From the NCBI RefSeq assembly GCF_013391635.1, contig NZ_JACAWU010000002.1, positions 1,550,001 through 1,614,000 of the forward strand: a DNA stretch of 64,000 nucleotides. Reading direction: 5' to 3'. Positions 1 to 64,000 of the stretch are shown here, one piece after another. Position numbers and translations under genes: made by a program. The notes under the pieces were generated by a model. That model was not told where the DNA came from and ran no database searches. It saw only the letters and a list, made by a program, of their open reading frames with translations. Position 1 is the first letter of the stretch; every line of letters begins with the position of its first letter. Source of the DNA: Natronomonas gomsonensis (GTDB taxonomy: Archaea > Halobacteriota > Halobacteria > Halobacteriales > Haloarculaceae).

Positions 1-177
1 TTGAGCCTCGAGCCACTCCCCGGCCGCCGCGGCCTCGCCGACACCGATGCCGTACCCCGCCTGTACCGGGTCGATGACCCGCAGACAGACGATGGTCTCC
101 TCGGGGAACTGCTCGGCCGCGTACTCGAAGGCTCGCCACGACTGCTCGGAACCGTCCATCGGCACTAGGACACGCAT
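1..177 (-). CDS. Universal stress protein (UspA family), N-terminal part only
   Basis: The 59 visible residues begin MRVLVPMDGSEQS, the usual first beta strand and loop of a UspA-type nucleotide-binding fold, and continue through FEYAAEQFPEE and CLRVIDP. The gene runs off the left edge of the window, so the ATP-binding G-rich loop near the C terminus cannot be checked. The ATG at 177 is the first in frame. Members of this cytosolic family are induced by stress; the substrate and partner are unknown. The herA gene follows upstream on the same strand. Confidence 0.85.
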   Translation of the reverse strand, partial: MRVLVPMDGSEQSWRAFEYAAEQFPEETIVCLRVIDPVQAGYGIGVGEAAAAGEWLEAQ

Positions 178-209
178 ACGAGAACCGACGACGGCACCGG
201 TGATAAAGG

Positions 210-1988
210 TCAGTCTCGCCCGTGGCGAGTCAGACACTTCGGAAGGCCGATTAGTTCGACCGGTTCGGAGTTATCGGGCGAGTAGACGACCATCTGTCCC
301 TTCTCCATGTACGGCACCTTCCCTTCGAGGTTCGAGGGGATGTTGACGGCCTTGATGGCGTCTTCGTCACCGAGGTTGAGCACGACCGTCGTGTTCACCT
401 GCTTGAAGATTGGGTCGGCGATGTCTTGAGGGTCCTGCGTGATGAGAAACAGGCCGAGCCGCTCCTTGCGGCCCTGCTTTGCGGCCTCGGAGAACTTCCC
501 GATGACCTTGTCGGCCTGGACGCTGTCGGCGTCGGTGAGGAAGTTGTGCGCCTCGTCCATCCCCAAGACGAGCGGCGTCTCCTTGATGCGCTCGAAGGAG
601 GGGTCGTTCGACAGTTTCTCGTCGACCAGCAGCGAGGCGACGGCGAGGACGACCGTCGTAGTCGCCCGCGAGTCGTTGAGGTGATAGGTCGGCACCGTCG
701 TCAGGCCACCGGGGCGGACGAACTCCCGTACGAGGTCGGTAATCGGGCGGGCGTCCTGGTCGAACACGTTGTCGAAGCCGAACGCCCGCCGCCGGACCGC
801 ATCGAAGGTGGCCTCGTGGACGCGACCGGACTCGTCGAGTTCCTCCTTCAGCGCCGGGTCGTCGAGGAACGACATGAACTGACTGTACGTGTCGCCGGAG
901 CCGTGCCGGTCGAAGAAGCGCTTCAAAAGGTACTGCAACGCCCCGTACTGGTTGTCGTTGAGCTTCGACCCGGCGATGAGCCACGGTCGGTTCCGAACCA
1001 TCGAAAACGGAATCGTGAACTCGACCTGCTCGGCGTGGTGGTGGGAGGCGGCGTACGTCGCGTCGCCAACTGTCGGGACGAACGCCTTCGTGTCCGCGAC
1101 GCCGCCGTGGGCGACGCCCTCCCGTTCGAGTCGCCGCTCGTAGTCGGCGTCGATAGTGGGGTTGTCGTCGTGCATCTGGGCGTACTCGTCTTGGGGGTCG
1201 AACTGGACGACAGCGGGCGCCACGTCGCGGCCGTCCTCGATGGGGTAGCGGCGGTCCTGGGAGAGATACTGTCGGAGGACGTTCTTCGCGGCGTGGGTCT
1301 TCCCCGACCCCGTCCCGCCAGCGACGAGTGTGTGTCGGAAAACGAGTGGGTCGCCGGCCTCGTAGTCGTCTTTCAGGCGGTAGTCGATGGTCGGCGGTTC
1401 GGCCGCAGTGCGGACCTTCTCGCCGCCGACCGAGAGGTGCCCGAGGAAGACGCCCTCGGACGGGATTTTCAGCCCCGTCTTGATTTCCTCGTCGTCCTCG
1501 GCTTGTCGGACGACCGTCTCCGGTTTCGGAACCCGGTCGGTCATTCGGCGTTTGAGTTCGCCGCCCTCCGAGTACAGCACCGCGACCGGTTCGAGCGACG
1601 CCATGAACTTGTAGTCCTGTTCGTCGACCTCCTCGCGGCGCATCGCTCGCCGGGCGTGGATTTCCGTCGCGTCGTCGGAGCGGAACTCTTGGGCGTACTC
1701 CAGTGCGACGATACGGCAGAACAGCCGTTCGCCGTCAGGATAGGCGGCGATAAGGTAACTGCCGATGCGGACCGAAGAGCGGTTCGCGACCGTGATGTAG
1801 GCTCTGAGCCGCGTCTCGTCGTCGTCCTCGCTGATGACCAGCCCCTCAGAGGCCGACAGCGTCCCGATTCCCCTGTCGGAACCGACCGGCGTCACCGAGA
1901 CGGCCTCGAAATCGTCCTCGTCGGTGGCCGGCTCCTCCCCGCCGGCGTCGTCGGGGTCGTGGTCGGCGAAGTCGCCCAAATCGGACAT
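210..1988 (-). CDS. herA: HerA-type DNA translocase/helicase ATPase
   Basis: This 592-residue protein has an acidic N-terminal tail, a HAS-barrel-like region (about 30-150) and a DUF87 RecA-like ATPase core with Walker A GGTGSGKTH near 224-232, a Walker B-type LVLGMDEAHNF in the C-terminal third and a downstream LFLITQDPQDI sensor region. In archaea HerA works as a hexameric ring with the NurA nuclease to resect DNA ends for recombination. The matching nurA lies about 12.5 kb away at 14494-15738 on the opposite strand, so the two are not one transcript here. The length is normal for the family, and the ATG at 1988 precedes the acidic tail typical of haloarchaeal proteins. Confidence 0.88.
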   Translation of the reverse strand: MSDLGDFADHDPDDAGGEEPATDEDDFEAVSVTPVGSDRGIGTLSASEGLVISEDDDETRLRAYITVANRSSVRIGSYLIAAYPDGERLFCRIVALEYAQEFRSDDATEIHARRAMRREEVDEQDYKFMASLEPVAVLYSEGGELKRRMTDRVPKPETVVRQAEDDEEIKTGLKIPSEGVFLGHLSVGGEKVRTAAEPPTIDYRLKDDYEAGDPLVFRHTLVAGGTGSGKTHAAKNVLRQYLSQDRRYPIEDGRDVAPAVVQFDPQDEYAQMHDDNPTIDADYERRLEREGVAHGGVADTKAFVPTVGDATYAASHHHAEQVEFTIPFSMVRNRPWLIAGSKLNDNQYGALQYLLKRFFDRHGSGDTYSQFMSFLDDPALKEELDESGRVHEATFDAVRRRAFGFDNVFDQDARPITDLVREFVRPGGLTTVPTYHLNDSRATTTVVLAVASLLVDEKLSNDPSFERIKETPLVLGMDEAHNFLTDADSVQADKVIGKFSEAAKQGRKERLGLFLITQDPQDIADPIFKQVNTTVVLNLGDEDAIKAVNIPSNLEGKVPYMEKGQMVVYSPDNSEPVELIGLPKCLTRHGRD

Positions 1989-2068
1989 ACGGTAGCTGTG
2001 GCCGCCATCGGCTAAAAAGGCACAGGTGGTGGAGTGGAAGTGAACGACACCGCGAACCGAAACCGACC

Positions 2069-2587
2069 TCAGAGCGGCATCGGACCGCTACCCTGTCCGT
2101 CGCCGTCGGATTGCCGTGCTTGTGAGAGCATCTCCGAAACCGGCTGGACGTAGTCGTAGCCCGGGACGATTCCCTCCATGTACGTCCCCTCGACGTACTC
2201 GACTATCGCCTTCACCATCGCGGGTGCGTGGTCGGCGTTGCCCCACTCGAACTCGAAAACCGCGACGGCGTCACCGGATTCCTCGATGACCCGTTGGTCC
2301 TCGAAACTCAGGTCCTGTCGGACCGCCATATCGGCGTCCTCCAATCGGAGTTCGTACGTCTCGAACCACCCGTCCTCAACGGCCGACCCGACCGGCCCCT
2401 CCGTCGCCGCCGATAACATCGGCGCACGGACCTCTATCGTATACCGGAGGTCCCAGTCGTCGGTTTCGGTGGCGGTCGCCCGTCCGTCGAATCGCGTCGT
2501 CGTCACGTCGAACCACTCGCCGTCCCGCTCGAAGGCCTCGTGGCCCTCGAAGGCCCGAACGGCGCGCTCGGGAAGTTCGTCGGTCAT
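2069..2587 (-). CDS. Haloarchaeal conserved protein (DUF5813-like)
   Basis: The gene encodes a 172-residue acidic soluble protein with no signal peptide or membrane segment. The middle reads as a beta-rich domain (RYTIEVRAP, YELRLEDAD, VFEFEWGN), followed by a helix with the motif KAIVEYVEGTYMEGIVPGYDY and a disordered Gly/Ser tail. It resembles the small haloarchaeal family I know as DUF5813, whose role is unknown; the family assignment comes from memory of the pattern. It lies upstream of herA on the same strand with an 80-base gap, and no function can be read from the context. Confidence 0.7.
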   Translation of the reverse strand: MTDELPERAVRAFEGHEAFERDGEWFDVTTTRFDGRATATETDDWDLRYTIEVRAPMLSAATEGPVGSAVEDGWFETYELRLEDADMAVRQDLSFEDQRVIEESGDAVAVFEFEWGNADHAPAMVKAIVEYVEGTYMEGIVPGYDYVQPVSEMLSQARQSDGDGQGSGPMPL

Positions 2588-2731
2588 TGCAGTCGGATAC
2601 GACGTTGTGCCTCAAAAGGGCGTCGTGAGAGGACGTGTCTGTTTGGTCCGTTCCACAGCACGGTCGATACTGCAGTTCGCCGTGTCGCTGCCTCGGAATT
2701 CGAAGCAGCCGATTCGGTCCCGTCCCCGTGT

Positions 2732-2881
2732 TCACTCCCCGTCAGTTTCGGACAGAGGGACTTCCTGCCAAGAAGACGCCCCAAAGAACGCTCGAAGCGC
2801 CAGAAAGACGCCCAGATACGTGCCAACCACGACAATCACGAGCGAGATGACTGCTGCGCCGAATAGCTCAATCAGCGTCAT
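2732..2881 (-). CDS. Small single-span membrane protein (49 aa)
   Basis: A short frame begins MTLIELFGAAVISLVIVVVG and holds one hydrophobic segment (about residues 5-35), followed by a polar tail ending in ETDGE. The composition is that of a small haloarchaeal membrane protein: one span and an acidic C terminus. It lies alone between the DUF5813-like gene and tRNA-Leu. The function is unknown. Confidence is limited because the call rests only on hydrophobicity and clean start and stop codons. Confidence 0.5.
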   Translation of the reverse strand: MTLIELFGAAVISLVIVVVGTYLGVFLALRAFFGASSWQEVPLSETDGE

Positions 2882-2935
2882 ACTCCCGTCTGGATAGCAC
2901 CAATTGATAAATAATTCGTCCTCACGGAGTACGGT

Positions 2936-3002
2936 CTCACGGCTCGCTTCGCTCGCCGTTCGACTATTCCGAGACGCCTCGCGTTGCTCGGCGTCTCGCT
3001 AT
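2936..3002. repeat. Two-hairpin repeat, copy 1 (beside tRNA-Leu)
   Basis: This 67-base non-coding segment shares about 80 percent of its bases with 29005-29068. Both copies start CTCACGGCTC, continue with a CTTCG-rich stretch and TCGCCGTTCG, and contain an 8-base-pair stem, CGAGACGC/GCGTCTCG (here 2970-2977 with 2991-2998). The loop sequences differ while the stem is kept. The copy abuts the 3-prime end of the tRNA-Leu gene. Confidence 0.6.
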
Positions 3003-3086
3003 GCGAGGGGAGGGATTCGAACCCACGGACCCCTACGGGAGCGGATCTTAAGTCCGCCGCTTTTGGCCAGGCTCAGCCACCCTCGC
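3002..3086 (-). tRNA. tRNA-Leu (anticodon TAA)
   Basis: The reverse strand folds as a class II tRNA of 85 bases including the discriminator A. The acceptor stem is GCGAGGG/CCCTCGC, the anticodon stem GCGGA/TCCGC encloses the loop CTTAAGA with anticodon TAA, a long variable arm follows, and the T loop is TTCGAAT. One T-T mismatch is visible in the T stem. CCA is not encoded and no intron is present. Confidence 0.95.
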
Positions 3087-3172
3087 GCGTTCGTACTTCC
3101 GACCGTCCCCGGAAAATCGGTTTCGGTCCGCAGACGAACAGTTCGCGGACGCCTCCACGGCGTTCGGTCGTT

Positions 3173-3697
3173 TTACTCGATGGTGAACGTCGTTTCGGCG
3201 GTCAGCCCCTTGTCGTCGGCGTCCGGGACGTTGACCCGAACCGCCAGTGAGTACTCCCCGGGGCCTGCGGGTTCCCAGCGTTGGGCAGACTCCCGGAACC
3301 GTTGGGACCACGACCGCTTGAACGTCTTCGTCTCCGAGCGCGAAAACCGAAAGAGGCTGTCCTCAGTGGGGTGGTTCGTGACGCGACTGGCCTCGTCGAC
3401 GCCATCGATACTCCACGTCCACCGGACCGGCGAGTCGGTTCGCAGCGCGATGGGAAACGGAACCCGGTTTCGGAACGACACGCGAAAGCGAACCGGCTCG
3501 TCAGTCTCGTATCGCTGTCGGTCAGTTTCGACCGAAACGCCGACCGCTCGCGGTCGGAGTCGCATCGGAACGAAGGCGTGGCTGGCCGACGCCCAATCGA
3601 TGGGTTTTCGCGACCGTTCGTCGTCGGAGGTCCGCTTGGGAGCGTAGGGGTCTTCGTCATCGTACTCCAGCGCCCGCGATTCGTAGATGCGGCGCAT
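3173..3697 (-). CDS. Haloarchaeal conserved protein with immunoglobulin-like beta domain (BsuPI-like)
   Basis: This 174-residue protein has a charged N-terminal stretch (about 1-45) and then an all-beta domain with the pattern VSVETDRQRYETDEPVRF, VSFRNRVPFPIAL, TWSIDG and PAGPGEYSLAVRVNV. That strand layout resembles the BsuPI intracellular-proteinase-inhibitor fold used by many small haloarchaeal proteins. No signal peptide is visible, so it is probably cytosolic. It sits downstream of the peptide ABC operon with a 45-base gap and could be co-transcribed. A function in peptide handling is a guess from position only. Confidence 0.6.
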   Translation of the reverse strand: MRRIYESRALEYDDEDPYAPKRTSDDERSRKPIDWASASHAFVPMRLRPRAVGVSVETDRQRYETDEPVRFRVSFRNRVPFPIALRTDSPVRWTWSIDGVDEASRVTNHPTEDSLFRFSRSETKTFKRSWSQRFRESAQRWEPAGPGEYSLAVRVNVPDADDKGLTAETTFTIE

Positions 3698-3742
3698 CCA
3701 CCCGCAGTAACACTGCAGCGAACAAAAGCGTACGGACCGCGG

Positions 3743-5092
3743 TCAGTCGTCGGCGCCGATAGCGCCGTCGCGTGCGTCGCCTTCGGCCTCGGGAATATCG
3801 CCGGTTTCGTCCACGTCGAAGAGATGACAGGACTTGGGGTTCTCGCCGTCGCCGAGCGTCGGTTCTCGGGTCTCACAGACGCTCTCGTAGTGTTTCCGGA
3901 GCAGTTCGCCCGCGGCCTCGAAGTCGTCCTCGGCGAGGAGTTCGATGGCCTCGTCGACCCGCTCGCGGTGAACCCCGTCGGGTTCGGTGTCGAGTTCCTG
4001 CTCGCGGAGTTCCGCGACGAACTCCTCGCGGAGTTTCTCGCGGTCCGACTCGGGGTTGCGCTCTTCGACCTGTTCCCAGGCGTACTCGGTGCCAACTTCA
4101 CGGTCGGCGATTCGGACCCGCAGGTCCATGATAGAGCGGAACGCCTCCTGCTCGATATCCATCCCCTCCGGCGGGATGACCCGCGGACACCGGGTGTGGA
4201 ACTTACACCCCGACGGCGGGTCCATCGGCGAGGGGACCGTCCCCTTCAGCAGGACGCGGTCGCTCTCCCACAGCGGGTCCGGTTCGGGGATGGCCGACAG
4301 CAGCGCCTCGGTGTAGGGATGGTGCGGTTCGGTGAACACCTCCTCGGGCGTACCGACCTCGACGATTTCGCCGAGATACATCACCGCGATGCGGTCGGCG
4401 ATGTGCTCGACGACGCTGAGGTCGTGAGCGATGAACAGATACGACAGGCCCAACTCCTCTTGGAGGTCCATGAGAAGGTTGAGAATTTGGGCCTGAACGC
4501 TCACGTCCAGCGCGGAGACGGGTTCGTCACAGACGATGAAATCGGGGTCGACCGCCAGCGCCCGAGCGATACCGATTCGCTGCCGCTGGCCCCCGGAGAA
4601 CTCGTGTGGATACCGCCCGGCGTGACTGGCCTGTAGCCCGACGGTTTCGAGCAGTTCCTCGATGCGCTCCTGTCGCTCGTCGCCGCTGGCGATGCCGTGA
4701 ACGTCGAGCGGTTCGCCGATGATGTCGGCGATGGTGAGCCGCGGGTTCAAACTCGCAAACGGGTTCTGGAAGATGAACTGGAGATCCTTGCGGTACTCCC
4801 GCATCTCGCTGTTGGACAACTCCGCGAGGTCGACCTCCTCGGTGCCGTCGCGGTAGTACGCCGACCCGGCGGTGACGTCCTCCAGTTGCAACAGGGTTCG
4901 ACCGAGCGAGGACTTCCCACAGCCCGACTCGCCGACCAAACCGAGGGTCTCGCCTTCCTTGATTTCGATGTCGACGCCGTCGACGGCTTTCACGTCCTTG
5001 TCCTCGCCGAGCAGTCGGTCGAGGAAGCCGCTCTCCGTCGAGTAGTACTTCGTGAGGTTCTCCGTTCGAATCAGGGGGTCGTCAGCACTCAT
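3743..5092 (-). CDS. Peptide ABC transporter ATP-binding protein (OppF/DppF type)
   Basis: This 449-residue ABC ATPase shows Walker [10 protein letters not shown] (about 54-62), the signature [14 protein letters not shown], Walker B FIVCDEP, the H-loop FIAHDL and a C-terminal oligopeptide/dipeptide transporter domain with KFHTRCP. It energises peptide import with the partner ATPase encoded just upstream; the two genes overlap by four bases (ATGA). About 90 acidic helical residues separate KFHTRCP from the final CETREP/CHLF part of the C-terminal domain, making it longer than the usual 320-330 residues. It is the last ABC gene of the operon. Confidence 0.93.
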
Positions 5093-6453
5093 TGGTTCTC
5101 CTCCGTCGTCTCGCTGCCGGCGCCCGTCTCGATTCCCTCACCGACGTGGACCTCGTAGTCGAGGCCCTGTTGGAGGTCGCCGGTGTACTCCAGACACGCC
5201 GCGGCGTGGGCGTCGTCCTCGACCGGGTCCGCTCGGTCCCCGCTGTCGACCGCCGTGAGTTCGGGTTCTTTCCGCGTACACGCCTCCTCGGCGTACGGAC
5301 ACCGCGGGTGGAAACTACAGCCGGGCGGCACCTGCACGAGGTCGGGCATCGTTCCCGGGATGGTGTCGAGTCGTTCACGGCCGTCACCGATGCGGGGAAT
5401 CGACCCCATCAGCCCGACCGTGTAGGGGTGTTTCGGGTCGTAGTACAGCTCTTCGACCGGTGCGATTTCGACCGGCTTGCCCGCGTACATCACCGCCACG
5501 CGGTCACAGACGCCCGCCACGACGCCGAGGTCGTGGGTAATCATCTGAATCGCGGTTCCCGTCTCGGTCGTCAAGTCGTCGAGCAGCTCGAGAATCTGGG
5601 CCTCGATGGTCACGTCCAGCGCCGTCGTCGGCTCGTCCGCGATGATGAGGTCGGGGTCACACGACAGCGCGACGGCGATGACCGCCCGCTGCTGCATGCC
5701 GCCGGAGAACTCGTGGGGGTAGTTGTCGTATCGACTCTCGGGGTCGGGGATACCGACCTGGTCGAGCATGTCGATGGCGCGGTCCTTGACGGCGGCGGAA
5801 TCGAGGTCCATGTGCGTCCGGATGGCCTCGGAAATCTGCTCGCCGATGGTGTACACCGGGTTGAGCGCCGTCTGTGGGTCCTGGAAAATCATCGCGATGT
5901 GGTTCCCACGGAGTTGGCGCAACGGTTCGCCGTCGGCGCGCGTAATCTCGATGTAGCGTTCGGAGCCGTCGTGGACGACGACGGCGTCGTCGTCGACGAT
6001 ACCGAGGTCGACGCCGTAGCGGCTATCGACCAAGTCACGCATTCCGACGTCGCCGTCTCTGACCACCGTTTTCGCGTCGGCGTCGGCGTCGAGTCGGTCG
6101 TCGGCTATCGACGACGGCGCGACGCCCTCCTCGAGCAGTCGGTCGACGAGTTCGGTCACGTCGTGTTCCGCACGAAGGTCCGCCACGTCGACGACGCGCT
6201 TCGGGAACTGCTGTTCGAAGCGCTCGACGGTCGACTCCTCGTAGAACCGTATCGATCCGCCGGCGACGCGACCGGGGTCGTCGATGAGCCGCATCAACGA
6301 TAGCGAGGCGACGGACTTCCCGGCGCCCGATTCGCCGACGATACCGAACTTCTCGCCACGCTCGATACGATACGACAGGCCGTCGACCGCCCGCACGACG
6401 CCGTCCTCGGTGTAGAACTGCGTCCGAAGGTCATCGACTTCCAGCAGCGCCAT
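5089..6453 (-). CDS. Peptide ABC transporter ATP-binding protein (OppD/DppD type)
   Basis: This 454-residue ABC ATPase has Walker A GESGAGKSV (about 37-45), signature SGGMQQRAVIAVAL, Walker B LIIADEP, the H-loop MITHDL and the C-terminal peptide-transporter domain with FHPRCPYA. Roughly 100 acidic residues are inserted between the Walker A helix and the Q-loop (MIFQDPQ), a region that is short in bacterial DppD. The ATG at 6453 was chosen over the longer open frame because it begins MALLEVDDLRTQF, the normal family start, and shares its A with the stop codon of the permease gene. It pairs with the ATPase downstream. Confidence 0.93.
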   Translation of the reverse strand: MALLEVDDLRTQFYTEDGVVRAVDGLSYRIERGEKFGIVGESGAGKSVASLSLMRLIDDPGRVAGGSIRFYEESTVERFEQQFPKRVVDVADLRAEHDVTELVDRLLEEGVAPSSIADDRLDADADAKTVVRDGDVGMRDLVDSRYGVDLGIVDDDAVVVHDGSERYIEITRADGEPLRQLRGNHIAMIFQDPQTALNPVYTIGEQISEAIRTHMDLDSAAVKDRAIDMLDQVGIPDPESRYDNYPHEFSGGMQQRAVIAVALSCDPDLIIADEPTTALDVTIEAQILELLDDLTTETGTAIQMITHDLGVVAGVCDRVAVMYAGKPVEIAPVEELYYDPKHPYTVGLMGSIPRIGDGRERLDTIPGTMPDLVQVPPGCSFHPRCPYAEEACTRKEPELTAVDSGDRADPVEDDAHAAACLEYTGDLQQGLDYEVHVGEGIETGAGSETTEENQ

Positions 6454-7487
6454 CAGCGGAACCCTCCGCCGGTGTCGCCACCGGTGTCCTGTGGGTCCAT
6501 CGCGTCGCGGACGCCGTCGCCGACGAGGTTGACCGCGAGCACGAAGAAGACGATAGCGAGTCCCGGGAAGACGGTGACCCACCATCGGCCGGCGATGACG
6601 GCGTCACGGCCGCCCGAGAGGATGGTCCCCCACTCGGGGGAGCCGGGCTGGAGTCCCAACCCGAGGAACCCGAGTGCGGCGGCCGCGAGGACGATGGTGC
6701 CGACGTTGAGCGTCGCCTGGACGATGACCGGCGCCATCGCGTTCGGGACGATGTGTTTGAAGATGATGGAACTGTCACGGGCGCCCAGCGCCTTCGCGGC
6801 CATCACGTACTCGTTTTCCTTCACCGAGAGGATTTCACCACGGATGAGACGCGCGTAGCCGATCCACCCGACGATGACGAGGGCGAGAATCATCTTCCAG
6901 AAGCCCTGTCCGAGAATAGCGATGATGACGATTGCGAGGACGAGGAAGGGGAACGCATAGAGAACGTCGACGACGCGCATGATGGCTTCGTCGACCCAGC
7001 CGCCGTAGTAGCCGGCGATAGCACCCATCGGCACGCCGACGAGGACGGCCAATCCGACCGCGATGACGCCGATAGAGAGGCTGAAGCGCGCGCCGACCAT
7101 CACTTGCGAGAGGATGTCGCGACCGAGTTGCGTCGTCCCGAACGGGTGTTCGGCGTTGGGCGGGGTGTTGCTCGCGATGAGGCTGGTGTCGGTGCTGTGT
7201 GGGGCCAGTTGAATCGGCTGGATGGGTATCGACTGCCCGGCGACGGCGACCTCTATGGGTCGTGCGAAGATCGCGACGAACACCATGAAGGCGAGGATAC
7301 CGATGCCGAGGAACGCCGACCGGTTCTGTTTGAACCGATACCACGCTTTCGCGCGTCTGCTGGTGCCGCTTTTCGACCCCTCGGCCGCCTGCCAGTCGAC
7401 GAGTTCGTCGCGTTCGGTCACTATCGAGGCGTCGAACCCAGTCACCTGAATCCGGCCGCGTTCGGAAGTCTTGTCTCTCGTAGCCAT
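6453..7487 (-). CDS. Peptide ABC transporter permease (DppC type)
   Basis: The gene encodes 344 residues with a soluble N-terminal stretch of about 50, a first membrane span (FLGIGILAFMVFVAIFA), a periplasm-facing loop and five further spans. The conserved EAA loop reads EYVMAAKALGARDSS followed by FKHIVPN and would dock on the two ATPases. It forms the inner-membrane channel together with the DppB-type permease, whose stop lies three bases upstream. Order and spacing match a standard peptide-uptake operon. Confidence 0.93.
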   Translation of the reverse strand: MATRDKTSERGRIQVTGFDASIVTERDELVDWQAAEGSKSGTSRRAKAWYRFKQNRSAFLGIGILAFMVFVAIFARPIEVAVAGQSIPIQPIQLAPHSTDTSLIASNTPPNAEHPFGTTQLGRDILSQVMVGARFSLSIGVIAVGLAVLVGVPMGAIAGYYGGWVDEAIMRVVDVLYAFPFLVLAIVIIAILGQGFWKMILALVIVGWIGYARLIRGEILSVKENEYVMAAKALGARDSSIIFKHIVPNAMAPVIVQATLNVGTIVLAAAALGFLGLGLQPGSPEWGTILSGGRDAVIAGRWWVTVFPGLAIVFFVLAVNLVGDGVRDAMDPQDTGGDTGGGFR

Positions 7488-7490
7488 AGT

Positions 7491-8441
7491 TTAGTAGCGA
7501 ATTCGTGGGTCGAGATAGGAGTAGATGATGTCAGCCAGGAGGTTGGCGAAGACGATAGTCACCCCAATCATCAGGACCGACGCCTGAATGATGGGGAAGT
7601 CACGCTGGAGAATCGCACCGAGTAGGAGGCGTCCGATGCCACGAACCGAGAACACCTGCTCAATGACGACGGCGCCGTCGACGATGAACGCGATTTGGAG
7701 CGCCGCCACCGTCACGACGGAAATCAGTGAGTTCCGGACGACGTGTTTCGTGATGACGGTCCGCTCGGGAAGTCCCTTCGCGCGGGCCATCTTCACGTAC
7801 TCCTTGTTCAACTCTTCGAGCATCGACGACCGCATGATGCGCATCAGAAGCGCGGCCGAGGCCGTCCCCAGCGTGATCGCGGGGAGTACCATGAACTTCA
7901 GCAACGACGGGTCGTACACCGCCACGTCCGAGGGCGGAATGGTTCGGAACCAACCCAACTGGACGCTGAAGACGAGCAGCAACATCAGTCCGAGCCAGAA
8001 GTTCGGCGTCGCAACACCGATCAGAGCGGCGACGCGGCTGACTTCGTCGGCCTGCTCGCCTTTCCTCACGGCGGCGATGATACCGGCCGGAACCCCGATG
8101 GCGATGGAGATGACGAGTGCGAGGACACCGAGCAGCACGGTGTAGGGGAGACGGGTCGAAATCGCCTCGCCGACGCTCCGCTCGGAGATGAACGACTGCC
8201 CGAAGTCCAGCACCATGGCGTCTCTGAGCCACAGGACGTACTGGACGTATATCGGCTCGTCGAGGTTGTACTGCTCCCGCAACTGCCGTTCCGTCTCGGC
8301 GCTAACGTCGTTGAATCCGACGAGCACGTCGATGACGTCACCGGGTTGGAGGTGGACCATCGCGAACGTGATGGCCGTCACACCCAGCAGTATCGGGATG
8401 GTGAGTAACAGTCGCTTGACGACGTACCTGCGTAGGGACAT
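7491..8441 (-). CDS. Peptide ABC transporter permease (DppB type)
   Basis: This 316-residue membrane protein begins MSLRRYVVKRLLLTIPILLGV, the usual DppB start with a first span, and carries the family signatures VHLQPGD and EQYNLDEPIYVQY in the first outside loop. The EAA motif is EYVKMARAKGLPERT followed by KHVVRNSL. Six membrane spans are visible. It lies 27 bases downstream of the binding-protein gene and three bases before the second permease, so it is almost certainly in the same transcript. Confidence 0.93.
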   Translation of the reverse strand: MSLRRYVVKRLLLTIPILLGVTAITFAMVHLQPGDVIDVLVGFNDVSAETERQLREQYNLDEPIYVQYVLWLRDAMVLDFGQSFISERSVGEAISTRLPYTVLLGVLALVISIAIGVPAGIIAAVRKGEQADEVSRVAALIGVATPNFWLGLMLLLVFSVQLGWFRTIPPSDVAVYDPSLLKFMVLPAITLGTASAALLMRIMRSSMLEELNKEYVKMARAKGLPERTVITKHVVRNSLISVVTVAALQIAFIVDGAVVIEQVFSVRGIGRLLLGAILQRDFPIIQASVLMIGVTIVFANLLADIIYSYLDPRIRY

Positions 8442-8468
8442 GTAGGGGTGGTAATCGCGGTTCCGGAG

Positions 8469-10232
8469 TTATTCGGCGCCGTAGTACCGCGAGTACTCGT
8501 CACCCATGCGTTGGTTGAACTCTTCGGAGGTGAACGACCCCGCCAGCGGCGAAATCGGCGAGTACGCCGGGGTACCGATGCCGTCGTAGACGGCGCTGAC
8601 GATGCCGGGCCGGTTGATGAGTCGGTTGACCGCGAGGCGGACGTCCTGACTCTGGAACGGCGTGTCGGCGTTCATCGGGTAGATGAACATGTCGAAGCCG
8701 CCGGCGATGCGGCTCGTGACCGTGAAGTCGCTCTCCTCTTCGAGCGCCGAGACGCTGCCCTGCGGCGGCTGGGCGAGGTCCACGTCGCCGCCGCGGAGTG
8801 CGGCCTCGCGTGCGGAGCTCTCGGTGATGATGCGGAACGTCGCCGTCTCGATGGGCTGGTCGGCCGGCACGTCGCCGGAGCCGTCGTACCAGTGGTCGTC
8901 GAACGCCGTCAGGCGCCACAGCTCGTCGGGGTCGTAGTCGTCGAAGCGGTAGGGGCCCGTCCCGATGGGCTCCGTCGAGAGGTCGAGGGGACCGTCCTCG
9001 CCGGCTTCCCGCGGAACGATGAGGCCGTCGCCGACGGTGAACTGGAACGGCGCGTACACTTCGGGCAGTTCGACTCGCAGCGTGTAGTCGTCTTCGACGG
9101 TGAGCGTTCCCTCGAAGGAGTCGGCAGACTCGCCCTCGGGGGTGTCGGGGACGCCGAGCCAGTCGCCGACGTCGGCCTCTCGCGTCGTACCGAGATACCG
9201 CTCCCAGGAGAACTTCACGTCCTCGGCGGTCAGCTCGCGGCCGTCGAAGTCGAACTCCTCGCTGGGGTGGAACTGGACGCCCTCACGGAGCGTGAACACG
9301 TACTCGGTATCGCTGACCTGTTCGAGGTCCTCGGCGAGCACCATCTGCGGTTCGCCGCTGTAGTCGACGCCCATCAGGCCCTCGTAGACGAGGTTCGTCG
9401 ACATGGTCGAGGTGGTGTCGTTCTGCTCGGTGGGGTCGGTGTTGGCCACGTCGGCGGAGAACGTCGCGATGAGTTCGTTCTCGTCGCCGGCGTTGTCGCC
9501 CGTGACCTCGGCGTGGACGCCCGCCCACGGCGCGTAGACGCTGTAGTACTTGCCGCCGTTGATTGGGTAGGTCTCCCAGCCTTCGACCGCCGCCGACCGG
9601 AAGGCGTCGATTTCCTCGCCGTAACGGACGAACGCCATCGGCGAGGTTTCGATGATAGCCTCCTGGGCGTCCTGATAAATGTCGGCCCGCTCGTCGATGT
9701 CGGTCGTCGACGTCCCCTCGTCGATGAGGTTGTCGATATTCTCGTCAGTGAAGTGGTTGACGTTACAACAGGCGGGCGTGTGCTGGTCGCTGTGGAACAG
9801 GTTCCGGATGTAGGCGTCGGGGTCCCAGCCGGCCGACCAGCCGAGACAGACGAGCGCCTCGTCTTCGACCGAGTCCTCGGCCAGTACGCGGCCGACGTAG
9901 GTCGTCCACTCGAACTGGTTCAGTTCGATGTCGAAGAACTCCGTAGCGTTGAGTTCCTCCTGGATGACCTGCGCCCACTGGACGCGCTCTGGGTTCTCGT
10001 TGGTGATGATTTCGCCTTCCCACGGCGTCTCGAAGCCCGCCTCCTCGAAGCCGTCGCTGAGTTGCTGTTGGAGGTCGTCGGGAAGACCGCTTCCGTTGCC
10101 GTTTCCGTTGCCGTTTCCGTTGCCACCGAGACCGGAACAACCGGCAAGTCCAGCCGCACCGGCAGCGCCCATCGCTTGGAGGAGCCGCCGCCGATTCTGA
10201 TTAACCTTATCCTGGCTGTCGTTTCGCGCCAT
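8469..10232 (-). CDS. Peptide ABC transporter substrate-binding lipoprotein (SBP_bac_5 family)
   Basis: The 587-residue protein starts with a Tat signal (RRRLLQAMGAAGAAGLAG) ending in the lipobox LAGC, then a Gly-Asn linker, then the two-lobed family 5 binding domain (STNLVYEGLMGVDY, LREGVQFHPSEEFDFDGRELTAEDVKFSWER). The mature protein would be tethered outside the cell membrane and hand peptides to the DppB/DppC-type permeases. It is the first gene of the operon, with an AT-rich TATA element immediately upstream. In many family members the first motif follows the signal peptide more closely; here about 220 residues precede it, so the lobes may be arranged in unusual order or an extra domain may be present. 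Confidence 0.9.
   Translation of the reverse strand: MARNDSQDKVNQNRRRLLQAMGAAGAAGLAGCSGLGGNGNGNGNGNGSGLPDDLQQQLSDGFEEAGFETPWEGEIITNENPERVQWAQVIQEELNATEFFDIELNQFEWTTYVGRVLAEDSVEDEALVCLGWSAGWDPDAYIRNLFHSDQHTPACCNVNHFTDENIDNLIDEGTSTTDIDERADIYQDAQEAIIETSPMAFVRYGEEIDAFRSAAVEGWETYPINGGKYYSVYAPWAGVHAEVTGDNAGDENELIATFSADVANTDPTEQNDTTSTMSTNLVYEGLMGVDYSGEPQMVLAEDLEQVSDTEYVFTLREGVQFHPSEEFDFDGRELTAEDVKFSWERYLGTTREADVGDWLGVPDTPEGESADSFEGTLTVEDDYTLRVELPEVYAPFQFTVGDGLIVPREAGEDGPLDLSTEPIGTGPYRFDDYDPDELWRLTAFDDHWYDGSGDVPADQPIETATFRIITESSAREAALRGGDVDLAQPPQGSVSALEEESDFTVTSRIAGGFDMFIYPMNADTPFQSQDVRLAVNRLINRPGIVSAVYDGIGTPAYSPISPLAGSFTSEEFNQRMGDEYSRYYGAE
10091..10126 (-). repeat. Three 12-base tandem repeats coding a Gly-Asn linker
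   Basis: Three copies of a 12-base unit (TTCCGTTGCCGT on the plus strand, the last with a changed final base) encode the GNGNGN linker just after the lipobox cysteine of the binding protein. It is a coding microsatellite that may vary in copy number between strains. Confidence 0.8.
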
Positions 10233-10251
10233 ACTTGCCTACCTGCGTTCC

Positions 10252-10265
10252 AAATATATATATAT
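10252..10265 (-). promoter_or_regulatory. TATA element of the peptide ABC operon
   Basis: A run of alternating A and T (ATATATATATATTT on the minus strand) lies 20-33 bases before the start codon of the binding-protein gene. With transcription starting about 25 bases downstream, the mRNA would be leaderless or nearly so, as is common in haloarchaea. Confidence 0.6.
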
Positions 10266-10429
10266 GGGGGAATCAGGGTTCCTCGTTGTGGGTGTGTCGA
10301 CCCGATCACTTAATCTACGGCGTTCATTGTGGAGTAATCGGGCGGAGAGTAGGACAAACACCGATATAAATTCGACTTCAGTTTCAAATCGTGTATTCGG
10401 TTCCAGCGGTACTCGGCCGCCGATTCGTG

Positions 10430-10765
10430 CTACCAATCGACCGATAGCGTGCCGTCACCGTGGGGGTCCGGGGCGATTTCTTCGTTCGTTCGCCGGTCGA
10501 CGACGTGGATGACTCCACGGTCCTTCTTTGCTGGACAGGCCTCGGCCGCACGGATGTTGTGCTCGAGGTCACCCTCCTCGAAAAAGTACACGTCCGGCTT
10601 GGCGATGCCCGTCGTGATGTCCATCTCCCAGTTGGTCGATACCTCCGCACACTTGCCCGCGGCAATACACTTGTTCGCCTCGAAGATGATTTTGTACGGT
10701 GCGTCCTCGATTGGGGGGGCATCCCCTTCGCCGATGTCGCTGGGGTCTATCGGGTCGTCGGCCAT
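10430..10765 (-). CDS. Ferredoxin with three visible cluster cysteines
   Basis: The gene encodes a 111-residue acidic ferredoxin-like protein. The cluster motif is CIAAGKC (C-x5-C, lacking the middle cysteine of the usual C-x2-C-x2-C), followed about 40 residues later by CPA. Three ligands suggest a 3Fe-4S centre or a 4Fe-4S centre with one non-cysteine ligand, as in P450-partner ferredoxins. The ATG at 10765 was chosen because the upstream in-frame sequence is only the shadow of the neighbouring gene. It lies 37 bases downstream of the RCK_C gene pair; no redox partner is adjacent. Confidence 0.85.
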   Translation of the reverse strand: MADDPIDPSDIGEGDAPPIEDAPYKIIFEANKCIAAGKCAEVSTNWEMDITTGIAKPDVYFFEEGDLEHNIRAAEACPAKKDRGVIHVVDRRTNEEIAPDPHGDGTLSVDW

Positions 10766-10802
10766 ACCCTTACTCGGGGGCCGTCGGTTTTGTCTGTAAC
10801 GA

Positions 10803-11966
10803 CTACTGGCCGTCCACTGCGGCAGCCGCCTCCAGCTGACGGAGTTGTGCCGGACGAGCGATAGCGTACACCGTCTCGCCGGGAGCGAGTGCTCGCCTTC
10901 GCGGCGGAATCGCCTCGATATCGCCGGCAGACGTTCGGACCGCGACGACGGCGATATCGAGTGCGCCGACACTCGAGTTGACGAGGGGGCTTCCTGATTC
11001 GATCGTGACCGCAGTCGTCGTCTCCTCGGCGGCGCGCAACTGGGCGGCGAACTCCCGGTCGGTTCGAGCCTCGACGGGGAGGGTGACGAGTCGATATCGG
11101 CGCTCGGTGTCGAAGCGCCGTGCATCCCGCTCGTCCATCGTCAGAGTCACCACGTCTTCGGCCGTGCCCCGGAGCTCCGCGTTCGTCACCCGGCGTGGCG
11201 ACGTTTCCTCCCCATCGCCGGTCGTCCAGACCTGAACGGCGTCGCCGGGACTGGCGTTGTTCGGCGGGTCCGCCCTGGCGGCGACGGCAGCACTTCCGGG
11301 CGGTAGCGTCGGCCCGAGCCCGGATTCCCGCCGTCCCAACGCGAGGTACTCGATGCTCGCGTCCTCGGCGAACTCCACGTCGACGTACCCGACATCGTAG
11401 TCGATGCGGAGTCGCTCGACGAACCGTGTCTGTAACTCCTCGACGGTGAGTCGCCGGGGGAACAGCAGCGTCTGCCCGGCGAGTTTCTCCTTCGTCGCCG
11501 CGTCGACGGGTTCGTAGCCGTCGATGTCCTCGATGTCGTCCGGTACCTCGACGGTGGTCACCCGACCGACGGACTTGACGATGCGGCTCACGTCCTGTTC
11601 GACGGATTTCCGTCCCGACACGGCGAAGACGCTGATACCGGCTCGGTCGCCGACTCGCCCACCCGCACTCGCCGTGACGCCCGAAAGGAAGAGCGTGATG
11701 GTGTTGTAAGCCACCATCTCCAGAGCGAGTAAGTCCCCGCCGGTACCGCCGATGACCTCACCGAGCGCGCCAGCAGTGTTGAGATACAGTGCGACGCTGC
11801 TGAGGCCGACGAGTACCGTCAGACCGTCCGGAACCGGTTCGTTGGCGTACCACCGGTGAATCAGCCCTCCGATAGCGCCTACAACCCCAGCGAACAGTAC
11901 CAACACCGCGACACGCGCCACGTCGACGAGGAACCCCTCGACGATAGCGAGTTGTGCAAGCGTCAT
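10803..11966 (-). CDS. Membrane protein with C-terminal TrkA_C (RCK_C) domains
   Basis: Three membrane spans occupy about residues 10-120 (VARVAVLVLFAGVVGAIGG, VLVGLSSVALYLNTAGAL, VAYNTITLFLSGVTA). A long cytosolic part follows and ends in an RCK_C-like domain (LVNSSVGALDIAVVAVRT, ALAPGETVYAIARPAQL). RCK_C domains bind small ligands and gate ion transport. No pore helix or TVGYG filter is visible, so it is more likely a regulator or part of a multi-subunit transporter. It overlaps the upstream paralogue by four bases and is translated with it. Confidence 0.75.
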   Translation of the reverse strand: MTLAQLAIVEGFLVDVARVAVLVLFAGVVGAIGGLIHRWYANEPVPDGLTVLVGLSSVALYLNTAGALGEVIGGTGGDLLALEMVAYNTITLFLSGVTASAGGRVGDRAGISVFAVSGRKSVEQDVSRIVKSVGRVTTVEVPDDIEDIDGYEPVDAATKEKLAGQTLLFPRRLTVEELQTRFVERLRIDYDVGYVDVEFAEDASIEYLALGRRESGLGPTLPPGSAAVAARADPPNNASPGDAVQVWTTGDGEETSPRRVTNAELRGTAEDVVTLTMDERDARRFDTERRYRLVTLPVEARTDREFAAQLRAAEETTTAVTIESGSPLVNSSVGALDIAVVAVRTSAGDIEAIPPRRRALAPGETVYAIARPAQLRQLEAAAAVDGQ

Positions 11967-13165
11967 CCGACCACCCCCTCGAAAGCGTTGAGCGCCTCGC
12001 GTGTCCCGACGACGAACAGTTCGTCGCCGGCCGATAGCTCCGTCGCCCCGCGCGGGGCGACCAGCCAGCCGTTGGGCCGCTTGACTGCCAGTACCGCGAC
12101 ATCGTGGTTATCACGGACATTGGCCCCGGCCAGCGTCGACCCCACAAGGGAACTGGTCGGCTTGACCGGGAGCTTCCGAAAGCGTTTGCCCGCCTGTCGA
12201 AGCAACGAGATGAGTTCGAACTCCCGGCGGGTTCCGCGGGCAGTCACGACGATTTTCGCCCCCCGAACCGAGAGCAGTTTCTCGGCGTCGCTGCGAGCGA
12301 CCGCGACAGTGACACGACCATCCCCGCCCGTCGTCGTCGGGGCGTTGACGGGGGGTGTGACCTCCTCAGTTCCGCCGTCGGTCTTCAACTCCTCTTTTTT
12401 CGTCCCGGAGCGGGCGGCGATGACGGTCCCCTCGACGGAGAGGTCCTCCGCGACGACGAGTACCTCGTCACCCCGGGCGACCCCCGTTGGGACGAGTACG
12501 TCGAGGGAGACAGCCCGTTTGCCGGTCGGAACTCGCTTGGAGATGCCCGACAGCGGCGGCGCGGCAATCACCGTCGCTCGCCCACGCTCGTCGATTGACA
12601 CAGAGACGTCCGCGAGGTCCAGTTCCGTCTTCAGTCGGTCGGCGAATCGCGTCTCGAGTTCCGAAATCGGGAGGTCGGCGGGGAGCCGCCACTCGTCGGT
12701 CTTGATGGCCGTCCGTGTCTCCTCGGACAGCGGCGGATACCCCTCCATGTCGATGACCTCGCCGATGACCTCGACGCGGACTTCGCCGCGGGAGCCGACG
12801 AGGTCGACCACGTCGCTCGACAGCGTTCGCTCCCGCAACTTCGACAGCGACAGCCGTTTCGGGAACGTCGCGCCCATCTGGTCGCCCTTCGAGTGGGCGT
12901 ACATCGAGACCATCAACACGACGACGAGTGCGACGATGACCCGAGGACCGGAGGCGAGAACCGCCGGGTCGTTCAGTGCCAGCAGCCCCCCGTTGATACC
13001 CGCGATGGCCAAGGAGAGAACGACGACACCGAAGGCAGGGATGGAGACTCCGGTAAAGTACTTGAAGATGAATCCGAGCCCCCACGCGACGAGCGCCGGG
13101 AAGATGCCCGTCAGGATGCCGAGATATATCCCCAGCAGAATCTCGACGGGGAGCGCTTGAACCAT
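11963..13165 (-). CDS. Membrane protein with C-terminal TrkA_C (RCK_C) domain, paralogue of the downstream gene
   Basis: This 400-residue protein has three or four N-terminal spans (IYLGILTGIFPALVAWGLGF, AFGVVVLSLAIAGINGGLL, VIVALVVVLMVSMYAH), a central basic linker (FPKRLSLSKLRERTL) and a C-terminal RCK_C domain (SSLVGSTLAGANVRDNHDV, GATELSAGDELFVVGTREAL). Its layout matches the gene it overlaps downstream, including the phrase F(P)RRL/PKRLSL-x-L that opens the cytosolic part. It starts the two-gene unit and is divergent from the potassium-channel gene, with 107 bases between them. Confidence 0.75.
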   Translation of the reverse strand: MVQALPVEILLGIYLGILTGIFPALVAWGLGFIFKYFTGVSIPAFGVVVLSLAIAGINGGLLALNDPAVLASGPRVIVALVVVLMVSMYAHSKGDQMGATFPKRLSLSKLRERTLSSDVVDLVGSRGEVRVEVIGEVIDMEGYPPLSEETRTAIKTDEWRLPADLPISELETRFADRLKTELDLADVSVSIDERGRATVIAAPPLSGISKRVPTGKRAVSLDVLVPTGVARGDEVLVVAEDLSVEGTVIAARSGTKKEELKTDGGTEEVTPPVNAPTTTGGDGRVTVAVARSDAEKLLSVRGAKIVVTARGTRREFELISLLRQAGKRFRKLPVKPTSSLVGSTLAGANVRDNHDVAVLAVKRPNGWLVAPRGATELSAGDELFVVGTREALNAFEGVVG

Positions 13166-13240
13166 GGGCCCCCTGAGACCCTGCGGCGTTAAACTACTAC
13201 CGCTCCGACAGCGACACTCCGACCCGTCCGAGAGCGGAGA

Positions 13241-13249
13241 GGTTTTATC
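13241..13249 (+). promoter_or_regulatory. TATA element of the potassium-channel gene
   Basis: GGTTTTATC lies about 24-32 bases upstream of the ATG at 13273, the spacing expected for a leaderless haloarchaeal transcript. Confidence 0.5.
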
Positions 13250-13272
13250 GTGGCCGTAGCTGAGACGACAGT

Positions 13273-14442
13273 ATGGCGGCCGAATCGGAGAAGCGGCACG
13301 AGCGGCCGACGCTGTTGCGGACGCAAGCGGCGGTGCTGTCGACGACGGTCGTCGCCGTGTTGTCGGTCGTCACCGGGCTCGTCAACATCAGTGCGACGAC
13401 GATTTCCGGGCCGCTCGCCACCGTGATTCCGGAGTACGTCGCTCGGACGGCCGGATTCACCGGGACGATGACGGGATTCGGCATGCTGGTCAGCGTCTAC
13501 GGGCTCCGACGCGGCTACCGAGTGGCGTGGTCGTCGACTGTCGTGTTACTGCCCGTGACGGCTCTCCAGGGGGTGGCCCAATCGAGCATCCTCTCGCTGC
13601 CGCTCGTCGCCTTGTCGGTTCTTTCCCTCCCGGCCGTCCTCCTCAACCGCCGGTACTTCGACCGACGCGTCGACCTCAACACGACGCAGTTGGCCTCGCT
13701 GGCGGCCATCGTCGGCGTCCAGGCCTACGGCACCATCGGCACGTACGCGCTGCGCGATGAGTTTCCGCAGGTGAACACCGTCCTCGACGCCTTCTACTTC
13801 ACGCTCGTCACCGCCTCGACGGTCGGTTACGGCGACATCACTGCGACGACGCAGTTGGGGCGACTGTTCTCGATGTCGGTGCTGCTCACCGGCGTCGCCA
13901 GTTTCGGTGTCGCCCTCGGTACCCTGCTCGGCCCACTCATCGAAGCCCGCCTCGCGACCGCACTCGGAAACATGAGCGACAAACAACTCGACCTGTTGGA
14001 CGACCACTACATCGTCCTCGGATACGGCGAACTGACCGAACCGATACTCGAAAACCTCAATCGCGACGCCTCGGTGGTCGTCACCCGCGACACCGAGAAG
14101 GCCAAACACCTCCGGGACCACGGGTTCGAGGTCGTCACCGGCAACCCCAGCGACGAAGAACCGCTCCAGCGCGTCCACGTCGAACGGGCGACGGCACTCA
14201 TCGCCGCGACGAACGACGACGCACAGGATGCGCTGTCGATTCTGACCGCACGGGAACTCAATCCCGACCTCCGCATCGTCGCCGCGGCCACCGACCGCGA
14301 GAACGTCCGGAAACTCCGCCGAGCAGGCGCCGACGTGGTGTTGAGTCCCTCCGTTCTCGGCGGGCGGCTCCTCGTCGAGTCGGCGCTCGGCAACGACGAC
14401 CCCGAGCGCACGCTGGGGCAGATACTCGACCTCGGGGACTGA
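13273..14442 (+). CDS. Potassium channel with TrkA-N (RCK) domain
   Basis: This 389-residue protein has several N-terminal hydrophobic spans (about 20-130), then a span-pore-span unit with the selectivity filter TVGYGD in FTLVTASTVGYGDITATT (near residue 180). A Rossmann RCK domain follows, opening with HYIVLGYGELTEPIL and carrying VVTRDTEK and LIAATNDDAQDALSIL. It would conduct potassium across the cell membrane, gated by a nucleotide or ion bound to the RCK ring. The extra spans before the pore unit exceed the minimal two-span channel. It is divergent from the RCK_C gene pair, so this is a potassium-homeostasis neighbourhood. Confidence 0.9.
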   Translation: MAAESEKRHERPTLLRTQAAVLSTTVVAVLSVVTGLVNISATTISGPLATVIPEYVARTAGFTGTMTGFGMLVSVYGLRRGYRVAWSSTVVLLPVTALQGVAQSSILSLPLVALSVLSLPAVLLNRRYFDRRVDLNTTQLASLAAIVGVQAYGTIGTYALRDEFPQVNTVLDAFYFTLVTASTVGYGDITATTQLGRLFSMSVLLTGVASFGVALGTLLGPLIEARLATALGNMSDKQLDLLDDHYIVLGYGELTEPILENLNRDASVVVTRDTEKAKHLRDHGFEVVTGNPSDEEPLQRVHVERATALIAATNDDAQDALSILTARELNPDLRIVAAATDRENVRKLRRAGADVVLSPSVLGGRLLVESALGNDDPERTLGQILDLGD

Positions 14443-14493
14443 GTGAACGCTCGGTCACCGACCATTTAACACCGAAAGCGACGCAGATAGCCC

Positions 14494-15738
14494 ATGACCC
14501 TCGACCCGGTCCACTTCGACGGCATCGCCCAGCTGGCGGGGCGCATCAGCCAGCAGGTCGACGCCACGGACCACGACTCCTTCGCCGAGACGGTGTTCGA
14601 GGAGTTCCTCGACCCGCTGTGGTACGACGGCCGACGCGTCATCGAACCCGTGGGTGAGTTGCGACGCCGCCGCATCGACGCCGAGGACGCCGCCCTCCAA
14701 GAGGCCCCGTTCCCGACCCAACACGGCCTCGATTCCGGCACCATCAACCCGACGACGTTCACGAACGGCCTCGTTCTCGACGTGGCACAGGCGGCGATGG
14801 CCGCCGTCCCCTCCGACCTCGACCTCCATCGCGCCCGGTCGGTCGTCGCGACGGTCCACTCCAACGACGCGACCGTCGACTGTGGCGAGGACGACTGGAC
14901 CGTCTTCGACGGCGGGTACTCACGCGGGCGCATACTGCAGGCACCACACGTCAACCGCTACGAGGAGGCCGTCGTCCACGCGCTGTCGTTGTATCTCGCG
15001 GAGGTGACCCACGCCCGAACGCAGTCGGAGGTGGTCGACGACTTGCTCATCCTCGACGGTCCCATCTACCCGAAAGGGCTGCTCGCGTGGGCCGACCGGC
15101 ATCCGGAACTCGCCGACTTACTCATCGAGGACGAACGCCCGCGGGACGTAATCGAGGGATACGTCGAGTTGGTCGAGACGTTCGCCGACCGCGGCGTCCC
15201 GCTCGTCGGCTTCGTCAAGAACAGCGCCTCGAAGGCCATCACTCGTGCGGTCCGCAACAAAGAGCGCGCCCCGTGGGTCGACGACGGCGCGTTCTTCGAG
15301 CGCGCGCTCCGCCGGACCGACAACGAGGGGGAGACCCGGACCGACTGTCTCACGTTCACCAACTGGTTCGTCTCCCGGTGTGGCGTCGACGAACCGCTGT
15401 CGGCCGATGGCGACGCCGTGGGGGTCGAACGCGAACGCGACCCCGAGGACTACGAAGTGACCTTCTTCTGCATCTACGACCCCCGTGACGAACTCCTGTT
15501 CCGCGTGGAGGCCCCCGCGGTGTTCACCCGCGACGAAACGACTCGGGAGGCGATTACGATGCAGTTGCTCCGGGACGTGGCCCACGAACGCGGCCCGCCG
15601 CTCGCCGTCGCCAAGGCCGACGAACTCGCCCGCATCAGCCGCGAGGAGAAAGCCGCACTCGGACGTGCAATCGAGGAGCGCTTCGACGCCGAACGCGACC
15701 GCAGTTACGACGACGAACGCTGGGGCCTCGTGGCTTAG
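14494..15738 (+). CDS. nurA: NurA-domain nuclease
   Basis: The 414-residue protein carries NurA features in order: an early acidic motif GLDSGT (about 89), VFDGGYSRG, the strand LLILDGPIYPKGLL (near 185) and VPLVGFVKNSASK (near 233), then a C-terminal FRVEAP and the helix LLRDVAHERGPPLAVAKADE. NurA is a 5-prime to 3-prime exonuclease/endonuclease that works with HerA in DNA end resection. The HerA gene is about 12.5 kb away on the other strand. A TATA-like ATTTAA lies about 25 bases before the ATG. Its stop overlaps the next, convergent gene by four bases. Confidence 0.82.
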   Translation: MTLDPVHFDGIAQLAGRISQQVDATDHDSFAETVFEEFLDPLWYDGRRVIEPVGELRRRRIDAEDAALQEAPFPTQHGLDSGTINPTTFTNGLVLDVAQAAMAAVPSDLDLHRARSVVATVHSNDATVDCGEDDWTVFDGGYSRGRILQAPHVNRYEEAVVHALSLYLAEVTHARTQSEVVDDLLILDGPIYPKGLLAWADRHPELADLLIEDERPRDVIEGYVELVETFADRGVPLVGFVKNSASKAITRAVRNKERAPWVDDGAFFERALRRTDNEGETRTDCLTFTNWFVSRCGVDEPLSADGDAVGVERERDPEDYEVTFFCIYDPRDELLFRVEAPAVFTRDETTREAITMQLLRDVAHERGPPLAVAKADELARISREEKAALGRAIEERFDAERDRSYDDERWGLVA

Positions 15739-16082
15739 GCGCCCGCAACCTCATCTGCGACTTCGATGACCTCGACGGTCACCTCCTCTTCGGGAACGCC
15801 GAGGCGGGCGAACTGAGTCCGAACGTGCTCTTTCCCGGCCTCGATTGCGTCCTCCCGTGTCTCGAATCCCCGCGGCATCGGCGACTCGAAGGCGATTTGG
15901 ACCTCCTCCCCGCCGAGTTCCTGGGTCGTCCCGCCGCTGTCGACCTGGTAGAAGGCGTCACACACCCAGACGTACGGCGCGTCGTCGTCGGGTGCCCCCC
16001 GGAACTGCGGCGGCTCCTCGCCGCGCTCGAACAGCGTTCCGGTCAAATCGGTCCCCCGTGCCGACCCCCGAATGTGAATCAT
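15735..16082 (-). CDS. Haloarchaeal conserved protein of unknown function (115 aa)
   Basis: A soluble acidic protein with the recognisable phrases IRGSARGTDLTGTLFERG, DDDAPYVWVCDAFYQVDSGG, FESPMPRGF and KEHVRTQFARLGV. The ATG at 16082 was preferred over an upstream in-frame start because the residues before it are basic and unlike the rest of the protein. I recognise it as a widespread small haloarchaeal family with no known function. It is convergent with nurA and precedes the next gene on its strand by 62 bases. Confidence 0.7.
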   Translation of the reverse strand: MIHIRGSARGTDLTGTLFERGEEPPQFRGAPDDDAPYVWVCDAFYQVDSGGTTQELGGEEVQIAFESPMPRGFETREDAIEAGKEHVRTQFARLGVPEEEVTVEVIEVADEVAGA

Positions 16083-16144
16083 ACACACACTACGATAGGG
16101 ACGGGTAAAAAGCGTGCGGCGGCGGGGATGGCTTCGGTATCCCC

Positions 16145-16375
16145 TCACTCCATCGCCACGTACGTCCGCGTGTCCTCGACGCCGTCGAGGTTCTGAATCG
16201 TGGTGGCCGCGATATCTTTGACCTCGGCGGGGGAGTCGACCTCGACTTTGGCGATGATGTCCACGTCGCCAGCGACGATGTGTGCCGAGACGACGCCGTC
16301 GATGGCCTCGATGTCGTTTTTCAGGCGGTCGGCCTCACCGGTGTGGGCTTTCACCATCACGTAGGCGACGACCAT
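16145..16375 (-). CDS. Stand-alone Lrp/AsnC effector-binding (RAM) domain protein
   Basis: The whole 76-residue protein is an Lrp/AsnC ligand-binding domain: MVVAYVMVKAHTGEAD, IVAGDVDIIAKVEVDS, IQNLDGVEDTRTYVAME. There is no DNA-binding helix-turn-helix. Such domains form oligomeric rings that bind amino acids or similar small molecules. Its start lies two bases after the stop of the trkA-type gene upstream on the same strand. A second protein of exactly the same length and layout is encoded on the other side of that gene (17181-17411), suggesting a regulatory pair for potassium uptake. Confidence 0.88.
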   Translation of the reverse strand: MVVAYVMVKAHTGEADRLKNDIEAIDGVVSAHIVAGDVDIIAKVEVDSPAEVKDIAATTIQNLDGVEDTRTYVAME

Positions 16376-16377
16376 GG

Positions 16378-17064
16378 TCAGGCACCCCCCGTCGCCGTGA
16401 CGTGGCTCGTGTCACCCACGATAATCTGCTCGACGTCGCGGAGGACGCTGAAGTCGGCGATGATGACGACCCGGTCGCCGGCCTCCAGTGAGTCGTCTGG
16501 GCCGGGAAGTTCGAGTATGCCGTCGGCTTTCCCGAAGGCGAGCAGTCGGGAGTCGGCCGGCAGTTCGAGTTCGGTCAGCGAGTAGCCACGCATCGGCGAC
16601 TCCGGCGTGATAGTCAACTGGACGAGTTGGAGGTTCTGGGCGATGTCGGCGACGGCACGGATGTTGCCGCCGACGAGAGCGTTCTTCGCGGCGATGGCGC
16701 CGAGTCGCTCGGGGTAGATGACCTCGTCGACGTCGGAGGCGTACTTCTGGACGACGTACTCGCGGTAGTCGTCGTCGACCCGGAGGACCGTCCGGCAGTC
16801 GTGGGCCTTCCCTATCATGCAGGCGACGAAGTTGACGACGAGGTCACCGGAGAGGCCGGCGATGCCGTCGGCGTCCTCGAGGCCGACCGCCAACAGCGTC
16901 TCCTCGTCGCTGCCGTCGCCCTGCACGACGTCGAACCCCTCGTCGTCGAGTCTGCTCACCTTCGTCTCGTCGGGTTCGATGATGACGACGTCGTGGTCCT
17001 CCTCGCGCAGCACCCGGGCGGTCCGCATTCCGACCCGACCGGCACCAACGATAACGAATCTCAT
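16378..17064 (-). CDS. trkA: TrkA-type NAD-binding potassium-uptake regulatory protein
   Basis: A 228-residue cytosolic protein has an N-terminal Rossmann domain (MRFVIVGAGRVGMRTARVL, DVVIIEPDE, VVQGDGSDEETL) and a C-terminal TrkA_C domain (SPMRGYSLTELELP, LEAGDRVVIIAD). TrkA binds NAD(H) or ATP and gates a TrkH membrane subunit; no trkH is seen in the window. The ATG at 17064 starts the Rossmann strand directly; an earlier in-frame start adds only nine unrelated residues. It is tightly linked to the RAM-domain gene downstream and divergent from the second RAM-domain gene. Confidence 0.88.
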   Translation of the reverse strand: MRFVIVGAGRVGMRTARVLREEDHDVVIIEPDETKVSRLDDEGFDVVQGDGSDEETLLAVGLEDADGIAGLSGDLVVNFVACMIGKAHDCRTVLRVDDDYREYVVQKYASDVDEVIYPERLGAIAAKNALVGGNIRAVADIAQNLQLVQLTITPESPMRGYSLTELELPADSRLLAFGKADGILELPGPDDSLEAGDRVVIIADFSVLRDVEQIIVGDTSHVTATGGA

Positions 17065-17180
17065 GGCGTACCGTACGCCGACCGGCCCCAATAATGTTAC
17101 TCCGTACCACGGAGGTGACTCACCGCTCGTGGAAGGAAGCGGCGGGAAAGATTTTTCGCCAGCCCCTGCGAATCGGTACC

Positions 17181-17411
17181 ATGGTCCGTGCGTTCATCAT
17201 GGTGAAGGCAGGTTCGGGACACGCCGAGTCGCTCTTGGGGACGATTCGCGGACTGAACCACGTCGCCGACGCGAACGTCGTGGCCGGCGATTTCGACCTC
17301 ATCGTCGAGGCCGAGGCCGAGGAAGTGTACGATGTCATCAACGGCGTGGCGACGAAGGTTCGAGAACTCGACAACGTCGACGACACGAAGACCTACGTCT
17401 GTCTGGAGTGA
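17181..17411 (+). CDS. Stand-alone Lrp/AsnC effector-binding (RAM) domain protein
   Basis: This 76-residue protein repeats the layout of the RAM-domain protein across the trkA gene: MVRAFIMVKAGSGHAES, NVVAGDFDLIVEAEAEE, LDNVDDTKTYVCLE. It lacks a helix-turn-helix, so it would act by binding ligand or by forming mixed rings with larger Lrp-type proteins. The ATG at 17181 matches the start of its paralogue; the longer open frame upstream is basic and unrelated. It is divergent from trkA with 116 bases between the start codons. Confidence 0.88.
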   Translation: MVRAFIMVKAGSGHAESLLGTIRGLNHVADANVVAGDFDLIVEAEAEEVYDVINGVATKVRELDNVDDTKTYVCLE

Positions 17412-17426
17412 CGCGGGTGCTGCCGA

Positions 17427-18467
17427 CTACTCGTTCTCGTAGGGGTCGCCGTGGCGCTCAAGCCACTCGTTCAGTTCCCTCCGCTGTGCGTCGAAACTCG
17501 GTGGGGCCGTCTCGTACACCGAAGCGAACAGTGCCTCGGGGTCGCGGTTGGCGTCGGCGGTTTCGGCGTCGCGTTTGGCCGCCGCGAACGCTTCCTCCGC
17601 CGTCTCGCGCACGCCGTCAACGAACCCCTCGTCGATTGCATCGGCTTCGCTGAGTGCTGATTCGAACCGCTCGATGGGGTCGGCCGTGCGCCACTCGGGG
17701 AACGATTCGCGGTCGGCGTAGCGTTCGGGGTCGTCGCTTGTGGTGTGGGGACCCTGCCGGTAGGTGAGACTCTCGACGAGGACGGGTCGCCCCTCGCGGG
17801 CCATCGACAGCGCCTCGGTGACGACCTCGTAGGTCGCAAGCGGGTCGTTGCCGTCGACGCGGACACCCTCAATGCCGTAGGCGTCGGCTTTTTCGGCGAT
17901 ACTATCGCTGGCCGTCTGCATCGACTCGGGCGTCGAGATGGCCCAGCCGTTGTTCTCACAGAAGAAGACGACCGGCGCCTCAAAGACGCCCGCGAAGTTC
18001 AACCCCTCGTGGAAATCACCCTCCGAAGTCGCGCCGTCGCCGAAGTAACAGAGCGCCGCCTCGTCCGTCTCGCGGTAGGTCGCGGCCATCCCGACGCCGA
18101 CGGCGTGGGGAATCTGGGAAGCGATGGGGACCGCCTGCGGCAGAGTCGGCAGGTCGTGGTCCGACCCGAACTCCGGGTAGCCGCGCCGGAACCGCAGGAT
18201 GTCGGCCATCGGGACACCGCGGGTCAACTGGGCAGCGTTGGAGCGATACGTCGGCACCAGCCAGTCGTCGTCAGTCATCGCCGCCGCGGCGCCGACCTGT
18301 GAGGCTTCCTGACCGCGAAACGGTGGGTAGCCGCTCATCCATCCCTGTCGCTGGAGCGCAAAGGCCCGTTCGTCGAACACGCGGGCGCGAACCATCTCGG
18401 TCAACAGGCGCCGTGCGAGGTCGCCGTCGACCGCCGAGAGGTCCCGCTCGCCGAGGACGCGGTGCAT
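17427..18467 (-). CDS. 2-oxoacid dehydrogenase E1 component, alpha subunit (orphan)
   Basis: The 346-residue protein has the thiamine diphosphate motif GDGATSEGDFHEGLNFA ending with NNGWAIS (about 150-185), the N-terminal QGWMSGYPPFRGQEAS and the phosphorylation-loop-like region TYRQGPHTTSDDPERY. It would decarboxylate a pyruvate or branched-chain 2-oxoacid as half of an alpha2-beta2 E1. The beta subunit, E2 and E3 that normally follow are absent; the neighbours are a RAM-domain gene and a membrane protein. The ATG at 18467 gives the standard family length. Substrate cannot be assigned from sequence alone. Confidence 0.9.
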   Translation of the reverse strand: MHRVLGERDLSAVDGDLARRLLTEMVRARVFDERAFALQRQGWMSGYPPFRGQEASQVGAAAAMTDDDWLVPTYRSNAAQLTRGVPMADILRFRRGYPEFGSDHDLPTLPQAVPIASQIPHAVGVGMAATYRETDEAALCYFGDGATSEGDFHEGLNFAGVFEAPVVFFCENNGWAISTPESMQTASDSIAEKADAYGIEGVRVDGNDPLATYEVVTEALSMAREGRPVLVESLTYRQGPHTTSDDPERYADRESFPEWRTADPIERFESALSEADAIDEGFVDGVRETAEEAFAAAKRDAETADANRDPEALFASVYETAPPSFDAQRRELNEWLERHGDPYENE

Positions 18468-18545
18468 ACGTCTCCTGGGTGGGCGGCGAGCAAAGAGGTG
18501 ACGCCGGAGAGACAGAGGCAAGAGCCTCGACCACCTACGGACGGT

Positions 18546-18857
18546 ATGGTCTCGGTGTTCGAAGCAGTGGGATTGCTCGCCCTCATCGGTGTCAACACGC
18601 TCGTCGCCGCCGTCCTGACGCGCGTGTTTCGCGTCCGACTGGACACTCGCTGGGGCGGTGCCCTCTATACGCTGTTGCTCACGCCGCTCGCATTGGTCGT
18701 CCTCACGCTCGTATTGGGGCAAGCCCTCGGGCCGAATCTCGGGTCGCCGACGACGGTCGTTGGCATCGCCATCCTGCTGCCGCTGACGCTCGGTGTCGCC
18801 TTCGATTACTTCTGGATGCCCTCGCCCGAGGATGTCGAGGTTCCCGATACGCTCTAA
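18546..18857 (+). CDS. Small haloarchaeal membrane protein (103 aa)
   Basis: Three hydrophobic spans are visible ([59 protein letters not shown]), followed by a short acidic tail [12 protein letters not shown]. It is divergent from the E1-alpha gene and its stop overlaps the convergent thymidylate kinase gene by four bases. The family is common in haloarchaea but I know no function for it. Confidence 0.7.
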
Positions 18858-19435
18858 TCGAGGAGGTCTGCGACCACCCGCTCGGCCGAGGCGATGACCT
18901 CCTCCGGCGATTGGGTGGCGTCGATACGGACGAACCGGTTCGGTTCGGCGTCGATGAGTCGTTCGTAGTTCTGCTGGACCCGTTCGAGGTAGTCGGCGGC
19001 CTCGAACTTGTTCGTCGCGCCCGCGCGCTCGGCACCCGTCTTCGGCGGCACATCGAAATACAACGTCGCGTCGGGCTTCCGGGTGAACGGCTCGTGGACG
19101 CCCTTGATGTACGCCATCGGCTGTTTGACGACACCCGCAAGCGTCGCCCCCTGGTAGGCGTACCGGGAGTCCGAGTACCGGTCGGAAATCACGGTCTTGC
19201 CCTCGTTCAGCGCCGGTCGAATCACCCGCGAGAGGTGGTCGGCGTGGTCGGCGGTGTAGAGGAACAACTCCGCCATCGGGTCGGCGGCGTCGTCGTTGAT
19301 GGAGCGATTGACGGCCTCGCCGTACCACGAATTGGTCGGTTCGCGGGTGAACACCGCCTCGGGGTGGCTGTCGGCCAGCGCCTCCCGGACGGTCGTCTTG
19401 CCGCTGCCGTCGATACCCTCGAGCGTGATGAGCAT
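18854..19435 (-). CDS. tmk: Thymidylate kinase
   Basis: The 193-residue protein has the P-loop [10 protein letters not shown] (about 5-14), [11 protein letters not shown], the DRY-type motif [15 protein letters not shown] with its thymidine-binding residues, and the lid region around TGAERAG. It phosphorylates dTMP to dTDP in the cytosol for DNA synthesis. The ATG at 19435 begins [10 protein letters not shown], the standard start; the longer open frame upstream is unrelated sequence. It is divergent from cofH. Confidence 0.93.
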
Positions 19436-19555
19436 ACCCGGCCCGTCGGCGCCGGCGCATATCAGTTGGGCGGTCTCCCCGACGGCGGCCCGCCGACAAC
19501 TGACCGGACTGCCGCTACCCGGTGGGGTTTTGACGTTCGAGTGGCGAAGGGAGGT

Positions 19556-20911
19556 ATGGACGCGTTCGAGGCGTCGGCGAACGTCCCGCGGGGTTCCTTC
19601 GAGTTCGAACACCGCCCCGAGACGGACCAATCCTTCGAGAACGCCCTCGCGAAGGCGCGGAGCGGCGAGCGGCTCGACGTCGCCGACGCCATAGAGTTGC
19701 TAACCACTGGAACCGAGCGGGACGGCATCGACCTCGAACGCAAAGAGCGAGTGCTGGAGGCCGCCGACCGCCGCCGCGCCGAAGTCGTCGGCGAGGAGGT
19801 CACGTTCGTCGCCAACCTCAACAACAACGTCACGACCGCCTGCAACACGGGGTGTCTGTTCTGTAACTTCAAGGACCGCTCCGAGCAGTTCCGCACGACG
19901 TACCAGGACGACCACGGCGGCTTCACGAAAACCCCCGCCGAGTCCCGCGAAATCGTCCGTGACGCCGTCGAACGCGGCATTTACGAGGTGACCTCGGTGT
20001 CGGGGCTCCACCCCGCCTTCGCGCTCGACGACGAACACCGCGAGCTACTCGAATCGAGCGACCGCGGCGACCTCAACTACCGCCCGCCCGAAGAGTACGA
20101 GGTCGACCCGCGAACGTACGTCGAACAGATTCGGGCGATGGCCGTCGACGGCGTCCACGTCCACTCGATGACGCCCGAGGAGGCCTACCACGCCCGCCGG
20201 GGCACCGACTGGAGCTACGAGGAGGTGTTCCAGCGGCTGAAAGATGCCGGTCTCAACTCCGTGCCCGGCACTGCCGCCGAAATCCTCGTCGACGAAGTTC
20301 GGGACGTCATCTGTCCGGCGAAAATCGACACCGGCGAGTGGCTCGACGCGATGGAAGCCGCCGCCGATGTGGGGTTGGACACCACCGCGACCATCATGTA
20401 CGGCCACGTCGACAACGAGGCCCACCGGGCGCTGCACCTCGACCGAATTCGGGAGTTACAGGACCGAACCGGGAACATCACCGAGTTCGTCCCGCTGTCG
20501 TTCGTCCACCGCGACACGCCGCTTGCCGAACGCGGGATGGTCGACTCCGGAGCGACCGTCCACGAGGACGAACTGCTGATAGCTGTCTCACGGCTGTATC
20601 TCGACAACGTCGAGCACATCCAGTCGTCGTGGGTGAAGTACGGCGACACCCAGGGGCTGAAGATGCTCTCCTGTGGCGCCGACGACTTCATGGGCACCAT
20701 CCTCTCGGAGGAAATCACGAAACGCGCCGGCGGCGAGTACGGCGAGTTCCGCTCGTTCCAGGAGTACGTCGACATGATTTCGGCTATCGGACGGATCCCC
20801 GTCGAGCGCTCGACGGACTACGAGAAACGCCGCCGCATCGACCCCGACGACGGCCCCCACGGGCCGGAGTTGGGGCCGAAAGCCGACGGCACGCCGCTGG
20901 TGCCGCGTTAA
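19556..20911 (+). CDS. cofH: F0 (deazaflavin) synthase subunit 2, radical SAM enzyme
   Basis: This 451-residue protein carries the radical SAM cluster motif CNTGCLFC (about 98-105) within [14 protein letters not shown], plus [32 protein letters not shown] and IMYGHVD, all typical of CofH. CofH joins tyrosine to 5-amino-6-ribitylaminouracil before CofG closes the deazaflavin ring of coenzyme F420. The start is the ATG at 19556, preceded by GGGAGG; upstream in-frame sequence does not belong to the family. It is convergent with cofG, overlapping by four bases. Confidence 0.94.
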
Positions 20912-22014
20912 TCAGCCAGCAACGCTCGGTAGCGCTCGCCGGCAGAATCGTCGGCGTCCAGTGCCGCCTCGATGCGCTCGGAGAGCCACCCCTCCTCGAC
21001 GTACCGGTCGTACACCGGAAGCCGCTCGTTCAGCGGGACGCCGGCCTCCTCGGCGATAGACTCCAGTTCCCGCAGCTGCGGCCAGGCGTACTCGGGGTTG
21101 ATGTGGTCGTCGGTGACCGGCGAGACGCCACCCAGGTCGTCGATGCCGCAGTCGAGCAACTCGCGGACGGGTGCGAGGTTCGGTGGTGACTGGACGCTTA
21201 CCTCATCGGGAAGACCGACCCGTGCCATCGCCGTCACCCGGCGCATGGTCTCGACGTCCGGTGACCCGCTCTGCCAGCGGTCGTTGTTCACGACGGGTTG
21301 GACGATGACCTCCTGGATGTGGCCGTATCGTTCTTGGAGGTCCCGAATCGCGAGAATGCTCTCGGCACGGTCGCGCCAGGACTCGCCGATGCCGACGAGG
21401 ATGCCGGTGGTAAAGGGGACGCCGAGCTCGCCCGCGGTGGCGAGGGTGGCGAGTCGCTGACCCGGGTCTTTCGCCCGGGGGCCGCCGTGGGCCTGCACCT
21501 CGGCAGTCGTCTCCAGCATCACGCCCATCGAGGCGTTCACGTCGGCGACCAGTTCCATCTGCTCGCGGGTCTGGTCGCCGGGGTTGGCGTGGGGCAACAA
21601 CCCCGCGTCGAGAGCGATTTCGCAGGCTTCTCGGAGGTAGGCGTGAATCGAGTCGTGGCCCCACTCCGCGAGTTGGTCGTGAACCGCCGTGTAGCGGTCG
21701 TCGGGGTCGTCGCCGAAGGTGAACAGCGCCTCCGTACACCCCGCGTCGGCCCCTCGCCGGCAGATGTCGCGAATCTCCTCGGGCGACAGCAGCGACGCCT
21801 GTCCCGGCGGGTCGTAGTAGGTGCAGTAGGTACAGGTATAGCGGCAGGCGGTCGTCAGCGGGACGAACACGTTGCGCGCGAAGGTCAACTCGGGGGCGCT
21901 CGAAACGTCGGCGGGCGTGGTATCGAGCAGTCGCTCGACGGCCGCCTCGTCGACGGTCACCTCGACACCGTAGTCGCCTGCGCCGAACACACTCCCCGCT
22001 CGGAGGGAGAGCAC
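20908..22014 (-). CDS. cofG: F0 (deazaflavin) synthase subunit 1, radical SAM enzyme
   Basis: The 368-residue protein has the radical SAM motif CRYTCTYC (about 57-64), preceded by RNVFVPLT and followed by YYDPPGQASLLSPEE, then PHANPGDQTREQM, GILVGIGESWRDR and VIVQPVVNND. CofG carries out the second half of 8-hydroxy-5-deazaflavin ring formation for coenzyme F420 with CofH. It is the last gene of a string cetZ - exported protein - cofC - cofG on the minus strand and converges on cofH. Confidence 0.94.
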   Translation of the reverse strand: MLSLRAGSVFGAGDYGVEVTVDEAAVERLLDTTPADVSSAPELTFARNVFVPLTTACRYTCTYCTYYDPPGQASLLSPEEIRDICRRGADAGCTEALFTFGDDPDDRYTAVHDQLAEWGHDSIHAYLREACEIALDAGLLPHANPGDQTREQMELVADVNASMGVMLETTAEVQAHGGPRAKDPGQRLATLATAGELGVPFTTGILVGIGESWRDRAESILAIRDLQERYGHIQEVIVQPVVNNDRWQSGSPDVETMRRVTAMARVGLPDEVSVQSPPNLAPVRELLDCGIDDLGGVSPVTDDHINPEYAWPQLRELESIAEEAGVPLNERLPVYDRYVEEGWLSERIEAALDADDSAGERYRALLAD

Positions 22015-22050
22015 ATTAAAGGGCTCGCCTGCGGCGGGACGGCGTCGGCC

Positions 22051-22656
22051 TCAGGCGTCCCGGCCGACACCGACCCGACCGTCGCGGCGCTGGACGGCGA
22101 AACCGGCGTCGGCGAGCCACTGGCGGGTCCGTCCCTCGCCGTGCAGGAGCACCTCGACGAGGTCGCGTGGTTCGTCGATGTCGACGGCCAGCCGGAAGGA
22201 GTCGACCATCGTCGCCTCCGTGCCGATTCCGCGGGCGATGCGGCGGTGGTCCCGAACCGAGGCGCCGTGGTAGTCGACTTCGAAGTCGGGGTGTCGGACG
22301 ACGAGGGCGTTCGTCCCGCCGCCCAACCCGGGCGCGATGACGACGTCGCCGTCGGCCTCGAAGAGTCGTTCCAGCGCCGCGACGTTCGCCAACCCGAGGT
22401 CGGCCATCACGACGGCGACCGGCGGGTCGAGCCGCGCGTTCACCGCGTCGGAGAGCGGCCGGTCGTCGACGACGACCGGGTGCGGACAGTCGACCGAGTC
22501 GGTCGCCAGCACGGTCGGCTCTCGGCCGCTTCGAGAGATCGCATCGCACACGTCGAGAAGCAGCGCGCGGGCGAAGGCGGCCCGCTCGTCCGGTTCGAAG
22601 GCGTCGGCGAGTCGCGTCTTCGGCTTCCGCGCCGCGAACGGGACGTAAACGTTCAT
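22051..22656 (-). CDS. cofC: 2-phospho-L-lactate guanylyltransferase
   Basis: This 201-residue nucleotidyltransferase opens with MNVYVPFAARKPKTRLA, the nucleotide-binding strand and basic loop of CofC, and continues with VVMADLGLANV, VVIAPGLGGGTNALVVR and the C-terminal VDIDEPRDLVEVLLHG. It activates 2-phospho-L-lactate with GTP in the assembly of coenzyme F420. It starts one base before the stop of the upstream exported-protein gene and lies 36 bases before cofG, consistent with one transcript. Confidence 0.92.
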   Translation of the reverse strand: MNVYVPFAARKPKTRLADAFEPDERAAFARALLLDVCDAISRSGREPTVLATDSVDCPHPVVVDDRPLSDAVNARLDPPVAVVMADLGLANVAALERLFEADGDVVIAPGLGGGTNALVVRHPDFEVDYHGASVRDHRRIARGIGTEATMVDSFRLAVDIDEPRDLVEVLLHGEGRTRQWLADAGFAVQRRDGRVGVGRDA

Positions 22657-23415
22657 CTACCGCAGTCTGCTCGGACCCTGCTGACGGGACTTATAGAGGT
22701 AGTAGGCTGCACCGACGAACAGGAGGGCGACGATGACGACCGCACCGACTATGAGGCCGGTCCGGAGCGTCGCGCTCTCGGAGGCCTCGTTCTCGGCCCG
22801 TTCGGCGTTTCGAATCGCGTTGTCGAAGTTCCCGGCCTCGTACGCCGAGATGGCGCTATCCAGGGAGCTCTGTGCTTCCGAGGAGCCCGAACTTCCGACG
22901 GCCTCGTTGGCACTGTCGATGGCTTCGCGAGCTTCCTTGCTGTCGGTCGTGTAGTGGTGGACCTCGTAGCTGTCGATGGCGTTGGTCGTGCCGCCGGAGC
23001 GGACCTGCGTGAACTCGGCGAACCGGAACCGCTGTGGCGGGTCGTAGCTCAGGGTCTCGATTTCGGGCGCCGTCCCGCGGATTTCGACCTCGATTCGGTT
23101 CGTGCCGTCCTCGATGTCGACTTCCGTTTCGACGGACTGGCCGTCAGCGGAGGTCTGGGCGACCTGATTGCCCGCCTGGTCGAACTGCCGAACCGTCCAC
23201 GTCACGTTCGTCATGTTCGTCTCGCCGCGCAGCGTCCACTGTTCGAACTCGTCGAACAACTGCGTGAGTTCGACGGTCGCCTCGACGGTGGTTCCGACTT
23301 CGGCCTCCTCGGGCATGTCGTCGCTGCTGCTGTCGACGGCTGCCGCCGGCCCGGCGAAGAGCGCGCCGACGAGCAGGCAGGCGAACAGGCCCGCGATGAA
23401 CTGGCTACTCCTCAT
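22657..23415 (-). CDS. Exported, C-terminally anchored protein between cetZ and cofC
   Basis: The 252-residue protein has a signal peptide (FIAGLFACLLVGALFAGPAAA, cleavage near 26), an outside domain with a beta-sandwich look (GTTVEATVELTQ, TNVTWTVRQFDQ, GTNRIEVEIRG), a helical Ala/Glu-rich part (SAISAYEAGNFDNAIRNAER) and a C-terminal span (GLIVGAVVIVALLFVGAAYYLY) ending in basic residues. It would sit on the cell surface with its tail inside. Its start overlaps the end of cetZ by 11 bases, so translation is linked; a link to CetZ function at the membrane is an inference. Confidence 0.8.
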   Translation of the reverse strand: MRSSQFIAGLFACLLVGALFAGPAAAVDSSSDDMPEEAEVGTTVEATVELTQLFDEFEQWTLRGETNMTNVTWTVRQFDQAGNQVAQTSADGQSVETEVDIEDGTNRIEVEIRGTAPEIETLSYDPPQRFRFAEFTQVRSGGTTNAIDSYEVHHYTTDSKEAREAIDSANEAVGSSGSSEAQSSLDSAISAYEAGNFDNAIRNAERAENEASESATLRTGLIVGAVVIVALLFVGAAYYLYKSRQQGPSRLR

Positions 23416-24574
23416 CGTCGCCGTACTCTATGAGGGAGTCTAGGTCTTCCTTGCTCTTCGCTCGGAGCTGTTCGACGTTCTCCTCGGCCTCGATGGCCAT
23501 CCGCTGCATCTCCTTGACGCGCGGAACGTCGGTCACCCCCGAGAGGACGACGATTGCCGCCACCCGGCTCTCGTTGGGGAGCGGGTAGTCGCCGGCCCGC
23601 ACCTCCATACAGCCGGTGGTCTCCTCGAGCCACTTCCGCGCTTTGTCTATGCCTTTCCGATTGAGCGCCTTCGGCGGCCCGGAGACGAGCAACAGCGCCC
23701 GCTCGGTGCTGTCGACCTCACACTGGAGCGTGAGTTTGCCGAGCGTCGCCCGGCGGACGAGGGAGGTGATGCGGTTCGTCGCGTCGCCGGAGCTTTCGAG
23801 GCCGTCCCCGTCGTTGTTGCCGCGGAACCTGTCGAGCAGTCCCTTGTTCTCGGATTCGACCTCCTCGCTGGCGTAGCCGATGGACGTGATGCCGTGGTCG
23901 CCGAGGGTGTTGATGATTTCGGAGGCGTCGACGACGCTTTCGGCCACGTCGTCGCCCATCGCCTCGACCTCGCCCGCGGAGAACAGCGCGCCGAAGCGAG
24001 CGACGATTTCCTGATTGATTTCGGCGTACCCCTCGCCGAGACTCTCGCCGCCGGTTTTGAACGCGTCGTTGTCGAAGGTGAGCAGGTTGTCGACGCTCTC
24101 GGCGAAGTTCTGGAACGACCGGGCGGCGTTGCGGTTGTAGATGCCACCCTCGTCGCGGGCGGGGAGAATACCAAGCCCGTAGACGGGTTCGACGTACAGT
24201 CGCTGGAGGTGTTCGGCCAGGACGGGTGCACCGCCGCTGCCGGTGCCGCCGCCGAGGCCGGCCATGATGAGGAACGCGTCGATTTCGCTGCTCGTCATGG
24301 TGTCGATGGCCGTCTGAATCTCTTCCATGTCCTCGCGAGCACACCGCTCGCCCAGCTCCGGTTCGGTGCCGGCGCCGTGGCCCTTCACGACCGATTGGCC
24401 GATGAGCACCCGATTCTCGTTCGGTACGTAGTCAAGGCCCATCAGGTCCGCCTTCGCCGTGTTGACGGCGACAGCGTGGCCGATGATACCCGTCCCACGG
24501 GTAGAGTCGTATTCGAGGAACCGGTCGAGAACTTTCCCGCCGGCCTGCCCGAAGCCGATCATTGCGAGTTTCAT
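23405..24574 (-). CDS. cetZ: Tubulin-like GTPase CetZ (probably CetZ1 group)
   Basis: This 389-residue tubulin-superfamily protein starts MKLAMIGFGQAGGKVLDRFLEY and carries the GTP-binding signature GLGGGTGSGGAP (about 107-118), with N-terminal NTAKADLMGL and a C-terminal GTPase-activation domain (LGKLTLQCEVD, LLLVSGPPKAL). CetZ proteins polymerise at the cell envelope and control haloarchaeal cell shape and motility. From memory, the order cetZ, exported protein, cofC, cofG matches the CetZ1 locus of Haloferax volcanii, which favours the CetZ1 group. A variable charged loop (ENKGLLDRFRGNNDGDG) lies between the two domains. Confidence 0.92.
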   Translation of the reverse strand: MKLAMIGFGQAGGKVLDRFLEYDSTRGTGIIGHAVAVNTAKADLMGLDYVPNENRVLIGQSVVKGHGAGTEPELGERCAREDMEEIQTAIDTMTSSEIDAFLIMAGLGGGTGSGGAPVLAEHLQRLYVEPVYGLGILPARDEGGIYNRNAARSFQNFAESVDNLLTFDNDAFKTGGESLGEGYAEINQEIVARFGALFSAGEVEAMGDDVAESVVDASEIINTLGDHGITSIGYASEEVESENKGLLDRFRGNNDGDGLESSGDATNRITSLVRRATLGKLTLQCEVDSTERALLLVSGPPKALNRKGIDKARKWLEETTGCMEVRAGDYPLPNESRVAAIVVLSGVTDVPRVKEMQRMAIEAEENVEQLRAKSKEDLDSLIEYGDDEE

Positions 24575-24666
24575 AACGTCACTTGTCCCGGATAGCGTCC
24601 CACGGGAAGGATAAGCTTTCGGCCGGAGTCAGACGCTGAGATGACGAATCGGCCGCCCGCTACGTA

Positions 24667-25668
24667 TCAGTCGTCCAACGTCTCGGGGTCGACGCCGAGA
24701 TAGTCGGCCAGCGTCGTCAAATCTGCGGGGGTGAGGCCGAAGGCGTCGATGTCGTTGTCGTCGGTGGTGTTGTCGAACTGCAGCGAGCGGTACTGGTCCG
24801 ACCCCATCGGCGCGCCGGGGACGAAATCGGCGAGTCGCAACCCGATTTTCGTCAGCGCCATCGGAACCGGCACCACGTCAATGGGCTTGTCGTCGGCCGC
24901 GTGTGCCAGTTTCGCGACTTCCGCCAGCGTCAACACCTCCGGACCGCCGATGTCGTAGGTCTCGCCGACGTGGGGGTCCTGCTCTTCGGCCCTGCCGTCA
25001 TCCGAGTCGCCGACACGCCGGATGGCCGGCGTCGGCCCGCCTTCGTCGCTTTCCTCTTCGCCGGTCGGTTCGACGCCCTCCAGCGCATCGGCGAGCATCG
25101 GGACGATGTCGCCGACCCAGATGGGCTGGAATCGCGTCTTCCCGCCGCCGGGAAGCGGGGTGAGATACGGCGGGGCGAGTTTCTTCGTAAAGGAGACGAA
25201 CTCGCCGCCGTCGCCGAAGACGACGGAAGGCCGGAAGATGACCCAATCGAGCCCCGACTCCTTGACGATGACCTCGGCGAGGCCCTTCGATTGGATGTAG
25301 GCCGTATTCCCGTCGGGGTCGGCGCCGAGGGCACTCATCTGGACCAGTTTCCCGACGCCGTGTTCCTCGGCAGCACGAACGACGTTGGAAGTGCCGTCCC
25401 GATGGACCTCGAAGTGTTTGTCGTTGCCGCCCTTCGGGCGGAACAGCGGCGACAGCGCGACGAGGTTGACGACGGCGTCTTGGCCCTCGAAGGCGGCCTC
25501 GATGGAGTCGTACGCCGCCACGTCACCCATGGCGGTTTCGACGCCGCTCGGCAGGCCGGCCTCGTTCGGGGAACGCGACAGCGCCGTCACGTCGTGTCCC
25601 CGCCGGTGCAACTCTCGACACAGGTTCTCGCCGATGAAGCCCGTACCGCCGACGACAAGGATGCGCAT
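24667..25668 (-). CDS. NAD(P)-binding NDUFA9-like atypical short-chain dehydrogenase
   Basis: A 333-residue Rossmann protein begins MRILVVGGTGFIGENLCREL and has the features AYDSIEAAFEGQDAVVNLVALSPL, HGVGKLVQMSALGADPDGN, YIQSKGLAEVIV (YxxxK-like) and FRPSVVFGDGGEF. This pattern is that of the atypical SDR group related to the NDUFA9 accessory subunit of complex I, which in prokaryotes often acts on quinone-, lipid- or sugar-related substrates. An acidic insertion (GEEESDEGGP) lies in the C-terminal half. It is monocistronic, with a TATA element 24-32 bases upstream. Confidence 0.88.
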   Translation of the reverse strand: MRILVVGGTGFIGENLCRELHRRGHDVTALSRSPNEAGLPSGVETAMGDVAAYDSIEAAFEGQDAVVNLVALSPLFRPKGGNDKHFEVHRDGTSNVVRAAEEHGVGKLVQMSALGADPDGNTAYIQSKGLAEVIVKESGLDWVIFRPSVVFGDGGEFVSFTKKLAPPYLTPLPGGGKTRFQPIWVGDIVPMLADALEGVEPTGEEESDEGGPTPAIRRVGDSDDGRAEEQDPHVGETYDIGGPEVLTLAEVAKLAHAADDKPIDVVPVPMALTKIGLRLADFVPGAPMGSDQYRSLQFDNTTDDNDIDAFGLTPADLTTLADYLGVDPETLDD

Positions 25669-25691
25669 ACACTCTTTCGTACTCGCGGAGA

Positions 25692-25700
25692 CCGTATAAA
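25692..25700 (-). promoter_or_regulatory. TATA element of the NDUFA9-like gene
   Basis: TTTATACGG on the minus strand lies 24-32 bases before the ATG at 25668, the spacing of a leaderless haloarchaeal promoter. Confidence 0.55.
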
Positions 25701-25794
25701 GGGTCGTGGCGAGGCAACCGCTACAGGGTTCCGAACGCCACCGAAACCGTCGCTAGCCGACGCCGTTATTGTCCCGAAACTCCGAGTACCGATA

Positions 25795-26853
25795 ATGAGC
25801 GCCACCGCCGGATTGGACCGCATCGACCGGGCCATCATCAACGCCTTCCAGGGCGGCTTTCCCGTCGTCGAAGAGCCCTTCGAGCCGGCCGCAGAGGCGC
25901 TTCGAGCGCGCGGCATCGACGTGACCGGCGAGGAACTCCTCGAACGGGTCCAACGGCTCGACGACGACGGCGTGTTGACGCGCTTCGGCGCCCTCATCAA
26001 CGCCCAAGAGATCGGTGGTGCGGCGACGCTCGTGGCGATGCACGCCCCCGAGGAGCGCTTCGAGGAGGTGGCCGAGCAGGTCAACGCCCACAGAGAGGTC
26101 GCCCACAACTACGAACGGGAACACCCCCATCTCAACATGTGGTTCGTCGTCTCGGTGGCCGACCCCGACGCCGTCGAGGACGTCCTCGGCGACATCGAAT
26201 CCGAAACCGGACAGGAGACCTACAACCTCCCGAAGCGCGAGGAGTTCCGCGTCGAGGCGAAGTTCCTCCTCGACGGCCCGATTCCCGACGGCGACCTCGA
26301 TTGCTCGGAGCTCGGTCCCGCCGTCGAACCCGTCGAGCGGGACACGCTCACCCCCCAAGAGCGGGACCTCGTCGTCGAGATTCAGGGCGGCCTGCCCGTC
26401 ACTGCGACGCCGTACGCCGACGTGGCCGAAGAACTCGGCATCGACACCGAGTGGGTCACGAACACCATCAAGCGATTCAACGAGGAGGGAAAGGTCCGCC
26501 GCGTCGGCGTGATTCCGAACCACTACAGTCTCGGCTACACGGAAAACGGAATGACCGTCTGGAACGTTCCCGACGACCTCGTCTCGGAGGTCGGCCCCGA
26601 AGTCGCGTCGCTGGATTTCGTCACGCACTGCTACCGTCGGCCGCGTCACGAGGGCGTCTGGCCATACAACTTCTTCGCGATGACACACGGCCGGAGCGAA
26701 GAAGAAAGTCAACAGCGCATCCAGCAGGTCAAAGAGACGATGGAATCCTTCTGGGACGTGGGCGACGACGACTGGGACACGCTGTTCTCGACGCAGATAC
26801 TGAAGAAGACCGGCATCCGACTGGACGAACGCGCCGATGCGAACACGGAGTAA
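25795..26853 (+). CDS. ahbAB: Siroheme decarboxylase, fused AhbA/AhbB-type (AsnC family fold)
   Basis: The 352-residue protein is two AsnC/Lrp-like halves in tandem. The N half has a winged helix (GLDRIDRAIINAFQGG, RVQRLDDDGVLTRFGALIN) and the motif HNYEREHPHLNMWFV. The C half repeats this with LTPQERDLVVEIQGGLP, TIKRFNEEGKVRRVGV and the siroheme decarboxylase signature CYRRPRHEGVWPYNFFAMTHG. The pair converts siroheme to didecarboxysiroheme in the alternative haem pathway. The ATG at 25795 begins the first winged helix. It heads the operon with precorrin-2 dehydrogenase nine bases downstream and then hemA. Confidence 0.9.
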   Translation: MSATAGLDRIDRAIINAFQGGFPVVEEPFEPAAEALRARGIDVTGEELLERVQRLDDDGVLTRFGALINAQEIGGAATLVAMHAPEERFEEVAEQVNAHREVAHNYEREHPHLNMWFVVSVADPDAVEDVLGDIESETGQETYNLPKREEFRVEAKFLLDGPIPDGDLDCSELGPAVEPVERDTLTPQERDLVVEIQGGLPVTATPYADVAEELGIDTEWVTNTIKRFNEEGKVRRVGVIPNHYSLGYTENGMTVWNVPDDLVSEVGPEVASLDFVTHCYRRPRHEGVWPYNFFAMTHGRSEEESQQRIQQVKETMESFWDVGDDDWDTLFSTQILKKTGIRLDERADANTE

Positions 26854-26862
26854 CCGAACCCG

Positions 26863-27510
26863 ATGATACCGCTGTATCACGACTTTACGGACGAGACGGT
26901 GCTCGTCGTCGGCGGCGGGCCGGTCGGGGCCAGGAAGGCGAGGCGGTTCGCCCGCGAGGCGCGCGTCGTCGTCGTCAGCCCCGAGTTCCCGGCCGACGAC
27001 TACGGCGATGCAGACCGAGTACGAGCGGCGCCGACTGCCGAGGACGTGTCGGCGTGGGTCGACCGAACCGACCCGGCACTCGTGGTGGCGGCGACAGACG
27101 ACGCGGCGGTCAACGACGCCGTCGAGGCGGCCGCACGGGAGCGTTCGGTGCTCGTCAACCGCGCCGACCGCTCCGGGGACCGCGACGTGGGCAGCGTGGT
27201 CGTCCCAGCGACGGTTCGGGACGGCGACGTGGTCGTCTCTATCTCGACCAGCGGAGCGAGTCCCGCTCTGTCGAAAGAACTCCGAACGCGCATCCAGTCG
27301 AACATCGACGGCGCGGGTGAGTTAGCGAGACTGACCGGCGAGGTGCGCGAGGAACTGAAACAACGCGGTGTCGACGCGAGTGCTCGTCGGGATGCAGTCC
27401 GAGCAGTCGTGCAATCGCCGCGTGTTTGGAAGGTTTTAGGTACAGGCGGGGCTAAGCCACGACGAACAGTAGACGCCGTCGTCGAATCGGCGTTGGGTGA
27501 CAAGGAGTGA
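26863..27510 (+). CDS. sirC: Precorrin-2 dehydrogenase / sirohydrochlorin-forming protein
   Basis: A 215-residue Rossmann protein with VLVVGGGPVGARKARRF near the N terminus, AATDDAAVNDAVEAA, VLVNRADRSGDRDVGSVVVPA and the substrate-loop motif ISTSGASPALSKELRTRIQ. It oxidises precorrin-2 to sirohydrochlorin with NAD and may also insert iron. It lies between the siroheme decarboxylase gene and hemA; its TGA overlaps the GTG start of hemA by three bases. Confidence 0.92.
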   Translation: MIPLYHDFTDETVLVVGGGPVGARKARRFAREARVVVVSPEFPADDYGDADRVRAAPTAEDVSAWVDRTDPALVVAATDDAAVNDAVEAAARERSVLVNRADRSGDRDVGSVVVPATVRDGDVVVSISTSGASPALSKELRTRIQSNIDGAGELARLTGEVREELKQRGVDASARRDAVRAVVQSPRVWKVLGTGGAKPRRTVDAVVESALGDKE

Positions 27511-28859
27511 ACATCGGAACCGGAATCATCGCTGGGGTCAGCGTCTCATACAGCCACGCGAGCGTCGAGCAAATCGAAGCCGCCTGCGAGACCTCCGAAC
27601 GCGAGGCCGTCGAGGCGCTTCTGAAGCGTCCCGGCGTCTCGGAGGCGTTCGTCCTCCAGACCTGCAATCGCGCGGAGGCCTACGTCGTCGCCGACGAGGC
27701 CGAAACGGCCCGCGAGGCGCTCGACGAGTACCTCGTCGGCGTCGACCCGAATGCGACCCACGAGTTGGGCCACGAAGAGAGTCTCCGACACCTGATGCGG
27801 GTCGCCTGCGGCCTCGAATCGCTCGTCATCGGCGAAGACCAGATTATCGGACAGGTCCGTGAGGCCTACGAGGCCGCTCGGGGCGCCGGCGGCATCGGGT
27901 CGACGCTCGACGACGCCGTGCTGAAGGCGCTCCACGTCGGCGAGCGCGCCCGCAGCGAGACCGCAATCAACGAAGGCGTCGTCTCGCTCGGGTCGGCCGC
28001 CGTCGAACTCGCCGAAAGCGAGCGGGACATCGCCGACGCGACCGCCCTCGTCGTCGGTGCTGGAAAGATGGCGACGCTGGCGGCCCGCGCACTCGACGAC
28101 GCCGTCGACCGCGTCGTCGTCGCCAACCGAACGCTCCCACACGCCGAACACATCGTCGAGGAACTCGACACCGATGCCGCAGCCGTCGGCCTCGCCGCCC
28201 TCCCGATTGCCGTCGAAGAGGCCGACATCGTCGTCACGGCGACGGGCAGCGACGACCACGTCCTCGACAGCGACACGCTCGAAGAGGTCGGCGAGACGCT
28301 CATCATCGACATCGCCCAGCCGCGTGACGTGACGCCGGCGGCGCGAACCGTCGAGGAGGTCGAACTCCACGACCTCGATTCGCTGCAGTCGGTCACCGAC
28401 GAGACACGGAGTCAGCGGCGCGAAGCCGCCGAAACCGTCGAGGCGATGATAGACGAGGAGTTCGACCACCTCATCGCCCAGTACAAGCGCAAGCGCGCCG
28501 ACCAGGTCATCGGCGCGATGTACGAGGGCGCCGAACGCATCAAGGCCCGTGAACTCCGAACCGCCGTCTCGAAGCTCGAAGCCGAATCCGACGACGGCCT
28601 CACCGACGAACAGCAGGAGATCCTCGAATCGATGGCCGACGCGCTCGTCGGGCAGATTCTCTCCGCGCCGACACAGAGCCTCCGGGACGCCGCCGAGAAC
28701 GACGACTGGACGACCATCAACACCGCCCTCCAGTTGTTCGGCCCCGGACTGAAGCCCGAACCCGCCGACATTCCGGAGGCACCCGACGGGATTCCCGACG
28801 AGATGCGGCGACAGATGCCCGACGCCGTCTTAGAGCAGTTGACGGTCGACGACGACTAG
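27507..28859 (+). CDS. hemA: Glutamyl-tRNA reductase
   Basis: This 450-residue enzyme has the catalytic cysteine in LQTCNRAEAYVV (about 50), the conserved GLESLVIGEDQIIGQVREAY, the NADPH-binding ALVVGAGKMATLAARAL and a helical C-terminal dimerisation domain. It makes glutamate-1-semialdehyde from glutamyl-tRNA, the first step of tetrapyrrole synthesis. The start is GTG at 27507, overlapping the upstream stop codon (GTGA) and preceded by AAGGAG. It is the last gene of the haem operon and is followed directly by a T-tract terminator. Confidence 0.94.
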   Translation: MNIGTGIIAGVSVSYSHASVEQIEAACETSEREAVEALLKRPGVSEAFVLQTCNRAEAYVVADEAETAREALDEYLVGVDPNATHELGHEESLRHLMRVACGLESLVIGEDQIIGQVREAYEAARGAGGIGSTLDDAVLKALHVGERARSETAINEGVVSLGSAAVELAESERDIADATALVVGAGKMATLAARALDDAVDRVVVANRTLPHAEHIVEELDTDAAAVGLAALPIAVEEADIVVTATGSDDHVLDSDTLEEVGETLIIDIAQPRDVTPAARTVEEVELHDLDSLQSVTDETRSQRREAAETVEAMIDEEFDHLIAQYKRKRADQVIGAMYEGAERIKARELRTAVSKLEAESDDGLTDEQQEILESMADALVGQILSAPTQSLRDAAENDDWTTINTALQLFGPGLKPEPADIPEAPDGIPDEMRRQMPDAVLEQLTVDDD

Positions 28860-28868
28860 CCACTTTTT
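28860..28868 (+). terminator. T-tract terminator after hemA
   Basis: CCACTTTTT follows the hemA stop codon immediately. Archaeal terminators are typically T-rich tracts. The reverse complement of the same nine bases occurs at 29275-29283 just after the convergent rnh gene, so each gene has its own T-tract. Confidence 0.55.
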
Positions 28869-28882
28869 GCACGAGAACGCGG

Positions 28883-28906
28883 GTCGCGCGCCGGACGGCG
28901 CGCGAC
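28883..28906. repeat. Perfect 10-base-pair hairpin
   Basis: GTCGCGCGCC and GGCGCGCGAC pair perfectly around the loop GGAC. It lies between the hemA terminator and the left end of the 18-base inverted repeat, and may strengthen transcription stop. Confidence 0.7.
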
Positions 28907-28917
28907 ACCGGGTCGTG

Positions 28918-29224
28918 GCAAAAACTTGGGGAAAATATGCGAGAGAGCCTCCAGCCGCGCCCTACGGGCGCGTTAGTCGGCACTCGCTACGGCGACTCAC
29001 TTGGCTCACGGCTCACTTCGTTCGCCGTTCGCTTTTCCGAGACGCTCCCTCCGGTCGCGTCTCGCTATCGTTCGTCGCCGCGAACCGCGCTCGCTTCGCT
29101 CGCGCGGAGATTCTATATCTGATAACACTAAATGGAGGAGTATCCGCGAGGGAGCAACGCGACCGAGCGGTTCACCGGACGCGACCGAAGGGAGCGTCCG
29201 GGTCGTTTTTCCCCAAGTTTTTGC
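28918..29224. repeat. Non-coding element with 18-base terminal inverted repeats (MITE-like)
   Basis: GCAAAAACTTGGGGAAAA at 28918-28935 recurs as its exact reverse complement at 29207-29224, bounding 307 bases with no convincing reading frame. Inside are perfect stems at 28956-28972 (7 pairs, loop TAC), 29038-29064 (8 pairs), 29085-29107 (6 pairs) and 29175-29201 (8 pairs, CCGGACGC/GCGTCCGG). The layout resembles a miniature inverted-repeat element, though no clear target-site duplication flanks it. With its flanks it fills the whole gap between the convergent hemA and rnh genes (28860-29288). Confidence 0.6.
29005..29068. repeat. Two-hairpin repeat, copy 2 (inside the non-coding element)
   Basis: This is the second copy of the repeat at 2936-3002. 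It begins CTCACGGCTCACTTCG and holds the stem CGAGACGC/GCGTCTCG at 29038-29045 and 29057-29064. The loop (TCCCTCCGGTC) differs from copy 1, so the stem is conserved but the loop is not. Confidence 0.6.
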
Positions 29225-29273
29225 GAGGTGGGGTTCCCGCAGCGAGCGCAGCGAGCGAGGAAACCCTACCTCG
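29224..29273. repeat. 12-base-pair hairpin with a tandem 9-mer loop
   Basis: CGAGGTGGGGTT pairs with AAACCCTACCTCG (one G-T pair) around a loop that contains two tandem copies of GCAGCGAGC. It is followed by AAAAAGTGG (29275-29283), which on the minus strand is the T-tract terminator of the RNase H gene. Confidence 0.65.
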
Positions 29274-29288
29274 TAAAAAGTGGGTGTT

Positions 29289-29954
29289 CTAGTCGCTAGC
29301 CGACCCGCTGCCGACGAAGCTGTTGGAGCGGTCGCGGTCGGCACGGGACGGTGGCGGATAGCGGTCGTCGTCGGGCGCTCGCCAGCGCTCGTCCCGCGGG
29401 AGGACACAGCGGTCGGGTTCGCGGTTGACGTGGGCGTACTGGTCCGGCGTATTCGCGAGCGGATGGGCCGGGTTGTCGGCGCTGTCGATGCGGGCCGCGC
29501 GGAGTTCGCCGAAGCCGGCGACGCGGGCGCGGATGCCCCGCCAGTGGGTGGCGCTTTCGGCGGGGACGCGGAACGGGTGCGGTGGCCGGCCGTCGGGGCC
29601 CCGCGTGGCGAGCGTCGCGCGATTGACGTTCGCCGCGAGGTCGTCGTGGTCGATGAGGACACCCACGCGGGCGTTTCGGGGCGCTCGTGCCGCCAACACG
29701 TCGAGACCGAGATGGAGGGCCCGATACTCGGCGACGTTGTTGTCCGGTACCGCGTCGGGCACCGAGAGGCGAGCGACACGCTCGCCATCGCGCGTTTCGA
29801 TGACGACACCCAATCCGCCAGCATCGTCCGCGCGGTAGGACCCGTCGGTAGCGAGGTAGAAGTCTCGGCGATGGGTGCGCGGCGGATGCGCGATGTGGGG
29901 GGTGGGTGAGTCGTCGAACAGGTTCCGCAATACCGGCCGGCAGTGCGCGGCCAT
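29289..29954 (-). CDS. RNase HI-like ribonuclease
   Basis: The protein has the RNase H core: first strand FYLATDGSYR with the catalytic Asp, GGLGVVIETRDGE, then NNVAEYRALHLGLDVL with the catalytic Glu, and ARVGVLIDHDDLAANV with the third acidic residue. It would cut RNA in RNA-DNA hybrids. A C-terminal tail of about 100 residues, rich in Arg, Asp and Pro (RCVLPRDERWRAPDDD), lies beyond the core. The ATG at 29954 gives 221 residues; upstream in-frame starts add a Cys-bearing segment that may or may not be translated. It converges on hemA across the hairpin block. Confidence 0.8.
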   Translation of the reverse strand: MAAHCRPVLRNLFDDSPTPHIAHPPRTHRRDFYLATDGSYRADDAGGLGVVIETRDGERVARLSVPDAVPDNNVAEYRALHLGLDVLAARAPRNARVGVLIDHDDLAANVNRATLATRGPDGRPPHPFRVPAESATHWRGIRARVAGFGELRAARIDSADNPAHPLANTPDQYAHVNREPDRCVLPRDERWRAPDDDRYPPPSRADRDRSNSFVGSGSASD

Positions 29955-30007
29955 ACAGGAGTTTCGCCCCGCACAGTACATAAATCCACGGGCGCCCAGC
30001 ACCAATG

Positions 30008-30048
30008 TTTAGACTAGTCTAAATTCTATATTAGACCACAAGTTCTAA
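30008..30048 (+). promoter_or_regulatory. Operator/promoter of the zinc/manganese ABC operon
   Basis: TTTAGACTAGTCTAAA (30008-30023) is a perfect 16-base palindrome. It is followed at once by a TATA-like TTCTATATTA and then a second, spaced inverted repeat, TTAGA-N8-TCTAA (30031-30048). Two related sites flanking the TATA box are the layout expected for a metal-dependent repressor of the DtxR/SirR type, which commonly reads TTAG-starting inverted repeats. The repressor gene is not in the window. Confidence 0.65.
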
Positions 30049-30075
30049 ATACGAACTAGTGGCTAAGTCTTTGTA

Positions 30076-31140
30076 ATGACGTATCACGAAACCGGCGGTA
30101 GCGACCGGCCGGTCCTCACCCGTCGGCAGGCAGTCGCCGGCGGCGGGGGGCTGTTAGCCGCCGGCCTCGCCGGCTGTCTGGGCGAGGCGAGCGCGCCGGG
30201 AGGCGCCGGCGACGACGGGCCGGTCGCGGTCGCGTCGTTCTTCAGTTTCTACGATTTCGGCCGGAAAGTCGCCCGCGAGACGCCGATAGAGGTCCGTAAC
30301 CTGATTCCGACGGGGCTTCACGGCCACGGCTGGCAGCCGAACTCCAGTATCACCCGAGAGGTCATCGAGGCGGACGCGTTCGTCCACGTCGGCGAGGAGT
30401 TCCAGCCGTGGGCCGACCGGACGATTCAGACGCTGAAAGACGACGGCATCGACACGCAACTCATCAACGTCCGGGAGGGCGTCGAGTTGGTCGACCTCGC
30501 GGCGAGTCTCGACCCAGACGAGGAGGGCGTCGGCGAGAACCGTGGCAAGGACCCCCACTTCTGGCTCGACCCCCAGCGAGCCAAGCAGTCCGTCGACAAC
30601 ATCACCGAGGGGTTCGTCGAACTCGCTCCCGACCACGAGTCGACGCTTCGCGACAACGCCGAGACCTACAAAGCCGACGTGCTCGACCGCATCGACGGCG
30701 ACTACGAGGCGATATTCGACGCCGCGACGCGGGACGTGGTCCAGTTGGCCGCACACAACGCCTTCCAGTACATCGGGACGCGCTACGGCGTCGAGATGCG
30801 ACCGCTCGTCGTCAATCTCGCAGCCAGCGGTGACGTGAAACCCACCGACATCAGGGAGGCGAAACGCGTCATCGAGGAAAACGACATCGAGTACGTCGGT
30901 GCCGGCGTCTTTGAGACCCGCCGACCCGCCAAACAGCTCATCGCAGAGACGGACGTGTCGGCGTACTTCCCGGTGACGCCCTACGCCGGCGTCCGCGAGG
31001 AGTGGGTCGAAAACGACTGGGGCTACGAGGAAATCGCCTACAACATCAACATGCCGACGTTCGAAGTCGTCCTCGGAAACAAAGCGCCCGAAGACGCCGG
31101 TCCCGACGGCTGGGCCGACGAGTGGAGGAACTTCGAATGA
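30076..31140 (+). CDS. Metal ABC transporter substrate-binding lipoprotein (ZnuA/TroA family)
   Basis: The 354-residue protein has a Tat signal (RRQAVAGGGGLLAAGLAG) with lipobox LAGC, then a cluster A-I metal-binding fold with ligand histidines in TGLHGHGWQP, KDPHFWLDP and AAHNAFQYIGTRYG and the helix-strand pattern VIEENDIEYVGAGVFETRRPAKQL. The His-rich loop of dedicated zinc ZnuA proteins is absent, so zinc and manganese are both possible. It overlaps the ATPase gene by four bases and is preceded by a palindromic operator. Confidence 0.9.
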   Translation: MTYHETGGSDRPVLTRRQAVAGGGGLLAAGLAGCLGEASAPGGAGDDGPVAVASFFSFYDFGRKVARETPIEVRNLIPTGLHGHGWQPNSSITREVIEADAFVHVGEEFQPWADRTIQTLKDDGIDTQLINVREGVELVDLAASLDPDEEGVGENRGKDPHFWLDPQRAKQSVDNITEGFVELAPDHESTLRDNAETYKADVLDRIDGDYEAIFDAATRDVVQLAAHNAFQYIGTRYGVEMRPLVVNLAASGDVKPTDIREAKRVIEENDIEYVGAGVFETRRPAKQLIAETDVSAYFPVTPYAGVREEWVENDWGYEEIAYNINMPTFEVVLGNKAPEDAGPDGWADEWRNFE

Positions 31141-31883
31141 CGACAGACGAACTCGTCGCCGAACTCGACGACGTGACCTTCGGCTACACCGCGACACCGG
31201 TCGTCGAGAACGTCTCGCTTCGTATCGAACCCGGCGAGTACGCCGCAATCGTCGGCCCGAACGGCTCCGGGAAGTCGACGCTGATGCGTCTCATTCTTGG
31301 CCTGCTCGAACCCGACAGCGGTTCGGCCCGGCTGTTCGGCGAGCCCGCCCATCGCTTCGACGAGGGATCCCGGGTGGGCTACGTCGCCCAGCAGGCAAAC
31401 GCCGCAAAGGAGATGCCGATTACCGTCCGGGAAGTCGTGAAGATGGGCCGGTTCCCCCACGTCGGTTACGGACTCCTCTCTACCGACGACTGGGAGATCG
31501 TCGACCGCGCCCTCAATATCGTCGGAATGAGTGCCTTCGCCGACCGCCCCGTGACCCAACTCTCCGGTGGCCAGCGACAGCGCGCCTTCATCGCACGAGC
31601 CCTGGCCGGCGAGGCCGACCTGCTCGTCCTCGACGAACCGACCGTCGGCGTCGACGCCGAGTCGGTCGACGCCTTCTACGCGCTGCTCGAAACGCTCAAC
31701 GACGACGGCATCACCGTCCTATTGGTCGAACACGACCTGCGTGCGGTCACCGACCACGCCGAACGAGTCGTCTGTCTGAACCGGACGGTCCGCTTCGACG
31801 GCCCGACCGAGGAGTTCGTCGACAGCGACGCTCTCGCGGAGACGTTCGGAACGGCCGTCAGCGCCGTGGGTGAGACCGGATGA
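31137..31883 (+). CDS. Metal ABC transporter ATP-binding protein (ZnuC type)
   Basis: A 248-residue ABC ATPase with Walker A GPNGSGKST (about 41-49), Q-loop YVAQQ, signature LSGGQRQRAFIARAL, Walker B LLVLDEP and H-loop LLVEHDL. The ATG at 31137 overlaps the stop of the binding-protein gene (ATGA), and the family-typical TTDELVAELDDVTFGYT follows. It powers import of the metal delivered by the lipoprotein through the permease encoded next, whose start again overlaps by four bases. Confidence 0.93.
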   Translation: MTTDELVAELDDVTFGYTATPVVENVSLRIEPGEYAAIVGPNGSGKSTLMRLILGLLEPDSGSARLFGEPAHRFDEGSRVGYVAQQANAAKEMPITVREVVKMGRFPHVGYGLLSTDDWEIVDRALNIVGMSAFADRPVTQLSGGQRQRAFIARALAGEADLLVLDEPTVGVDAESVDAFYALLETLNDDGITVLLVEHDLRAVTDHAERVVCLNRTVRFDGPTEEFVDSDALAETFGTAVSAVGETG

Positions 31884-32896
31884 CGACGACGTTCGCCATC
31901 TTCGCACAGTCGAGTCCGCTCGACGCCGTCCTCTCGCCCGTCTACTGGCTCTTGGCGCAGTGGTCGGTACTCATGTTCCGTTTGGCCGAGACGACCGGCC
32001 TGGAACTGCTACAGTACCAGTACATGCACCGAGCGGTGCTCGTCGGGCTGTGTATCGGCGTGATGGCGCCACTCATCGGGACGTTCCTCGTCCACCGCCA
32101 ACTGGCACTCATCGGCGACGCCCTGGCACACACCGCCTTCGCCGGCGTCGCGGTCGGCCTGTTCCTGAACGCCGTGTTGGACTTCGGCGTCTCGCCGTAC
32201 CTCACCGCCATCATCGTCGCGATGATAGCGGCGTTGAGTATCGAACTCATCTCCGAGGTGACCGACGCCTACAACGACGTGTCGATGGCCATCGTCCTCT
32301 CGACTGGGTTCGCGCTGGGGACGACGCTCATCAGCCTCAACGCCGGCGGCCTGTCGGTCGGCATCGACCAGTACCTCTTCGGCAACCTCGCGACGGTCTC
32401 CCGTGAGAACGCGGCGATACTGCTCATGTTGTTCGCCGTCATCGTCGGCACCGTCGCACTCACCCGAAATCAACTGCTGTACGTCACCTTCGACGAGACC
32501 GCAGCCGAGGTGGCGGGGATTCCCGTCAACTGGTACAACCGGACGATGGTCGTCCTCACCGCGCTCGTCGTCGTCGGCGCGATGCAGATAATGGGCGTCA
32601 TCCTCGTCGCGGCGATGCTCGTCGTCCCCGTCGCGGGGGCGGCACAGGTCTCCCGGAGTTTCACCGGGTCGCTGCTCTCGTCGGTCGTCCTCGCGGAGTT
32701 GGCCGTCGTCGTCGGTATCGGGCTGTCGTACTACGGCGAGGCGACCGCCGGCGGCGTCATCGTCCTCGTCGCCGTCGCTATCTACGTCGCCTGTATCGTT
32801 CTCGGGCGCCTTCGAACCGCGCTCGGAGAGGAGTCGGCGGCGGAGACCGCACGCATCGACGCGGGCGACCGGGACCCCGAACCGACGACAGACTGA
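31880..32896 (+). CDS. Metal ABC transporter permease (ZnuB type)
   Basis: The 338-residue membrane protein has eight or nine hydrophobic spans and the ABC-3 family features MAPLIGTFLVHRQLALIGDALAHTAFAGVAVG, FGNLATVSRENAAI and MQIMGVILVAAMLVVPVAGA. An N-terminal extension of about 45 residues precedes the first core span. The acidic C-terminal tail is cytosolic. It completes the three-gene metal uptake operon, with four-base overlaps at each junction. Confidence 0.92.
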   Translation: MTTTFAIFAQSSPLDAVLSPVYWLLAQWSVLMFRLAETTGLELLQYQYMHRAVLVGLCIGVMAPLIGTFLVHRQLALIGDALAHTAFAGVAVGLFLNAVLDFGVSPYLTAIIVAMIAALSIELISEVTDAYNDVSMAIVLSTGFALGTTLISLNAGGLSVGIDQYLFGNLATVSRENAAILLMLFAVIVGTVALTRNQLLYVTFDETAAEVAGIPVNWYNRTMVVLTALVVVGAMQIMGVILVAAMLVVPVAGAAQVSRSFTGSLLSSVVLAELAVVVGIGLSYYGEATAGGVIVLVAVAIYVACIVLGRLRTALGEESAAETARIDAGDRDPEPTTD

Positions 32897-32943
32897 CTCC
32901 GACGACCGGAACACACATCGGACGGGACGCTGTACGTCGGCAC

Positions 32944-33435
32944 ATGCAGGCCCGCGACATCATGACGCGCGACGTGGAGACGGTCTCCCCTGAGGACGAC
33001 GTGAGCGAGGTGTTGACGCGACTCGCTCGCGCCGATTTCAACGGCTTCCCCGTCACCGAAGACGGCATCGTCGTCGGCATCGTCACGCAGGGGGATTTGG
33101 TCGATTTGTTCCAACCCTCAGACCGGACGCTGTGGATTCCCGTCGGCTTCCCGCCGTTTCTCGAATCGCTCACCTACGCTATCGACATCTCGTGGGACGA
33201 CTTCGACGTCGGCGTCGACATGCTTCGGAACGCCGGCCGCCCGATTAGCGAGGTGATGACGACCGAAGTCGTGACCGTCGGCCCGAAGGCCGACGTCGAC
33301 GAACTGCTCGCCCTCCTCGCCGACGAGGAACGCGACATCAACCGACTCCCGGTCGTCGACGAGGCCAACGCCCTCCTCGGCGTCGTCACTCGAGAGGACC
33401 TGCTTCGGGCGCTCCGGGACGAACGGGACGCCTGA
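32944..33435 (+). CDS. Two-CBS-domain protein
   Basis: The 163-residue protein is a tandem CBS pair: ARDIMTRDVETVSPEDDVSEVLTRLARADFNGFPVTE (first) and RPISEVMTTEVVTVGPKADVDELLALLADEERDINRLPVVDE (second), joined by a linker with PVGFPPFLESLTYAIDISW. CBS pairs bind adenine nucleotides and act as energy sensors. It follows the metal operon by 47 bases on the same strand and may be co-transcribed, although no target enzyme is evident. Confidence 0.9.
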   Translation: MQARDIMTRDVETVSPEDDVSEVLTRLARADFNGFPVTEDGIVVGIVTQGDLVDLFQPSDRTLWIPVGFPPFLESLTYAIDISWDDFDVGVDMLRNAGRPISEVMTTEVVTVGPKADVDELLALLADEERDINRLPVVDEANALLGVVTREDLLRALRDERDA

Positions 33436-33442
33436 GAACGCA

Positions 33443-33643
33443 ATGGATTCGACTGGCGGGAGTCGAGAGCCGACCGACTGGCAACGCCGCATCACCCGTG
33501 GATTGGAGCTGCTAGGCGTGAGTATCGCCGTCCTCGCGGTGTTCGGGCTACTCGCCGTCGGCGTCGAAGCCGAATCCCCAATCGCCAGTGTGCTTGGGTT
33601 GATATTGGGTACGTTCCTGTTCGCGATGTTCACTCGACGCTGA
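33443..33643 (+). CDS. Small two-span membrane protein (66 aa)
   Basis: The frame starts ATG seven bases after the CBS gene and encodes a polar N terminus followed by hydrophobic stretches (LGVSIAVLAVFGLLAVGV and SVLGLILGTFLFAMF). It ends with RR. Its last 14 bases overlap the convergent pilin-like gene. The function is unknown; close spacing to the CBS gene supports its being real. Confidence 0.55.
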   Translation: MDSTGGSREPTDWQRRITRGLELLGVSIAVLAVFGLLAVGVEAESPIASVLGLILGTFLFAMFTRR

Positions 33644-34046
33644 TTTCGAACGATTCCAGCACCCGAAACGACGGCTCCTCGCCGGTTCCGGTCCAGATTA
33701 CGCGGACCGTCACGCCCGGTTCGACCCCCGTCAAACGGACGCTATCGCTCTCCTCGACCGGGAACGCCTCGTCCGCAGCAGCCCACGTCGTCGTCACTTC
33801 GGCCTCCGGCGACGACACCTCGAGTCGTGCGGTCTCTGCGGTCGTAAACGAGTCGCCGCCGGCGTGTGTCACCGTCACGGTGCCGTTGTCGTACTCGTGG
33901 GTGAACGACGCGTTCGGCGTCGGGTCGGTCAAATCGCCGACGAGCATCGACCCCGCGTAGGCACCGACTACCACGATGAGGACGACGAGAACGCCCGCAG
34001 CGACGAGTCGTAGTTTCGGGTTTCCACCGCCCACCTCCCTCTCCAT
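33630..34046 (-). CDS. Pilin-like membrane-anchored surface protein
   Basis: The 138-residue protein has one N-terminal span (RLVAAGVLVVLIVVVGAYAGSML) and then PNASFTHEYDNGTVTVTHAGGDSFTT, the beta pattern that follows the hydrophobic helix in haloarchaeal type IV pilins and archaellin-like proteins. However, the N terminus lacks the usual AVSPVIG-type peptidase site, so it may be a pilin relative that stays membrane anchored. It ends FEISVE and is convergent with the small membrane-protein gene. Confidence 0.65.
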   Translation of the reverse strand: MEREVGGGNPKLRLVAAGVLVVLIVVVGAYAGSMLVGDLTDPTPNASFTHEYDNGTVTVTHAGGDSFTTAETARLEVSSPEAEVTTTWAAADEAFPVEESDSVRLTGVEPGVTVRVIWTGTGEEPSFRVLESFEISVE

Positions 34047-34124
34047 ATCACCTCCCGTCGGGCGACGAACTTACCTCTTACTCCATCCCGAAAACTTGAG
34101 GCCGACGGCCGACGCCGTTCCGTC

Positions 34125-35042
34125 GTGCGCTATCGAAACCTCCTGTTGTTCTGTGCGCTCGCCGCCGCGTGGGGGTCGGCGTTCATGGCCATCAAAGCGG
34201 GACTGGGCGAACCCGGAAGCCCAGCGTACTTTTTCGACGCGCCGGTGCTGTTCGCCGCCGTTCGCTACGACATCGCCGGACTCCTGATGCTCGGGTACGC
34301 CGCGTGGGCGGTCGACCGCTGGCGGCCCCGCGGCCGCTCGGAGTGGCTTCTCGTCGCCGTCGGGGCGGTGTTTCTCATCGCCGGATATCACGCGCTGTTG
34401 TTCATCGGCGAACGCGGGACGACGAGCGCCGCGGCGGCCGTCATCGTCTCGCTGTCGCCGGTCCTCACCACCGCCTTTGCCCGCGCTCTCCTCCCCGAAG
34501 AGCGACTCACCGTCGTCGGGTTGGTCGGGATGGTCCTCGGTCTCGTCGGCGTCGCGATTCTCGCCCGACCCGACCCGGCGAACCTCGTCGGGTCGCGGTT
34601 CGAGGCGCTCGTCTTCGGCGCTACGCTGTGTTTCGCCCTCGGGAGCGTCCTCACGCGTCGACTCGACACCGACCTCCCCATCGAGACGATGGAAGCGTGG
34701 TCGATGGTCGGCGGCGCCGCGTTGATGCACGCCCTCAGCGTCGGCCTCGGCGAATCAGTCTCCGGACTCCCACCGCTACGTGCGACGGTCGCGCTTGTGT
34801 ATCTCGCCGTCGTCGCCAGCGCCGCCGGTTTTCTCATCTACTTCGACTTGCTCGAACGCCTCGGCCCCATCGAAATCAACCTCGTCTCCTACGTCGCGCC
34901 CGTCTTCGCCGCTCTCGCCGGCTTCCTCTTCCTTCAGGAAGTCATCGACGCACCGACCGTCGTCGGCTTCCTCGTCATCCTCGTCGGGTTTCTGCTCATC
35001 AAACGACGGGAAATCCGTGCCGAACTGAACCGACATCTGTGA
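34125..35042 (+). CDS. EamA/DMT-family transporter
   Basis: Ten hydrophobic spans in two EamA repeats are visible: the first starts FCALAAAWGSAFMAIKAGL and the second LEALVFGATLCFALGSVLTRRL. The typical ends ERGTTSAAAAVIVSLSPVLTTAFA and INLVSYVAPVFAALAGFLFLQE are present. The start is GTG at 34125, with no closer ATG before the first span. The family exports amino acids or other metabolites; the substrate is not predictable. Gene length is 305 residues, standard for the family. Confidence 0.88.
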   Translation: MRYRNLLLFCALAAAWGSAFMAIKAGLGEPGSPAYFFDAPVLFAAVRYDIAGLLMLGYAAWAVDRWRPRGRSEWLLVAVGAVFLIAGYHALLFIGERGTTSAAAAVIVSLSPVLTTAFARALLPEERLTVVGLVGMVLGLVGVAILARPDPANLVGSRFEALVFGATLCFALGSVLTRRLDTDLPIETMEAWSMVGGAALMHALSVGLGESVSGLPPLRATVALVYLAVVASAAGFLIYFDLLERLGPIEINLVSYVAPVFAALAGFLFLQEVIDAPTVVGFLVILVGFLLIKRREIRAELNRHL

Positions 35043-35057
35043 CCGGGTAACGACCCG

Positions 35058-35291
35058 TTACTGTCGGTAATCGTGGCCGACGACGACCGCAGCGACGTTG
35101 GCGACGACCAGGGCGGTGAACACGAAATAATCCGTCGGGCCGTCGAACCCGCTGGCGAAGAGCCCGAGCAGACAGAACGGCAGGAACACCGCACTCCAGA
35201 AGGCGAGGGCCTCCAGTGGCCCACTGAGGTACGACCGTGCCGACTTGACCACCCCAATCAGGGAGTCGTCGGGGAACGTGGAGGGACTCAT
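35058..35291 (-). CDS. Small haloarchaeal membrane protein (77 aa)
   Basis: The protein has two hydrophobic spans, FWSAVFLPFCLLGLFASGF and FVFTALVVANVAAVVVGH, after a polar N terminus (PDDSLIGVVKSARSYL). It converges on the DMT transporter with a 15-base gap. It resembles small conserved haloarchaeal membrane proteins, and no function is known to me. Confidence 0.65.
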   Translation of the reverse strand: MSPSTFPDDSLIGVVKSARSYLSGPLEALAFWSAVFLPFCLLGLFASGFDGPTDYFVFTALVVANVAAVVVGHDYRQ

Positions 35292-35438
35292 CGTCTATCC
35301 AACAACACACGCGAAACCCACTAATAACCATGCGAATATTCCACACGTTTCACAGAGTGTGTGACCTTTCACGGACACGCCAGCGCAGGCGAGAGATTTT
35401 ATCCGCGCCGCTGAAGCGGTCACGGACCGTCCGGTCCA

Positions 35439-35864
35439 TCATCCGAGCATCGCGAGGTCGACCTCGTGAGGGCCCTCCGGCGTTCGGATGGTCGTCGTCT
35501 CGCGGAGGCGGTCGCGGACGGCGCGTCGCCACGCCGCAACCGCCCGTTCGTGGTATTCGCGGTGGGTCTCGGGAGCGTACGTTCGCTCGGGGTGTGAGCG
35601 GAGGGCGTCTTCGGTTCGGTCCGCCGTCGGGAACGCGGGCACGGAGTCGACGAACACCTCCGGCGGCAGGTGAAGCGGCGCCGGGTCGTCGTACTCCCGT
35701 TCGGTGCCCGCGAGGTGCAGTCGGGCGCGCATCCGGCCGCTGAACGGCGGCGTCACCCGGAGAACCGCTCCTGCGTCGCGGCGCTCGTTGGCTTCGAGTG
35801 CGGCCACCACGTCGTCGGTCGTCACCGCGAGCGTACGTATCGATGTCGGGTCGTCGGTCGCCAC
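35439..35864 (-). CDS. Haloarchaeal conserved soluble protein (141 aa)
   Basis: An acidic and Arg-rich cytosolic protein begins IRTLAVTTDDVVAALEANERR, with a beta part (AVLRVTPPFSGRMRARLHLAG), PLHLPPEVFVDSVPAFP and a C-terminal helix (YHERAVAAWRRAVRDRLRETTTI). It has no recognisable catalytic motif, signal or membrane segment. I recognise it as a haloarchaea-only family of unknown role. The region 35292-35438 before it holds no further gene. Confidence 0.7.
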   Translation of the reverse strand: MATDDPTSIRTLAVTTDDVVAALEANERRDAGAVLRVTPPFSGRMRARLHLAGTEREYDDPAPLHLPPEVFVDSVPAFPTADRTEDALRSHPERTYAPETHREYHERAVAAWRRAVRDRLRETTTIRTPEGPHEVDLAMLG

Positions 35865-35935
35865 GGCGGAAAACGGACCCGAGCGCCAATGAGCGTGTCG
35901 GCGGACTTTTCTCCGCCGACGGACGATTCGGCCCC

Positions 35936-36148
35936 ATGGACTGGACTCACGAGGAGCGAGACGACGGTACCGTCTGGAGCCGAAGCGACCGCAACGCCTT
36001 CGTCCGCCTTCGACACACCGCCGACGACCGATGGGCAGTGACCCTCGACAGACTCGAACAGGCCCCCGACGGGGAGACGTACCGCCACGAGACCTTCGAG
36101 GACCGCGAAGCGGCCGAAGCTCAAGCCGAGGAGTGGCGCTCAGCGTAG
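35936..36148 (+). CDS. Small haloarchaeal conserved protein (70 aa)
   Basis: The compact frame MDWTHEERDDGTVWSRSDRN continues with AVTLDRLEQAPDGETYRHETF and ends EEWRSA. The pattern of a short beta-hairpin domain followed by a helix recurs in small haloarchaeal proteins of unknown function. The ATG at 35936 was chosen; the longer open frames around it are shadows. Its 3-prime end overlaps the next, convergent gene by nine bases. Confidence 0.6.
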   Translation: MDWTHEERDDGTVWSRSDRNAFVRLRHTADDRWAVTLDRLEQAPDGETYRHETFEDREAAEAQAEEWRSA

Positions 36149-36544
36149 CGGCCCGATGACATCCGTGACGGCCTCGGCAGAGCAGTCAGGGTCCAACGCG
36201 ATGTACAGCCCAGTCGTCTCGCCAAGCAGTCTGAGCAGCGTCAACTCCTCGGTGTGAGTGACCAACGAGGTGACGTGGCCGGCGTTCGGCAACAGCGTGT
36301 TCTCGTAGGTGTCACGTTCCATGAAGTCCATGTGCAGGTGGTCCAACACGCGTGCGTAGTGCTCACGGAGGTGCTCTTCGTCGCGATACATCTCGACGAT
36401 GTCGTCGTGGACGTAGAGGATGTTGTACTCGTTCTGTGAGAACTCCATGAACGACTGGACGCCGTCACCACAGACGTCTCGCACTCGTTCGAGTGCGGCC
36501 TCGGCGTCGAACTCCGCCAACTCCGAATCGCCCGTCAGTGCCAT
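36140..36544 (-). CDS. Haloarchaeal conserved protein paired with the divergent signalling-type gene
   Basis: The 134-residue protein reads AALERVRDVCGDGVQSFMEFSQNEYNILYVHDDIVEMY, then HYARVLDHLHMDFMERDTYEN, and ends in an alpha/beta part (LLRLLGETTGLYIALDPDC). The ATG at 36544 is preferred because a TATA-like element lies 22-31 bases before it; an upstream in-frame start would fall in the promoter. It resembles a family (DUF7522, from memory) seen next to degenerate RecA-like proteins in haloarchaea, which is also the situation here. Confidence 0.65.
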   Translation of the reverse strand: MALTGDSELAEFDAEAALERVRDVCGDGVQSFMEFSQNEYNILYVHDDIVEMYRDEEHLREHYARVLDHLHMDFMERDTYENTLLPNAGHVTSLVTHTEELTLLRLLGETTGLYIALDPDCSAEAVTDVIGPLR

Positions 36545-36565
36545 GGGTGCCACTCGATAGCGACC

Positions 36566-36620
36566 GACTAAAACGGTTGGTTGACGACCCGCATCCATGT
36601 CGGCCCAATCGTTTTTATTC
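36566..36620. promoter_or_regulatory. Divergent leaderless promoter pair
   Basis: On the minus strand CGTTTTAGTC (36566-36575) lies 22-31 bases before the ATG at 36544. On the plus strand GTTTTTATTC (36611-36620) lies 21-30 bases before the ATG at 36641. Both genes would give leaderless transcripts from one 96-base region. Confidence 0.55.
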
Positions 36621-36640
36621 GATGCCGACCGAGGGCCAGC

Positions 36641-37240
36641 ATGTCATCAGCGGGAGCACTCGACGACATCGCTGACGTGTCGAACGTGCTCGTTCTCGGG
36701 CCAAGTGTCGACGAATCCGTCGACATCGGCTGTAAGCGCCTCCTGAGGGCCGGTGACGAGGAGGCGGTACTCGTCGTGAGTTTCATGTTGTCACCCAAAC
36801 AGTGGGTCGACAGCTGGATTGAACGCGTCGGCGACCTCCCCGAGGAACTCGTCGTCGTCACGACGAGCGACGCCTTCACCCAACCGGGAGAGACCGAAGA
36901 CGACCTCCCCGACTCCGTGACCGTCGAGTACCTCTCCAGTCCGGGCGACCTCACGGGCATCGGGATGGTCGTCAGCAAGTACCTCGAACGCTGGCACGAA
37001 GCCGACCGAGAGATGGCCCTCTGTTTCGACTCGCTGACCACGCTGTTGCAGTACGGCGAGACCCACAGCATCTACCGCTTCCTCCATCTCATCACGACGC
37101 GCATCTCCGGCGCCGACGCCCGCGCACACTTCCACCTCGACCCCGACACCCAGGACAAACAGACCGTCTCGACGATTACCTCGACGTTTCAGGCAGTCGC
37201 CCGCCACACCGATTCGGGCTGGGAAGTCAAGCGTCGCTGA
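36641..37240 (+). CDS. Degenerate RecA/KaiC-like haloarchaeal signalling-type protein (DUF7504-like)
   Basis: The 199-residue protein has an alpha/beta layout like KaiC or RadA cores (VSNVLVLGPSVDESVDIGCKRLL, VLVVSFMLSPKQWVDSW, EMALCFDSLTTLLQYGETHSIYRFLHLITTRI, ARAHFHLDPDTQDKQT). It lacks a Walker A lysine loop, so ATP hydrolysis is unlikely. I recognise the pattern as the haloarchaeal DUF7504 group that often sits near two-component regulators. It is divergent from its presumed partner at 36140-36544. Confidence 0.7.
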   Translation: MSSAGALDDIADVSNVLVLGPSVDESVDIGCKRLLRAGDEEAVLVVSFMLSPKQWVDSWIERVGDLPEELVVVTTSDAFTQPGETEDDLPDSVTVEYLSSPGDLTGIGMVVSKYLERWHEADREMALCFDSLTTLLQYGETHSIYRFLHLITTRISGADARAHFHLDPDTQDKQTVSTITSTFQAVARHTDSGWEVKRR

Positions 37241-37245
37241 GAATC

Positions 37246-37656
37246 TCAGAGTCCGGGTTCGAACTCGCGGAACGCTTCTCGCCACGACTCGGGGACCGGT
37301 CTCGTTCCCGTCTCGTCGACGACTACCAGCGTCGTCTCTCCGGTCGCCGCGGGGTCGTCGGCGCCGCCGGCGTACACCCGATAGCCCATCCGGAAACTGG
37401 ATTCCCCGATGTCGGTGACGCCACAGTCGATTCGAACCGACTCGTCGTCGAGGACGATTGCCCGCCGGAAATCCATCTCTATCGAGGCCAGCACCATCCC
37501 CAACTCGTCGAAAGCGACGCCGAGGACTTCCTCGAAGTATTCGATGCGCGCCTGTTCGAGGTACGTCCCGTAGACGGCGTTGTTGACGTGTTCGAGCGTG
37601 TCGAGGTCTCGGTACCTGACGGGCAACTCGACGTGAAACGGGAACTCTCGGTCCAT
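37246..37656 (-). CDS. Acyl-CoA thioesterase (4HBT hot-dog family)
   Basis: The 136-residue protein carries the YbgC/4HBT signature VRYRDLDTLEHVNNAVYGTYLEQARIEYF with the conserved Asp and the HVNNAVY helix, followed by SIEMDFRRAIVLDDE and FRMGYRVY. Such enzymes hydrolyse short- to medium-chain acyl-CoA thioesters. The ATG at 37656 was taken; GTG at 37662 adds two residues. The gene converges on the signalling-type gene with a five-base gap. Confidence 0.88.
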   Translation of the reverse strand: MDREFPFHVELPVRYRDLDTLEHVNNAVYGTYLEQARIEYFEEVLGVAFDELGMVLASIEMDFRRAIVLDDESVRIDCGVTDIGESSFRMGYRVYAGGADDPAATGETTLVVVDETGTRPVPESWREAFREFEPGL

Positions 37657-37741
37657 ACGCACGCCCCGTCCGTGTCGCCGAAGGGCGTTTCGCTTCCGTC
37701 GGTGTCGGTACGCTCATTGTGTTCGACCGACCAACACGTCT

Positions 37742-37954
37742 ATGGCCCGGCTCCTGCGGGATTCGCTGTACGGCCTCCTCATCGTCGCCTGCGTCGTGGC
37801 GACGCTACTGGCGGTCGTCGCCTTCGTCGCACCCACGGTTCTCCCGGCACCGTTTGCGGCCGCCGCGGGTAGCAACCTCTGGATAGTCGCCACCGCCGCC
37901 CTCACCATCCTCGGCGTCATGTTCCTGTTGTTGGTGATGCGGGCGCTCATCTAA
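37742..37954 (+). CDS. Small two-span membrane protein (70 aa)
   Basis: The frame starts MARLLRDSLYGLLIVACVV and holds two strong hydrophobic spans (LLIVACVVATLLAVVAFVA and LWIVATAALTILGVMFLLLVM). It is divergent from the thioesterase gene. It belongs to the many small membrane proteins of haloarchaea; no role is known to me. Confidence 0.6.
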   Translation: MARLLRDSLYGLLIVACVVATLLAVVAFVAPTVLPAPFAAAAGSNLWIVATAALTILGVMFLLLVMRALI

Positions 37955-37968
37955 CCCACACATCGATA

Positions 37969-38736
37969 TCATTCCTCGGCCCATTCCGGTCGTTCGACCG
38001 TCGTCTCGTCGACATCGGTGTATCGAACCCGTCGTTCGACGGTCAACGTCTCACCGGTCTCGTTTCCGGGACCTCGCTGGATGAGTCGATACTCGTGGAC
38101 GAAGCCCTCCGAATCGACGCTGCCGCTGAACTCGGCGTGCTGGAGTTCTGATACGTGCTGTCTCGGGCCGAGGTAGCCGTATCGGTTGTGAAAGTCCGTC
38201 GACTGAACGTAGTAGAGGGTCTTCCCGTTCAGTTCGGTCCCCCCGCTGACGGTCGTCGTGAACGAGTCCAGAATCGGACGGAGGGAGTCGGTCTGTGTCG
38301 ACCGAGTCACGTATTCGCTCAGCGGACTCTCCGCGGAGAACGGCTCCACCACCCGTCCATCGTCGGTTTGGCGGGCGGACCACCCGTTCTCTCCGTCGAA
38401 GTACAGCGCGACATCGGGCCGGGATTCGTTTCCAGTCGAGTCGTAGCGTTCGGTCTCGTAGGCGCTGAATCCCGATGCGACCGCCGTCCGAGACCGTCGT
38501 TCTTCGAGGACGGTCCCGTTTTCGTGGATAACCGTTTCAGTCGTGACGACTGTAAAGGAGTGGTTTTCGAGGAAATCGCCGTGGGCATCCGTCAGTGCGT
38601 CGGGGTCCTCGATGCCGGTTTCGGAGAGCCCCGGCGCGACCGGTTCGGGTTCGGATTCCCCGTCGGGACCCACCATCGAACACCCCGAGATGGAGACCGA
38701 CAGACACAGGACGGCGAGGAGGGCGATGCGTTTCAT
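37969..38736 (-). CDS. Haloarchaeal lipoprotein with LolA-like beta domain
   Basis: The 255-residue precursor has a short signal (MKRIALLAVLCLSVSISG) ending in the lipobox ISGC, then an extracellular domain: DALTDAHGDFLENHSFTVVTTETVI, an antiparallel beta run with YFDGENGWSARQTDDGRVV, and GKTLYYVQSTDFHNR. This resembles secreted haloarchaeal DUF7537-like lipoproteins with a LolA/LppX-type barrel. The ATG at 38736 gives a correct signal peptide; the longer start does not. The protein would be anchored outside the membrane. Confidence 0.72.
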   Translation of the reverse strand: MKRIALLAVLCLSVSISGCSMVGPDGESEPEPVAPGLSETGIEDPDALTDAHGDFLENHSFTVVTTETVIHENGTVLEERRSRTAVASGFSAYETERYDSTGNESRPDVALYFDGENGWSARQTDDGRVVEPFSAESPLSEYVTRSTQTDSLRPILDSFTTTVSGGTELNGKTLYYVQSTDFHNRYGYLGPRQHVSELQHAEFSGSVDSEGFVHEYRLIQRGPGNETGETLTVERRVRYTDVDETTVERPEWAEE

Positions 38737-38763
38737 ACACCAACTATTCAGCACGCCCTACGT

Positions 38764-38772
38764 AAAAAAAAA
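38764..38772 (-). terminator. T9 terminator after the DoxX-like gene
   Basis: Nine consecutive T residues on the minus strand lie about 56-64 bases downstream of the DoxX-like gene stop and before the lipoprotein gene, which fits the T-tract form of archaeal terminators. Confidence 0.55.
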
Positions 38773-38827
38773 CATCGCCAGTCATCGAAGCCGATGCAGT
38801 GGTAGTTTCGGCCGCCCGCGACGACTG

Positions 38828-39259
38828 TTACAGCGCCTCTTCGGGCGGCGACTGCGTGTACCACCACGCCCACGCGATGAGGACGGCCTGCAGCGGGAGT
38901 CTACCCCATCGGACGAGTTGGGAGGGGTCGCCGCCACCGGGTGTACCCTCGATGACCACGCCGTGGGTCGCCATGTAGATGTTCGCCGGGAAGATTGCCA
39001 CGAGTAGCGCGACGGTTCCCCACGCCGCGATGCGACGCGTTCGTGGAACCAACACGCCGACGCCGACGAGGATTTCGGCGATACCGGAGAGATAGACGAG
39101 TTCGAGCCGAAACGGGAGCGTGGGCGGCACTATTTGGACGTACAACTCCGGAACGACGAAGTGCAGGATCCCTGCGACGATGTAGGCAGGTCCCATCACG
39201 TACAGAAGCGGCCGTTTCAGTCGTCGAAGCGCCCGCGGCAGGTCGCGTCCGTCGCTCAT
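38828..39259 (-). CDS. DoxX-family membrane protein
   Basis: The 143-residue protein has four spans: LLYVMGPAYIVAGILHFVVP, LVYLSGIAEILVGVGVLVP, IAAWGTVALLVAIFPANIYMA and a last one around LPLQAVLIAWAWWY. The GILHFVVPELY and SGIAEILVGVG motifs are those of DoxX/DoxD-like proteins. Their role is often linked to quinone redox chemistry but is not settled. The ATG at 39259 was chosen; further upstream sequence overlaps no family motif. Confidence 0.82.
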   Translation of the reverse strand: MSDGRDLPRALRRLKRPLLYVMGPAYIVAGILHFVVPELYVQIVPPTLPFRLELVYLSGIAEILVGVGVLVPRTRRIAAWGTVALLVAIFPANIYMATHGVVIEGTPGGGDPSQLVRWGRLPLQAVLIAWAWWYTQSPPEEAL

Positions 39260-39347
39260 TCCGCGTATGTAATCGGGTTGTCGGGTTAACAGTACCGTCT
39301 CGGTGCGCAAAGCGGCGGCTGTTCGACGTGAGTTCTCGAAATAGGAG

Positions 39348-39480
39348 TGCCCGGGGAGGGCTCCGAACCCTCGATCTCCGCATGTCCCAGGAACGAGACG
39401 TAGGCACCGTCTCAGGACATCGCGGGTACCGCCTCGTAACCCTATGAGTGCGGCGCTATGTCCAGCTAAGCCACCCGGGC
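39348..39480 (-). tRNA. Elongator tRNA-Met (CAT) with intron in the anticodon loop
   Basis: The reverse strand begins GCCCGGGTGGCTTAGC and closes with CCCGGGC plus a discriminator A. The anticodon stem is CCGCA/TGCGG and the anticodon CAT lies at 39446-39444. About 58 bases (roughly 39384-39442) separate the two halves of the anticodon loop and would be removed by the bulge-helix-bulge splicing endonuclease. The presence of an intron in elongator tRNA-Met is usual in haloarchaea. Confidence 0.92.
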
Positions 39481-39564
39481 TCACTTCCTCGTTGCCCGCT
39501 TTCGCCCTTCAACCTTCCTATCTCCGTCGGGTGGTTGTGCGGGTCAGTGGCGTAGTTAGCCAGC

Positions 39565-39574
39565 GGTTTTAAGC
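39565..39574 (+). promoter_or_regulatory. TATA element of the coiled-coil protein gene
   Basis: GGTTTTAAGC lies 24-33 bases before the ATG at 39598, giving a leaderless transcript. Confidence 0.5.
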
Positions 39575-39597
39575 TACCGTGCGGGGACACCACACGC

Positions 39598-40575
39598 ATG
39601 GACGAGCTTCCGGCGCTGGTAACCGAGGCCGTCGGCGACGCTGCGGTCATTGGAACCGTCGACGTCGGCGGTGGAGACGCCGTCGTCGTCACCCCCGAGG
39701 CGACGCACGTGTATCGTTCCGAGGGGCTGCTGTCCGACGAATCACTCGACAGCTACGACCACGACGTCGAACGCTTCGCCGTCGACGCCGGCCGGCGCAA
39801 ATCGACGGTTCGACTCGACGGCATCGACGGCGAACGGAGCTTCACCGTTCCCGGAAGCGTCGCCGACGGCGTCATCGAGGCCGTCCTCGAAGGCGTTCTC
39901 AGAGCGACCGGCGTCGTCGCCGCGGACGAAACCGTCGACGCGACGTTTCGATTCAGCGAACTCACCCTCGTCGTCACCGACAGACAACTGCTGAAACACG
40001 TCGGTAGCGCGGTCTGGGACGAAGAGTTCGAGGCGTTCCACTACGAGGACCTCGCCGACCTCGACTTCGAGGAGGGAAGCGTCGCCACACAGGTCGTCGT
40101 CGAGGCCGACGGCCGGAAACAGCGGGTCAAAGTACCAAACGAACACGCCGGCCGCGTCCGCGAGGACGTACAGAGCGCCGTCTTCGAGTTCCACGGTGTC
40201 TCCTCGCTCGGCGGGCTTCGAGCCGCCCTCGAGGACGGGTCCGACGACGAGACCGACCGCGACGAAGGGACCGACCCGAACGAAGACGAGGGGGCCGACG
40301 ACTCCGACGCGTCGGAAGGTGGCTTCGTCTCTGCCGACTGGTCGCCACCGGCCGACCAGGACGTGACCGGCAGTCGAGGAATCGATACCGCGGAATCGGG
40401 TGACGAAGACGAGTCGCCCGACGACACCCAGCCGAAGGCAACCGAAGTCGATACCGAGGAGCTCGCAGACGAGGTCGAAGCCCTCAGGGAGACCGTCGAG
40501 TACCAGACCGAGTTGCTCGAATCTCAACAGGAGACCATCGAACAGCTCGTCGACGAACTCCGACGGGGACGGTAG
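39598..40575 (+). CDS. Haloarchaeal conserved protein with acidic linker and C-terminal coiled coil
   Basis: The 325-residue protein has a duplicated beta-rich N-terminal part (VVVTPEATHVYRSEGLL and LVVTDRQLLKHVGSAVW mark the two halves, about 1-200), a very acidic disordered linker (DDETDRDEGTDPNEDEG) and a C-terminal coiled coil (ELADEVEALRETVEYQTEL, ETIEQLVDELR). It resembles haloarchaeal DUF7115 proteins (from memory). It is cytosolic; the PH-like repeats and the coiled coil suggest a scaffold, which is an inference. Confidence 0.7.
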   Translation: MDELPALVTEAVGDAAVIGTVDVGGGDAVVVTPEATHVYRSEGLLSDESLDSYDHDVERFAVDAGRRKSTVRLDGIDGERSFTVPGSVADGVIEAVLEGVLRATGVVAADETVDATFRFSELTLVVTDRQLLKHVGSAVWDEEFEAFHYEDLADLDFEEGSVATQVVVEADGRKQRVKVPNEHAGRVREDVQSAVFEFHGVSSLGGLRAALEDGSDDETDRDEGTDPNEDEGADDSDASEGGFVSADWSPPADQDVTGSRGIDTAESGDEDESPDDTQPKATEVDTEELADEVEALRETVEYQTELLESQQETIEQLVDELRRGR

Positions 40576-40608
40576 GCTGTTGGTCGAACTGGTCTCCGAG
40601 ACGTTCGG

Positions 40609-41013
40609 TTACTCGAACAACTGCGGCCCCCAGATGTCAGCCACGAAGGCGACGAGGTAGGCGGCTCCCAACAGCAGCGCACTCGGGAAGGGGTCGCTGC
40701 CCGAAAGCTCCAATCCAGCGACGACGACCACCGCCGTACCGACGATACCGAGAGCGAAAACTGCGACGACGAAGACGAAGCAGAACTCGCCGAGTCGTCC
40801 CAGCGACCACGGTCCCGCCACGAACGGGTAGGCACTTCCGACGGCGAGCGTCCCGGCGAGTAGCGTCACACTCGAGGGCGTGAGAGGCGACCCGAGTAGC
40901 TCGTTGCCGACCGAAAGTGCCGGATACCACAGCACACCAAGGACGGCGCTCGCGAGCAGTACGTCGACTGTCGCACCGAGCCACGAGTTGCGCTGGAAGG
41001 GGAGGGCGGACAT
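40609..41013 (-). CDS. Four-span membrane protein (134 aa)
   Basis: Spans are visible at TVDVLLASAVLGVLWYPAL, VTLLAGTLAVGSAYPFVAG, FCFVFVVAVFALGIVGTAVVVVAG and ALLLGAAYLVAFVADIWG. The ATG at 41013 (MSALPFQRNSW) was chosen; an upstream start would add a disordered stretch of 25 residues. It converges on the coiled-coil protein gene. The function is unknown. Confidence 0.65.
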   Translation of the reverse strand: MSALPFQRNSWLGATVDVLLASAVLGVLWYPALSVGNELLGSPLTPSSVTLLAGTLAVGSAYPFVAGPWSLGRLGEFCFVFVVAVFALGIVGTAVVVVAGLELSGSDPFPSALLLGAAYLVAFVADIWGPQLFE

Positions 41014-41057
41014 AACAGCGAGTAGCAATCCCAGCGTCGAATCAGTTGTGGTGGAAG

Positions 41058-41420
41058 TCACTCCCGGCCGGTCACTTTCCGGATGCACGAGGACCCGAAC
41101 GGCCCATGTTCGCCGGCCTGTAACTTCATGAAGTAGCCCGTCGAGATGGACGCCCCACAGCGCTGGCAGTCGAACTCCCCCTCCCGGGAGACGACTTCGC
41201 TTTCGAAACTGAGAAACCGGCCGGCAGTAGGTTTGATCGTGTCGCCGTCGCGGGTTATGTGACCCCTCTTTTCGGCCTCCTCGAGGATGGCTCGCGTCGT
41301 TTCGGGGTGGGTGGTAATCGTCTCGATGCGGTCGATAAGTTCAGCCAGCGACAGCTCCTCGTGTTCGAGGCGGGCGAGCAACTGCACCCCGAGTTCGACG
41401 GGGTCGTCGTCGCGGCTCAC
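41058..41420 (-). CDS. Haloarchaeal winged-helix/zinc protein (DUF5830-like)
   Basis: The 120-residue protein has a helical, winged-helix-like N half (LSLAELIDRIETITTHPETTRAILEEAEKRGHITRDGD) and a C half with FDCQRCGASISTGYF and GPFGSSCIRKVTG, a likely zinc site with three cysteines. It starts with GTG at 41420, in the sequence SRDDDPVELG. It matches a small haloarchaeal family I recall as DUF5830. A nucleic-acid-binding role is plausible. Confidence 0.7.
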   Translation of the reverse strand: MSRDDDPVELGVQLLARLEHEELSLAELIDRIETITTHPETTRAILEEAEKRGHITRDGDTIKPTAGRFLSFESEVVSREGEFDCQRCGASISTGYFMKLQAGEHGPFGSSCIRKVTGRE

Positions 41421-41504
41421 GGAGACTCCTCGGCGGCGTCGAAATAAAAACGACCGGGTAATCCGACCACAAGAGGTTTGTTCACCCGGTGGCTTCCCGC
41501 CGAC

Positions 41505-42158
41505 GTGAAGCGTGCGACTGCCCGTCAGGTGGCCGGCATCGCCGTCGTCTGTGTCGTCGCCGGCACCGCCGCCCTGACGGTCCCCCCAGAGCGGCTGTTC
41601 GTCCACGCCGAGTCCCTCGCCTCGCGACCCGTGATTCTCGGCATCGCGCTCCTCGTGCTGTATCTCGTTCGCCCGCTGTTGGCGTGGCCCATCAGCGCGC
41701 TGTCGATACTCCTCGGCTACCTCTACGGGCCGACGGCGATTCCGGTCGCCCTCGCCGGTGCGGTCGTGACGACGCTTCCCGCCTACGCGCTGGCGGGGTA
41801 TCTCGGCCACGACGCCGGCCTGCTGGCCCGCGTCGGCGACGCAGGGGGCGCTGTCCGGAAGACCGCCGGCGACCTCCGCGGCGTCATCGCGGTTCGACTC
41901 GCCCCGCTGCCGACCGACCCCGTCTCCTACGGCGCGGGACTGGCCGAGGTGCCGCTGCGTCCCTACATTCTGGGGACTGCCATCGGCGAAGCGCCGTGGG
42001 TCGTCGCCGCCGTCTTGCTCGGCGCCTCCGCCGGCGAGTTGACCGCCGCCGGAAGCGCCGCCGACCCGCTCGTCGTCGTCACCGCCGTCGCGCTTGCGGC
42101 ACTGCTCGTCCTTTCGGGGCCGGCCTACAGGCGCCTCTCGGACGGAACGGCGTTCTAG
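41505..42158 (+). CDS. TVP38/TMEM64 (SNARE-associated/DedA-like) membrane protein
   Basis: The 217-residue protein has about five spans and the family core: RPLLAWPISALSILLGYLYGPTAIPVALAGAVVTTLPAYALAGYLG, followed by VIAVRLAPLPTDPVSYGAGLAEVPLRPYILGTAIGEAPW. Members may move lipids or small solutes across the membrane. The GTG at 41505 is taken as start (KRATARQVAG follows); a TTG at 41478 is possible. Its stop overlaps the convergent zinc-finger gene by four bases. Confidence 0.85.
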   Translation: MKRATARQVAGIAVVCVVAGTAALTVPPERLFVHAESLASRPVILGIALLVLYLVRPLLAWPISALSILLGYLYGPTAIPVALAGAVVTTLPAYALAGYLGHDAGLLARVGDAGGAVRKTAGDLRGVIAVRLAPLPTDPVSYGAGLAEVPLRPYILGTAIGEAPWVVAAVLLGASAGELTAAGSAADPLVVVTAVALAALLVLSGPAYRRLSDGTAF

Positions 42159-42280
42159 AACGTGAAGGGGTCCGAACAGTCGACGACGACGCCGTGTTGC
42201 GGGCAGACGTACTTGCAGTGACGCTTGTACATCGGCGTCTCACACATCGGACACCGTCGACCGCTTCGGTCGCCGTCCAT
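42155..42280 (-). CDS. Small zinc-finger protein (41 aa)
   Basis: The short frame MDGDRSGRRCPMCETPMYKRHCKYVCPQHG ends VVVDCSDPFTF. It contains CPMC, two more cysteines in HCKYVC, a histidine and a final Cys, enough for one zinc finger. Tiny Cys-rich proteins of this kind are common and expressed in haloarchaea. It starts 48 bases before the ribonucleotide reductase stop on the same strand and overlaps the convergent gene by four bases. Confidence 0.7.
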   Translation of the reverse strand: MDGDRSGRRCPMCETPMYKRHCKYVCPQHGVVVDCSDPFTF

Positions 42281-42327
42281 ACGAAATCGGGGGGCGACGA
42301 CCTCAAAAAGGCTCCGTAGCGTCTACG

Positions 42328-45300
42328 TCAGCACTCCGACCAGCCACAGGACTCACACGTCTTACAGCCCTCGGAGTAGTACAGCGTCATACTGCTGCAC
42401 TCGGGGCACTCGGGGGATTCCCCGGCGTCGATGAGCGACTGCGTGTCGGAGGCGTCGTCGTTCGGCGAGGCCTTCGACTCCATCTCGGGGGCGGCACTCG
42501 CCGCACCGCCGTCGGTCTCGGGCGCTTCGCGCGGTTCTCGCTCGGCTTGCTCTTCGGCCTGCTGGGCCGTCTGGTCGAGCGTGGCCTGGTCGGGGTAGGC
42601 CTTGTCCACGTCGCCGTCGAGGTAGCGGCGCATCGCCGTCCCGATGGCGTCGGGGATGGAGTTAATCTGCTCGCCTTTGTCCCAGGCGACCTTCGGCGAC
42701 CGGATGCCCTGCAGTTCGTCGGCGATCTCTTCGGGGTCGACACCCGAGCGCAGCGCCGTCGAAATGGTCTTCGCCAGCGCCTCGGTGAAAGAGGCGGTGA
42801 AGCCGCCGGAGTTGCCGATGTTGGCGAACAACTCGAAGGGCCGCTCCTGGGCGGGGTCCTCGTTGATGTTGACGTACAGTTTGCCGTAGCCGGTGTCGAT
42901 GCGCTGGGTGACGCCGTGGAGTACGTCGGGGCGGGGCTGTTTCTCTCCGAACTCGCCCGACTCGATGTCGAGCAGCGACTCCACGTCGGACTCGAGTGCC
43001 GCACGGACCTCTTCGTTGTCGAGGAAGCCCTCGATGCCGCCGAACAGTTCCTCGATGTTCTCGACGATGGCCGCGGCGGCCTCGTCTTCGTTCAAGTCGG
43101 AGAACTCGGCGTTCTTCGCACGGGTCGTCAACACCTGCTTCGAGCGGGTGCCGTCGCGGTAGTAGGTGACGCCCTTCCCGCCGTGTTCGTAGATGTACTC
43201 GAACACTTCCTTCGCGTCCTCGACCGTGGAGTCGTTGGGCGCGTTGACCGTCTTCGAGATGGCCGAGTCGACGCCCTTCTGACAGGCGACCTGCACGCCG
43301 GCGTGTTCCTTCGCCGAAAGGGCGCCGGTCGTCACGAACAGTTCGCCGACCGCGTCGGGAACCGTCGAGAGCCCGTCGACGCCGTCGAAGGCGTTGTTCG
43401 CCATCTGCTCTTGGGCCTCCTGCTTGACGGCGTCGACGTCGATGTCGTTCTCCTCCAGCACGCGGAGGAAGTAGTCGTCGAACTCCACGAGCATCTCGTC
43501 GCCCTGGACGTCGTCGGAGACGTTCTTGTAGAAGGCGACGTTGTAAATCGGCTCACAGCCACCGGTCGTGTTGCCGATCATCGACGTCGTGCCGGTCGGC
43601 GCGATGGTCGTCGTGTTGTGGTTGCGGATGGCGAAACCGTCTTCCCACTCGTCGGCGTCGAGACCGGTCTGTTTCTCGAACCACTCTCGGTACTCCGTGG
43701 GGTTGGCGTACTTGGAGTTGTCCCACTCGTCGAAGGCGCCGCGCTGTTCGGCCAGTTCGTGGGAGGCCCACTTCGAACCGTGGTTGATGTGGGTCATCAA
43801 CTGGCGGGCGACCTCGTTGCCCTCCTCGCTCCCGTAGCGGATGCCGAGTTGGATGTACAACTGCGCCAGCCCCATGATGCCGAGACCGATTTTCCGCATC
43901 TCCCGTACCTTCTCCTCGATTTTCGGCACCGGGAAGTCCGACATCGTGACGACGTTCTCGAGGAACCGCGTCCCGAGTTCGATGCGTCGGTCGAACTCCT
44001 CGAAGTCGATAGATTCCTCGAGGAACGCCTCGACGGCAGCCTCGGTCGAGTCGTACTCGTCGGCGTGTTCGGCGTGCCAGACGCGCCAGTCCGGCGTTTC
44101 GAGGTCCGCCAGCGTCGAGAGGTTGATGTGACCGAGGTTACAGGCCTCGTACTCCTCCAGGGGCTGTTCGCCACAGGGGTTCGTCGCGAGGATGCGGTGG
44201 TCGGGGTGTTTCTCCACGTCGAAGGAGTGCTGTTTGTTCACCCGTTCGAGGTAGATGACGCCCGGTTCGCCGTTCTCGTGGGCACCCTCGACGATGTGGT
44301 TCCACAGTTTCTCGGCGGGGACCGACAGCACCTCGCCGACCTCGACGTGTTCGCCCAGACCGAACATGTCGTACAGTTCCTTCGTCTCGGGAGTGGCGAC
44401 GTGGGGTTCGCCGGTTCGGGGGTTCGTGAACGTGAACTCCTCGCCGTTTTTCACACACTCCATGAAATCGTCGGTGATGCCGACGGAGATGTTGAAGTTC
44501 GAGAGGTGGCCTTCGACGGCGTTGCGGAGGTGTTTGGGGACGCGGCCCTCGTCGTCGATGAGTTCGCGGGCCTCTTCGAGCGCTTCGGCGAAGGAGTTGT
44601 GCGTGAAGTCGTCGGGGTCGTTGAGTCGAAGCGTCTCGGCGAGGGAGACGTCCTTGTTCTTCGCGTGGAGGAACTGAATCACGTCGGGGTGTGAGACGCG
44701 CATGACGCCCATCTGGGCGCCTCGGCGGGCACCACCCTGCGCGATGGTCTCACACATCTGGTCGTACGTTCGCATGAACGTAATCGGGCCGCTGGCGATG
44801 CCACCGGTGGAGCCGACGGCGTCGCCGTATGGGCGGAGCCGCCAGAAGGCGTACCCCATGCCACCGCCGCTCTGGAACACCTGTGCGGCCTCCTTTGCGG
44901 TCTGGTGGATGTCGTCGATGTCGTCCTCCGGAGAGTCGACGAAACACGCCGAGAGCTGCTGGAGTTCGTCGCCGGCGTTCATCAGCGTCGGCGAGTTCGG
45001 CATGAAGGAAAGCATCTCCATGGCCTCCTGGAACTCGTCGGCTTTCTCCTCGACGTGGCTCCGGATGTCCTCGGGGAGTTCGGGGACCAGCGTCTCGTAG
45101 GCGAACTTGTTGACGTTGTAGATTGAGAGCTCCGTCTCGACTTCGTCACCGACCGAAACGCCCTTGCCGAACACTTCCTCCGCGAGTTCGTCGCGGCGTG
45201 GATGGTCGGGTTTGAGTTGCTCCGGCGTGACCGTCACGTCGACATCGCGTTTCTCGGCCTCGAAGACGGCCTCGGCGAGGGCGATGTTCTTGCCGACCCG

Positions 45301-45474
45301 CTCGAAGAGGTCCTCCTGCTGTTCGACGGGGTCGCCGTTGGCGTCCTTCCGGAGATAGCGCGCCGGCAGGATGTTGTGATAGGCGTTGCCGGTGAGGCGC
45401 TCCTCGAGCGTGTCGCCTTCGGTTCGCTTCACCGGAAGCGTCAGTTCGTCCGCGGAGAGGTCCGCCCCGGACAT
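42328..45474 (-). CDS. nrdJ: Adenosylcobalamin-dependent (class II) ribonucleoside-diphosphate reductase
   Basis: The 1048-residue enzyme has the class II layout: LSACFVDSPEDD and the catalytic NPCGEQPLEEYEACNLGHINL, ETPDWRVW, then TTIAPTGTTSMIGNTTGGCEPIYNVAFYKNV, and a C-terminal TSCPD domain (GKLYVNINEDPAQERPFELF). It ends in a Cys-rich zinc ribbon (SPECPEC, CKTCESCGWSEC). It makes deoxynucleotides without oxygen, using vitamin B12. The ATG at 45474 is chosen; GTG one codon upstream is possible. An unusually long untranslated gap (571 bases) with hairpins lies upstream. Confidence 0.94.
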   Translation of the reverse strand: MSGADLSADELTLPVKRTEGDTLEERLTGNAYHNILPARYLRKDANGDPVEQQEDLFERVGKNIALAEAVFEAEKRDVDVTVTPEQLKPDHPRRDELAEEVFGKGVSVGDEVETELSIYNVNKFAYETLVPELPEDIRSHVEEKADEFQEAMEMLSFMPNSPTLMNAGDELQQLSACFVDSPEDDIDDIHQTAKEAAQVFQSGGGMGYAFWRLRPYGDAVGSTGGIASGPITFMRTYDQMCETIAQGGARRGAQMGVMRVSHPDVIQFLHAKNKDVSLAETLRLNDPDDFTHNSFAEALEEARELIDDEGRVPKHLRNAVEGHLSNFNISVGITDDFMECVKNGEEFTFTNPRTGEPHVATPETKELYDMFGLGEHVEVGEVLSVPAEKLWNHIVEGAHENGEPGVIYLERVNKQHSFDVEKHPDHRILATNPCGEQPLEEYEACNLGHINLSTLADLETPDWRVWHAEHADEYDSTEAAVEAFLEESIDFEEFDRRIELGTRFLENVVTMSDFPVPKIEEKVREMRKIGLGIMGLAQLYIQLGIRYGSEEGNEVARQLMTHINHGSKWASHELAEQRGAFDEWDNSKYANPTEYREWFEKQTGLDADEWEDGFAIRNHNTTTIAPTGTTSMIGNTTGGCEPIYNVAFYKNVSDDVQGDEMLVEFDDYFLRVLEENDIDVDAVKQEAQEQMANNAFDGVDGLSTVPDAVGELFVTTGALSAKEHAGVQVACQKGVDSAISKTVNAPNDSTVEDAKEVFEYIYEHGGKGVTYYRDGTRSKQVLTTRAKNAEFSDLNEDEAAAAIVENIEELFGGIEGFLDNEEVRAALESDVESLLDIESGEFGEKQPRPDVLHGVTQRIDTGYGKLYVNINEDPAQERPFELFANIGNSGGFTASFTEALAKTISTALRSGVDPEEIADELQGIRSPKVAWDKGEQINSIPDAIGTAMRRYLDGDVDKAYPDQATLDQTAQQAEEQAEREPREAPETDGGAASAAPEMESKASPNDDASDTQSLIDAGESPECPECSSMTLYYSEGCKTCESCGWSEC

Positions 45475-46045
45475 CACTCGGCCCCCCGTGTGAAAGTAGT
45501 CGGTTCCCCTACAGTTCCGTCAGCAGCGAGATGGGTGGTGCAAATCGTCATGGTAGCGTGTTCGTGCTCGAATGCCATATGACCCGCGGCATTCGACGGG
45601 TATTCGTGTCGACGCTTCGACATTGGGATAGAGGCACGTGTTGGTTTTCGGAATCAGCAGTTGCGCGTGCCTGTGCGCGTACGACAAGTTGCATTCGGGG
45701 CAACTCTCATAAGGGTTGATAGACCACGGTGAAAGTGAAGTTAGCCCAACCAAAACCGACAGACGAAACCGTAGTTTCCATTGGAAATAATCGGGGGTTT
45801 TCCCCGGCGCTCAACGTCAGCAAAAAGCCGGTAAGTGCTCGCCGAAGCGGAGAAGGTTTCCGGGGACTGTTCGAGGTGCATCCATCCGCCAGCTACTGCA
45901 CCACCCACACGTACAATAATTCTGTCACATACATTTGACAGTGTGTCGGTGGCTCGTGGAACCCCGAAATCGGGGGACAACTCACAGTGTGTGCTGTTTC
46001 TCTTCGATACGTTCCGCGGGGTCGAGACGGTAAAGCACCGTACCG
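45475..46045. other. 571-base intergenic region between trpG and nrdJ
   Basis: No convincing gene is present; short frames here lack coding composition. Besides the hairpin cluster at 45568-45705 it contains TTTCCATTGGAAA, an AT-rich stretch near 45915-45935, an inverted repeat CTGTCA-N8-TGACAG near 45923-45942, and a CCCCG-AAAT-CGGGG hairpin at 45962-45975 that could be the trp operon terminator. Confidence 0.7.
45568..45705 (-). promoter_or_regulatory. Candidate structured 5-prime leader of nrdJ
   Basis: Four stems occur within 138 bases on the nrdJ strand: 45687-45705 (AGTTGC/GCAACT), 45633-45638 with 45666-45671 (GGCACG/CGTGCC), 45607-45622 (TGTCGA/TCGACA) and 45568-45596 (a nine-pair stem, TCGAATGCC/GGCATTCGA). 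A TATA-like CTTATGAG lies just upstream near 45706-45714, which would put them in an mRNA leader of about 200 bases. No known riboswitch consensus is recognised. Confidence 0.4.
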
Positions 46046-46630
46046 TCAGACATCCGCGAGGAAGTTCGCGATGACGTCGTGACCGGCCGCAGTCAACACC
46101 GACTCGGGGTGGAACTGGACGCACTCGATGGGGTGTTCGCGGTGGCGGACACCCATCACCAACTCCTCCCCGTCGTGGTCGGTCGTGGCCGTCACGTCGA
46201 AACACGCCGGCACCTCGAGGGCGACGAGCGAGTGGTATCGGCCGCCCTGGAAACCGTCTTCGAGTCCCGCGTACACCCCCTCGCCGTCGTGGTCGACGGG
46301 GAACGCCTTGCCGTGTATGGGCTCCGGCGCCCGACCGACCGACCCGCCGTACTCGTAGACGGCCGCTTCGAGACCGAGACAGACGCCGAGCGTCGGCACC
46401 TCGGGACTCACCTCCCGGAGCACCTCCAGTGTCACGCCCACGTCCCGGTCGTTCTTCGGATGTCCCGGCCCCGGCGAGATGATAATCGCGTCGGGGTCGA
46501 CCGCGCGGACCTCCTCCAGAGACGCCGTGTTCCGCAACACTTCGACTTCGGTGTCCTCGTGTTGGCTGACGTACTCCACGAGGTTGTAGGTGAACGAATC
46601 GAAGTTGTCGATAAAGAGAACGCGCGTCAT
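46046..46630 (-). CDS. trpG: Anthranilate synthase component II (glutamine amidotransferase)
   Basis: A 194-residue class I amidotransferase begins VLFIDNFDSFTYNLVEYV, with ISPGPGHPKNDRD, the nucleophile in TLGVCLGLEA and the catalytic His-Glu in VQFHPESVLT. It supplies ammonia from glutamine to TrpE. The usual GVCLGHQ is changed to GVCLGLE; the triad Cys-His-Glu is intact, so activity is expected. Its start overlaps the trpE stop by four bases. It ends the trpD-F-E-G operon. Confidence 0.92.
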   Translation of the reverse strand: MTRVLFIDNFDSFTYNLVEYVSQHEDTEVEVLRNTASLEEVRAVDPDAIIISPGPGHPKNDRDVGVTLEVLREVSPEVPTLGVCLGLEAAVYEYGGSVGRAPEPIHGKAFPVDHDGEGVYAGLEDGFQGGRYHSLVALEVPACFDVTATTDHDGEELVMGVRHREHPIECVQFHPESVLTAAGHDVIANFLADV

Positions 46631-48204
46631 CGCCGAACCTCCTCGGGGGCGACCTCGATGCGCTCTAAGGCGGCCAGGACGCCGTCCATCTTCTTTTCGG
46701 TCTCCTCGTACTCGCTTTCGGGGTCCGAATCGGCGACGATGCCCGCGCCCGCCTGCACCGTGATTCGGTCCGACCCACCCTCACCGACGCCGGCTTCCAC
46801 CGTCGCCGTCCGAATGACGATGGCGAAGTCCGCATCGCCGGTCCAGGAGTAATACCCCACACCGCCGCCGTAGACGCCGCGTGGCTTCCGTTCGAGGTCG
46901 TCGATTATCTCCATCGCCCGTATCTTCGGTGCCCCCGAGAGTGTTCCGGCCGGGAACGCCGCCCGCGTCGCGTCGAAGGCGTCGCAGTCCTCGGCGAGCG
47001 TCCCCGTCACCGTCGACTCGATGTGCTGGACGTGGCTGTACTTCAGGACGTTCATGAACTCCTCGACGCGAACGCTGCCGGCCTCACCAACCCGGCGGAC
47101 GTCGTTTCGCGCGAGGTCGACGAGCATCGTGTGTTCGGCCCGCTCCTTGTCGTCGGCGAGCATCTCGCCGGCCAACCGTCGGTCCTCGACCGGACTGGTC
47201 CCCCGGGCGCACGTCCCCGCGATGGGGTTGCTCATCACCTCACAACCCCGGACGGACACCAGCGTTTCGGGAGATGCACCAACGACCGCGAGGTCGTCGT
47301 AATCGAGGACGTACATGTACGGCGAGGGGTTGATTTCTCGGAGCGCCTCGTACAGCCCCAGTGGGTCGATTTCACCGTCGAGTTCCCGCGTTCGAGAGAT
47401 GACGCCCTGATAGATGTCGCCGTCCAGGACGTGCTCTTTGGCCGTCCGGACCGCGGCCTCGTAGTCGGCTTTCGGTCCGGCACGCTCGGCGACGGGTCGG
47501 TAACCACCCGTCGTCAACTCGTCGGCGTCGGCGAGCAGCGACTCGACGCGGTCGACCTCCTCCCGAAGTCGGTCGTACACCGCCCCGGGGTCGTCGCCCT
47601 CACGAACCACGGGAGTGAACACCAATTCGACGGTTCCGGCGGCGTCGTCGAAGACGACCGTCTTCGTGGTGAGGACGAACTGCGCGTCGGGGAACCGCGA
47701 ATCGGGTCGGTCGATGCCGACCTCGTCCAACCAGAGGTCGTACACCGCGTCGTAGGCGAGAAAGCCAACGAGGCCGCCCTGTAACTGCTGTCGTTCGGTG
47801 TCGGGGAAGTTCCGCAACGGAACGTCGGGCAGGGATTCACGGAGTTTGGCAACCGTATCGCCGCCGTTGGGGTCGAGCAGTCCCTCGTAACGGTCGTCCA
47901 TCACGTCGACCGAGGCCTCACCGTCGACAGTGACGACCGCGGCGGGGTCGTAGCCGACGAAAGAGTACCGGGCGTGGCGGTCGGCGCCGTGTCCCGCCGT
48001 GAACGCGCCGTCGGGGTCGCTGGAGGCGACCTTCTCGGCGCTCTCCAGGAGGAACGCGTGGTCGGCGCCGTCGGCGTCGGTCGTCCGGCCCGTCAGCGCC
48101 GCGTAGGCCACGAGCGGTTCCGGCGTCACGTCGAGTTCCTCCACCGCCCTGACGACGACCGGCCCCTCCTCTGCGAGCGCCACGAACTCGTCTTTCGAAA
48201 TCAC
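46627..48204 (-). CDS. trpE: Anthranilate synthase component I
   Basis: The 525-residue chorismate-using enzyme shows the family motifs SPYMYVLDYDDLAVVGASPETLV, IAGTCARGTSPVEDRRLAGEML, the AEHTMLVDLARNDVRRV helix, AAFPAGTLSGAPKIRAMEIIDDLE and YGGGVGYYSWTGDADFAIVIRT. It converts chorismate and ammonia to anthranilate. Four-base overlaps link it to trpF upstream and trpG downstream, indicating one transcript and coupled translation. Confidence 0.94.
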   Translation of the reverse strand: MISKDEFVALAEEGPVVVRAVEELDVTPEPLVAYAALTGRTTDADGADHAFLLESAEKVASSDPDGAFTAGHGADRHARYSFVGYDPAAVVTVDGEASVDVMDDRYEGLLDPNGGDTVAKLRESLPDVPLRNFPDTERQQLQGGLVGFLAYDAVYDLWLDEVGIDRPDSRFPDAQFVLTTKTVVFDDAAGTVELVFTPVVREGDDPGAVYDRLREEVDRVESLLADADELTTGGYRPVAERAGPKADYEAAVRTAKEHVLDGDIYQGVISRTRELDGEIDPLGLYEALREINPSPYMYVLDYDDLAVVGASPETLVSVRGCEVMSNPIAGTCARGTSPVEDRRLAGEMLADDKERAEHTMLVDLARNDVRRVGEAGSVRVEEFMNVLKYSHVQHIESTVTGTLAEDCDAFDATRAAFPAGTLSGAPKIRAMEIIDDLERKPRGVYGGGVGYYSWTGDADFAIVIRTATVEAGVGEGGSDRITVQAGAGIVADSDPESEYEETEKKMDGVLAALERIEVAPEEVRR

Positions 48205-48827
48205 GGTCGCCCCCCTGCGGCTCGAACGAACGCCGAAACCGCGGCGGCGTCCTTCCGTCCCGGGTCACCCTCGACGCCGCTTGCGACATCGACGCCGAAC
48301 GGGCGGACGGTTTCGACCGCCTCGGCGACGTTGTCGGCCGTCAACCCACCCGCCAACACGACCGGCGACTCCAGCGTCTCGACGAGTTCTCGCGTCCGTT
48401 CCCAGTCGTGGGTCTCTCCGGTCCCACCTGCGCCGTCGCTGTCGAGGGAATCGACCAACAGTGCGTCGGCGACGGTGTCGTAGGCAGGGGCCGATTCGGG
48501 GGAGACGGCCTTCACGACATCGCCGTGGATTTTCGCCGAGAGAAAGGCGAGGTCGCCGGGCGTCAGTTCGCCGTGAACCTGCACCACGTCGGGTTGGACG
48601 CGAGACGCGAGTTCGACGGTTTCCTCCGGCGTTTCGGGCATCGTCACGAGCACCGTCGTCACGAACGGCGGTGCGGCCCGAGCCAACTCGACGGCTCGTT
48701 TGGCCGAAATCTCACGCGGCGTGTCGACCGACACGTCGACGATGAAGCCGACGGCGTCTGCTCCGGCCTCGACCACCGCATCGAGGTCCTCGTGGGTCGT
48801 CGTCCCGCAGACTTTCACACGCGTCAT
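48201..48827 (-). CDS. trpF: Phosphoribosylanthranilate isomerase
   Basis: This 208-residue TIM barrel starts TRVKVCGTTTHEDLDAVVEAGADAVGF with the catalytic Cys in KVCG, then VVQVHGELTPGDLAF and the phosphate-binding C-terminal LAGGLTADNVAEAV and GVDVASGVEGDPG with the catalytic Asp. It isomerises N-(5-phosphoribosyl)anthranilate in tryptophan synthesis. The ATG at 48827 overlaps the stop of trpD by four bases. The long open frame upstream is only the trpD shadow. Confidence 0.93.
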   Translation of the reverse strand: MTRVKVCGTTTHEDLDAVVEAGADAVGFIVDVSVDTPREISAKRAVELARAAPPFVTTVLVTMPETPEETVELASRVQPDVVQVHGELTPGDLAFLSAKIHGDVVKAVSPESAPAYDTVADALLVDSLDSDGAGGTGETHDWERTRELVETLESPVVLAGGLTADNVAEAVETVRPFGVDVASGVEGDPGRKDAAAVSAFVRAAGGRP

Positions 48828-49825
48828 GGCTCGAACTCCCGCAACGAGTCGAGCTGGGCGGCAGCGGCCCCGGAATCGATTGACTCGCGTGCGGCGTCGA
48901 CGCCCGCCTCGAGGCTGTCGGCCTCTCCGGAGACGTAGATGGCAGCCCCAGCGTTCGCGAGGATGATGTCGCGTTTCGCGCCATCGACCTCGCCTTCGAG
49001 GATGCCGCGCATGTCCGCAGCGTTCTCGGTCGGTGAGCCACCGCCGACCGCCGAGAGGTCGTAGGTACCGACACCGAGGTCGTCGGGCGTGACCGTGTAC
49101 TCCGTCACGTCGCCGCCGTCGACTTCGGCGACGGTCGACTGCCCGTGGACGCCGATTTCGTCGAGGCCGGCGCCGTGGACGACGAGCGCGCGCTCGACGG
49201 CCATCTGGGAGAGCGCATCGGCCAACACGGGGACGAGCGCCTCGTCGTAGACGCCAACGACCTGTGCGTCCGCACCGGCCGGGTTCGTCAGCGGCCCGAG
49301 AACGTTGAATATCGTCCGCATTCCGAGTTCCTTCCGGGGGCCGATGACCGCCTTCATCGCCGGGTGGAACACGGGGGCGAGCATGAACCCCATCCCGGTC
49401 TCCTCGATGCACTGCTCGACGGCCGGCGGTTCGGCGTCGATGGTGACGCCGATCTCCTCCAGTACGTCCGCGCTTCCCGACGACGACGACACCGAGTAGT
49501 TGCCGTGTTTCGCGACGGGGACGCCGGCACCCGCGACGACGAAGGAACTGGTCGTCGAGACGTTGATGGTGTCGTGGCCGTCGCCACCCGTTCCACACGT
49601 GTCGACGAGCGGTTCGCGGTCGGGGTCGATGCGTCGGGCCGCATCTCGCATTCCCTGTGCGAACCCGGCGATTTCCGCTTCCGTCTCCCCTTTCGAGCGC
49701 AGGGCCGCCAACAGCGCACCGATCTGTGCCTCCGTCGCCTCCTCGAAGACCGTCGCCGCAGCGTCCCGCGCCGCCGCCATCGAGAGGTCTTCACCGTCAG
49801 TGACTCGTCGAATATGTTCTTTCAT
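48824..49825 (-). CDS. trpD: Anthranilate phosphoribosyltransferase
   Basis: The 333-residue enzyme has VDTCGTGGDGHDTINVST, the PRPP loop KHGNYSVSSSSGSADVLE, GFMLAPVFHPAMKAVIGPRKELGMRTIFNVLGPLTNPAGA and VVHGAGLDEI. It transfers phosphoribose to anthranilate. The ATG at 49825 (MKEHIRRVTDGE) was chosen over a TTG four codons earlier. It is the first gene of the operon and its promoter carries a TGTACA-type inverted repeat. Confidence 0.94.
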   Translation of the reverse strand: MKEHIRRVTDGEDLSMAAARDAAATVFEEATEAQIGALLAALRSKGETEAEIAGFAQGMRDAARRIDPDREPLVDTCGTGGDGHDTINVSTTSSFVVAGAGVPVAKHGNYSVSSSSGSADVLEEIGVTIDAEPPAVEQCIEETGMGFMLAPVFHPAMKAVIGPRKELGMRTIFNVLGPLTNPAGADAQVVGVYDEALVPVLADALSQMAVERALVVHGAGLDEIGVHGQSTVAEVDGGDVTEYTVTPDDLGVGTYDLSAVGGGSPTENAADMRGILEGEVDGAKRDIILANAGAAIYVSGEADSLEAGVDAARESIDSGAAAAQLDSLREFEP

Positions 49826-49857
49826 TGTGGGCACCAATGTTCAGTTTTGAGTTATAA

Positions 49858-49883
49858 TGTACAAATCAGTACACCAGTATAAG
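49858..49883 (-). promoter_or_regulatory. trp operon promoter with TGTAC inverted repeat
   Basis: The minus strand has a TATA-like CTTATACTGG (49874-49883), followed by TGTACTGATTTGTACA (49858-49873), whose arms TGTAC and GTACA are inverted. The transcript start would fall at or just after the repeat, about 30 bases before the trpD ATG. The TrpY repressor of Methanothermobacter reads TRP boxes with the core TGTACA, so this is a good operator candidate. Confidence 0.5.
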
Positions 49884-49954
49884 GCTGTCGCTACAGCGGG
49901 CGCTCGTCGGTCGAAAACGGTGAAAATCGAATCCGAGAATCCGAGCGCGAGAGC

Positions 49955-51199
49955 CTATTCGCCCGTCGGAGCGGGGATGGCGGGCAGTTCCTGGAGTTCA
50001 GGGAGGCCGCGCGTGCCCGGCTGGCACTCCTCGCCGTTGCAGTCCATCACCACGCCCAGTCGCGTCCCCAAGAGTTCCACGTTCGTCTCCGCCATGGCCG
50101 TACTCCCACCGTCGTGGTACCGAAGGCGTGGGTCGACCGTGTAGTCCTTCTCCCCGTCGTTAACGGTTAGTTCCGCGTCAGCGTCACCGAATTCCGAGGT
50201 TGCGAGGCCACCGACCTTCCCCGAAACACCGGGACCTTCCCCGGATTCGTTGGCCGTCACTTCGTAGAAGACTAATCCAACGGCTCCGTCACGGTACTGC
50301 CCATATCGGCTCGGCGTTGCGCTAGCACCAGGGTCGCTCGGCGGGTTCTGTGGGTCGACCGAGGGGTCGTTGGGGTCCTGAACCTCACACTGGTTCGGCG
50401 TCGCGCCGAAGACGATGGCCGCAGCGACCTCCGGCGTAATCAGGTTCGTCGGCACGCCCGGCGGCTGGGCCTGCTCCGGCAAGTCGTCGAACCACGGCAC
50501 CTGCTCGAACGGCACGTTCTCCTGGGCTTGGTTTCCAACGTCCGTACAGACCGCACTCGGGAACGGACCTTCCGAGTCGTCGCCCTCTTGGCTCGTCGGT
50601 GCGGGAATGGCGGGCGGTTTCTGGAGTTCGGGGAGGCCGCGCGTGCCCGGCTGACACTCCTCGCCGTTGCAGTCCATCACCACGCCCAGACGCGTGCCCA
50701 ACAGTTCCACGTTCGTCTCTGCCATGCCGGTTCCGTCGTCGAAGTACCGGACGCGCGGGTCGACCGTGTAGTCCTTCTCGCCGTCGTTGACCGTCACCGA
50801 CGGGTCAGCGTCGCCGAACTGCGATGTCGCCAATCCCGCTGCGGTCACCGTCGCACCGGGTCCTTCGCCGGACTCGTTGGCCGTCACGTCGAAAACAACC
50901 ACGCCAACGGCACCGTCACGGAACTGCCCCATACGCTGGTTCTCCACGCTGTAATCCGGGTCACGCGGTGGGTCAGTGGGATCGACCGATGGGTCGTTGG
51001 GGTCCTGGACTTCACACTGATTCGGCGTCGCGCCGAAGACGATGGCCGCAGCGACCTCCGGTGTAATCAGGTTCGTCGGCACGCCCGGCGGCTGGGCCTG
51101 CTCCGGCAAGTCGTCGAACCACGGCACCTGCTCGAACGGCACGTTCTCCTGAGCCTGGTCCCCAACGTCCGTACAGACCGCATCCGGGAACGGACCCTC
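49955..51199 (-). repeat. 627-base tandem duplication inside the exported protein gene
   Basis: Copy 1 covers 50573-51199 and copy 2 covers 49955-50572. A stretch of about 150 bases (51013 onward against 50386 onward) differs at only a few positions, including at synonymous sites, which points to a recent duplication or gene conversion. The middle of the unit is more diverged. Confidence 0.85.
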
Positions 51200-51496
51200 C
51201 TCATCGTCGTTACTATCGTCAGGGGCTATATCTTCCTCGTCGGGGAGCGTGCCCTCATCCGGTGTGTCTTCCTCGCTCGGGATGGATTCTTCGACCGTAC
51301 TGGTGTCGTTCTCAACCGTGACATCGCCGTCATCGTTGACTTCGACTCCGTTACCGTCGACTCCGACCGAGACGCCGTCGTCGCTCACCGAGACGCCGTC
51401 GTCGACCGCCGCCGCCGGTGCGGCCGTGAAACCCACGACCATCAAAACGGCGACGAGACAGGACAGTGTTGCTCTCGCTATACTGGATTCTCCCAT
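49955..51496 (-). CDS. Exported acidic protein with two near-identical tandem domains
   Basis: The 513-residue precursor has a signal peptide ending TAAPAAA (about 30), an acidic stretch with DGVSV repeats (31-99) and two tandem copies of a 209-residue unit (100-308 and 309-513). Each unit has four cysteines (AVCTDVG, NQCEVQD, MDCNGEEC), the phrase DPNDPSVDP, VTANESGEGPG, VNDGEKDYTVDPR and a tail with RGLPELQ. The four cysteines suggest disulfides outside the cell. It shares its domain with the next gene upstream. No sorting motif or membrane anchor is seen at the C terminus, so it may be released or bound to the surface layer. The function is unknown. Confidence 0.85.
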   Translation of the reverse strand: MGESSIARATLSCLVAVLMVVGFTAAPAAAVDDGVSVSDDGVSVGVDGNGVEVNDDGDVTVENDTSTVEESIPSEEDTPDEGTLPDEEDIAPDDSNDDEEGPFPDAVCTDVGDQAQENVPFEQVPWFDDLPEQAQPPGVPTNLITPEVAAAIVFGATPNQCEVQDPNDPSVDPTDPPRDPDYSVENQRMGQFRDGAVGVVVFDVTANESGEGPGATVTAAGLATSQFGDADPSVTVNDGEKDYTVDPRVRYFDDGTGMAETNVELLGTRLGVVMDCNGEECQPGTRGLPELQKPPAIPAPTSQEGDDSEGPFPSAVCTDVGNQAQENVPFEQVPWFDDLPEQAQPPGVPTNLITPEVAAAIVFGATPNQCEVQDPNDPSVDPQNPPSDPGASATPSRYGQYRDGAVGLVFYEVTANESGEGPGVSGKVGGLATSEFGDADAELTVNDGEKDYTVDPRLRYHDGGSTAMAETNVELLGTRLGVVMDCNGEECQPGTRGLPELQELPAIPAPTGE

Positions 51497-51554
51497 TTCT
51501 ACCAGTGGCTACCTTAGTCAACGTATTTACAGTTACGCCCCCCATACACGGGGC

Positions 51555-51579
51555 TTTATATGTAATACCGAATATTCGG
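51555..51579 (-). promoter_or_regulatory. TATA element and 12-base palindrome upstream of the exported-protein gene
   Basis: CCGAATATTCGG (51568-51579) is a perfect palindrome. On the minus strand it is followed after five bases by ATATAAAG (51555-51562), about 59-66 bases before the start codon at 51496. Its position just upstream of the TATA element suits a regulator site. Confidence 0.5.
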
Positions 51580-51657
51580 AGGAGCGAGCCCGAAACCACC
51601 GAAAAGAGACGTTTGAGAACAGCCAACAAGCCCAGTTAGGTCGTCAGCGAAGTTTCA

Positions 51658-52962
51658 CTAGACGGGGAGCCCCGACCCGCCGAGTTCCGGAAGACCCGGA
51701 GCGCCGCCCTCGGTCGCACCGGTGATGATGGAGATCGCGTCAGCGGGACCGACGGCGTTCGGGAGCCCAACGAGTTCGTACTCGCAGGGACCGAGCGGGT
51801 TCTCCTGAACGTCGCTGAAGTCGCCGTCGAACTCGGTGAGTTCGTTACACTCGCCGTCGATACCCGCTTGGTTTCCGAAGATGAGGAGCACCGCTTCGCC
51901 CTCGAAGCTGTCGTCGTTGTACCGAATGCGCGGGTCGACGCCGTAATCCTTCTCGCCGTCGTTGACGACGAGTTCACCGTCGAGGTCACCGAACTCCGAG
52001 GTCGTCAGTCCGCCAAGTTTCCCGGAAACACCGGGGCCCTCACCGGACTCGTTCAGGGTGCTGTCGTACGTGATGAGTGCAACGCCGCCGTCCTGGAACT
52101 GTCCGAACCGCTGCACGTCGAAGTCGTAGGCAGGGTCACTCGGCGGGTCGGTCGGGTCGACCGAGGGGTCGTTCGGCGTCTGGATGTCACACGGCGCCGG
52201 AACGAGGCCGAGTGCGATACCGAGGACCGCATCGTTCGAGAGGATGCTCGTCGGGACGCCCGAGGGAACGGCCTCCTGCGGGAGGTCCTGAATCGACGGA
52301 AGAGCCTCGGCAGGAAGATCGCTGGATTCGACGTTGAGGGGTTCACACACGTTCACCTGTGCGTTTTCGTCACCGATGGGAACGTCCTCGGGACCCGTTT
52401 GATTGATTTCCGCGTTTTCGAGGATTTGCTCCAGAACCCGGAGCTCCTGCGGGATGTCGTCGGAACTGCTGTCGAGTTCCGTCGGGTCGGTCGGGACATC
52501 ATCGCCGCTACCGATGTCGCCCGCGTCCTCGGGGAGCGGAAGGCTTCCGGAGTCGCCGACCGGATTCTCGCCGTCGCCGCCGATGTCACCGGCATCGTCG
52601 GGAAGCGGAAGGTCACCGCCGCCGCTGTCCGGGGAGACTTCTCGGTCACCCACGGAGACGCCGTCGTCGCTTGCTTCGACGCCACCGACCTGTGCACCGG
52701 CACCGTCGGTTCCCGCCTCGGCAGCGACCGCATCGTCGCCGCCGACGGTCGCGTTGACACCGGAAGTGCCGGCCTCAACGTCGACACCCTCCTCGCCACC
52801 GACGTTGACGCCGTCGCCTCCGATACTGATTCCCTCGTCGCCACCGATGTTGATTCCGTCACCACTACCGCCCAACTGCGCAGCGGCCGGAGCCACGGCG
52901 AAGGAGGTGAAAACCGAAACGGCCGTGACGACCACTAACAGTTGCAGTACTCTCTGTCGCAT
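51658..52962 (-). CDS. Exported acidic Gly-rich protein, paralogue of the tandem-domain protein
   Basis: The 434-residue precursor starts at ATG 52962 with a signal peptide (QLLVVVTAVSVFTSFAVAPAAA). The next 120 residues are Gly/Asp repeats (GGDEGISIGGDGVNVGGEEGVDV) ending in DDGVSVGDREVSP, then two LPLP(D/E)DAGDIG repeats, then one copy of the four-cysteine domain (VNVCEPLN, APCDIQT, PNDPSVDP, NESGEGPG, VNDGEKDYGVDPR, GECNELT, GPCEYEL). The tail is GLPELGGSGLPV. The domain matches that of the 513-residue neighbour downstream, more distantly than its two copies match each other. It has its own TATA element. Confidence 0.82.
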   Translation of the reverse strand: MRQRVLQLLVVVTAVSVFTSFAVAPAAAQLGGSGDGINIGGDEGISIGGDGVNVGGEEGVDVEAGTSGVNATVGGDDAVAAEAGTDGAGAQVGGVEASDDGVSVGDREVSPDSGGGDLPLPDDAGDIGGDGENPVGDSGSLPLPEDAGDIGSGDDVPTDPTELDSSSDDIPQELRVLEQILENAEINQTGPEDVPIGDENAQVNVCEPLNVESSDLPAEALPSIQDLPQEAVPSGVPTSILSNDAVLGIALGLVPAPCDIQTPNDPSVDPTDPPSDPAYDFDVQRFGQFQDGGVALITYDSTLNESGEGPGVSGKLGGLTTSEFGDLDGELVVNDGEKDYGVDPRIRYNDDSFEGEAVLLIFGNQAGIDGECNELTEFDGDFSDVQENPLGPCEYELVGLPNAVGPADAISIITGATEGGAPGLPELGGSGLPV

Positions 52963-53015
52963 GTACTTACGGATGGCAGACGTACAAGGAAGGGGGTAAC
53001 GCCCGAGATAGCCGG

Positions 53016-53026
53016 TTATTTTTATG
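53016..53026 (-). promoter_or_regulatory. TATA element of the Gly-rich exported-protein gene
   Basis: CATAAAAATAA on the minus strand lies about 54-64 bases before the start codon at 52962, which would leave a short untranslated leader of about 30 bases. Confidence 0.45.
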
Positions 53027-53138
53027 CGGCCCTCGTCACCTGTCGAACGGCTCGTGAACCACCCCTGCACTCGACGACCATTCCGAAACCTTCAATTACC
53101 TCACCGGGATACGAAGAAGTGCAGGCAGACGCCAGCGT

Positions 53139-53213
53139 GGGTTCGTGGTCTAGGCTGGTTATGACACCTCCTTGACATGGAGGAGGCCGGCAGTTCAAAT
53201 CTGCCCGAACCCA
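53139..53213 (+). tRNA. tRNA-Val (anticodon GAC)
   Basis: A 75-base tRNA including the discriminator A: acceptor stem GGGTTCG/CGAACCC, anticodon stem CCTCC/GGAGG enclosing TTGACAT with anticodon GAC, and T loop TTCAAAT. There is no intron, and CCA is not encoded. It lies between two exported-protein genes on the opposite strand. Confidence 0.96.
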
Positions 53214-53315
53214 CTCGCTTTCTACACCGCTACTACGTCGACACCTAGACAGTACTGCAGCTGTGCGGTCGCTACGTATCGAGTGACGCAAAAGCGGAGT
53301 TGTTCGAGCAGCTAT

Positions 53316-53786
53316 CTACAGCAGGTCGGCCGGAAGCTCACCGCCACCGGGGAACTCGGGGAGTTCCGGTGGTTCGGGTGCGGGCGTGTCGCCACCCGGC
53401 GATTCGATTTCGCACGTCTCCTGGGGGTTCTGTGCCGACTGCTCGCTGAGTTCGCAGTCGATTCCGGCTTCTCCACCTTCACCGGCGACATCGCCGCCAC
53501 CGGATGCCGAAACTTCGGCGCTCGGTTCCTCGGCGTCGACGCCAGCGGAACCACTCCCGGAGGCGTTACCTTGACTGCTCTCGACGCCGACTTCACCGCC
53601 GCCCTCGCCGCCGCTGTCGTCGGCGTCGAGGATGAGGTCACCGGTGATGTCACCGCCACTGGGACCGTCGGGAACTTGGTCGCCGATTCCACCGAGTTGC
53701 GCCGCCGCGGGCGCAACGAACATCGTCGCGACACAGAACGCCGCCAGCAGGGCGACGCCAGCGCGTGTCGTGGTACGTCGAGTCAT
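53316..53786 (-). CDS. Exported acidic Gly/Ser/Glu-rich protein, third member of the cluster
   Basis: The 156-residue precursor has a signal peptide (GVALLAAFCVATMFVAPAAA) followed by QLGGIGDQ, as in its 434-residue neighbour (QLGGSGDG). An acidic low-complexity stretch (LDADDSGGEGGGEVGVESS, VSASGGGDVAGEGGE) leads to two cysteines (GIDCELSEQ, QETCEIES) and a Pro-rich tail (APEPPELPEFPGGGELP). The shared signal junction and PEL(P) tail tie it to the two upstream neighbours, but the four-cysteine domain is missing. The transcript is probably leaderless. Confidence 0.8.
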   Translation of the reverse strand: MTRRTTTRAGVALLAAFCVATMFVAPAAAQLGGIGDQVPDGPSGGDITGDLILDADDSGGEGGGEVGVESSQGNASGSGSAGVDAEEPSAEVSASGGGDVAGEGGEAGIDCELSEQSAQNPQETCEIESPGGDTPAPEPPELPEFPGGGELPADLL

Positions 53787-53810
53787 GCTACACGCAAACC
53801 GGGACCGGGT

Positions 53811-53861
53811 AAATAAAAGGAGATTACTCGGGAGATTACCGGCTTTTTATTAAATTAATAA
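53811..53861 (-). promoter_or_regulatory. Promoter region with AT-rich palindrome before the third exported protein
   Basis: CCTTTTATTT (53811-53820, minus strand) is a TATA element 25-34 bases before the ATG at 53786. TTATTAAATTAATAA (53847-53861) is a perfect odd-length palindrome about 27 bases upstream of it. It could be an operator or part of the terminator of the SDR gene that ends at 53894. Confidence 0.45.
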
Positions 53862-53893
53862 ACCTCCGTGTAGAGCCAGCGTGTCGCTCTTTT

Positions 53894-54808
53894 TTATTTA
53901 CCTTCCAGCGGTTCGTCGATGCCGAGAATCTCCGCACTCCGTCGCCAGAGGTCTCGCTGGGCCTCGACGTCCAGTGCCTTTGGCGCCGGCCGGCGCTCTT
54001 TGCACCGGGCGAAGTACTTCCCGGTGACGCCCGACACGTCCTCGGAAGCCGCGAGATAGACGATGGTGGCGGCGCCGTCCTCGACAGAGTCGGTCATGGG
54101 AAATTGGCCGACGAGTTGGCCGATTTGTGGTGCCGGCGACGGGAGTGCCCGGGAGAACTCGCTGCCGGGGACGATACCGGGATGCAGCGAGTTCGAGGTG
54201 ACGTCCCGACCGGCGACGACGAGTCGTCGAGCCAGTTCGTTCGAGAACTGGATGTTGGCGAGTTTCGACCGGCAGTACGCCGCCCACGGCGAGAGCGTCG
54301 TCATATCGAGGAGGTCGTCGAGGTTCATCGTCGCCACCCGGTGTCCAATCGAGGCTGTCGTGACGATGCGGCCGCCGGATGCCATCGTCGGCAGGAGGTC
54401 GTTGGTCAACTGGTACGGCGCGAGGTGGTTGATGTGAAACGTTTTACCGACTCCGAGGCCCGTCTCTTCGTTGTCCTCGAAGAGTCCGCCGGCGTTGTTA
54501 CACAGTACGTCCAGTTCCTCGACGGACGCCCGGACCTCGTCGGCGAGGGCGGTCACCTCGTCGGTGTCGAGGAAGTCCGCGGCGATGAACTCGGCGTCGG
54601 AACCGACCGCCTCGAGTTCGGCGACGGTTTCGGCGCCCGCCTCCTCGTTGCGGCCGTGGACCAACACGTCCGCCCCGAGTCGGCCGAGCGACAGCGCCGC
54701 CTCCCGGCCGAGTCCGTTCGTCGAACCGGTCACGAGAACCGTTTTCCCGGACATGTCGACCGACTCGACGCCCGCTTTCACTTCCGGCTTCTTGTCGGAC
54801 CCAATCAT
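53894..54808 (-). CDS. Short-chain dehydrogenase/reductase (retinol-dehydrogenase-like)
   Basis: A 304-residue classical SDR has the cofactor loop TGSTNGLGREAAL (about 27-39), VLVHGRNEEAGAE, CNNAGGLFED, the catalytic serine in IVTTASIGHR, and AAYCRSKLANIQFSNEL with the active-site YxxxK, ending with LHPGIVPGSEF. HGR after the second strand suggests NADP. The layout resembles the retinol dehydrogenase/WWOX-like branch, whose haloarchaeal substrates are unknown. A charged N-terminal tail of about 18 residues precedes the fold. Confidence 0.88.
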   Translation of the reverse strand: MIGSDKKPEVKAGVESVDMSGKTVLVTGSTNGLGREAALSLGRLGADVLVHGRNEEAGAETVAELEAVGSDAEFIAADFLDTDEVTALADEVRASVEELDVLCNNAGGLFEDNEETGLGVGKTFHINHLAPYQLTNDLLPTMASGGRIVTTASIGHRVATMNLDDLLDMTTLSPWAAYCRSKLANIQFSNELARRLVVAGRDVTSNSLHPGIVPGSEFSRALPSPAPQIGQLVGQFPMTDSVEDGAATIVYLAASEDVSGVTGKYFARCKERRPAPKALDVEAQRDLWRRSAEILGIDEPLEGK

Positions 54809-54859
54809 CAGGCTACGCTTTACGCCCCGCGTTGAAGTTTGCTACGGCTGACACATTTC

Positions 54860-55168
54860 TCACTCGCCGGTTCGCTCCTCCAGCAGTTCGGCGGTTCCGA
54901 CGACCATCGACGGGACGACGAACATGAAGATGTGTTCTTCAAGCGGGATGCCCGCGATGTCGATTCCCGTTCGGAGTGGGATATCAAAGACGCCGACTTC
55001 GAGCGTGTAGCGGTCCCACGCGTAGGCGAAGGGATACAGCAGTAAACTGACGCGAAGCGCCTTCCGAACCGAGTTGGTCCGTCGCAGGAGGGCGAACGCG
55101 ACGGCCCCCCAAACGACTTCGGTGAGAAGGTAGGTGAACCGACCGAACACCGTGATATCGGGTCGCAT
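54860..55168 (-). CDS. Half-size lycopene-cyclase-domain membrane protein
   Basis: The 102-residue protein has three spans (FTYLLTEVVWGAVAFALL, RVSLLLYPFAYAWD, EEHIFMFVVPSMVVGTAEL) and the lycopene cyclase/CarR domain signature YAWDRYTLEVGVFDIPLRTGIDIAGIPLEEHIFMF. Full haloarchaeal lycopene cyclases carry two such repeats in about 230-270 residues; this one has a single copy. It may act as a homodimer, need a partner, or have another role. No carotenoid gene is adjacent; the neighbours are an SDR gene and a divergent CBS gene. Confidence 0.8.
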   Translation of the reverse strand: MRPDITVFGRFTYLLTEVVWGAVAFALLRRTNSVRKALRVSLLLYPFAYAWDRYTLEVGVFDIPLRTGIDIAGIPLEEHIFMFVVPSMVVGTAELLEERTGE

Positions 55169-55248
55169 ATCCGAAACAGGAGTGCCGTCTATAAAATTTG
55201 GATGGAGGTACTTTGAATAACCAGGACGGAGAAGTCGCTCCGAGAGAG

Positions 55249-56391
55249 ATGAATATCGCAGATATCGCCACCCCGGAGTACATCCAGGTGGACGACGACG
55301 AGCGGCTCGGGAAGATTCGGTCTATCTTCGAGCGCGAGAACCCGAAGGGGGTCATCGTGACCAACGACGAAACCTACGCTGGCGTCATTACGGAGCGACA
55401 ACTCGTCCAGTCGCACATCGAAGACGACGCGAAGGCGAGCGTGATGATGCGAAACGCCCCGAAAGTCGGACGCACGGACGACCTACGTGACGTCGCCCGC
55501 ATGCTCGTCGAGGGCGGCACGAAAGTCGCCCCGGTGTTCGAAGGCGAAAACCTGTGGGGAATCGTCACCGAGGACGCCATCCTCGAAGCCGTCCACGACA
55601 ACCTCGACGTGCTCACCGTCGAGCAGATATACACCGAGGAAGTCGTCACGCTCACCGAAGACGACCACGTCGGCAAGGCCATCAACCACCTTCGAGAGCA
55701 CGGCGTCTCCAGACTGCCGGTCGTCAACGAGAGCGGCCACCTCACTGGGATGGTGACGACCCACGACATCGCCGATTTCGCGGTGCGAACCATGGAGCGC
55801 CAACAGAAGGGCGACCGCTCCGGTGAGACCGACCGGATGCTCGACCTGCCCGTGTACGACCTGATGAACAGCCCCGTCGAGACGGTGACACTCGGTGCGA
55901 CCGTCAGCGACGCCGTCGAGCAGATGTTCGAGAACGACTACGCCGGCCTCGTCGTCACGCCCGCCGACGACGACCGCATGGTCGCCGGGATTCTCACCAA
56001 GACCGACATCCTCCGTGCGCTCACCTACACCGAAGAGGAGGCCATGGACGTACAGGTCACGAACGTCGAACTCCTCGATACGCTGACCCGCGAGAACATC
56101 CGGACCTCGATTACCGAAGTGGCCGACAAGTACCAGGACATGCAGGTCCACCACGCCCACGTCCGCTTCCACGAACACAAGGAGCGACTCCGCGGGACGC
56201 CGCTCATCCAGTGTCAGATTCGACTCCGGACGAACCGCGGCCAGGTCGCCGGCTCCGGAGAGGGGTACGGCGCCGAAACTGCCTTCCACGTCGCCGTCGA
56301 CAAACTCGAACGGAACGTCCTCGAACTGAAGGGGACCCGGGCCGACGAGGAGTACGAAGGCCAACTGCTCCGGAAACTCGGCGAACTGTAA
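55249..56391 (+). CDS. Four-CBS protein with C-terminal ribosome-hibernation-like (S30AE) domain
   Basis: The 380-residue protein opens MNIADIATPEYIQVDDDE. It has two CBS pairs (PKGVIVTNDETYAGVITERQL, GGTKVAPVFEGENLWGIVTEDA, HGVSRLPVVNESGHLTGMVTTHD, NDYAGLVVTPADDDRMVAGILTKTD) followed by a 95-residue domain (MQVHHAHVRFHEHKER, LIQCQIRLRTNRGQVAGSG, TAFHVAVDKLERNVLELKG) that resembles sigma-54 modulation/HPF factors. It may sense adenine nucleotides and act on ribosomes or RNA. The ATG at 55249 was chosen over a TTG 17 codons upstream. It converges on radB with a six-base gap. Confidence 0.88.
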   Translation: MNIADIATPEYIQVDDDERLGKIRSIFERENPKGVIVTNDETYAGVITERQLVQSHIEDDAKASVMMRNAPKVGRTDDLRDVARMLVEGGTKVAPVFEGENLWGIVTEDAILEAVHDNLDVLTVEQIYTEEVVTLTEDDHVGKAINHLREHGVSRLPVVNESGHLTGMVTTHDIADFAVRTMERQQKGDRSGETDRMLDLPVYDLMNSPVETVTLGATVSDAVEQMFENDYAGLVVTPADDDRMVAGILTKTDILRALTYTEEEAMDVQVTNVELLDTLTRENIRTSITEVADKYQDMQVHHAHVRFHEHKERLRGTPLIQCQIRLRTNRGQVAGSGEGYGAETAFHVAVDKLERNVLELKGTRADEEYEGQLLRKLGEL

Positions 56392-56397
56392 TCGGTC

Positions 56398-57096
56398 TCA
56401 GGCGCCTTCTTCGACGGAATCGAGGCCGTCTTCGGTAATTCGGAATCGTGCCGTCTCCCCGGCCGCTTTCGACCGATGTTTCTCCAGCGTCATCCGTCGA
56501 TTCCCCGCCCGGAACCGCTCGATGCGCGCGACGACGCCACACCAGTGGGTGAGCGTGTGGCCTCCGAGCGGGCGCGCACGCGAGGAGTCCGAGTCCGGGT
56601 CGGAGTACACCTGATTCGTGAGTACGACCGCGAGGTCGTGTCGGCGGGCCAGCGACAGCAGGTGTGTCACCTGCTTTGCGACCCGACGGAGCGCGTTGCC
56701 CTCCTCGTCGTCGATGCGTTCGAGTCGATAGAAACCGGTCGCGCTGTCGAGCACAACGAGGTCGACGCGTTCGGCGAGGTCCGAAGCGTCTCGGACCGCC
56801 TCTTCCTGCTGTTCGAAATCCAGTGCGTCCGTGATGATGACGCGGGAGGCGAGGTCGTCGATGTCTCCGTCGGCTCTCGCGCGGGCGAGTTGCTCGAAGC
56901 GGTCGACGGAGAGCCCCTCCGTGTCGATGTACAGCGCGGTCCCGCCGGTCGCGGCCACCTCGATAGCCGCCGACAGCGCGAGGTTGGTCTTCCCCGCCGC
57001 CGGCGGGCCGTACAGCTGGGTGGCCGTTCCACGTTCGAATCCCCCGCCGAGTAACTCGTCGACCGTCTCACACCCCGTCGGAATCGGCTCGCTCAC
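56398..57096 (-). CDS. radB: DNA repair and recombination protein RadB
   Basis: The 232-residue RecA-family protein starts IPTGCETVDELLGGGFERGTATQLYGPPAAGKTN (Walker A GPPAAGKTN, about 30-38), then TALYIDTEGLSVDRF, LVVLDSATGFYRLER (Walker B) and VVLTNQVYSDPDS, ending with the GHTLTHWCGVVARIERF core. It lacks the N-terminal DNA-binding domain of RadA, as RadB paralogues do. RadB assists RadA loading in homologous recombination. The RPA gene pair lies just upstream on the same strand. Confidence 0.94.
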   Translation of the reverse strand: MSEPIPTGCETVDELLGGGFERGTATQLYGPPAAGKTNLALSAAIEVAATGGTALYIDTEGLSVDRFEQLARARADGDIDDLASRVIITDALDFEQQEEAVRDASDLAERVDLVVLDSATGFYRLERIDDEEGNALRRVAKQVTHLLSLARRHDLAVVLTNQVYSDPDSDSSRARPLGGHTLTHWCGVVARIERFRAGNRRMTLEKHRSKAAGETARFRITEDGLDSVEEGA

Positions 57097-57167
57097 GGCT
57101 ATCGCTTCGGCGCGTTCGGTTAAAAACCTCCGCAGTCCACACTGGGACCGGGAGAACGGTTACGGAG

Positions 57168-57758
57168 CTACGCTTCGGCCGCGACCTCGGCGTCGGCTTC
57201 GAGGTCCTCCAGTGCCTTGACGACCTGGTCGCGGTACACCGCGAGGTCGGGGTCGTACTGGGTTTCGGCCATCGCGGCGTACTCGTCGGCCCCATCGAAC
57301 GCTTCGATTCGGTCGAGAGTCCGTTCGGCCGTCTCGGCGACCCAACGGTTCCGCGTGGCGGCGTCGACAATCGTAATCGACTCCGGTCGCAGCGAGACGT
57401 TCACGTCGCCCTCCTCGGTCTCGTAGGTGCGGGGCTTGCCGACGACCGCCACGTAAGCGGGCGTTTCGGTTTCCCGCAGTGCGGAGGCGGCTTCCGGCTG
57501 GTACTGGCCCGCGTAGGCGAAGAACGTCCCGGTCGGGTCGACGATGCGACCGCGCCAGTACTCCGAATCCTCGCCGACGTCTTCGGTTTCGGTCAGCGTC
57601 CCGACGACGAAGACGCGGTTGGCCCGCTCGCCGGTCGGCAGAAGCGAGTAGACGGGCGCGCGGTCGTCGTCGGACTCTTTGAACGTGTACGTTGCGTCGT
57701 TGAACTCGGCCGCGAAGGCGCGTCGGGCGACCTCGCGGGTGGGTACGGATGCACTCAT
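57168..57758 (-). CDS. rpap3: RPA-associated protein (Rpap3 type, COG3390)
   Basis: This 196-residue protein starts PTREVARRAFAAEFNDATYTFKESDDDRAPVYSLLPTG and has an OB-fold-like part (ANRVFVVGTLTETEDVG, YWRGRIVDPTGTFFAYAGQYQPEA, AYVAVVGKPRTYE). It is the haloarchaeal RPA-associated protein that works with Rpa3 in DNA repair. Its ATG shares one base with the stop codon of the rpa3 gene (TAATG), so translation is coupled. Confidence 0.9.
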   Translation of the reverse strand: MSASVPTREVARRAFAAEFNDATYTFKESDDDRAPVYSLLPTGERANRVFVVGTLTETEDVGEDSEYWRGRIVDPTGTFFAYAGQYQPEAASALRETETPAYVAVVGKPRTYETEEGDVNVSLRPESITIVDAATRNRWVAETAERTLDRIEAFDGADEYAAMAETQYDPDLAVYRDQVVKALEDLEADAEVAAEA

Positions 57759-58687
57759 TACAGGGACCTCGCTTTGATCAGCACGCTCTCGGCATCGACC
57801 GGCCCGTCGAGCAGTTCGATGTCGTTGGCCAAGACGTATCGGCCCAACGTCGGGCCGGCGACGCGGTAGTACCGCCCGAGGACGGTCTCGCGCATCTCCT
57901 CGACGACGACCTCGGTGTCGAGGGCGTCCATCGCCATCTCCTGAGCCTCATCGAGGGTGATACCGGTCAGTTCCTCCGTCGACTCCTGGTTGAAGATGAC
58001 CTCGTGGATGGTCTCGCCGTCGTCGAGGACACCCTTGATACGGAGGTCGAACTCGCCTTCGACCTCGCCGTGTTCCGAACAGCGGCCGTTCTGGAGGACG
58101 CGCGTACAGTCCTCCTCGGGACAGCGCTTGATGAGTCCGGAGCCGGATTGGATGTCGACCAAGGCGCCCTCGACTTCCGTCGAGTCGTCGCCGACCTCGA
58201 TGTCCTCGTCGAGTTCCTCGATGGTCGTCGTCGAGTTGAGTTTCACCGAGAACCGACCCTCGTACTCGTCGGTGACGAGGTTGCCGAGACGGTAGACCTT
58301 CCCCTCTTCGAGTTCGGGGAGGTCGCTCTTGGCCCACTTGGTGAACTTGACGGTGCCGGTTTCGTCGCCGAGCAGGCCGACCTGAGCGATGGAGTCCGCC
58401 CGGGGTTCCCACAGCTCGACGACCTTCGCGGTCAAATCGAGCCACTCCTCGGGGGCGTCGATGTCGGCGACCTCGGCGGCCTCGCTGCCACCGGAGGCGA
58501 TGTCCTCTCGCTCCATGTCGGCCTCGTCGAGATACGTCGAGACCACGCTTCGGCGGGCCTCCTCGACGGGAACGCGATATTCGGAGACGAGCGTCTCCAG
58601 TCTGTCTTCGATTTCGTCGACGCTCACGTCGAGCGCCTCGGAGAACTGTTCGTGTATCTCGACCGCGTGCTGTCGCAGGTCTGTCAT
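57758..58687 (-). CDS. rpa3: Single-stranded DNA-binding replication protein A, Rpa3 type
   Basis: The 309-residue protein has a helical N terminus (HAVEIHEQFSEALDVSVDEIEDRLETL), an OB fold (DLTAKVVELWEPRADSIAQVGLLGDETGTVKFTKWAKSDLP), a zinc-finger region (KRCPEEDCTRVLQNGRCSEHG) and a second OB-like half (FDLRIKGVLDDGETIHEVIFN). Size and the adjacent rpap3 fit haloarchaeal Rpa3. It coats single-stranded DNA in replication and repair. The TATA element lies about 55-65 bases upstream of its ATG. Confidence 0.92.
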   Translation of the reverse strand: MTDLRQHAVEIHEQFSEALDVSVDEIEDRLETLVSEYRVPVEEARRSVVSTYLDEADMEREDIASGGSEAAEVADIDAPEEWLDLTAKVVELWEPRADSIAQVGLLGDETGTVKFTKWAKSDLPELEEGKVYRLGNLVTDEYEGRFSVKLNSTTTIEELDEDIEVGDDSTEVEGALVDIQSGSGLIKRCPEEDCTRVLQNGRCSEHGEVEGEFDLRIKGVLDDGETIHEVIFNQESTEELTGITLDEAQEMAMDALDTEVVVEEMRETVLGRYYRVAGPTLGRYVLANDIELLDGPVDAESVLIKARSL

Positions 58688-58742
58688 GGGTGTTCCGTCT
58701 CCGCGTGTTTTCAGTGGGAGACGTACGACGGTTGGTTCGCGA

Positions 58743-58754
58743 TGGTATAAAAAC
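58743..58754 (-). promoter_or_regulatory. TATA element of the rpa3-rpap3 operon
   Basis: GGTTTTTATACC on the minus strand lies 56-67 bases before the rpa3 start codon, leaving room for a leader of about 30 bases. The segment 58688-58891 holds no other gene. Confidence 0.55.
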
Positions 58755-58891
58755 CGTCGGTGGCAGAGTGAAAGTGTTCTTAGCTGCTCTTCGGCGTGGT
58801 TTCGCGTACGTGAACGGTTTTCCGAGAGAGACGGTTTCCCACGCCCGCTCCGGGCGACGCCTCTTTGTGAGTTCGACCGCTACGTGGCCGT

Positions 58892-59176
58892 GTGAGCAAC
58901 CGTCGTCGCCTCAAGCGGCTCCTGCAGACGAAACTGCACTCGGCGGGCAAGCAGTACGAGGAAGCCAAGCGCGCCTACACCGACGCGAAGGCGGCCGCGC
59001 TCGCCGACCTGCCGACCGACGAGGAGGGGCGTGCGAAACTCGTCTGCCGGCGCTACGCCGAGAAGCGTGCCGTCTCGCTGGACGACGAGGGCCGACCCGC
59101 CTGTTATGAGGCCGACCACCGGGACTGTCAGGGCTGTCTCGAGGACATCCGCGAGGACCGAATCGAGACGTGGTAA
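58892..59176 (+). CDS. Small haloarchaeal Cys-containing protein (DUF7091-like)
   Basis: The 94-residue protein starts with GTG at 58892 (SNRRRLKRLLQTKLHSAGKQYEEAKRAYTDAK), has a helical N half and a C half with CRRYAEKRAV, CYEADHRDCQGCLEDI. Four cysteines and a histidine could bind zinc. The pattern fits a small haloarchaeal family (DUF7091, from memory) of unknown role. It is divergent from the rpa3 operon. Confidence 0.7.
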   Translation: MSNRRRLKRLLQTKLHSAGKQYEEAKRAYTDAKAAALADLPTDEEGRAKLVCRRYAEKRAVSLDDEGRPACYEADHRDCQGCLEDIREDRIETW

Positions 59177-59204
59177 TGTCGCAACCGTCGCCTCTGACCG
59201 AGGG

Positions 59205-59214
59205 TTATTTTATC
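59205..59214 (+). promoter_or_regulatory. TATA element of the universal stress protein gene
   Basis: TTATTTTATC lies 20-29 bases before the ATG at 59234, as expected for a leaderless haloarchaeal transcript. Confidence 0.55.
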
Positions 59215-59233
59215 AGCGCAACGACCGACCGAT

Positions 59234-59659
59234 ATGACCTATCTCGTCGCGTTCGACGGCACCGACCTCTCGGAGACGGCACTGTCCCGGGCGGTCGAGT
59301 TCGCCGATTCGACTGACGAACGACTCGTCGTCGTGAGCGTTCTCCCGACCGACGAGGACCTCGCCGCCGAATACGGCCTCGTCGAGGGCGACACCTACGA
59401 CCCCGGCGATGCGGCCCAACGGCTCCGAACGCAGGTCGAGGACGTCAGTACGGACGCCGAGTTTCGCACCGAGAGCGTCGACGCCTACGCCGGAAAGGGC
59501 CGCATCGCGACCGAAATACGCGACGTCGCCCGGGACGTCGACGCCGACGTCGTTTTCGTCGGCAGCGACAACGCCGGTCGGGTCGTCCAACCGGTAACCA
59601 GCGTCGGCGGGGCGGTCGCCGGCGGAACCGACTACGACGTGTTCATCGTCCGGTCCTGA
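59234..59659 (+). CDS. Universal stress protein (UspA family)
   Basis: The 141-residue protein has the UspA fold: TYLVAFDGTDLSETALSRAVEFA, LVVVSVLPTDE, a long loop, IRDVARDVDADVVFVGSDNAGR and the end TSVGGAVAGGTDYDVFIVRS. The ATP-binding G-x2-G-x9-G(S/T) pattern of ATP-binding members is not clean, so it may be a non-ATP member. It converges on the SDR gene with one base between stop codons. Confidence 0.85.
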   Translation: MTYLVAFDGTDLSETALSRAVEFADSTDERLVVVSVLPTDEDLAAEYGLVEGDTYDPGDAAQRLRTQVEDVSTDAEFRTESVDAYAGKGRIATEIRDVARDVDADVVFVGSDNAGRVVQPVTSVGGAVAGGTDYDVFIVRS

Positions 59660-59660
59660 G

Positions 59661-60449
59661 TCAGACGCTCCGGGTCGACCCGCCGTCGACCGGTACCGCC
59701 GCGCCATTGACGTACGACGAGCGGTCGCTGGAGAGCCACGCGACCGTCTCGCCGAGTTCGCGTGGTTCACCGACCCGTTCGAGCGGAATCCCCTCCGACC
59801 ACTCCTCGAGGCCCGCCTCGTAGTCCTCGAAGTCGCCGCGGTCGACGCCCTGTTCGACCAACTCCTCGATGCGGCCCGTCTCGTGGGCGCCCGGCAGCAC
59901 CGCGTTCGCCCGCACGTCGGGGGCGAACTCGTAGGAGAGCGTCTTCATCAACCCGATGACTGCCCGGCGGACCGAGTTCGACAACACGAGGTCGTCGATG
60001 ACCTCCCGAACCGACCGGGAGGTGATATTGACGATGGTGCCGCCACCGTCCTCGGCGATGGTCGGATGTGCCGCCCGGACCGTCCGGACGACGCTCATTA
60101 CCAGCAGGTCGTGGGCCCGTTGCCAGTCCTCGTCGCTGGTTTCGAGGAACGGCCCCGACGGCGGCCCGCCGGCGCTCGTGACGACGTGGTCGAGTCGGCC
60201 GAACTCGCCGATGGCGCTCCCGACGAACCCCTCGATTTCGCTCTCGTCGGTGATGTCCGCCTGAACGGCGAGTACGTCGCCGCCGTCGATGGCTTCGAGG
60301 TGGGCCTCCGCACGCGAGAGGCGGTCCTCGTCGCGACCACACACCGCCACGTCACACCCCTCGCGGGCGAGTGCCTCCGCGCTCGCGAGTCCGAGTCCTG
60401 CGGTTCCGGCCGTCACCACTGCTGCGTTGCCGTCGATTCCCAAATCCAT
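59661..60449 (-). CDS. SDR-family oxidoreductase lacking the canonical YxxxK
   Basis: The 262-residue Rossmann protein starts MDLGIDGNAAVVTAGTAGLGLASAEAL, with DVAVCGRDEDRL, HVVTSAGGPPSGPF, the catalytic-serine strand IVNITSRSV and the C-terminal YVNGAAVPVDGGSTRSV. Where classical SDRs have YSASK, this sequence reads VLSNSVRRAVIGLMKTL, so the catalytic Tyr and Lys are replaced by Ser and Arg. It may be an atypical 3-oxoacyl-ACP-reductase-like subfamily with altered or no activity. TG-A-TAGLG replaces the usual TGxxxGIG loop. Confidence 0.85.
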   Translation of the reverse strand: MDLGIDGNAAVVTAGTAGLGLASAEALAREGCDVAVCGRDEDRLSRAEAHLEAIDGGDVLAVQADITDESEIEGFVGSAIGEFGRLDHVVTSAGGPPSGPFLETSDEDWQRAHDLLVMSVVRTVRAAHPTIAEDGGGTIVNITSRSVREVIDDLVLSNSVRRAVIGLMKTLSYEFAPDVRANAVLPGAHETGRIEELVEQGVDRGDFEDYEAGLEEWSEGIPLERVGEPRELGETVAWLSSDRSSYVNGAAVPVDGGSTRSV

Positions 60450-60508
60450 ACCGACAAATCGGCCGCCGTCGACTTATAACTCCGTCGTCGCCTGCGGTTT
60501 CCCTCGAC

Positions 60509-60964
60509 TCACTCCCGAACGCGGACGGTGCCGTCACTGGTCACGCTGACGGTGATGTCGCGCCGGACCTCCCGGCCGTGGACGGCGTCGCCGGCGGCGT
60601 CGCCGACCAGTTTCATCAACTCCGGCGCCGTGCGGGTGACTTTCACGCCCGCCTCGTCACAGGCCGAGTACACCCGATTCGGCACGTCGTAGAGGTCGGT
60701 ACCGGCCTCGACTGTCAACTGGACGGGCGCCGTCAGCGCCTCGGCGAAGGCGACCGTCTCGCGGGCTTTCTCGATGTTCTCGCGGGCGCTCGATTCGACG
60801 CTGGAGACGTTCGCCCGCGAGGTGCCGAGCGCTTCTGCGATGTCGGCCTGTGGGATGTCACGCTCGCGGAGCGCGAGTACCTCCGCCTGACGACGGGTCA
60901 GAACGCCGCTCTCCTCGTCGAACCCCGCAGTGTCCAGCAGTTCGTCGACGTCGGGAAGCGTCAC
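60509..60964 (-). CDS. Tfx-family helix-turn-helix DNA-binding protein
   Basis: This 151-residue regulator has a sigma-70 region-4-like helix-turn-helix (LTRRQAEVLALRERDIPQADIAEALGTSRANVSSVESSARENIEKA, about 21-66) and a C-terminal Tfx domain (VQLTVEAGTDLYDVPNRVYSACDEAGVKVTRTAPEL). Tfx of Methanothermobacter binds downstream of the molybdenum formylmethanofuran dehydrogenase promoter; haloarchaeal targets are unknown. Its start overlaps the TRAM gene stop by four bases. Confidence 0.9.
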   Translation of the reverse strand: MTLPDVDELLDTAGFDEESGVLTRRQAEVLALRERDIPQADIAEALGTSRANVSSVESSARENIEKARETVAFAEALTAPVQLTVEAGTDLYDVPNRVYSACDEAGVKVTRTAPELMKLVGDAAGDAVHGREVRRDITVSVTSDGTVRVRE

Positions 60965-61440
60965 TTGCCCCAGAAATTCTCGCGGCTGCCCAGCCGCTCG
61001 CGGTCGAGTGCCTTCTTGCGGCCGCTCTTCTCCTCAGTTTCGGTGTCGTCGCCGTCGCCCTCTGATTCGGTGGCGTCGCTCGCCTCGTCGCCTTCGTCTT
61101 CGTCCTCCATCGGAAGCCGTTCGATTTCGTCGGCGCGAGCGTGGTTCGACCGCACTTCGGTTATCTTCACTCTCGCTCGGGCCTCCGGCAACACGCCGTC
61201 GACCATGACGATGAAACCGTCCTCGGTGCGACCGACGCCCGCACCCGACTCGTGGATGTCCTCGACGTCGACGACGACCTCCTCACCCATCTTGACGGGC
61301 TGTTGCTTCAGGTCTCGAATCGGCTGATTGTAGTGAGAACACCACTCGGCGCCGCCGCGGTCGCCGTAGTGTTGACACCCCATGCCCTCGATTCGCTCCG
61401 AGAAACTGGGGCAGTCGTCCGCGAGTGGGCAGTCCGGCAT
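60961..61440 (-). CDS. TRAM-domain RNA-binding protein with N-terminal zinc cysteines
   Basis: The 159-residue protein starts PDCPLADDCPSFSERIEGMGC and HYGDRGGAEWCSHYN, giving four cysteines and histidines of a probable zinc site (1-37). A TRAM domain follows (MGEEVVVDVEDIHESGAGVGRTEDGFIVMVDGVLPEARARVKITEVRSNHARADEIE, about 50-108), then a very acidic tail ending RLGSRENFWGK. TRAM proteins bind RNA and act as RNA chaperones in archaea. It is co-transcribed with the tfx-type gene. Confidence 0.88.
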   Translation of the reverse strand: MPDCPLADDCPSFSERIEGMGCQHYGDRGGAEWCSHYNQPIRDLKQQPVKMGEEVVVDVEDIHESGAGVGRTEDGFIVMVDGVLPEARARVKITEVRSNHARADEIERLPMEDEDEGDEASDATESEGDGDDTETEEKSGRKKALDRERLGSRENFWGK

Positions 61441-61537
61441 ACAGGAGCGTAGTTCGGGCGTCGATTAAACGCTTGTGGGTCGGTGAGACCCTCGCCGAAC
61501 GCCAGCGCTTTGCCGAGGGGGCGCCTACGCGGACGCG

Positions 61538-62200
61538 ATGAGTCGCCCGGTTCCCGAAGCCGCCCCCCTCGTCGGCATCGTCCTCTCGTCGGCGTTCGCC
61601 CTGTTCGGGTTTCTCGTCTCGACGGACCACCTCGCGACGATACTCGGCAGCGTCGTCCTCCTGTACCCGTTCGTCGCCTTCGGTATCGTCCGCTCGAAGA
61701 CGCCAGAAGACGTGTTCCTGCCGGATCCCGTCCTCGCTGCGGGGCTTCTGGGCGGCGCCCTCGTGTTCCTGTACGGCCTCGTTTCGGGACAACTCGCCTT
61801 CGGCGCGTTCGTCGCCTCGGTCGTCGCCGTCCCCCCGGCGTTGTATCACGCCCGATTCGGCGAGTCGGTCAACCCACTCTCTCCCGACGCGACCCTCGCC
61901 GTCGGCCTCCTCGGCGCCGCCGCGCTCCTCGTCTACGGCGCCATCGACGGCCTGCTCGTGGGGGCGCTGTCGGCCGTTTTCGTCGGTTTCGGTGCGGTCG
62001 ACTACCGCAGACACCGTGGCGGCCCACTCCAGCGTCGCACCAGAAGTATTGCCGTCGCCTGCTGTCTCGGCGGCGGACTGGCGGCGTTCGGCGTCCTGAC
62101 CGCCACCGGCCGTCCGACCGAAGGCCTTGCCGCGGGGAGCGTGTTGGTCGCCGTCGGCGCCTTTCTCGCGTTGGGCGCTGAACCCCGACCTACTCGATGA
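61538..62200 (+). CDS. Six-span membrane protein of unknown function (220 aa)
   Basis: The 220-residue protein has about six hydrophobic spans in two similar halves: VGIVLSSAFALFGFLVST, TILGSVVLLYPFVAFGIV, VLAAGLLGGALVFLYGLV, GLLGAAALLVYGAIDGLLV, IAVACCLGGGLAAFGVL and GSVLVAVGAFLALG. DPVLAAGLLGGALVFLYGLVSG and DATLAVGLLGAAALLVYGAIDG look like an internal duplication. There is no known domain. Its end overlaps the convergent gene by 11 bases. Confidence 0.7.
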   Translation: MSRPVPEAAPLVGIVLSSAFALFGFLVSTDHLATILGSVVLLYPFVAFGIVRSKTPEDVFLPDPVLAAGLLGGALVFLYGLVSGQLAFGAFVASVVAVPPALYHARFGESVNPLSPDATLAVGLLGAAALLVYGAIDGLLVGALSAVFVGFGAVDYRRHRGGPLQRRTRSIAVACCLGGGLAAFGVLTATGRPTEGLAAGSVLVAVGAFLALGAEPRPTR

Positions 62201-62456
62201 ACCGACTGACGAGTTTTCTGTCGACCACGTCGACGAGAATCACGACGATACCGGCGATGCCGACTTGGGCCGTCGGCGCGAGGTTCGTGAACACGCCGAG
62301 GAGGATTAGTTGTGCGAACAACAGCACGCCGCCGATTTCCAGTCGGTCGACGACCGCCTTCAAGTTCAGGTCGTCTTCGAGGTCGACGCGGGCCGGCACG
62401 CGGGTGTCGTCGCCGATGCCGAGCAATCCCAGCAACGGCGGACTGTCGCTTCCCAT
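62190..62456 (-). CDS. Small haloarchaeal membrane protein (88 aa)
   Basis: A polar N half (GDDTRVPARVDLEDDLNLKAVVDRLE) is followed by two spans, GGVLLFAQLILLGVFTNLA and VGIAGIVVILVDVVD, and a basic end. It is a short protein typical of haloarchaeal genomes with no known function; a TATA element was not identified. It is convergent with the six-span membrane protein. Confidence 0.65.
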   Translation of the reverse strand: MGSDSPPLLGLLGIGDDTRVPARVDLEDDLNLKAVVDRLEIGGVLLFAQLILLGVFTNLAPTAQVGIAGIVVILVDVVDRKLVSRFIE

Positions 62457-62545
62457 GAAGGCCGTACTTCGAGACGGAAGAAATGTCTACTGGCTTCCAT
62501 GCACGCTCCAAAATCTATGTACCACCTCGCCGTACACCTCCGTCG

Positions 62546-63250
62546 ATGCCCCGCCCGTTCCTTTCTGCGCACTGGAAGAACCTCCTGAACCTCACCTACG
62601 AGGTGCCGCCGGAACTGCTGGAACCACACTGCCCCGACGGCGTCGAACTGGAGCGCTCCGAGGGCCGGAGTTTCGTCAGCCTCGTCGCCTTCGATTTCAC
62701 CGACACGCGCGTGTTGGGCGTCCCGTGGCCGGGATATCGCGCCTTCCCAGAGGTGAACCTCCGGTTTTACGTCCGCCACGGCGACGAGCGTGGCGTCGTC
62801 TTCCTCCGGGAGTTCGTCCCCAAACGCGCCGTCGCGTGGATTGCCCGAGCGCTGTACGGCGAACCGTACGTCCGAGCGCCGATGACCTCCGAACAGCGAC
62901 TGACGCCTGAAGAACTGTCCTTCGGCCTGCGAGTCGACTACGGCGGACGCGAACACGACCTCGAAGTGACCGCCGACAGTCACTCCACGCACGTCCCGCC
63001 CGAGGACAGCCCCGAACACTTCTTCAAGGAACACTCGTGGGGATTCGGGACGGACAGACTGGGCCGGACGCGTCGTTATCGCGTCGACCACCCACGGTGG
63101 GCCGTCTACGACATCGAATCGCTGACCGTCGATATCGACTTCGAGACGCTGTACGGCGAGCAGTGGTCGTTTCTCAACGACGCCGACCCGATACACGAAC
63201 TGTTCGCCCAAGGCTCCGACGTGACTGTCTATCCGTCAGAATCACTGTAG
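62546..63250 (+). CDS. DUF2071 (YqjF-like) family protein
   Basis: The 234-residue protein begins LSAHWKNLLNLTYEVPPELLEPHCPDGVELERSEGRSFVSLVAFDFTDTRVLGVPWPGYRAFPEVNLRFYV, the family pattern, and continues GVVFLREFVPKRAVAWIARALYGEPY, EHFFKEHSWGFG and YRVDHPRWAVYD. DUF2071 proteins have an acetoacetate-decarboxylase-like fold, and no reaction is established. The ATG at 62546 is the first that fits the family; longer frames are unrelated. Confidence 0.85.
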   Translation: MPRPFLSAHWKNLLNLTYEVPPELLEPHCPDGVELERSEGRSFVSLVAFDFTDTRVLGVPWPGYRAFPEVNLRFYVRHGDERGVVFLREFVPKRAVAWIARALYGEPYVRAPMTSEQRLTPEELSFGLRVDYGGREHDLEVTADSHSTHVPPEDSPEHFFKEHSWGFGTDRLGRTRRYRVDHPRWAVYDIESLTVDIDFETLYGEQWSFLNDADPIHELFAQGSDVTVYPSESL

Positions 63251-63269
63251 AAGCCGCAGTGAGGCGCCG

Positions 63270-64000
63270 TTAGGCCAACGGCGTCCGCTCGACGACCGTC
63301 CCATCGTAGGTCGGATACTGCTCGACGATTTCGCCCTTCTCGACGTCGCCGTCCTCGACCATCTCCTCCAGGAGCCACCACGCCAACTCGACGTGGTCGG
63401 ATTTGACCGAGTAGAACGACTCTGGGATGCCCAACTCCTCCAGACGGCGCTCGGTCACCCACGTCTTCCCGTAGACGATGGTTCCGTCGTCGGTGATTTC
63501 GTCGAACTCCCGGCGGATGTTCCGTGCCATCCGCTTCAACCGCGAGCGGTGCTGGGCGGCGTCCTTGAAGACGCTCGTACAGAAGTACACCTTCTCGTGG
63601 TCGCCCATCTCCTCTAAGATGCCGTGGGAGCCCTCGACGGCGGACATGTGGTCCTCCTTGAGTTCGAAGCCCTCCTCCTGCATCCGGCGGTAGTTGCCGT
63701 CGGACATCTCGAACTCGTTGATGTTACAGAAGTCGGCGGCGCCCTCGTCGAGGAACTCGAGGAACTCCGGTTCCGGCCGGATGCCGGGAATCTCGAAGGC
63801 GGGCGTCAGTCCCTCCTCGCGGGCGATGTAGAGGATGTCCTCCCACTCTGTGCCGTGCATGTCGCCCCACAGCTCCAGCGGAGGGTGGAAGCGAATCTCG
63901 TCGAGACCGGCCTCGGCGAGTCGGCGCATGTTCTCTCGACCGCCCGTTATTCCGGTGTAGAGGTGCGTGTGGTGGTCTTCGCCGAACTCGTCTTTCAAGA
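63270..64000 (-). CDS. Radical-SAM-type protein, C-terminal part (gene continues beyond window)
   Basis: The visible 243 codons read as the C-terminal part of a radical SAM barrel and its extension: HHTHLYTGITGGRENMRRLAEAGLDEIRFHPPLELWG, LTPAFEIPGIRPEPEFLEFLDEGAADFCNINEFEMS and KVYFCTSVFKDAAQHRSRLKRMARNIRREF. The N terminus with the CxxxCxxC motif would lie right of the window. The TGITGG and barrel strands match radical SAM proteins that archaea use for biosynthesis or RNA modification. The substrate is unknown. Confidence 0.7.
   Translation of the reverse strand, partial: LKDEFGEDHHTHLYTGITGGRENMRRLAEAGLDEIRFHPPLELWGDMHGTEWEDILYIAREEGLTPAFEIPGIRPEPEFLEFLDEGAADFCNINEFEMSDGNYRRMQEEGFELKEDHMSAVEGSHGILEEMGDHEKVYFCTSVFKDAAQHRSRLKRMARNIRREFDEITDDGTIVYGKTWVTERRLEELGIPESFYSVKSDHVELAWWLLEEMVEDGDVEKGEIVEQYPTYDGTVVERTPLA

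Follow-up and report, generated by a model that had tools for sequence, protein, structure and literature searches.

Exported acidic proteins with an unnamed four-cysteine domain and a shared promoter element beside a tRNA-Val gene of Natronomonas gomsonensis

Three exported proteins around tRNA-Val

Do three neighbouring genes for acidic, low-complexity exported proteins, ranged around a tRNA-Val gene in Natronomonas gomsonensis, belong together, and if so, what might they do? Many exported haloarchaeal proteins are without family or role, and the initial annotation of this locus, which saw in it a possible new surface system serving as matrix, in adhesion or in defence, is as a whole partly supported here. 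Features are listed in Table 1, numbered along the window (the whole stretch of DNA analysed, 64,000 nucleotides).

Table 1. Coordinates of the P1–P3 locus in the window
Feature	Position	Strand	Description
P1	49955..51496	-	513 aa, exported; signal peptide, short DGVSV stretch, two tandem four-cysteine domains; relatives beside trpD
P1 domain copy b	49958..50569	-	aa 310-513; DNA identity to copy a 84%
P1 domain copy a	50570..51196	-	aa 101-309
P1 promoter element, TATA-adjacent	51533..51551	-	1 mismatch; TATA-anchored match 51538-51558
P2	51658..52962	-	434 aa from ATG at 52962, exported; signal peptide, GGDGVxVG repeats, one four-cysteine domain
P2 domain region	51661..52356	-	aa 203-434; predicted antiparallel beta strands aa 278-373
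P2 promoter element, TATA-adjacent	52997..53015	-	TATA-anchored match 53002-53024
tRNA-Val(GAC)	53139..53214	+	landmark beside gene pair, not a functional part
P3	53316..53786	-	156 aa, exported, acidic; C-x13-C motif, no four-cysteine domain
P3 promoter element, TATA-adjacent	53824..53842	-	TATA-anchored match 53829-53849

The reading frames proposed to encode exported proteins with APAAA signal peptides were found in place on the minus strand: each of P1, P2 and P3 begins with a hydrophobic stretch ending APAAA, precursor net charges are -83, -77 and -26, respectively, and lysine makes up 0 to 0.8% of residues. P2 is 94% identical to its counterpart in Natronomonas sp. CBA1123. We take the tRNA gene as a positional marker and not as part of the system. 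Keyword searches of an open-access library, for a family with no name to query, turned up no paper recognised as dealing with these proteins.

How the proteins might be held at the cell is less obvious. Lipoproteins carry a cysteine after the signal peptide (the lipobox), which is absent from the APAAA boundary of all three, and substrates of the PGF-CTERM archaeosortase type combine a C-terminal sorting motif with a membrane segment, of which P1, P2 and P3 have neither; P2 has a weak internal hydrophobic segment (aa 236–258, by hydropathy). The lack of lipobox, C-terminal membrane segment and sorting tail favours an alternative to structural surface proteins, namely that they are secreted into the medium as binders or inhibitors, for example to act on proteases or competitors or to hold a ligand. 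However, retention at the surface is possible without an anchor, and is common in haloarchaea, and a family member in genome G336 has a Gly/Asp-rich stalk followed by a C-terminal membrane segment. Release is possible, and we allow it a modest chance.

The four-cysteine domain

A four-cysteine domain had been described as common to two of the proteins, and this is borne out for P1 and P2, with a local score of 460, whereas 300 shuffles averaged 41.6 and reached at most 74; the count required correction, since P1 holds two copies. Copy number varies, with two copies in G000 and one in G424. Small, repeated, cysteine-containing beta domains with a variable first hairpin are typical of binding modules, and the resemblance is a further point in favour of release.

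The statement that the proteins fall into no described family also stood, profile searches of Pfam, NCBIfam and the PDB finding none. P1–P3 gave two matches to Pfam-A, both in P1 and both under the curated cut-off (best E 0.1), and zero to NCBIfam; 22 family domains gave two weak single-member matches to Pfam, and the best PDB profile match of the four-cysteine domain had an E of 6.9. One of the two P1 matches, to PF06607 Prokineticin (E 0.1), was rejected as below cut-off. By sequence comparison, the domain is a so far unnamed, lineage-specific family with no relatives in Pfam, NCBIfam or the PDB.

Structure prediction, proposed as a check on the domain, yielded the beta strands of P2 (block-mean pLDDT 60–93 over aa 271–380, mostly >74), but fold searches returned no convincing match: Foldseek against the PDB gave best E values of 0.32 and 0.15, none at E ≤0.001. 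This absence is weak evidence, since confidence in the models is low overall (mean pLDDT 60 and 47). A fold match to a Pandoravirus protein (E 2.8e-6) was discarded, having TM-scores of 0.15/0.09 and an rmsd of 38 and spanning disordered parts. A beta-solenoid of the DGV repeats finds no support in the model (pLDDT 22–33 there). An N-x-S/T sequon occupies the loop that follows the second strand in 17 of the 22 domain copies within the genus but in only 2/20 outside it.

Calling all three proteins related overstates the case: P3 has no domain copy and just two cysteines beyond its signal region, and what it shares with the others is only the design and the promoter element. Its score against the P2 N-terminus is 110 (shuffle mean 75, maximum 105) and against that of P1 it is 43, at the shuffle mean of 44; the idea that P3 is a family N-terminus split off from the rest is suggestive only. 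Motifs of C-x10-13-C type, similar to that of P3, occur in g16 P1-type proteins, G307 and L051.

Distribution, gene order and selection

Profile search placed the domain convincingly in 14/116 genomes of the host's taxonomic family, a count from which G206 (E 0.003) was dropped, and order-wide in 8/392 genomes, all within that taxonomic family (22-row profile, E ≤1e-4). Marginal matches L019–L024 (E 1.9e-4 to 8.9e-4; five outside the taxonomic family) lie in reading frames of unrelated look and did not return when the 22-row profile was run at E ≤1e-4; they were dropped.

The proposed survey of the locus in relatives bore out a conserved position: in 13 genomes the interval from trpD to tRNA-Val contains family genes, and eight of these genomes, from three genera, hold a P1-type and P2-type pair there (types assigned by gene order and cysteine pattern). 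Among genomes without family genes, trpD adjoins tRNA-Val in 10/14. The genes are also not decayed, a condition under which the annotation would have been abandoned; dN/dS is 0.07–0.25 in the pairs of close relatives compared, so that they are under purifying selection. Among the loci inspected, one recurring neighbour was seen: three P2-type genes have a DUF7537 protein next to them.

Alternatively, the three could be ordinary low-complexity exported proteins with no common role, brought together by a chance duplication next to a tRNA gene: P1 and P2 are paralogues, P3 sits on the far side of the tRNA gene and has no domain in common with them, and in G289 and G336 a P2-type gene is located elsewhere. 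Retention of the trpD-side pair in three genera, and the promoter element that P1, P2 and P3 all share (below), argue against this, and we regard it as unlikely.

P2 residues 26–100 are identical in protein between G000 and G259 at a pS of 0.16–0.24, with two changes to G424. Residues 276–325 of P2 form a mosaic between close relatives (pS 0.40–0.66, pN 0.16–0.23); in G289, the P1 and P2 genes match each other at 80% over 271 bp. Both the mosaic block and the G289 match would suit released binding proteins, against which stands the lack of a recurring toxin, immunity or protease partner in the loci inspected. The mosaic block, together with patchy presence and the change in copy number between G424 and G000, would also fit diversification under attack, as expected of defence-related surface proteins such as virus-receptor decoys or masks. 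Selection is nevertheless purifying overall, phage and plasmid records hold no P2 relatives, none of 29 candidate stretches in viral contigs was confirmed as one (single peptide pattern), and searches made without a defence library found nothing specific for defence; we consider such a role very unlikely. The phage, plasmid and viral-contig searches also led us to reject a viral or plasmid origin of the family.

A TATA-adjacent promoter element

Palindromes had been reported near the separate promoters. As strict inverted repeats these are weak (none of at least 8 nt in 51450–51720, the P1 promoter; three short ones in the P2 and P3 stretches; a 5-pair stem at 51537–51554), but upstream of each of the P1, P2 and P3 genes an imperfect dyad, CCG..AT..CGG-like, lies directly downstream of the TATA box. 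The pattern has three matches in the window, all at these promoters, compared with a shuffle mean of 0.20, a partly circular comparison: the pattern was built from the same promoters, and the scan therefore speaks to specificity, not independence. Matrix scores are 21.3–24.1 at the three promoters and 10.7 at the next best window position.

Among 25 further family promoters, left out of the matrix, six exceed the null maximum of 11.2 and 19 do not; the six include those of close relatives G402, G404 and G406, and of G426, a relative of a training gene. In five of the six the element lies 53–56 nt before the start position used. P2-type promoters of G402, G404 and G406 score only -5.8 to -0.9, although several of the starts for the 25 promoters are guesses, seven not being start codons. 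Across genomes, the TATA-anchored pattern gave 42 matches compared with 3 for the control in eight family-bearing genomes, and 8 compared with 9 in six family-lacking genomes of the genus; a stricter form was hardly enriched (11 compared with 7, 16 genomes).

By our classification, 21 other sites inspected comprise five before a gene for an exported or membrane-anchored protein, five before other genes, and 11 that fall within or abut reading frames or have nothing clear downstream. A conserved site (G000:C2:899009, G259:C41, G424:465734) was rejected as lying inside a coding sequence read as universal-stress-protein-like (Usp), as were matches at G000:C1:1382464, C2:706939 and C1:739855, inside or against reading frames. 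An HVO_0163-type regulator behind the L203 site is a weak lead.

The proposal of a 'system' gains support because P1, P2 and P3 have the promoter element in common, and further support because the trpD/tRNA-Val family pair recurs in eight genomes of three genera.

A candidate membrane-spanning regulator

A similar element precedes, elsewhere in the genome, the gene of a predicted transmembrane regulator, the L205 protein (G000:C2:1320027-1321526), laid out as a signal/TM segment, an acidic Asn/Thr-rich ectodomain, a TM-like segment and two C-terminal winged-helix domains. Simple hydropathy places hydrophobic segments at 21–52 and 287–307, and two HTH stretches score above the Pfam cut-off; the protein thereby combines the predicted membrane segment and DNA-binding domain of a one-component transmembrane regulator. 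In the regulator promoters of G000, G259, G424 and G336 the dyad comes after a TATA-like stretch, as it does in that of G428 (score 14.3), a genome outside all pattern scans, although matrix scores for G336 and G289 are just 6.8 and 6.1. The strict orthologue (E ≤3.5e-69) is missing from family-bearing G310, G369 and G426.

Paralogous regulators carry other sequences at the same promoter position, as might be expected if the element were instead an initiator-like, promoter-strength sequence of highly expressed genes, to which the transmembrane regulator is unrelated. The element does overlap the region between TATA box and expected start, the site of core elements, and its stricter form is without clear enrichment. 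On the other hand, only three positions score above 20 in 64 kb, albeit a gene-rich 64 kb, and the TATA-anchored form is unenriched in the six genus members lacking the family. We hold this explanation to be possible but somewhat doubtful.

The similar elements before the P1–P3 and regulator genes suggest a cell-surface programme controlled from outside. Our preferred reading, to which we give an even chance, is that P1–P3 constitute a small regulon of exported acidic proteins, an extracellular or S-layer-associated coat, matrix or adhesin, under a membrane-bound one-component regulator. The proteins would either build this extracellular or S-layer-associated layer or be displayed on it, with P1 and P2 presenting the four-cysteine, beta-rich module on predicted disordered Gly/Asp- and Pro-rich spacers; its cysteines would form disulphides outside the cell, its NxS loop may be glycosylated, and it may mediate contact with a surface, other cells or a polymer. 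The predicted regulator would bind the TATA-adjacent element, repress by occluding the start region, control its own gene through its own promoter element and respond to an extracellular cue, and the layer would therefore be made when outside conditions demand it. We infer the surface location from the signal peptides, the composition, the N-glycosylation sequon kept by most domain copies in the genus and the one family member that ends in a membrane segment; present evidence does not distinguish between roles in matrix, adhesion and defence.

A bolder version, distinctly unlikely, is a self-monitoring surface circuit, in which the regulator would control the coat family and its own gene via the dyad whilst its acidic ectodomain senses the state of the layer; were it true, paralogous regulators with variant sequences would run circuits of the same kind for other surface programmes. 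An unnamed family now has a defined domain, a conserved place in the genome, a predicted shared control element and a candidate regulator in the membrane, which together make a secreted coat or adhesin under an outside-reading one-component regulator testable. The element and the regulator paralogues could also guide searches for other exported programmes that homology cannot reveal.

Comparison with known systems

Transmembrane transcription regulators are described as widespread in archaea (PMC10269533), and ArnR and ArnR1 of Sulfolobus acidocaldarius as membrane-bound and binding promoters of surface structures (PMC6396743). By these described features, the L205 protein resembles ArnR/ArnR1 as a transmembrane protein with a DNA-binding domain, in its case predicted only; it differs in its N-terminal export-type segment, acidic Asn/Thr-rich ectodomain and two C-terminal winged-helix domains, and its predicted targets here are non-pilus exported proteins. 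CsmR of Haloferax volcanii is described as controlling motility genes via a semi-palindromic site, TATCA(N4)TGATA, positioned relative to the TATA box and upstream of BRE/TATA (PMC13286277). Going by that description, both haloarchaeal cases have a semi-palindromic, TATA-positioned site, whereas the element here is of CCG..AT..CGG type and lies just downstream of TATA.

The proteins carry small beta domains in repeated form on acidic spacers, as do prokaryotic exported proteins with Ig-like surface modules, although the four-cysteine domain has no Pfam or NCBIfam model match and no PDB fold at E ≤0.001. A single-domain relative in G369 (L041) carries an extra N-terminal module with a sub-threshold match to Big_7 (E 0.055), and G310 and G426 have an N-terminal stretch that, by eye, is similar to that of L041.

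Gene cluster and protein family

The host of the window is a haloarchaeon close to Natronomonas (genome G000, 3.38 Mb), and P2 shares 94% identity with a Natronomonas sp. CBA1123 protein. The initial annotation proposed a cluster of three exported acidic proteins around tRNA-Val, and rightly so: open reading frames are present for P1, P2 and P3, all alike in export signals ending in APAAA and in strong acidity. P2 and P3 flank the plus-strand gene for tRNA-Val(GAC); the cluster is bordered by trpD downstream of P1 and by an SDR gene upstream of P3 (neighbour names read from translations). The four-cysteine domain said to be common to two of the proteins was also recovered, in two copies in P1, one in P2 and none in P3; the second P1 copy (P1b) had a similarity score of 460 with P2, while 300 shuffles reached 74 at most. 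The other G000 contig holds one further P2-type gene (stretch L011, 5411-6589).

Coordinates of the cluster genes and of associated features
Feature	Position	Strand
P1 gene	49955-51496	minus
P2 gene	51658-52962	minus
P3 gene	53316-53786	minus
DUF7537-family neighbour gene	L035:5628-6515	
DUF7537-family neighbour gene	L039:6072-6983	
DUF7537-family neighbour gene	L135:4543-5751	
Promoters of paralogous regulators	L238-L241, L243-L245, L247	

The gene after the second P2-type gene encodes a pilin-like protein of 580-591 aa (L011:3575-5317; L143:4224-5999), the G000 copy giving a sub-threshold DUF7289 match (E 3e-5). A DUF7537 lipoprotein-like protein is encoded directly after the P2-type genes of genomes G336 and G289, and beside one G404 copy.

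Profile searches of Pfam, NCBIfam and PDB sequences found no relatives of P1-P3 or of the domain, in agreement with the earlier view that no described family is involved. A 17-row profile matched 15/116 genomes of the taxonomic family, 14 of them convincingly: 8/14 genus members listed (G000, G259, G289, G310, G336, G369, G424 and G426), plus G307, G392, G399, G402, G404 and G406. G206, with a match of only E 0.003, was dropped as a bearer. The four-cysteine family looks narrow in distribution, because the order-wide matches to a 22-row profile (8/392 genomes at E ≤ 1e-4, at most seven candidates scored per genome) all fall within the same taxonomic family. Three cysteines vary hardly or not at all in the 22-row alignment and the fourth shifts position; a C-E/D-V-x-x-P-N-D-P-type segment and many prolines accompany them. 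P3 relatives were found in five genus members (G000, G259, G424, G289, G336) and, weakly, in three others among the 116 genomes.

Modelling gave a mean pLDDT of 60 for P1b (17 rows) and 47 for whole P2 (25 rows), where residues 17-216 were below 50 and region 278-373, mostly above 74, formed seven antiparallel-looking strands, with one further strand at 393-398. Foldseek found no PDB match to either model at E ≤ 0.001. An N-x-S/T sequon lies in the loop after the second strand in 19/42 aligned copies (approximately 4% expected per 7-column window), 17/22 inside the genus and 2/20 outside (split counted from the listing).

Conservation of position and sequence

Family genes occupied the trpD–tRNA-Val interval in 13 genomes (the window, G259, G424, G336, G289, G310, G369, G307, G392, G399, G402, G404 and G406); the G259 locus is spread across two contigs, with the break inside P1, and the G426 assembly was too fragmented for placement. 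A P1-type and P2-type pair, typed by reading, was present in eight (the window, G259, G424, G392, G399, G402, G404, G406). No family match occurred in the corresponding stretches (L114-L127) of 14 comparison genomes of the taxonomic family lacking a convincing match, G206 among them; in 10/14 the site was unoccupied, with tRNA-Val and the trpD match 158-242 bp apart; one had tRNA-Leu at that place and three had no tRNA in the stretch. The P3 relative of G336 is in the same neighbourhood but beyond the SDR gene, and that of G289 is elsewhere in the genome.

In the close relative G424, an insertion of approximately 13.6 kb separates the P3 gene from the tRNA-Val 3′ end (L133:2644-16298), with a phage-type integrase gene on the P3 side (Phage_int_SAM_1, E 2.2e-5); the insertion, which the window lacks, is probably an integrative element sitting at that tRNA gene.

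Far from having decayed in relatives, P1-P3 gave dN/dS of 0.07-0.25 (P2 0.07-0.12, P1 0.10-0.25, P3 0.07-0.15), the second P2-type gene 0.12-0.16 and control genes 0.01-0.11; given these low values among close relatives, P1-P3 and the second P2-type gene are maintained. The DGV repeats are under constraint: at pS 0.16-0.24, the P2 proteins of G000 and G259 do not differ over residues 26-100, and that of G424 shows two changes there. Both pS (0.40-0.66) and pN (0.16-0.23) were raised between G000 and G259 at residues 276-325 of the P2 alignment, the first strands of the beta region, a pattern that fits allele exchange for this block. Tandem copies were alike within a genome (G000 84%, G336 87%, G289 91%), and domain copy number differed between G424 (one) and G000 (two).

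A shared promoter element

Upstream alignment of P1, P2 and P3 relatives revealed a common element, an imperfect dyad, directly after the TATA box. CCGKNNATNNCSSGMGTWA, at ≤1 mismatch, matched three times in the 64-kb window, at the P1, P2 and P3 promoters (shuffles: mean 0.20, three matches reached in 1/100), a count that is partly circular because the pattern came from these promoters. A scoring matrix from 11 genus sites gave 21.3-24.1 at the P1-P3 sites, and no other position in the window exceeded 10.7. Among 25 promoters outside the matrix, three of which (G336 P1, G336 P2, G289 P2) were in the original alignment and seven of which had start positions that are not start codons, six exceeded the null maximum of 11.2 (153,693 null positions) and 19 did not. 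The six were G426 P1, G336 X, the P1-type promoters of the close relatives G402, G404 and G406, and a second G404 gene; five of the sites follow an AT-rich, TATA-like stretch and lie 53-56 nt upstream of the start that was used, and the G336 X site lies at -150. Weak sites occupied the same place in G336 P1 (6.2 at -55), G289 P2 (5.5 at -53), G392 P1 (5.0 at -58) and G307 (8.6 at -52).

A pattern scan of five genomes gave 42 matches vs 16 in the control. The TATA-anchored form gave 42 vs 3 in eight family-bearing genomes, 14 of the 42 being P1, P2 or P3 promoters (own count), and 8 vs 9 in six family-lacking genus members. A narrower pattern gave 11 vs 7 in 16 genomes, by itself no support for enrichment; five of the 11 were family promoters (G000, G424, G402, G404, G406). 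Regions were fetched for eight first-pattern matches and for 19 of the second, a selection of non-family matches. Of 21 sites examined with the TATA-anchored form, L201 included, five preceded exported or membrane-anchored proteins by our own classification (L201, L205, L206 plus site, L209, L210), five preceded other genes and eleven were located within or up against reading frames or had nothing clear downstream.

The L201 site (2075-2093; G289:C1:1772574) precedes a gene (2131-2640) whose 169-aa product is acidic and exported and lacks the domain; this protein has a P3-like TCDIDTTPSAENPC motif and no Pfam match at E ≤ 0.01.

A candidate regulator

The product of L205 (G000:C2:1321519), 500 aa long, combines an export-type segment at its N-terminus with an acidic ectodomain, a TM-like segment and two stretches of winged-helix type, both above Pfam cut-offs. 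The L205 promoter carries TATAAAAGTCCGTCCATGACCGG, with near-identical sequences in G259 and G424; orthologue promoters scored 14.3 in G428, a genome in no pattern scan, directly after a TATA-like stretch, 6.8 in G336 (CCGGCTATCACCGG) and, weakly, 6.1 in G289. The other 14/20 regulator-match promoters scanned, of weaker matches, reached no more than 7.6; in two of them a CCGGATATGGCCGG dyad sits elsewhere, and in several the TATA-like stretch is followed by other sequences. Regulator matches (E ≤ 1e-20) occurred in 11/20 genus genomes. Presence in 7/8 family-bearing vs 0/6 family-lacking genomes compared (two-sided Fisher p 0.005), and of a strict orthologue (E ≤ 3.5e-69) in 5/8 family-bearing genomes, are both figures inflated by close relatedness.

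The 'surface system' of the initial annotation is partly supported, and is sharpened by the shared element and candidate regulator. Most likely, the regulator would occupy the element between TATA and start, controlling P1-P3 and its own gene. Such control would respond to an outside cue; we infer both this cue and the direction of regulation by the L205 protein. The P1-P3 products would be exported and either retained with the S-layer or released into the medium. The closest described logic is that of the membrane-bound ArnR/ArnR1, which regulate archaeal surface structures (PMC6396743), and transmembrane regulators are reported to be widespread in archaea (PMC10269533). CsmR of Haloferax (PMC13286277) uses a different site, upstream of the TATA box, whereas the P1-P3 element lies directly after it.

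Several paralogous membrane regulators have CCATACATCACCAGC- or CCACGCATACAGTGCG-type sequences directly after a TATA-like stretch, as if each had its own variant element. The same paralogous regulator match, at equal score and identity, was found at G000:C1:72491-73795 and G000:C2:1803343-1804647, close to where contig 1 begins and contig 2 ends, which suggests overlapping or duplicated contig ends in the G000 assembly.
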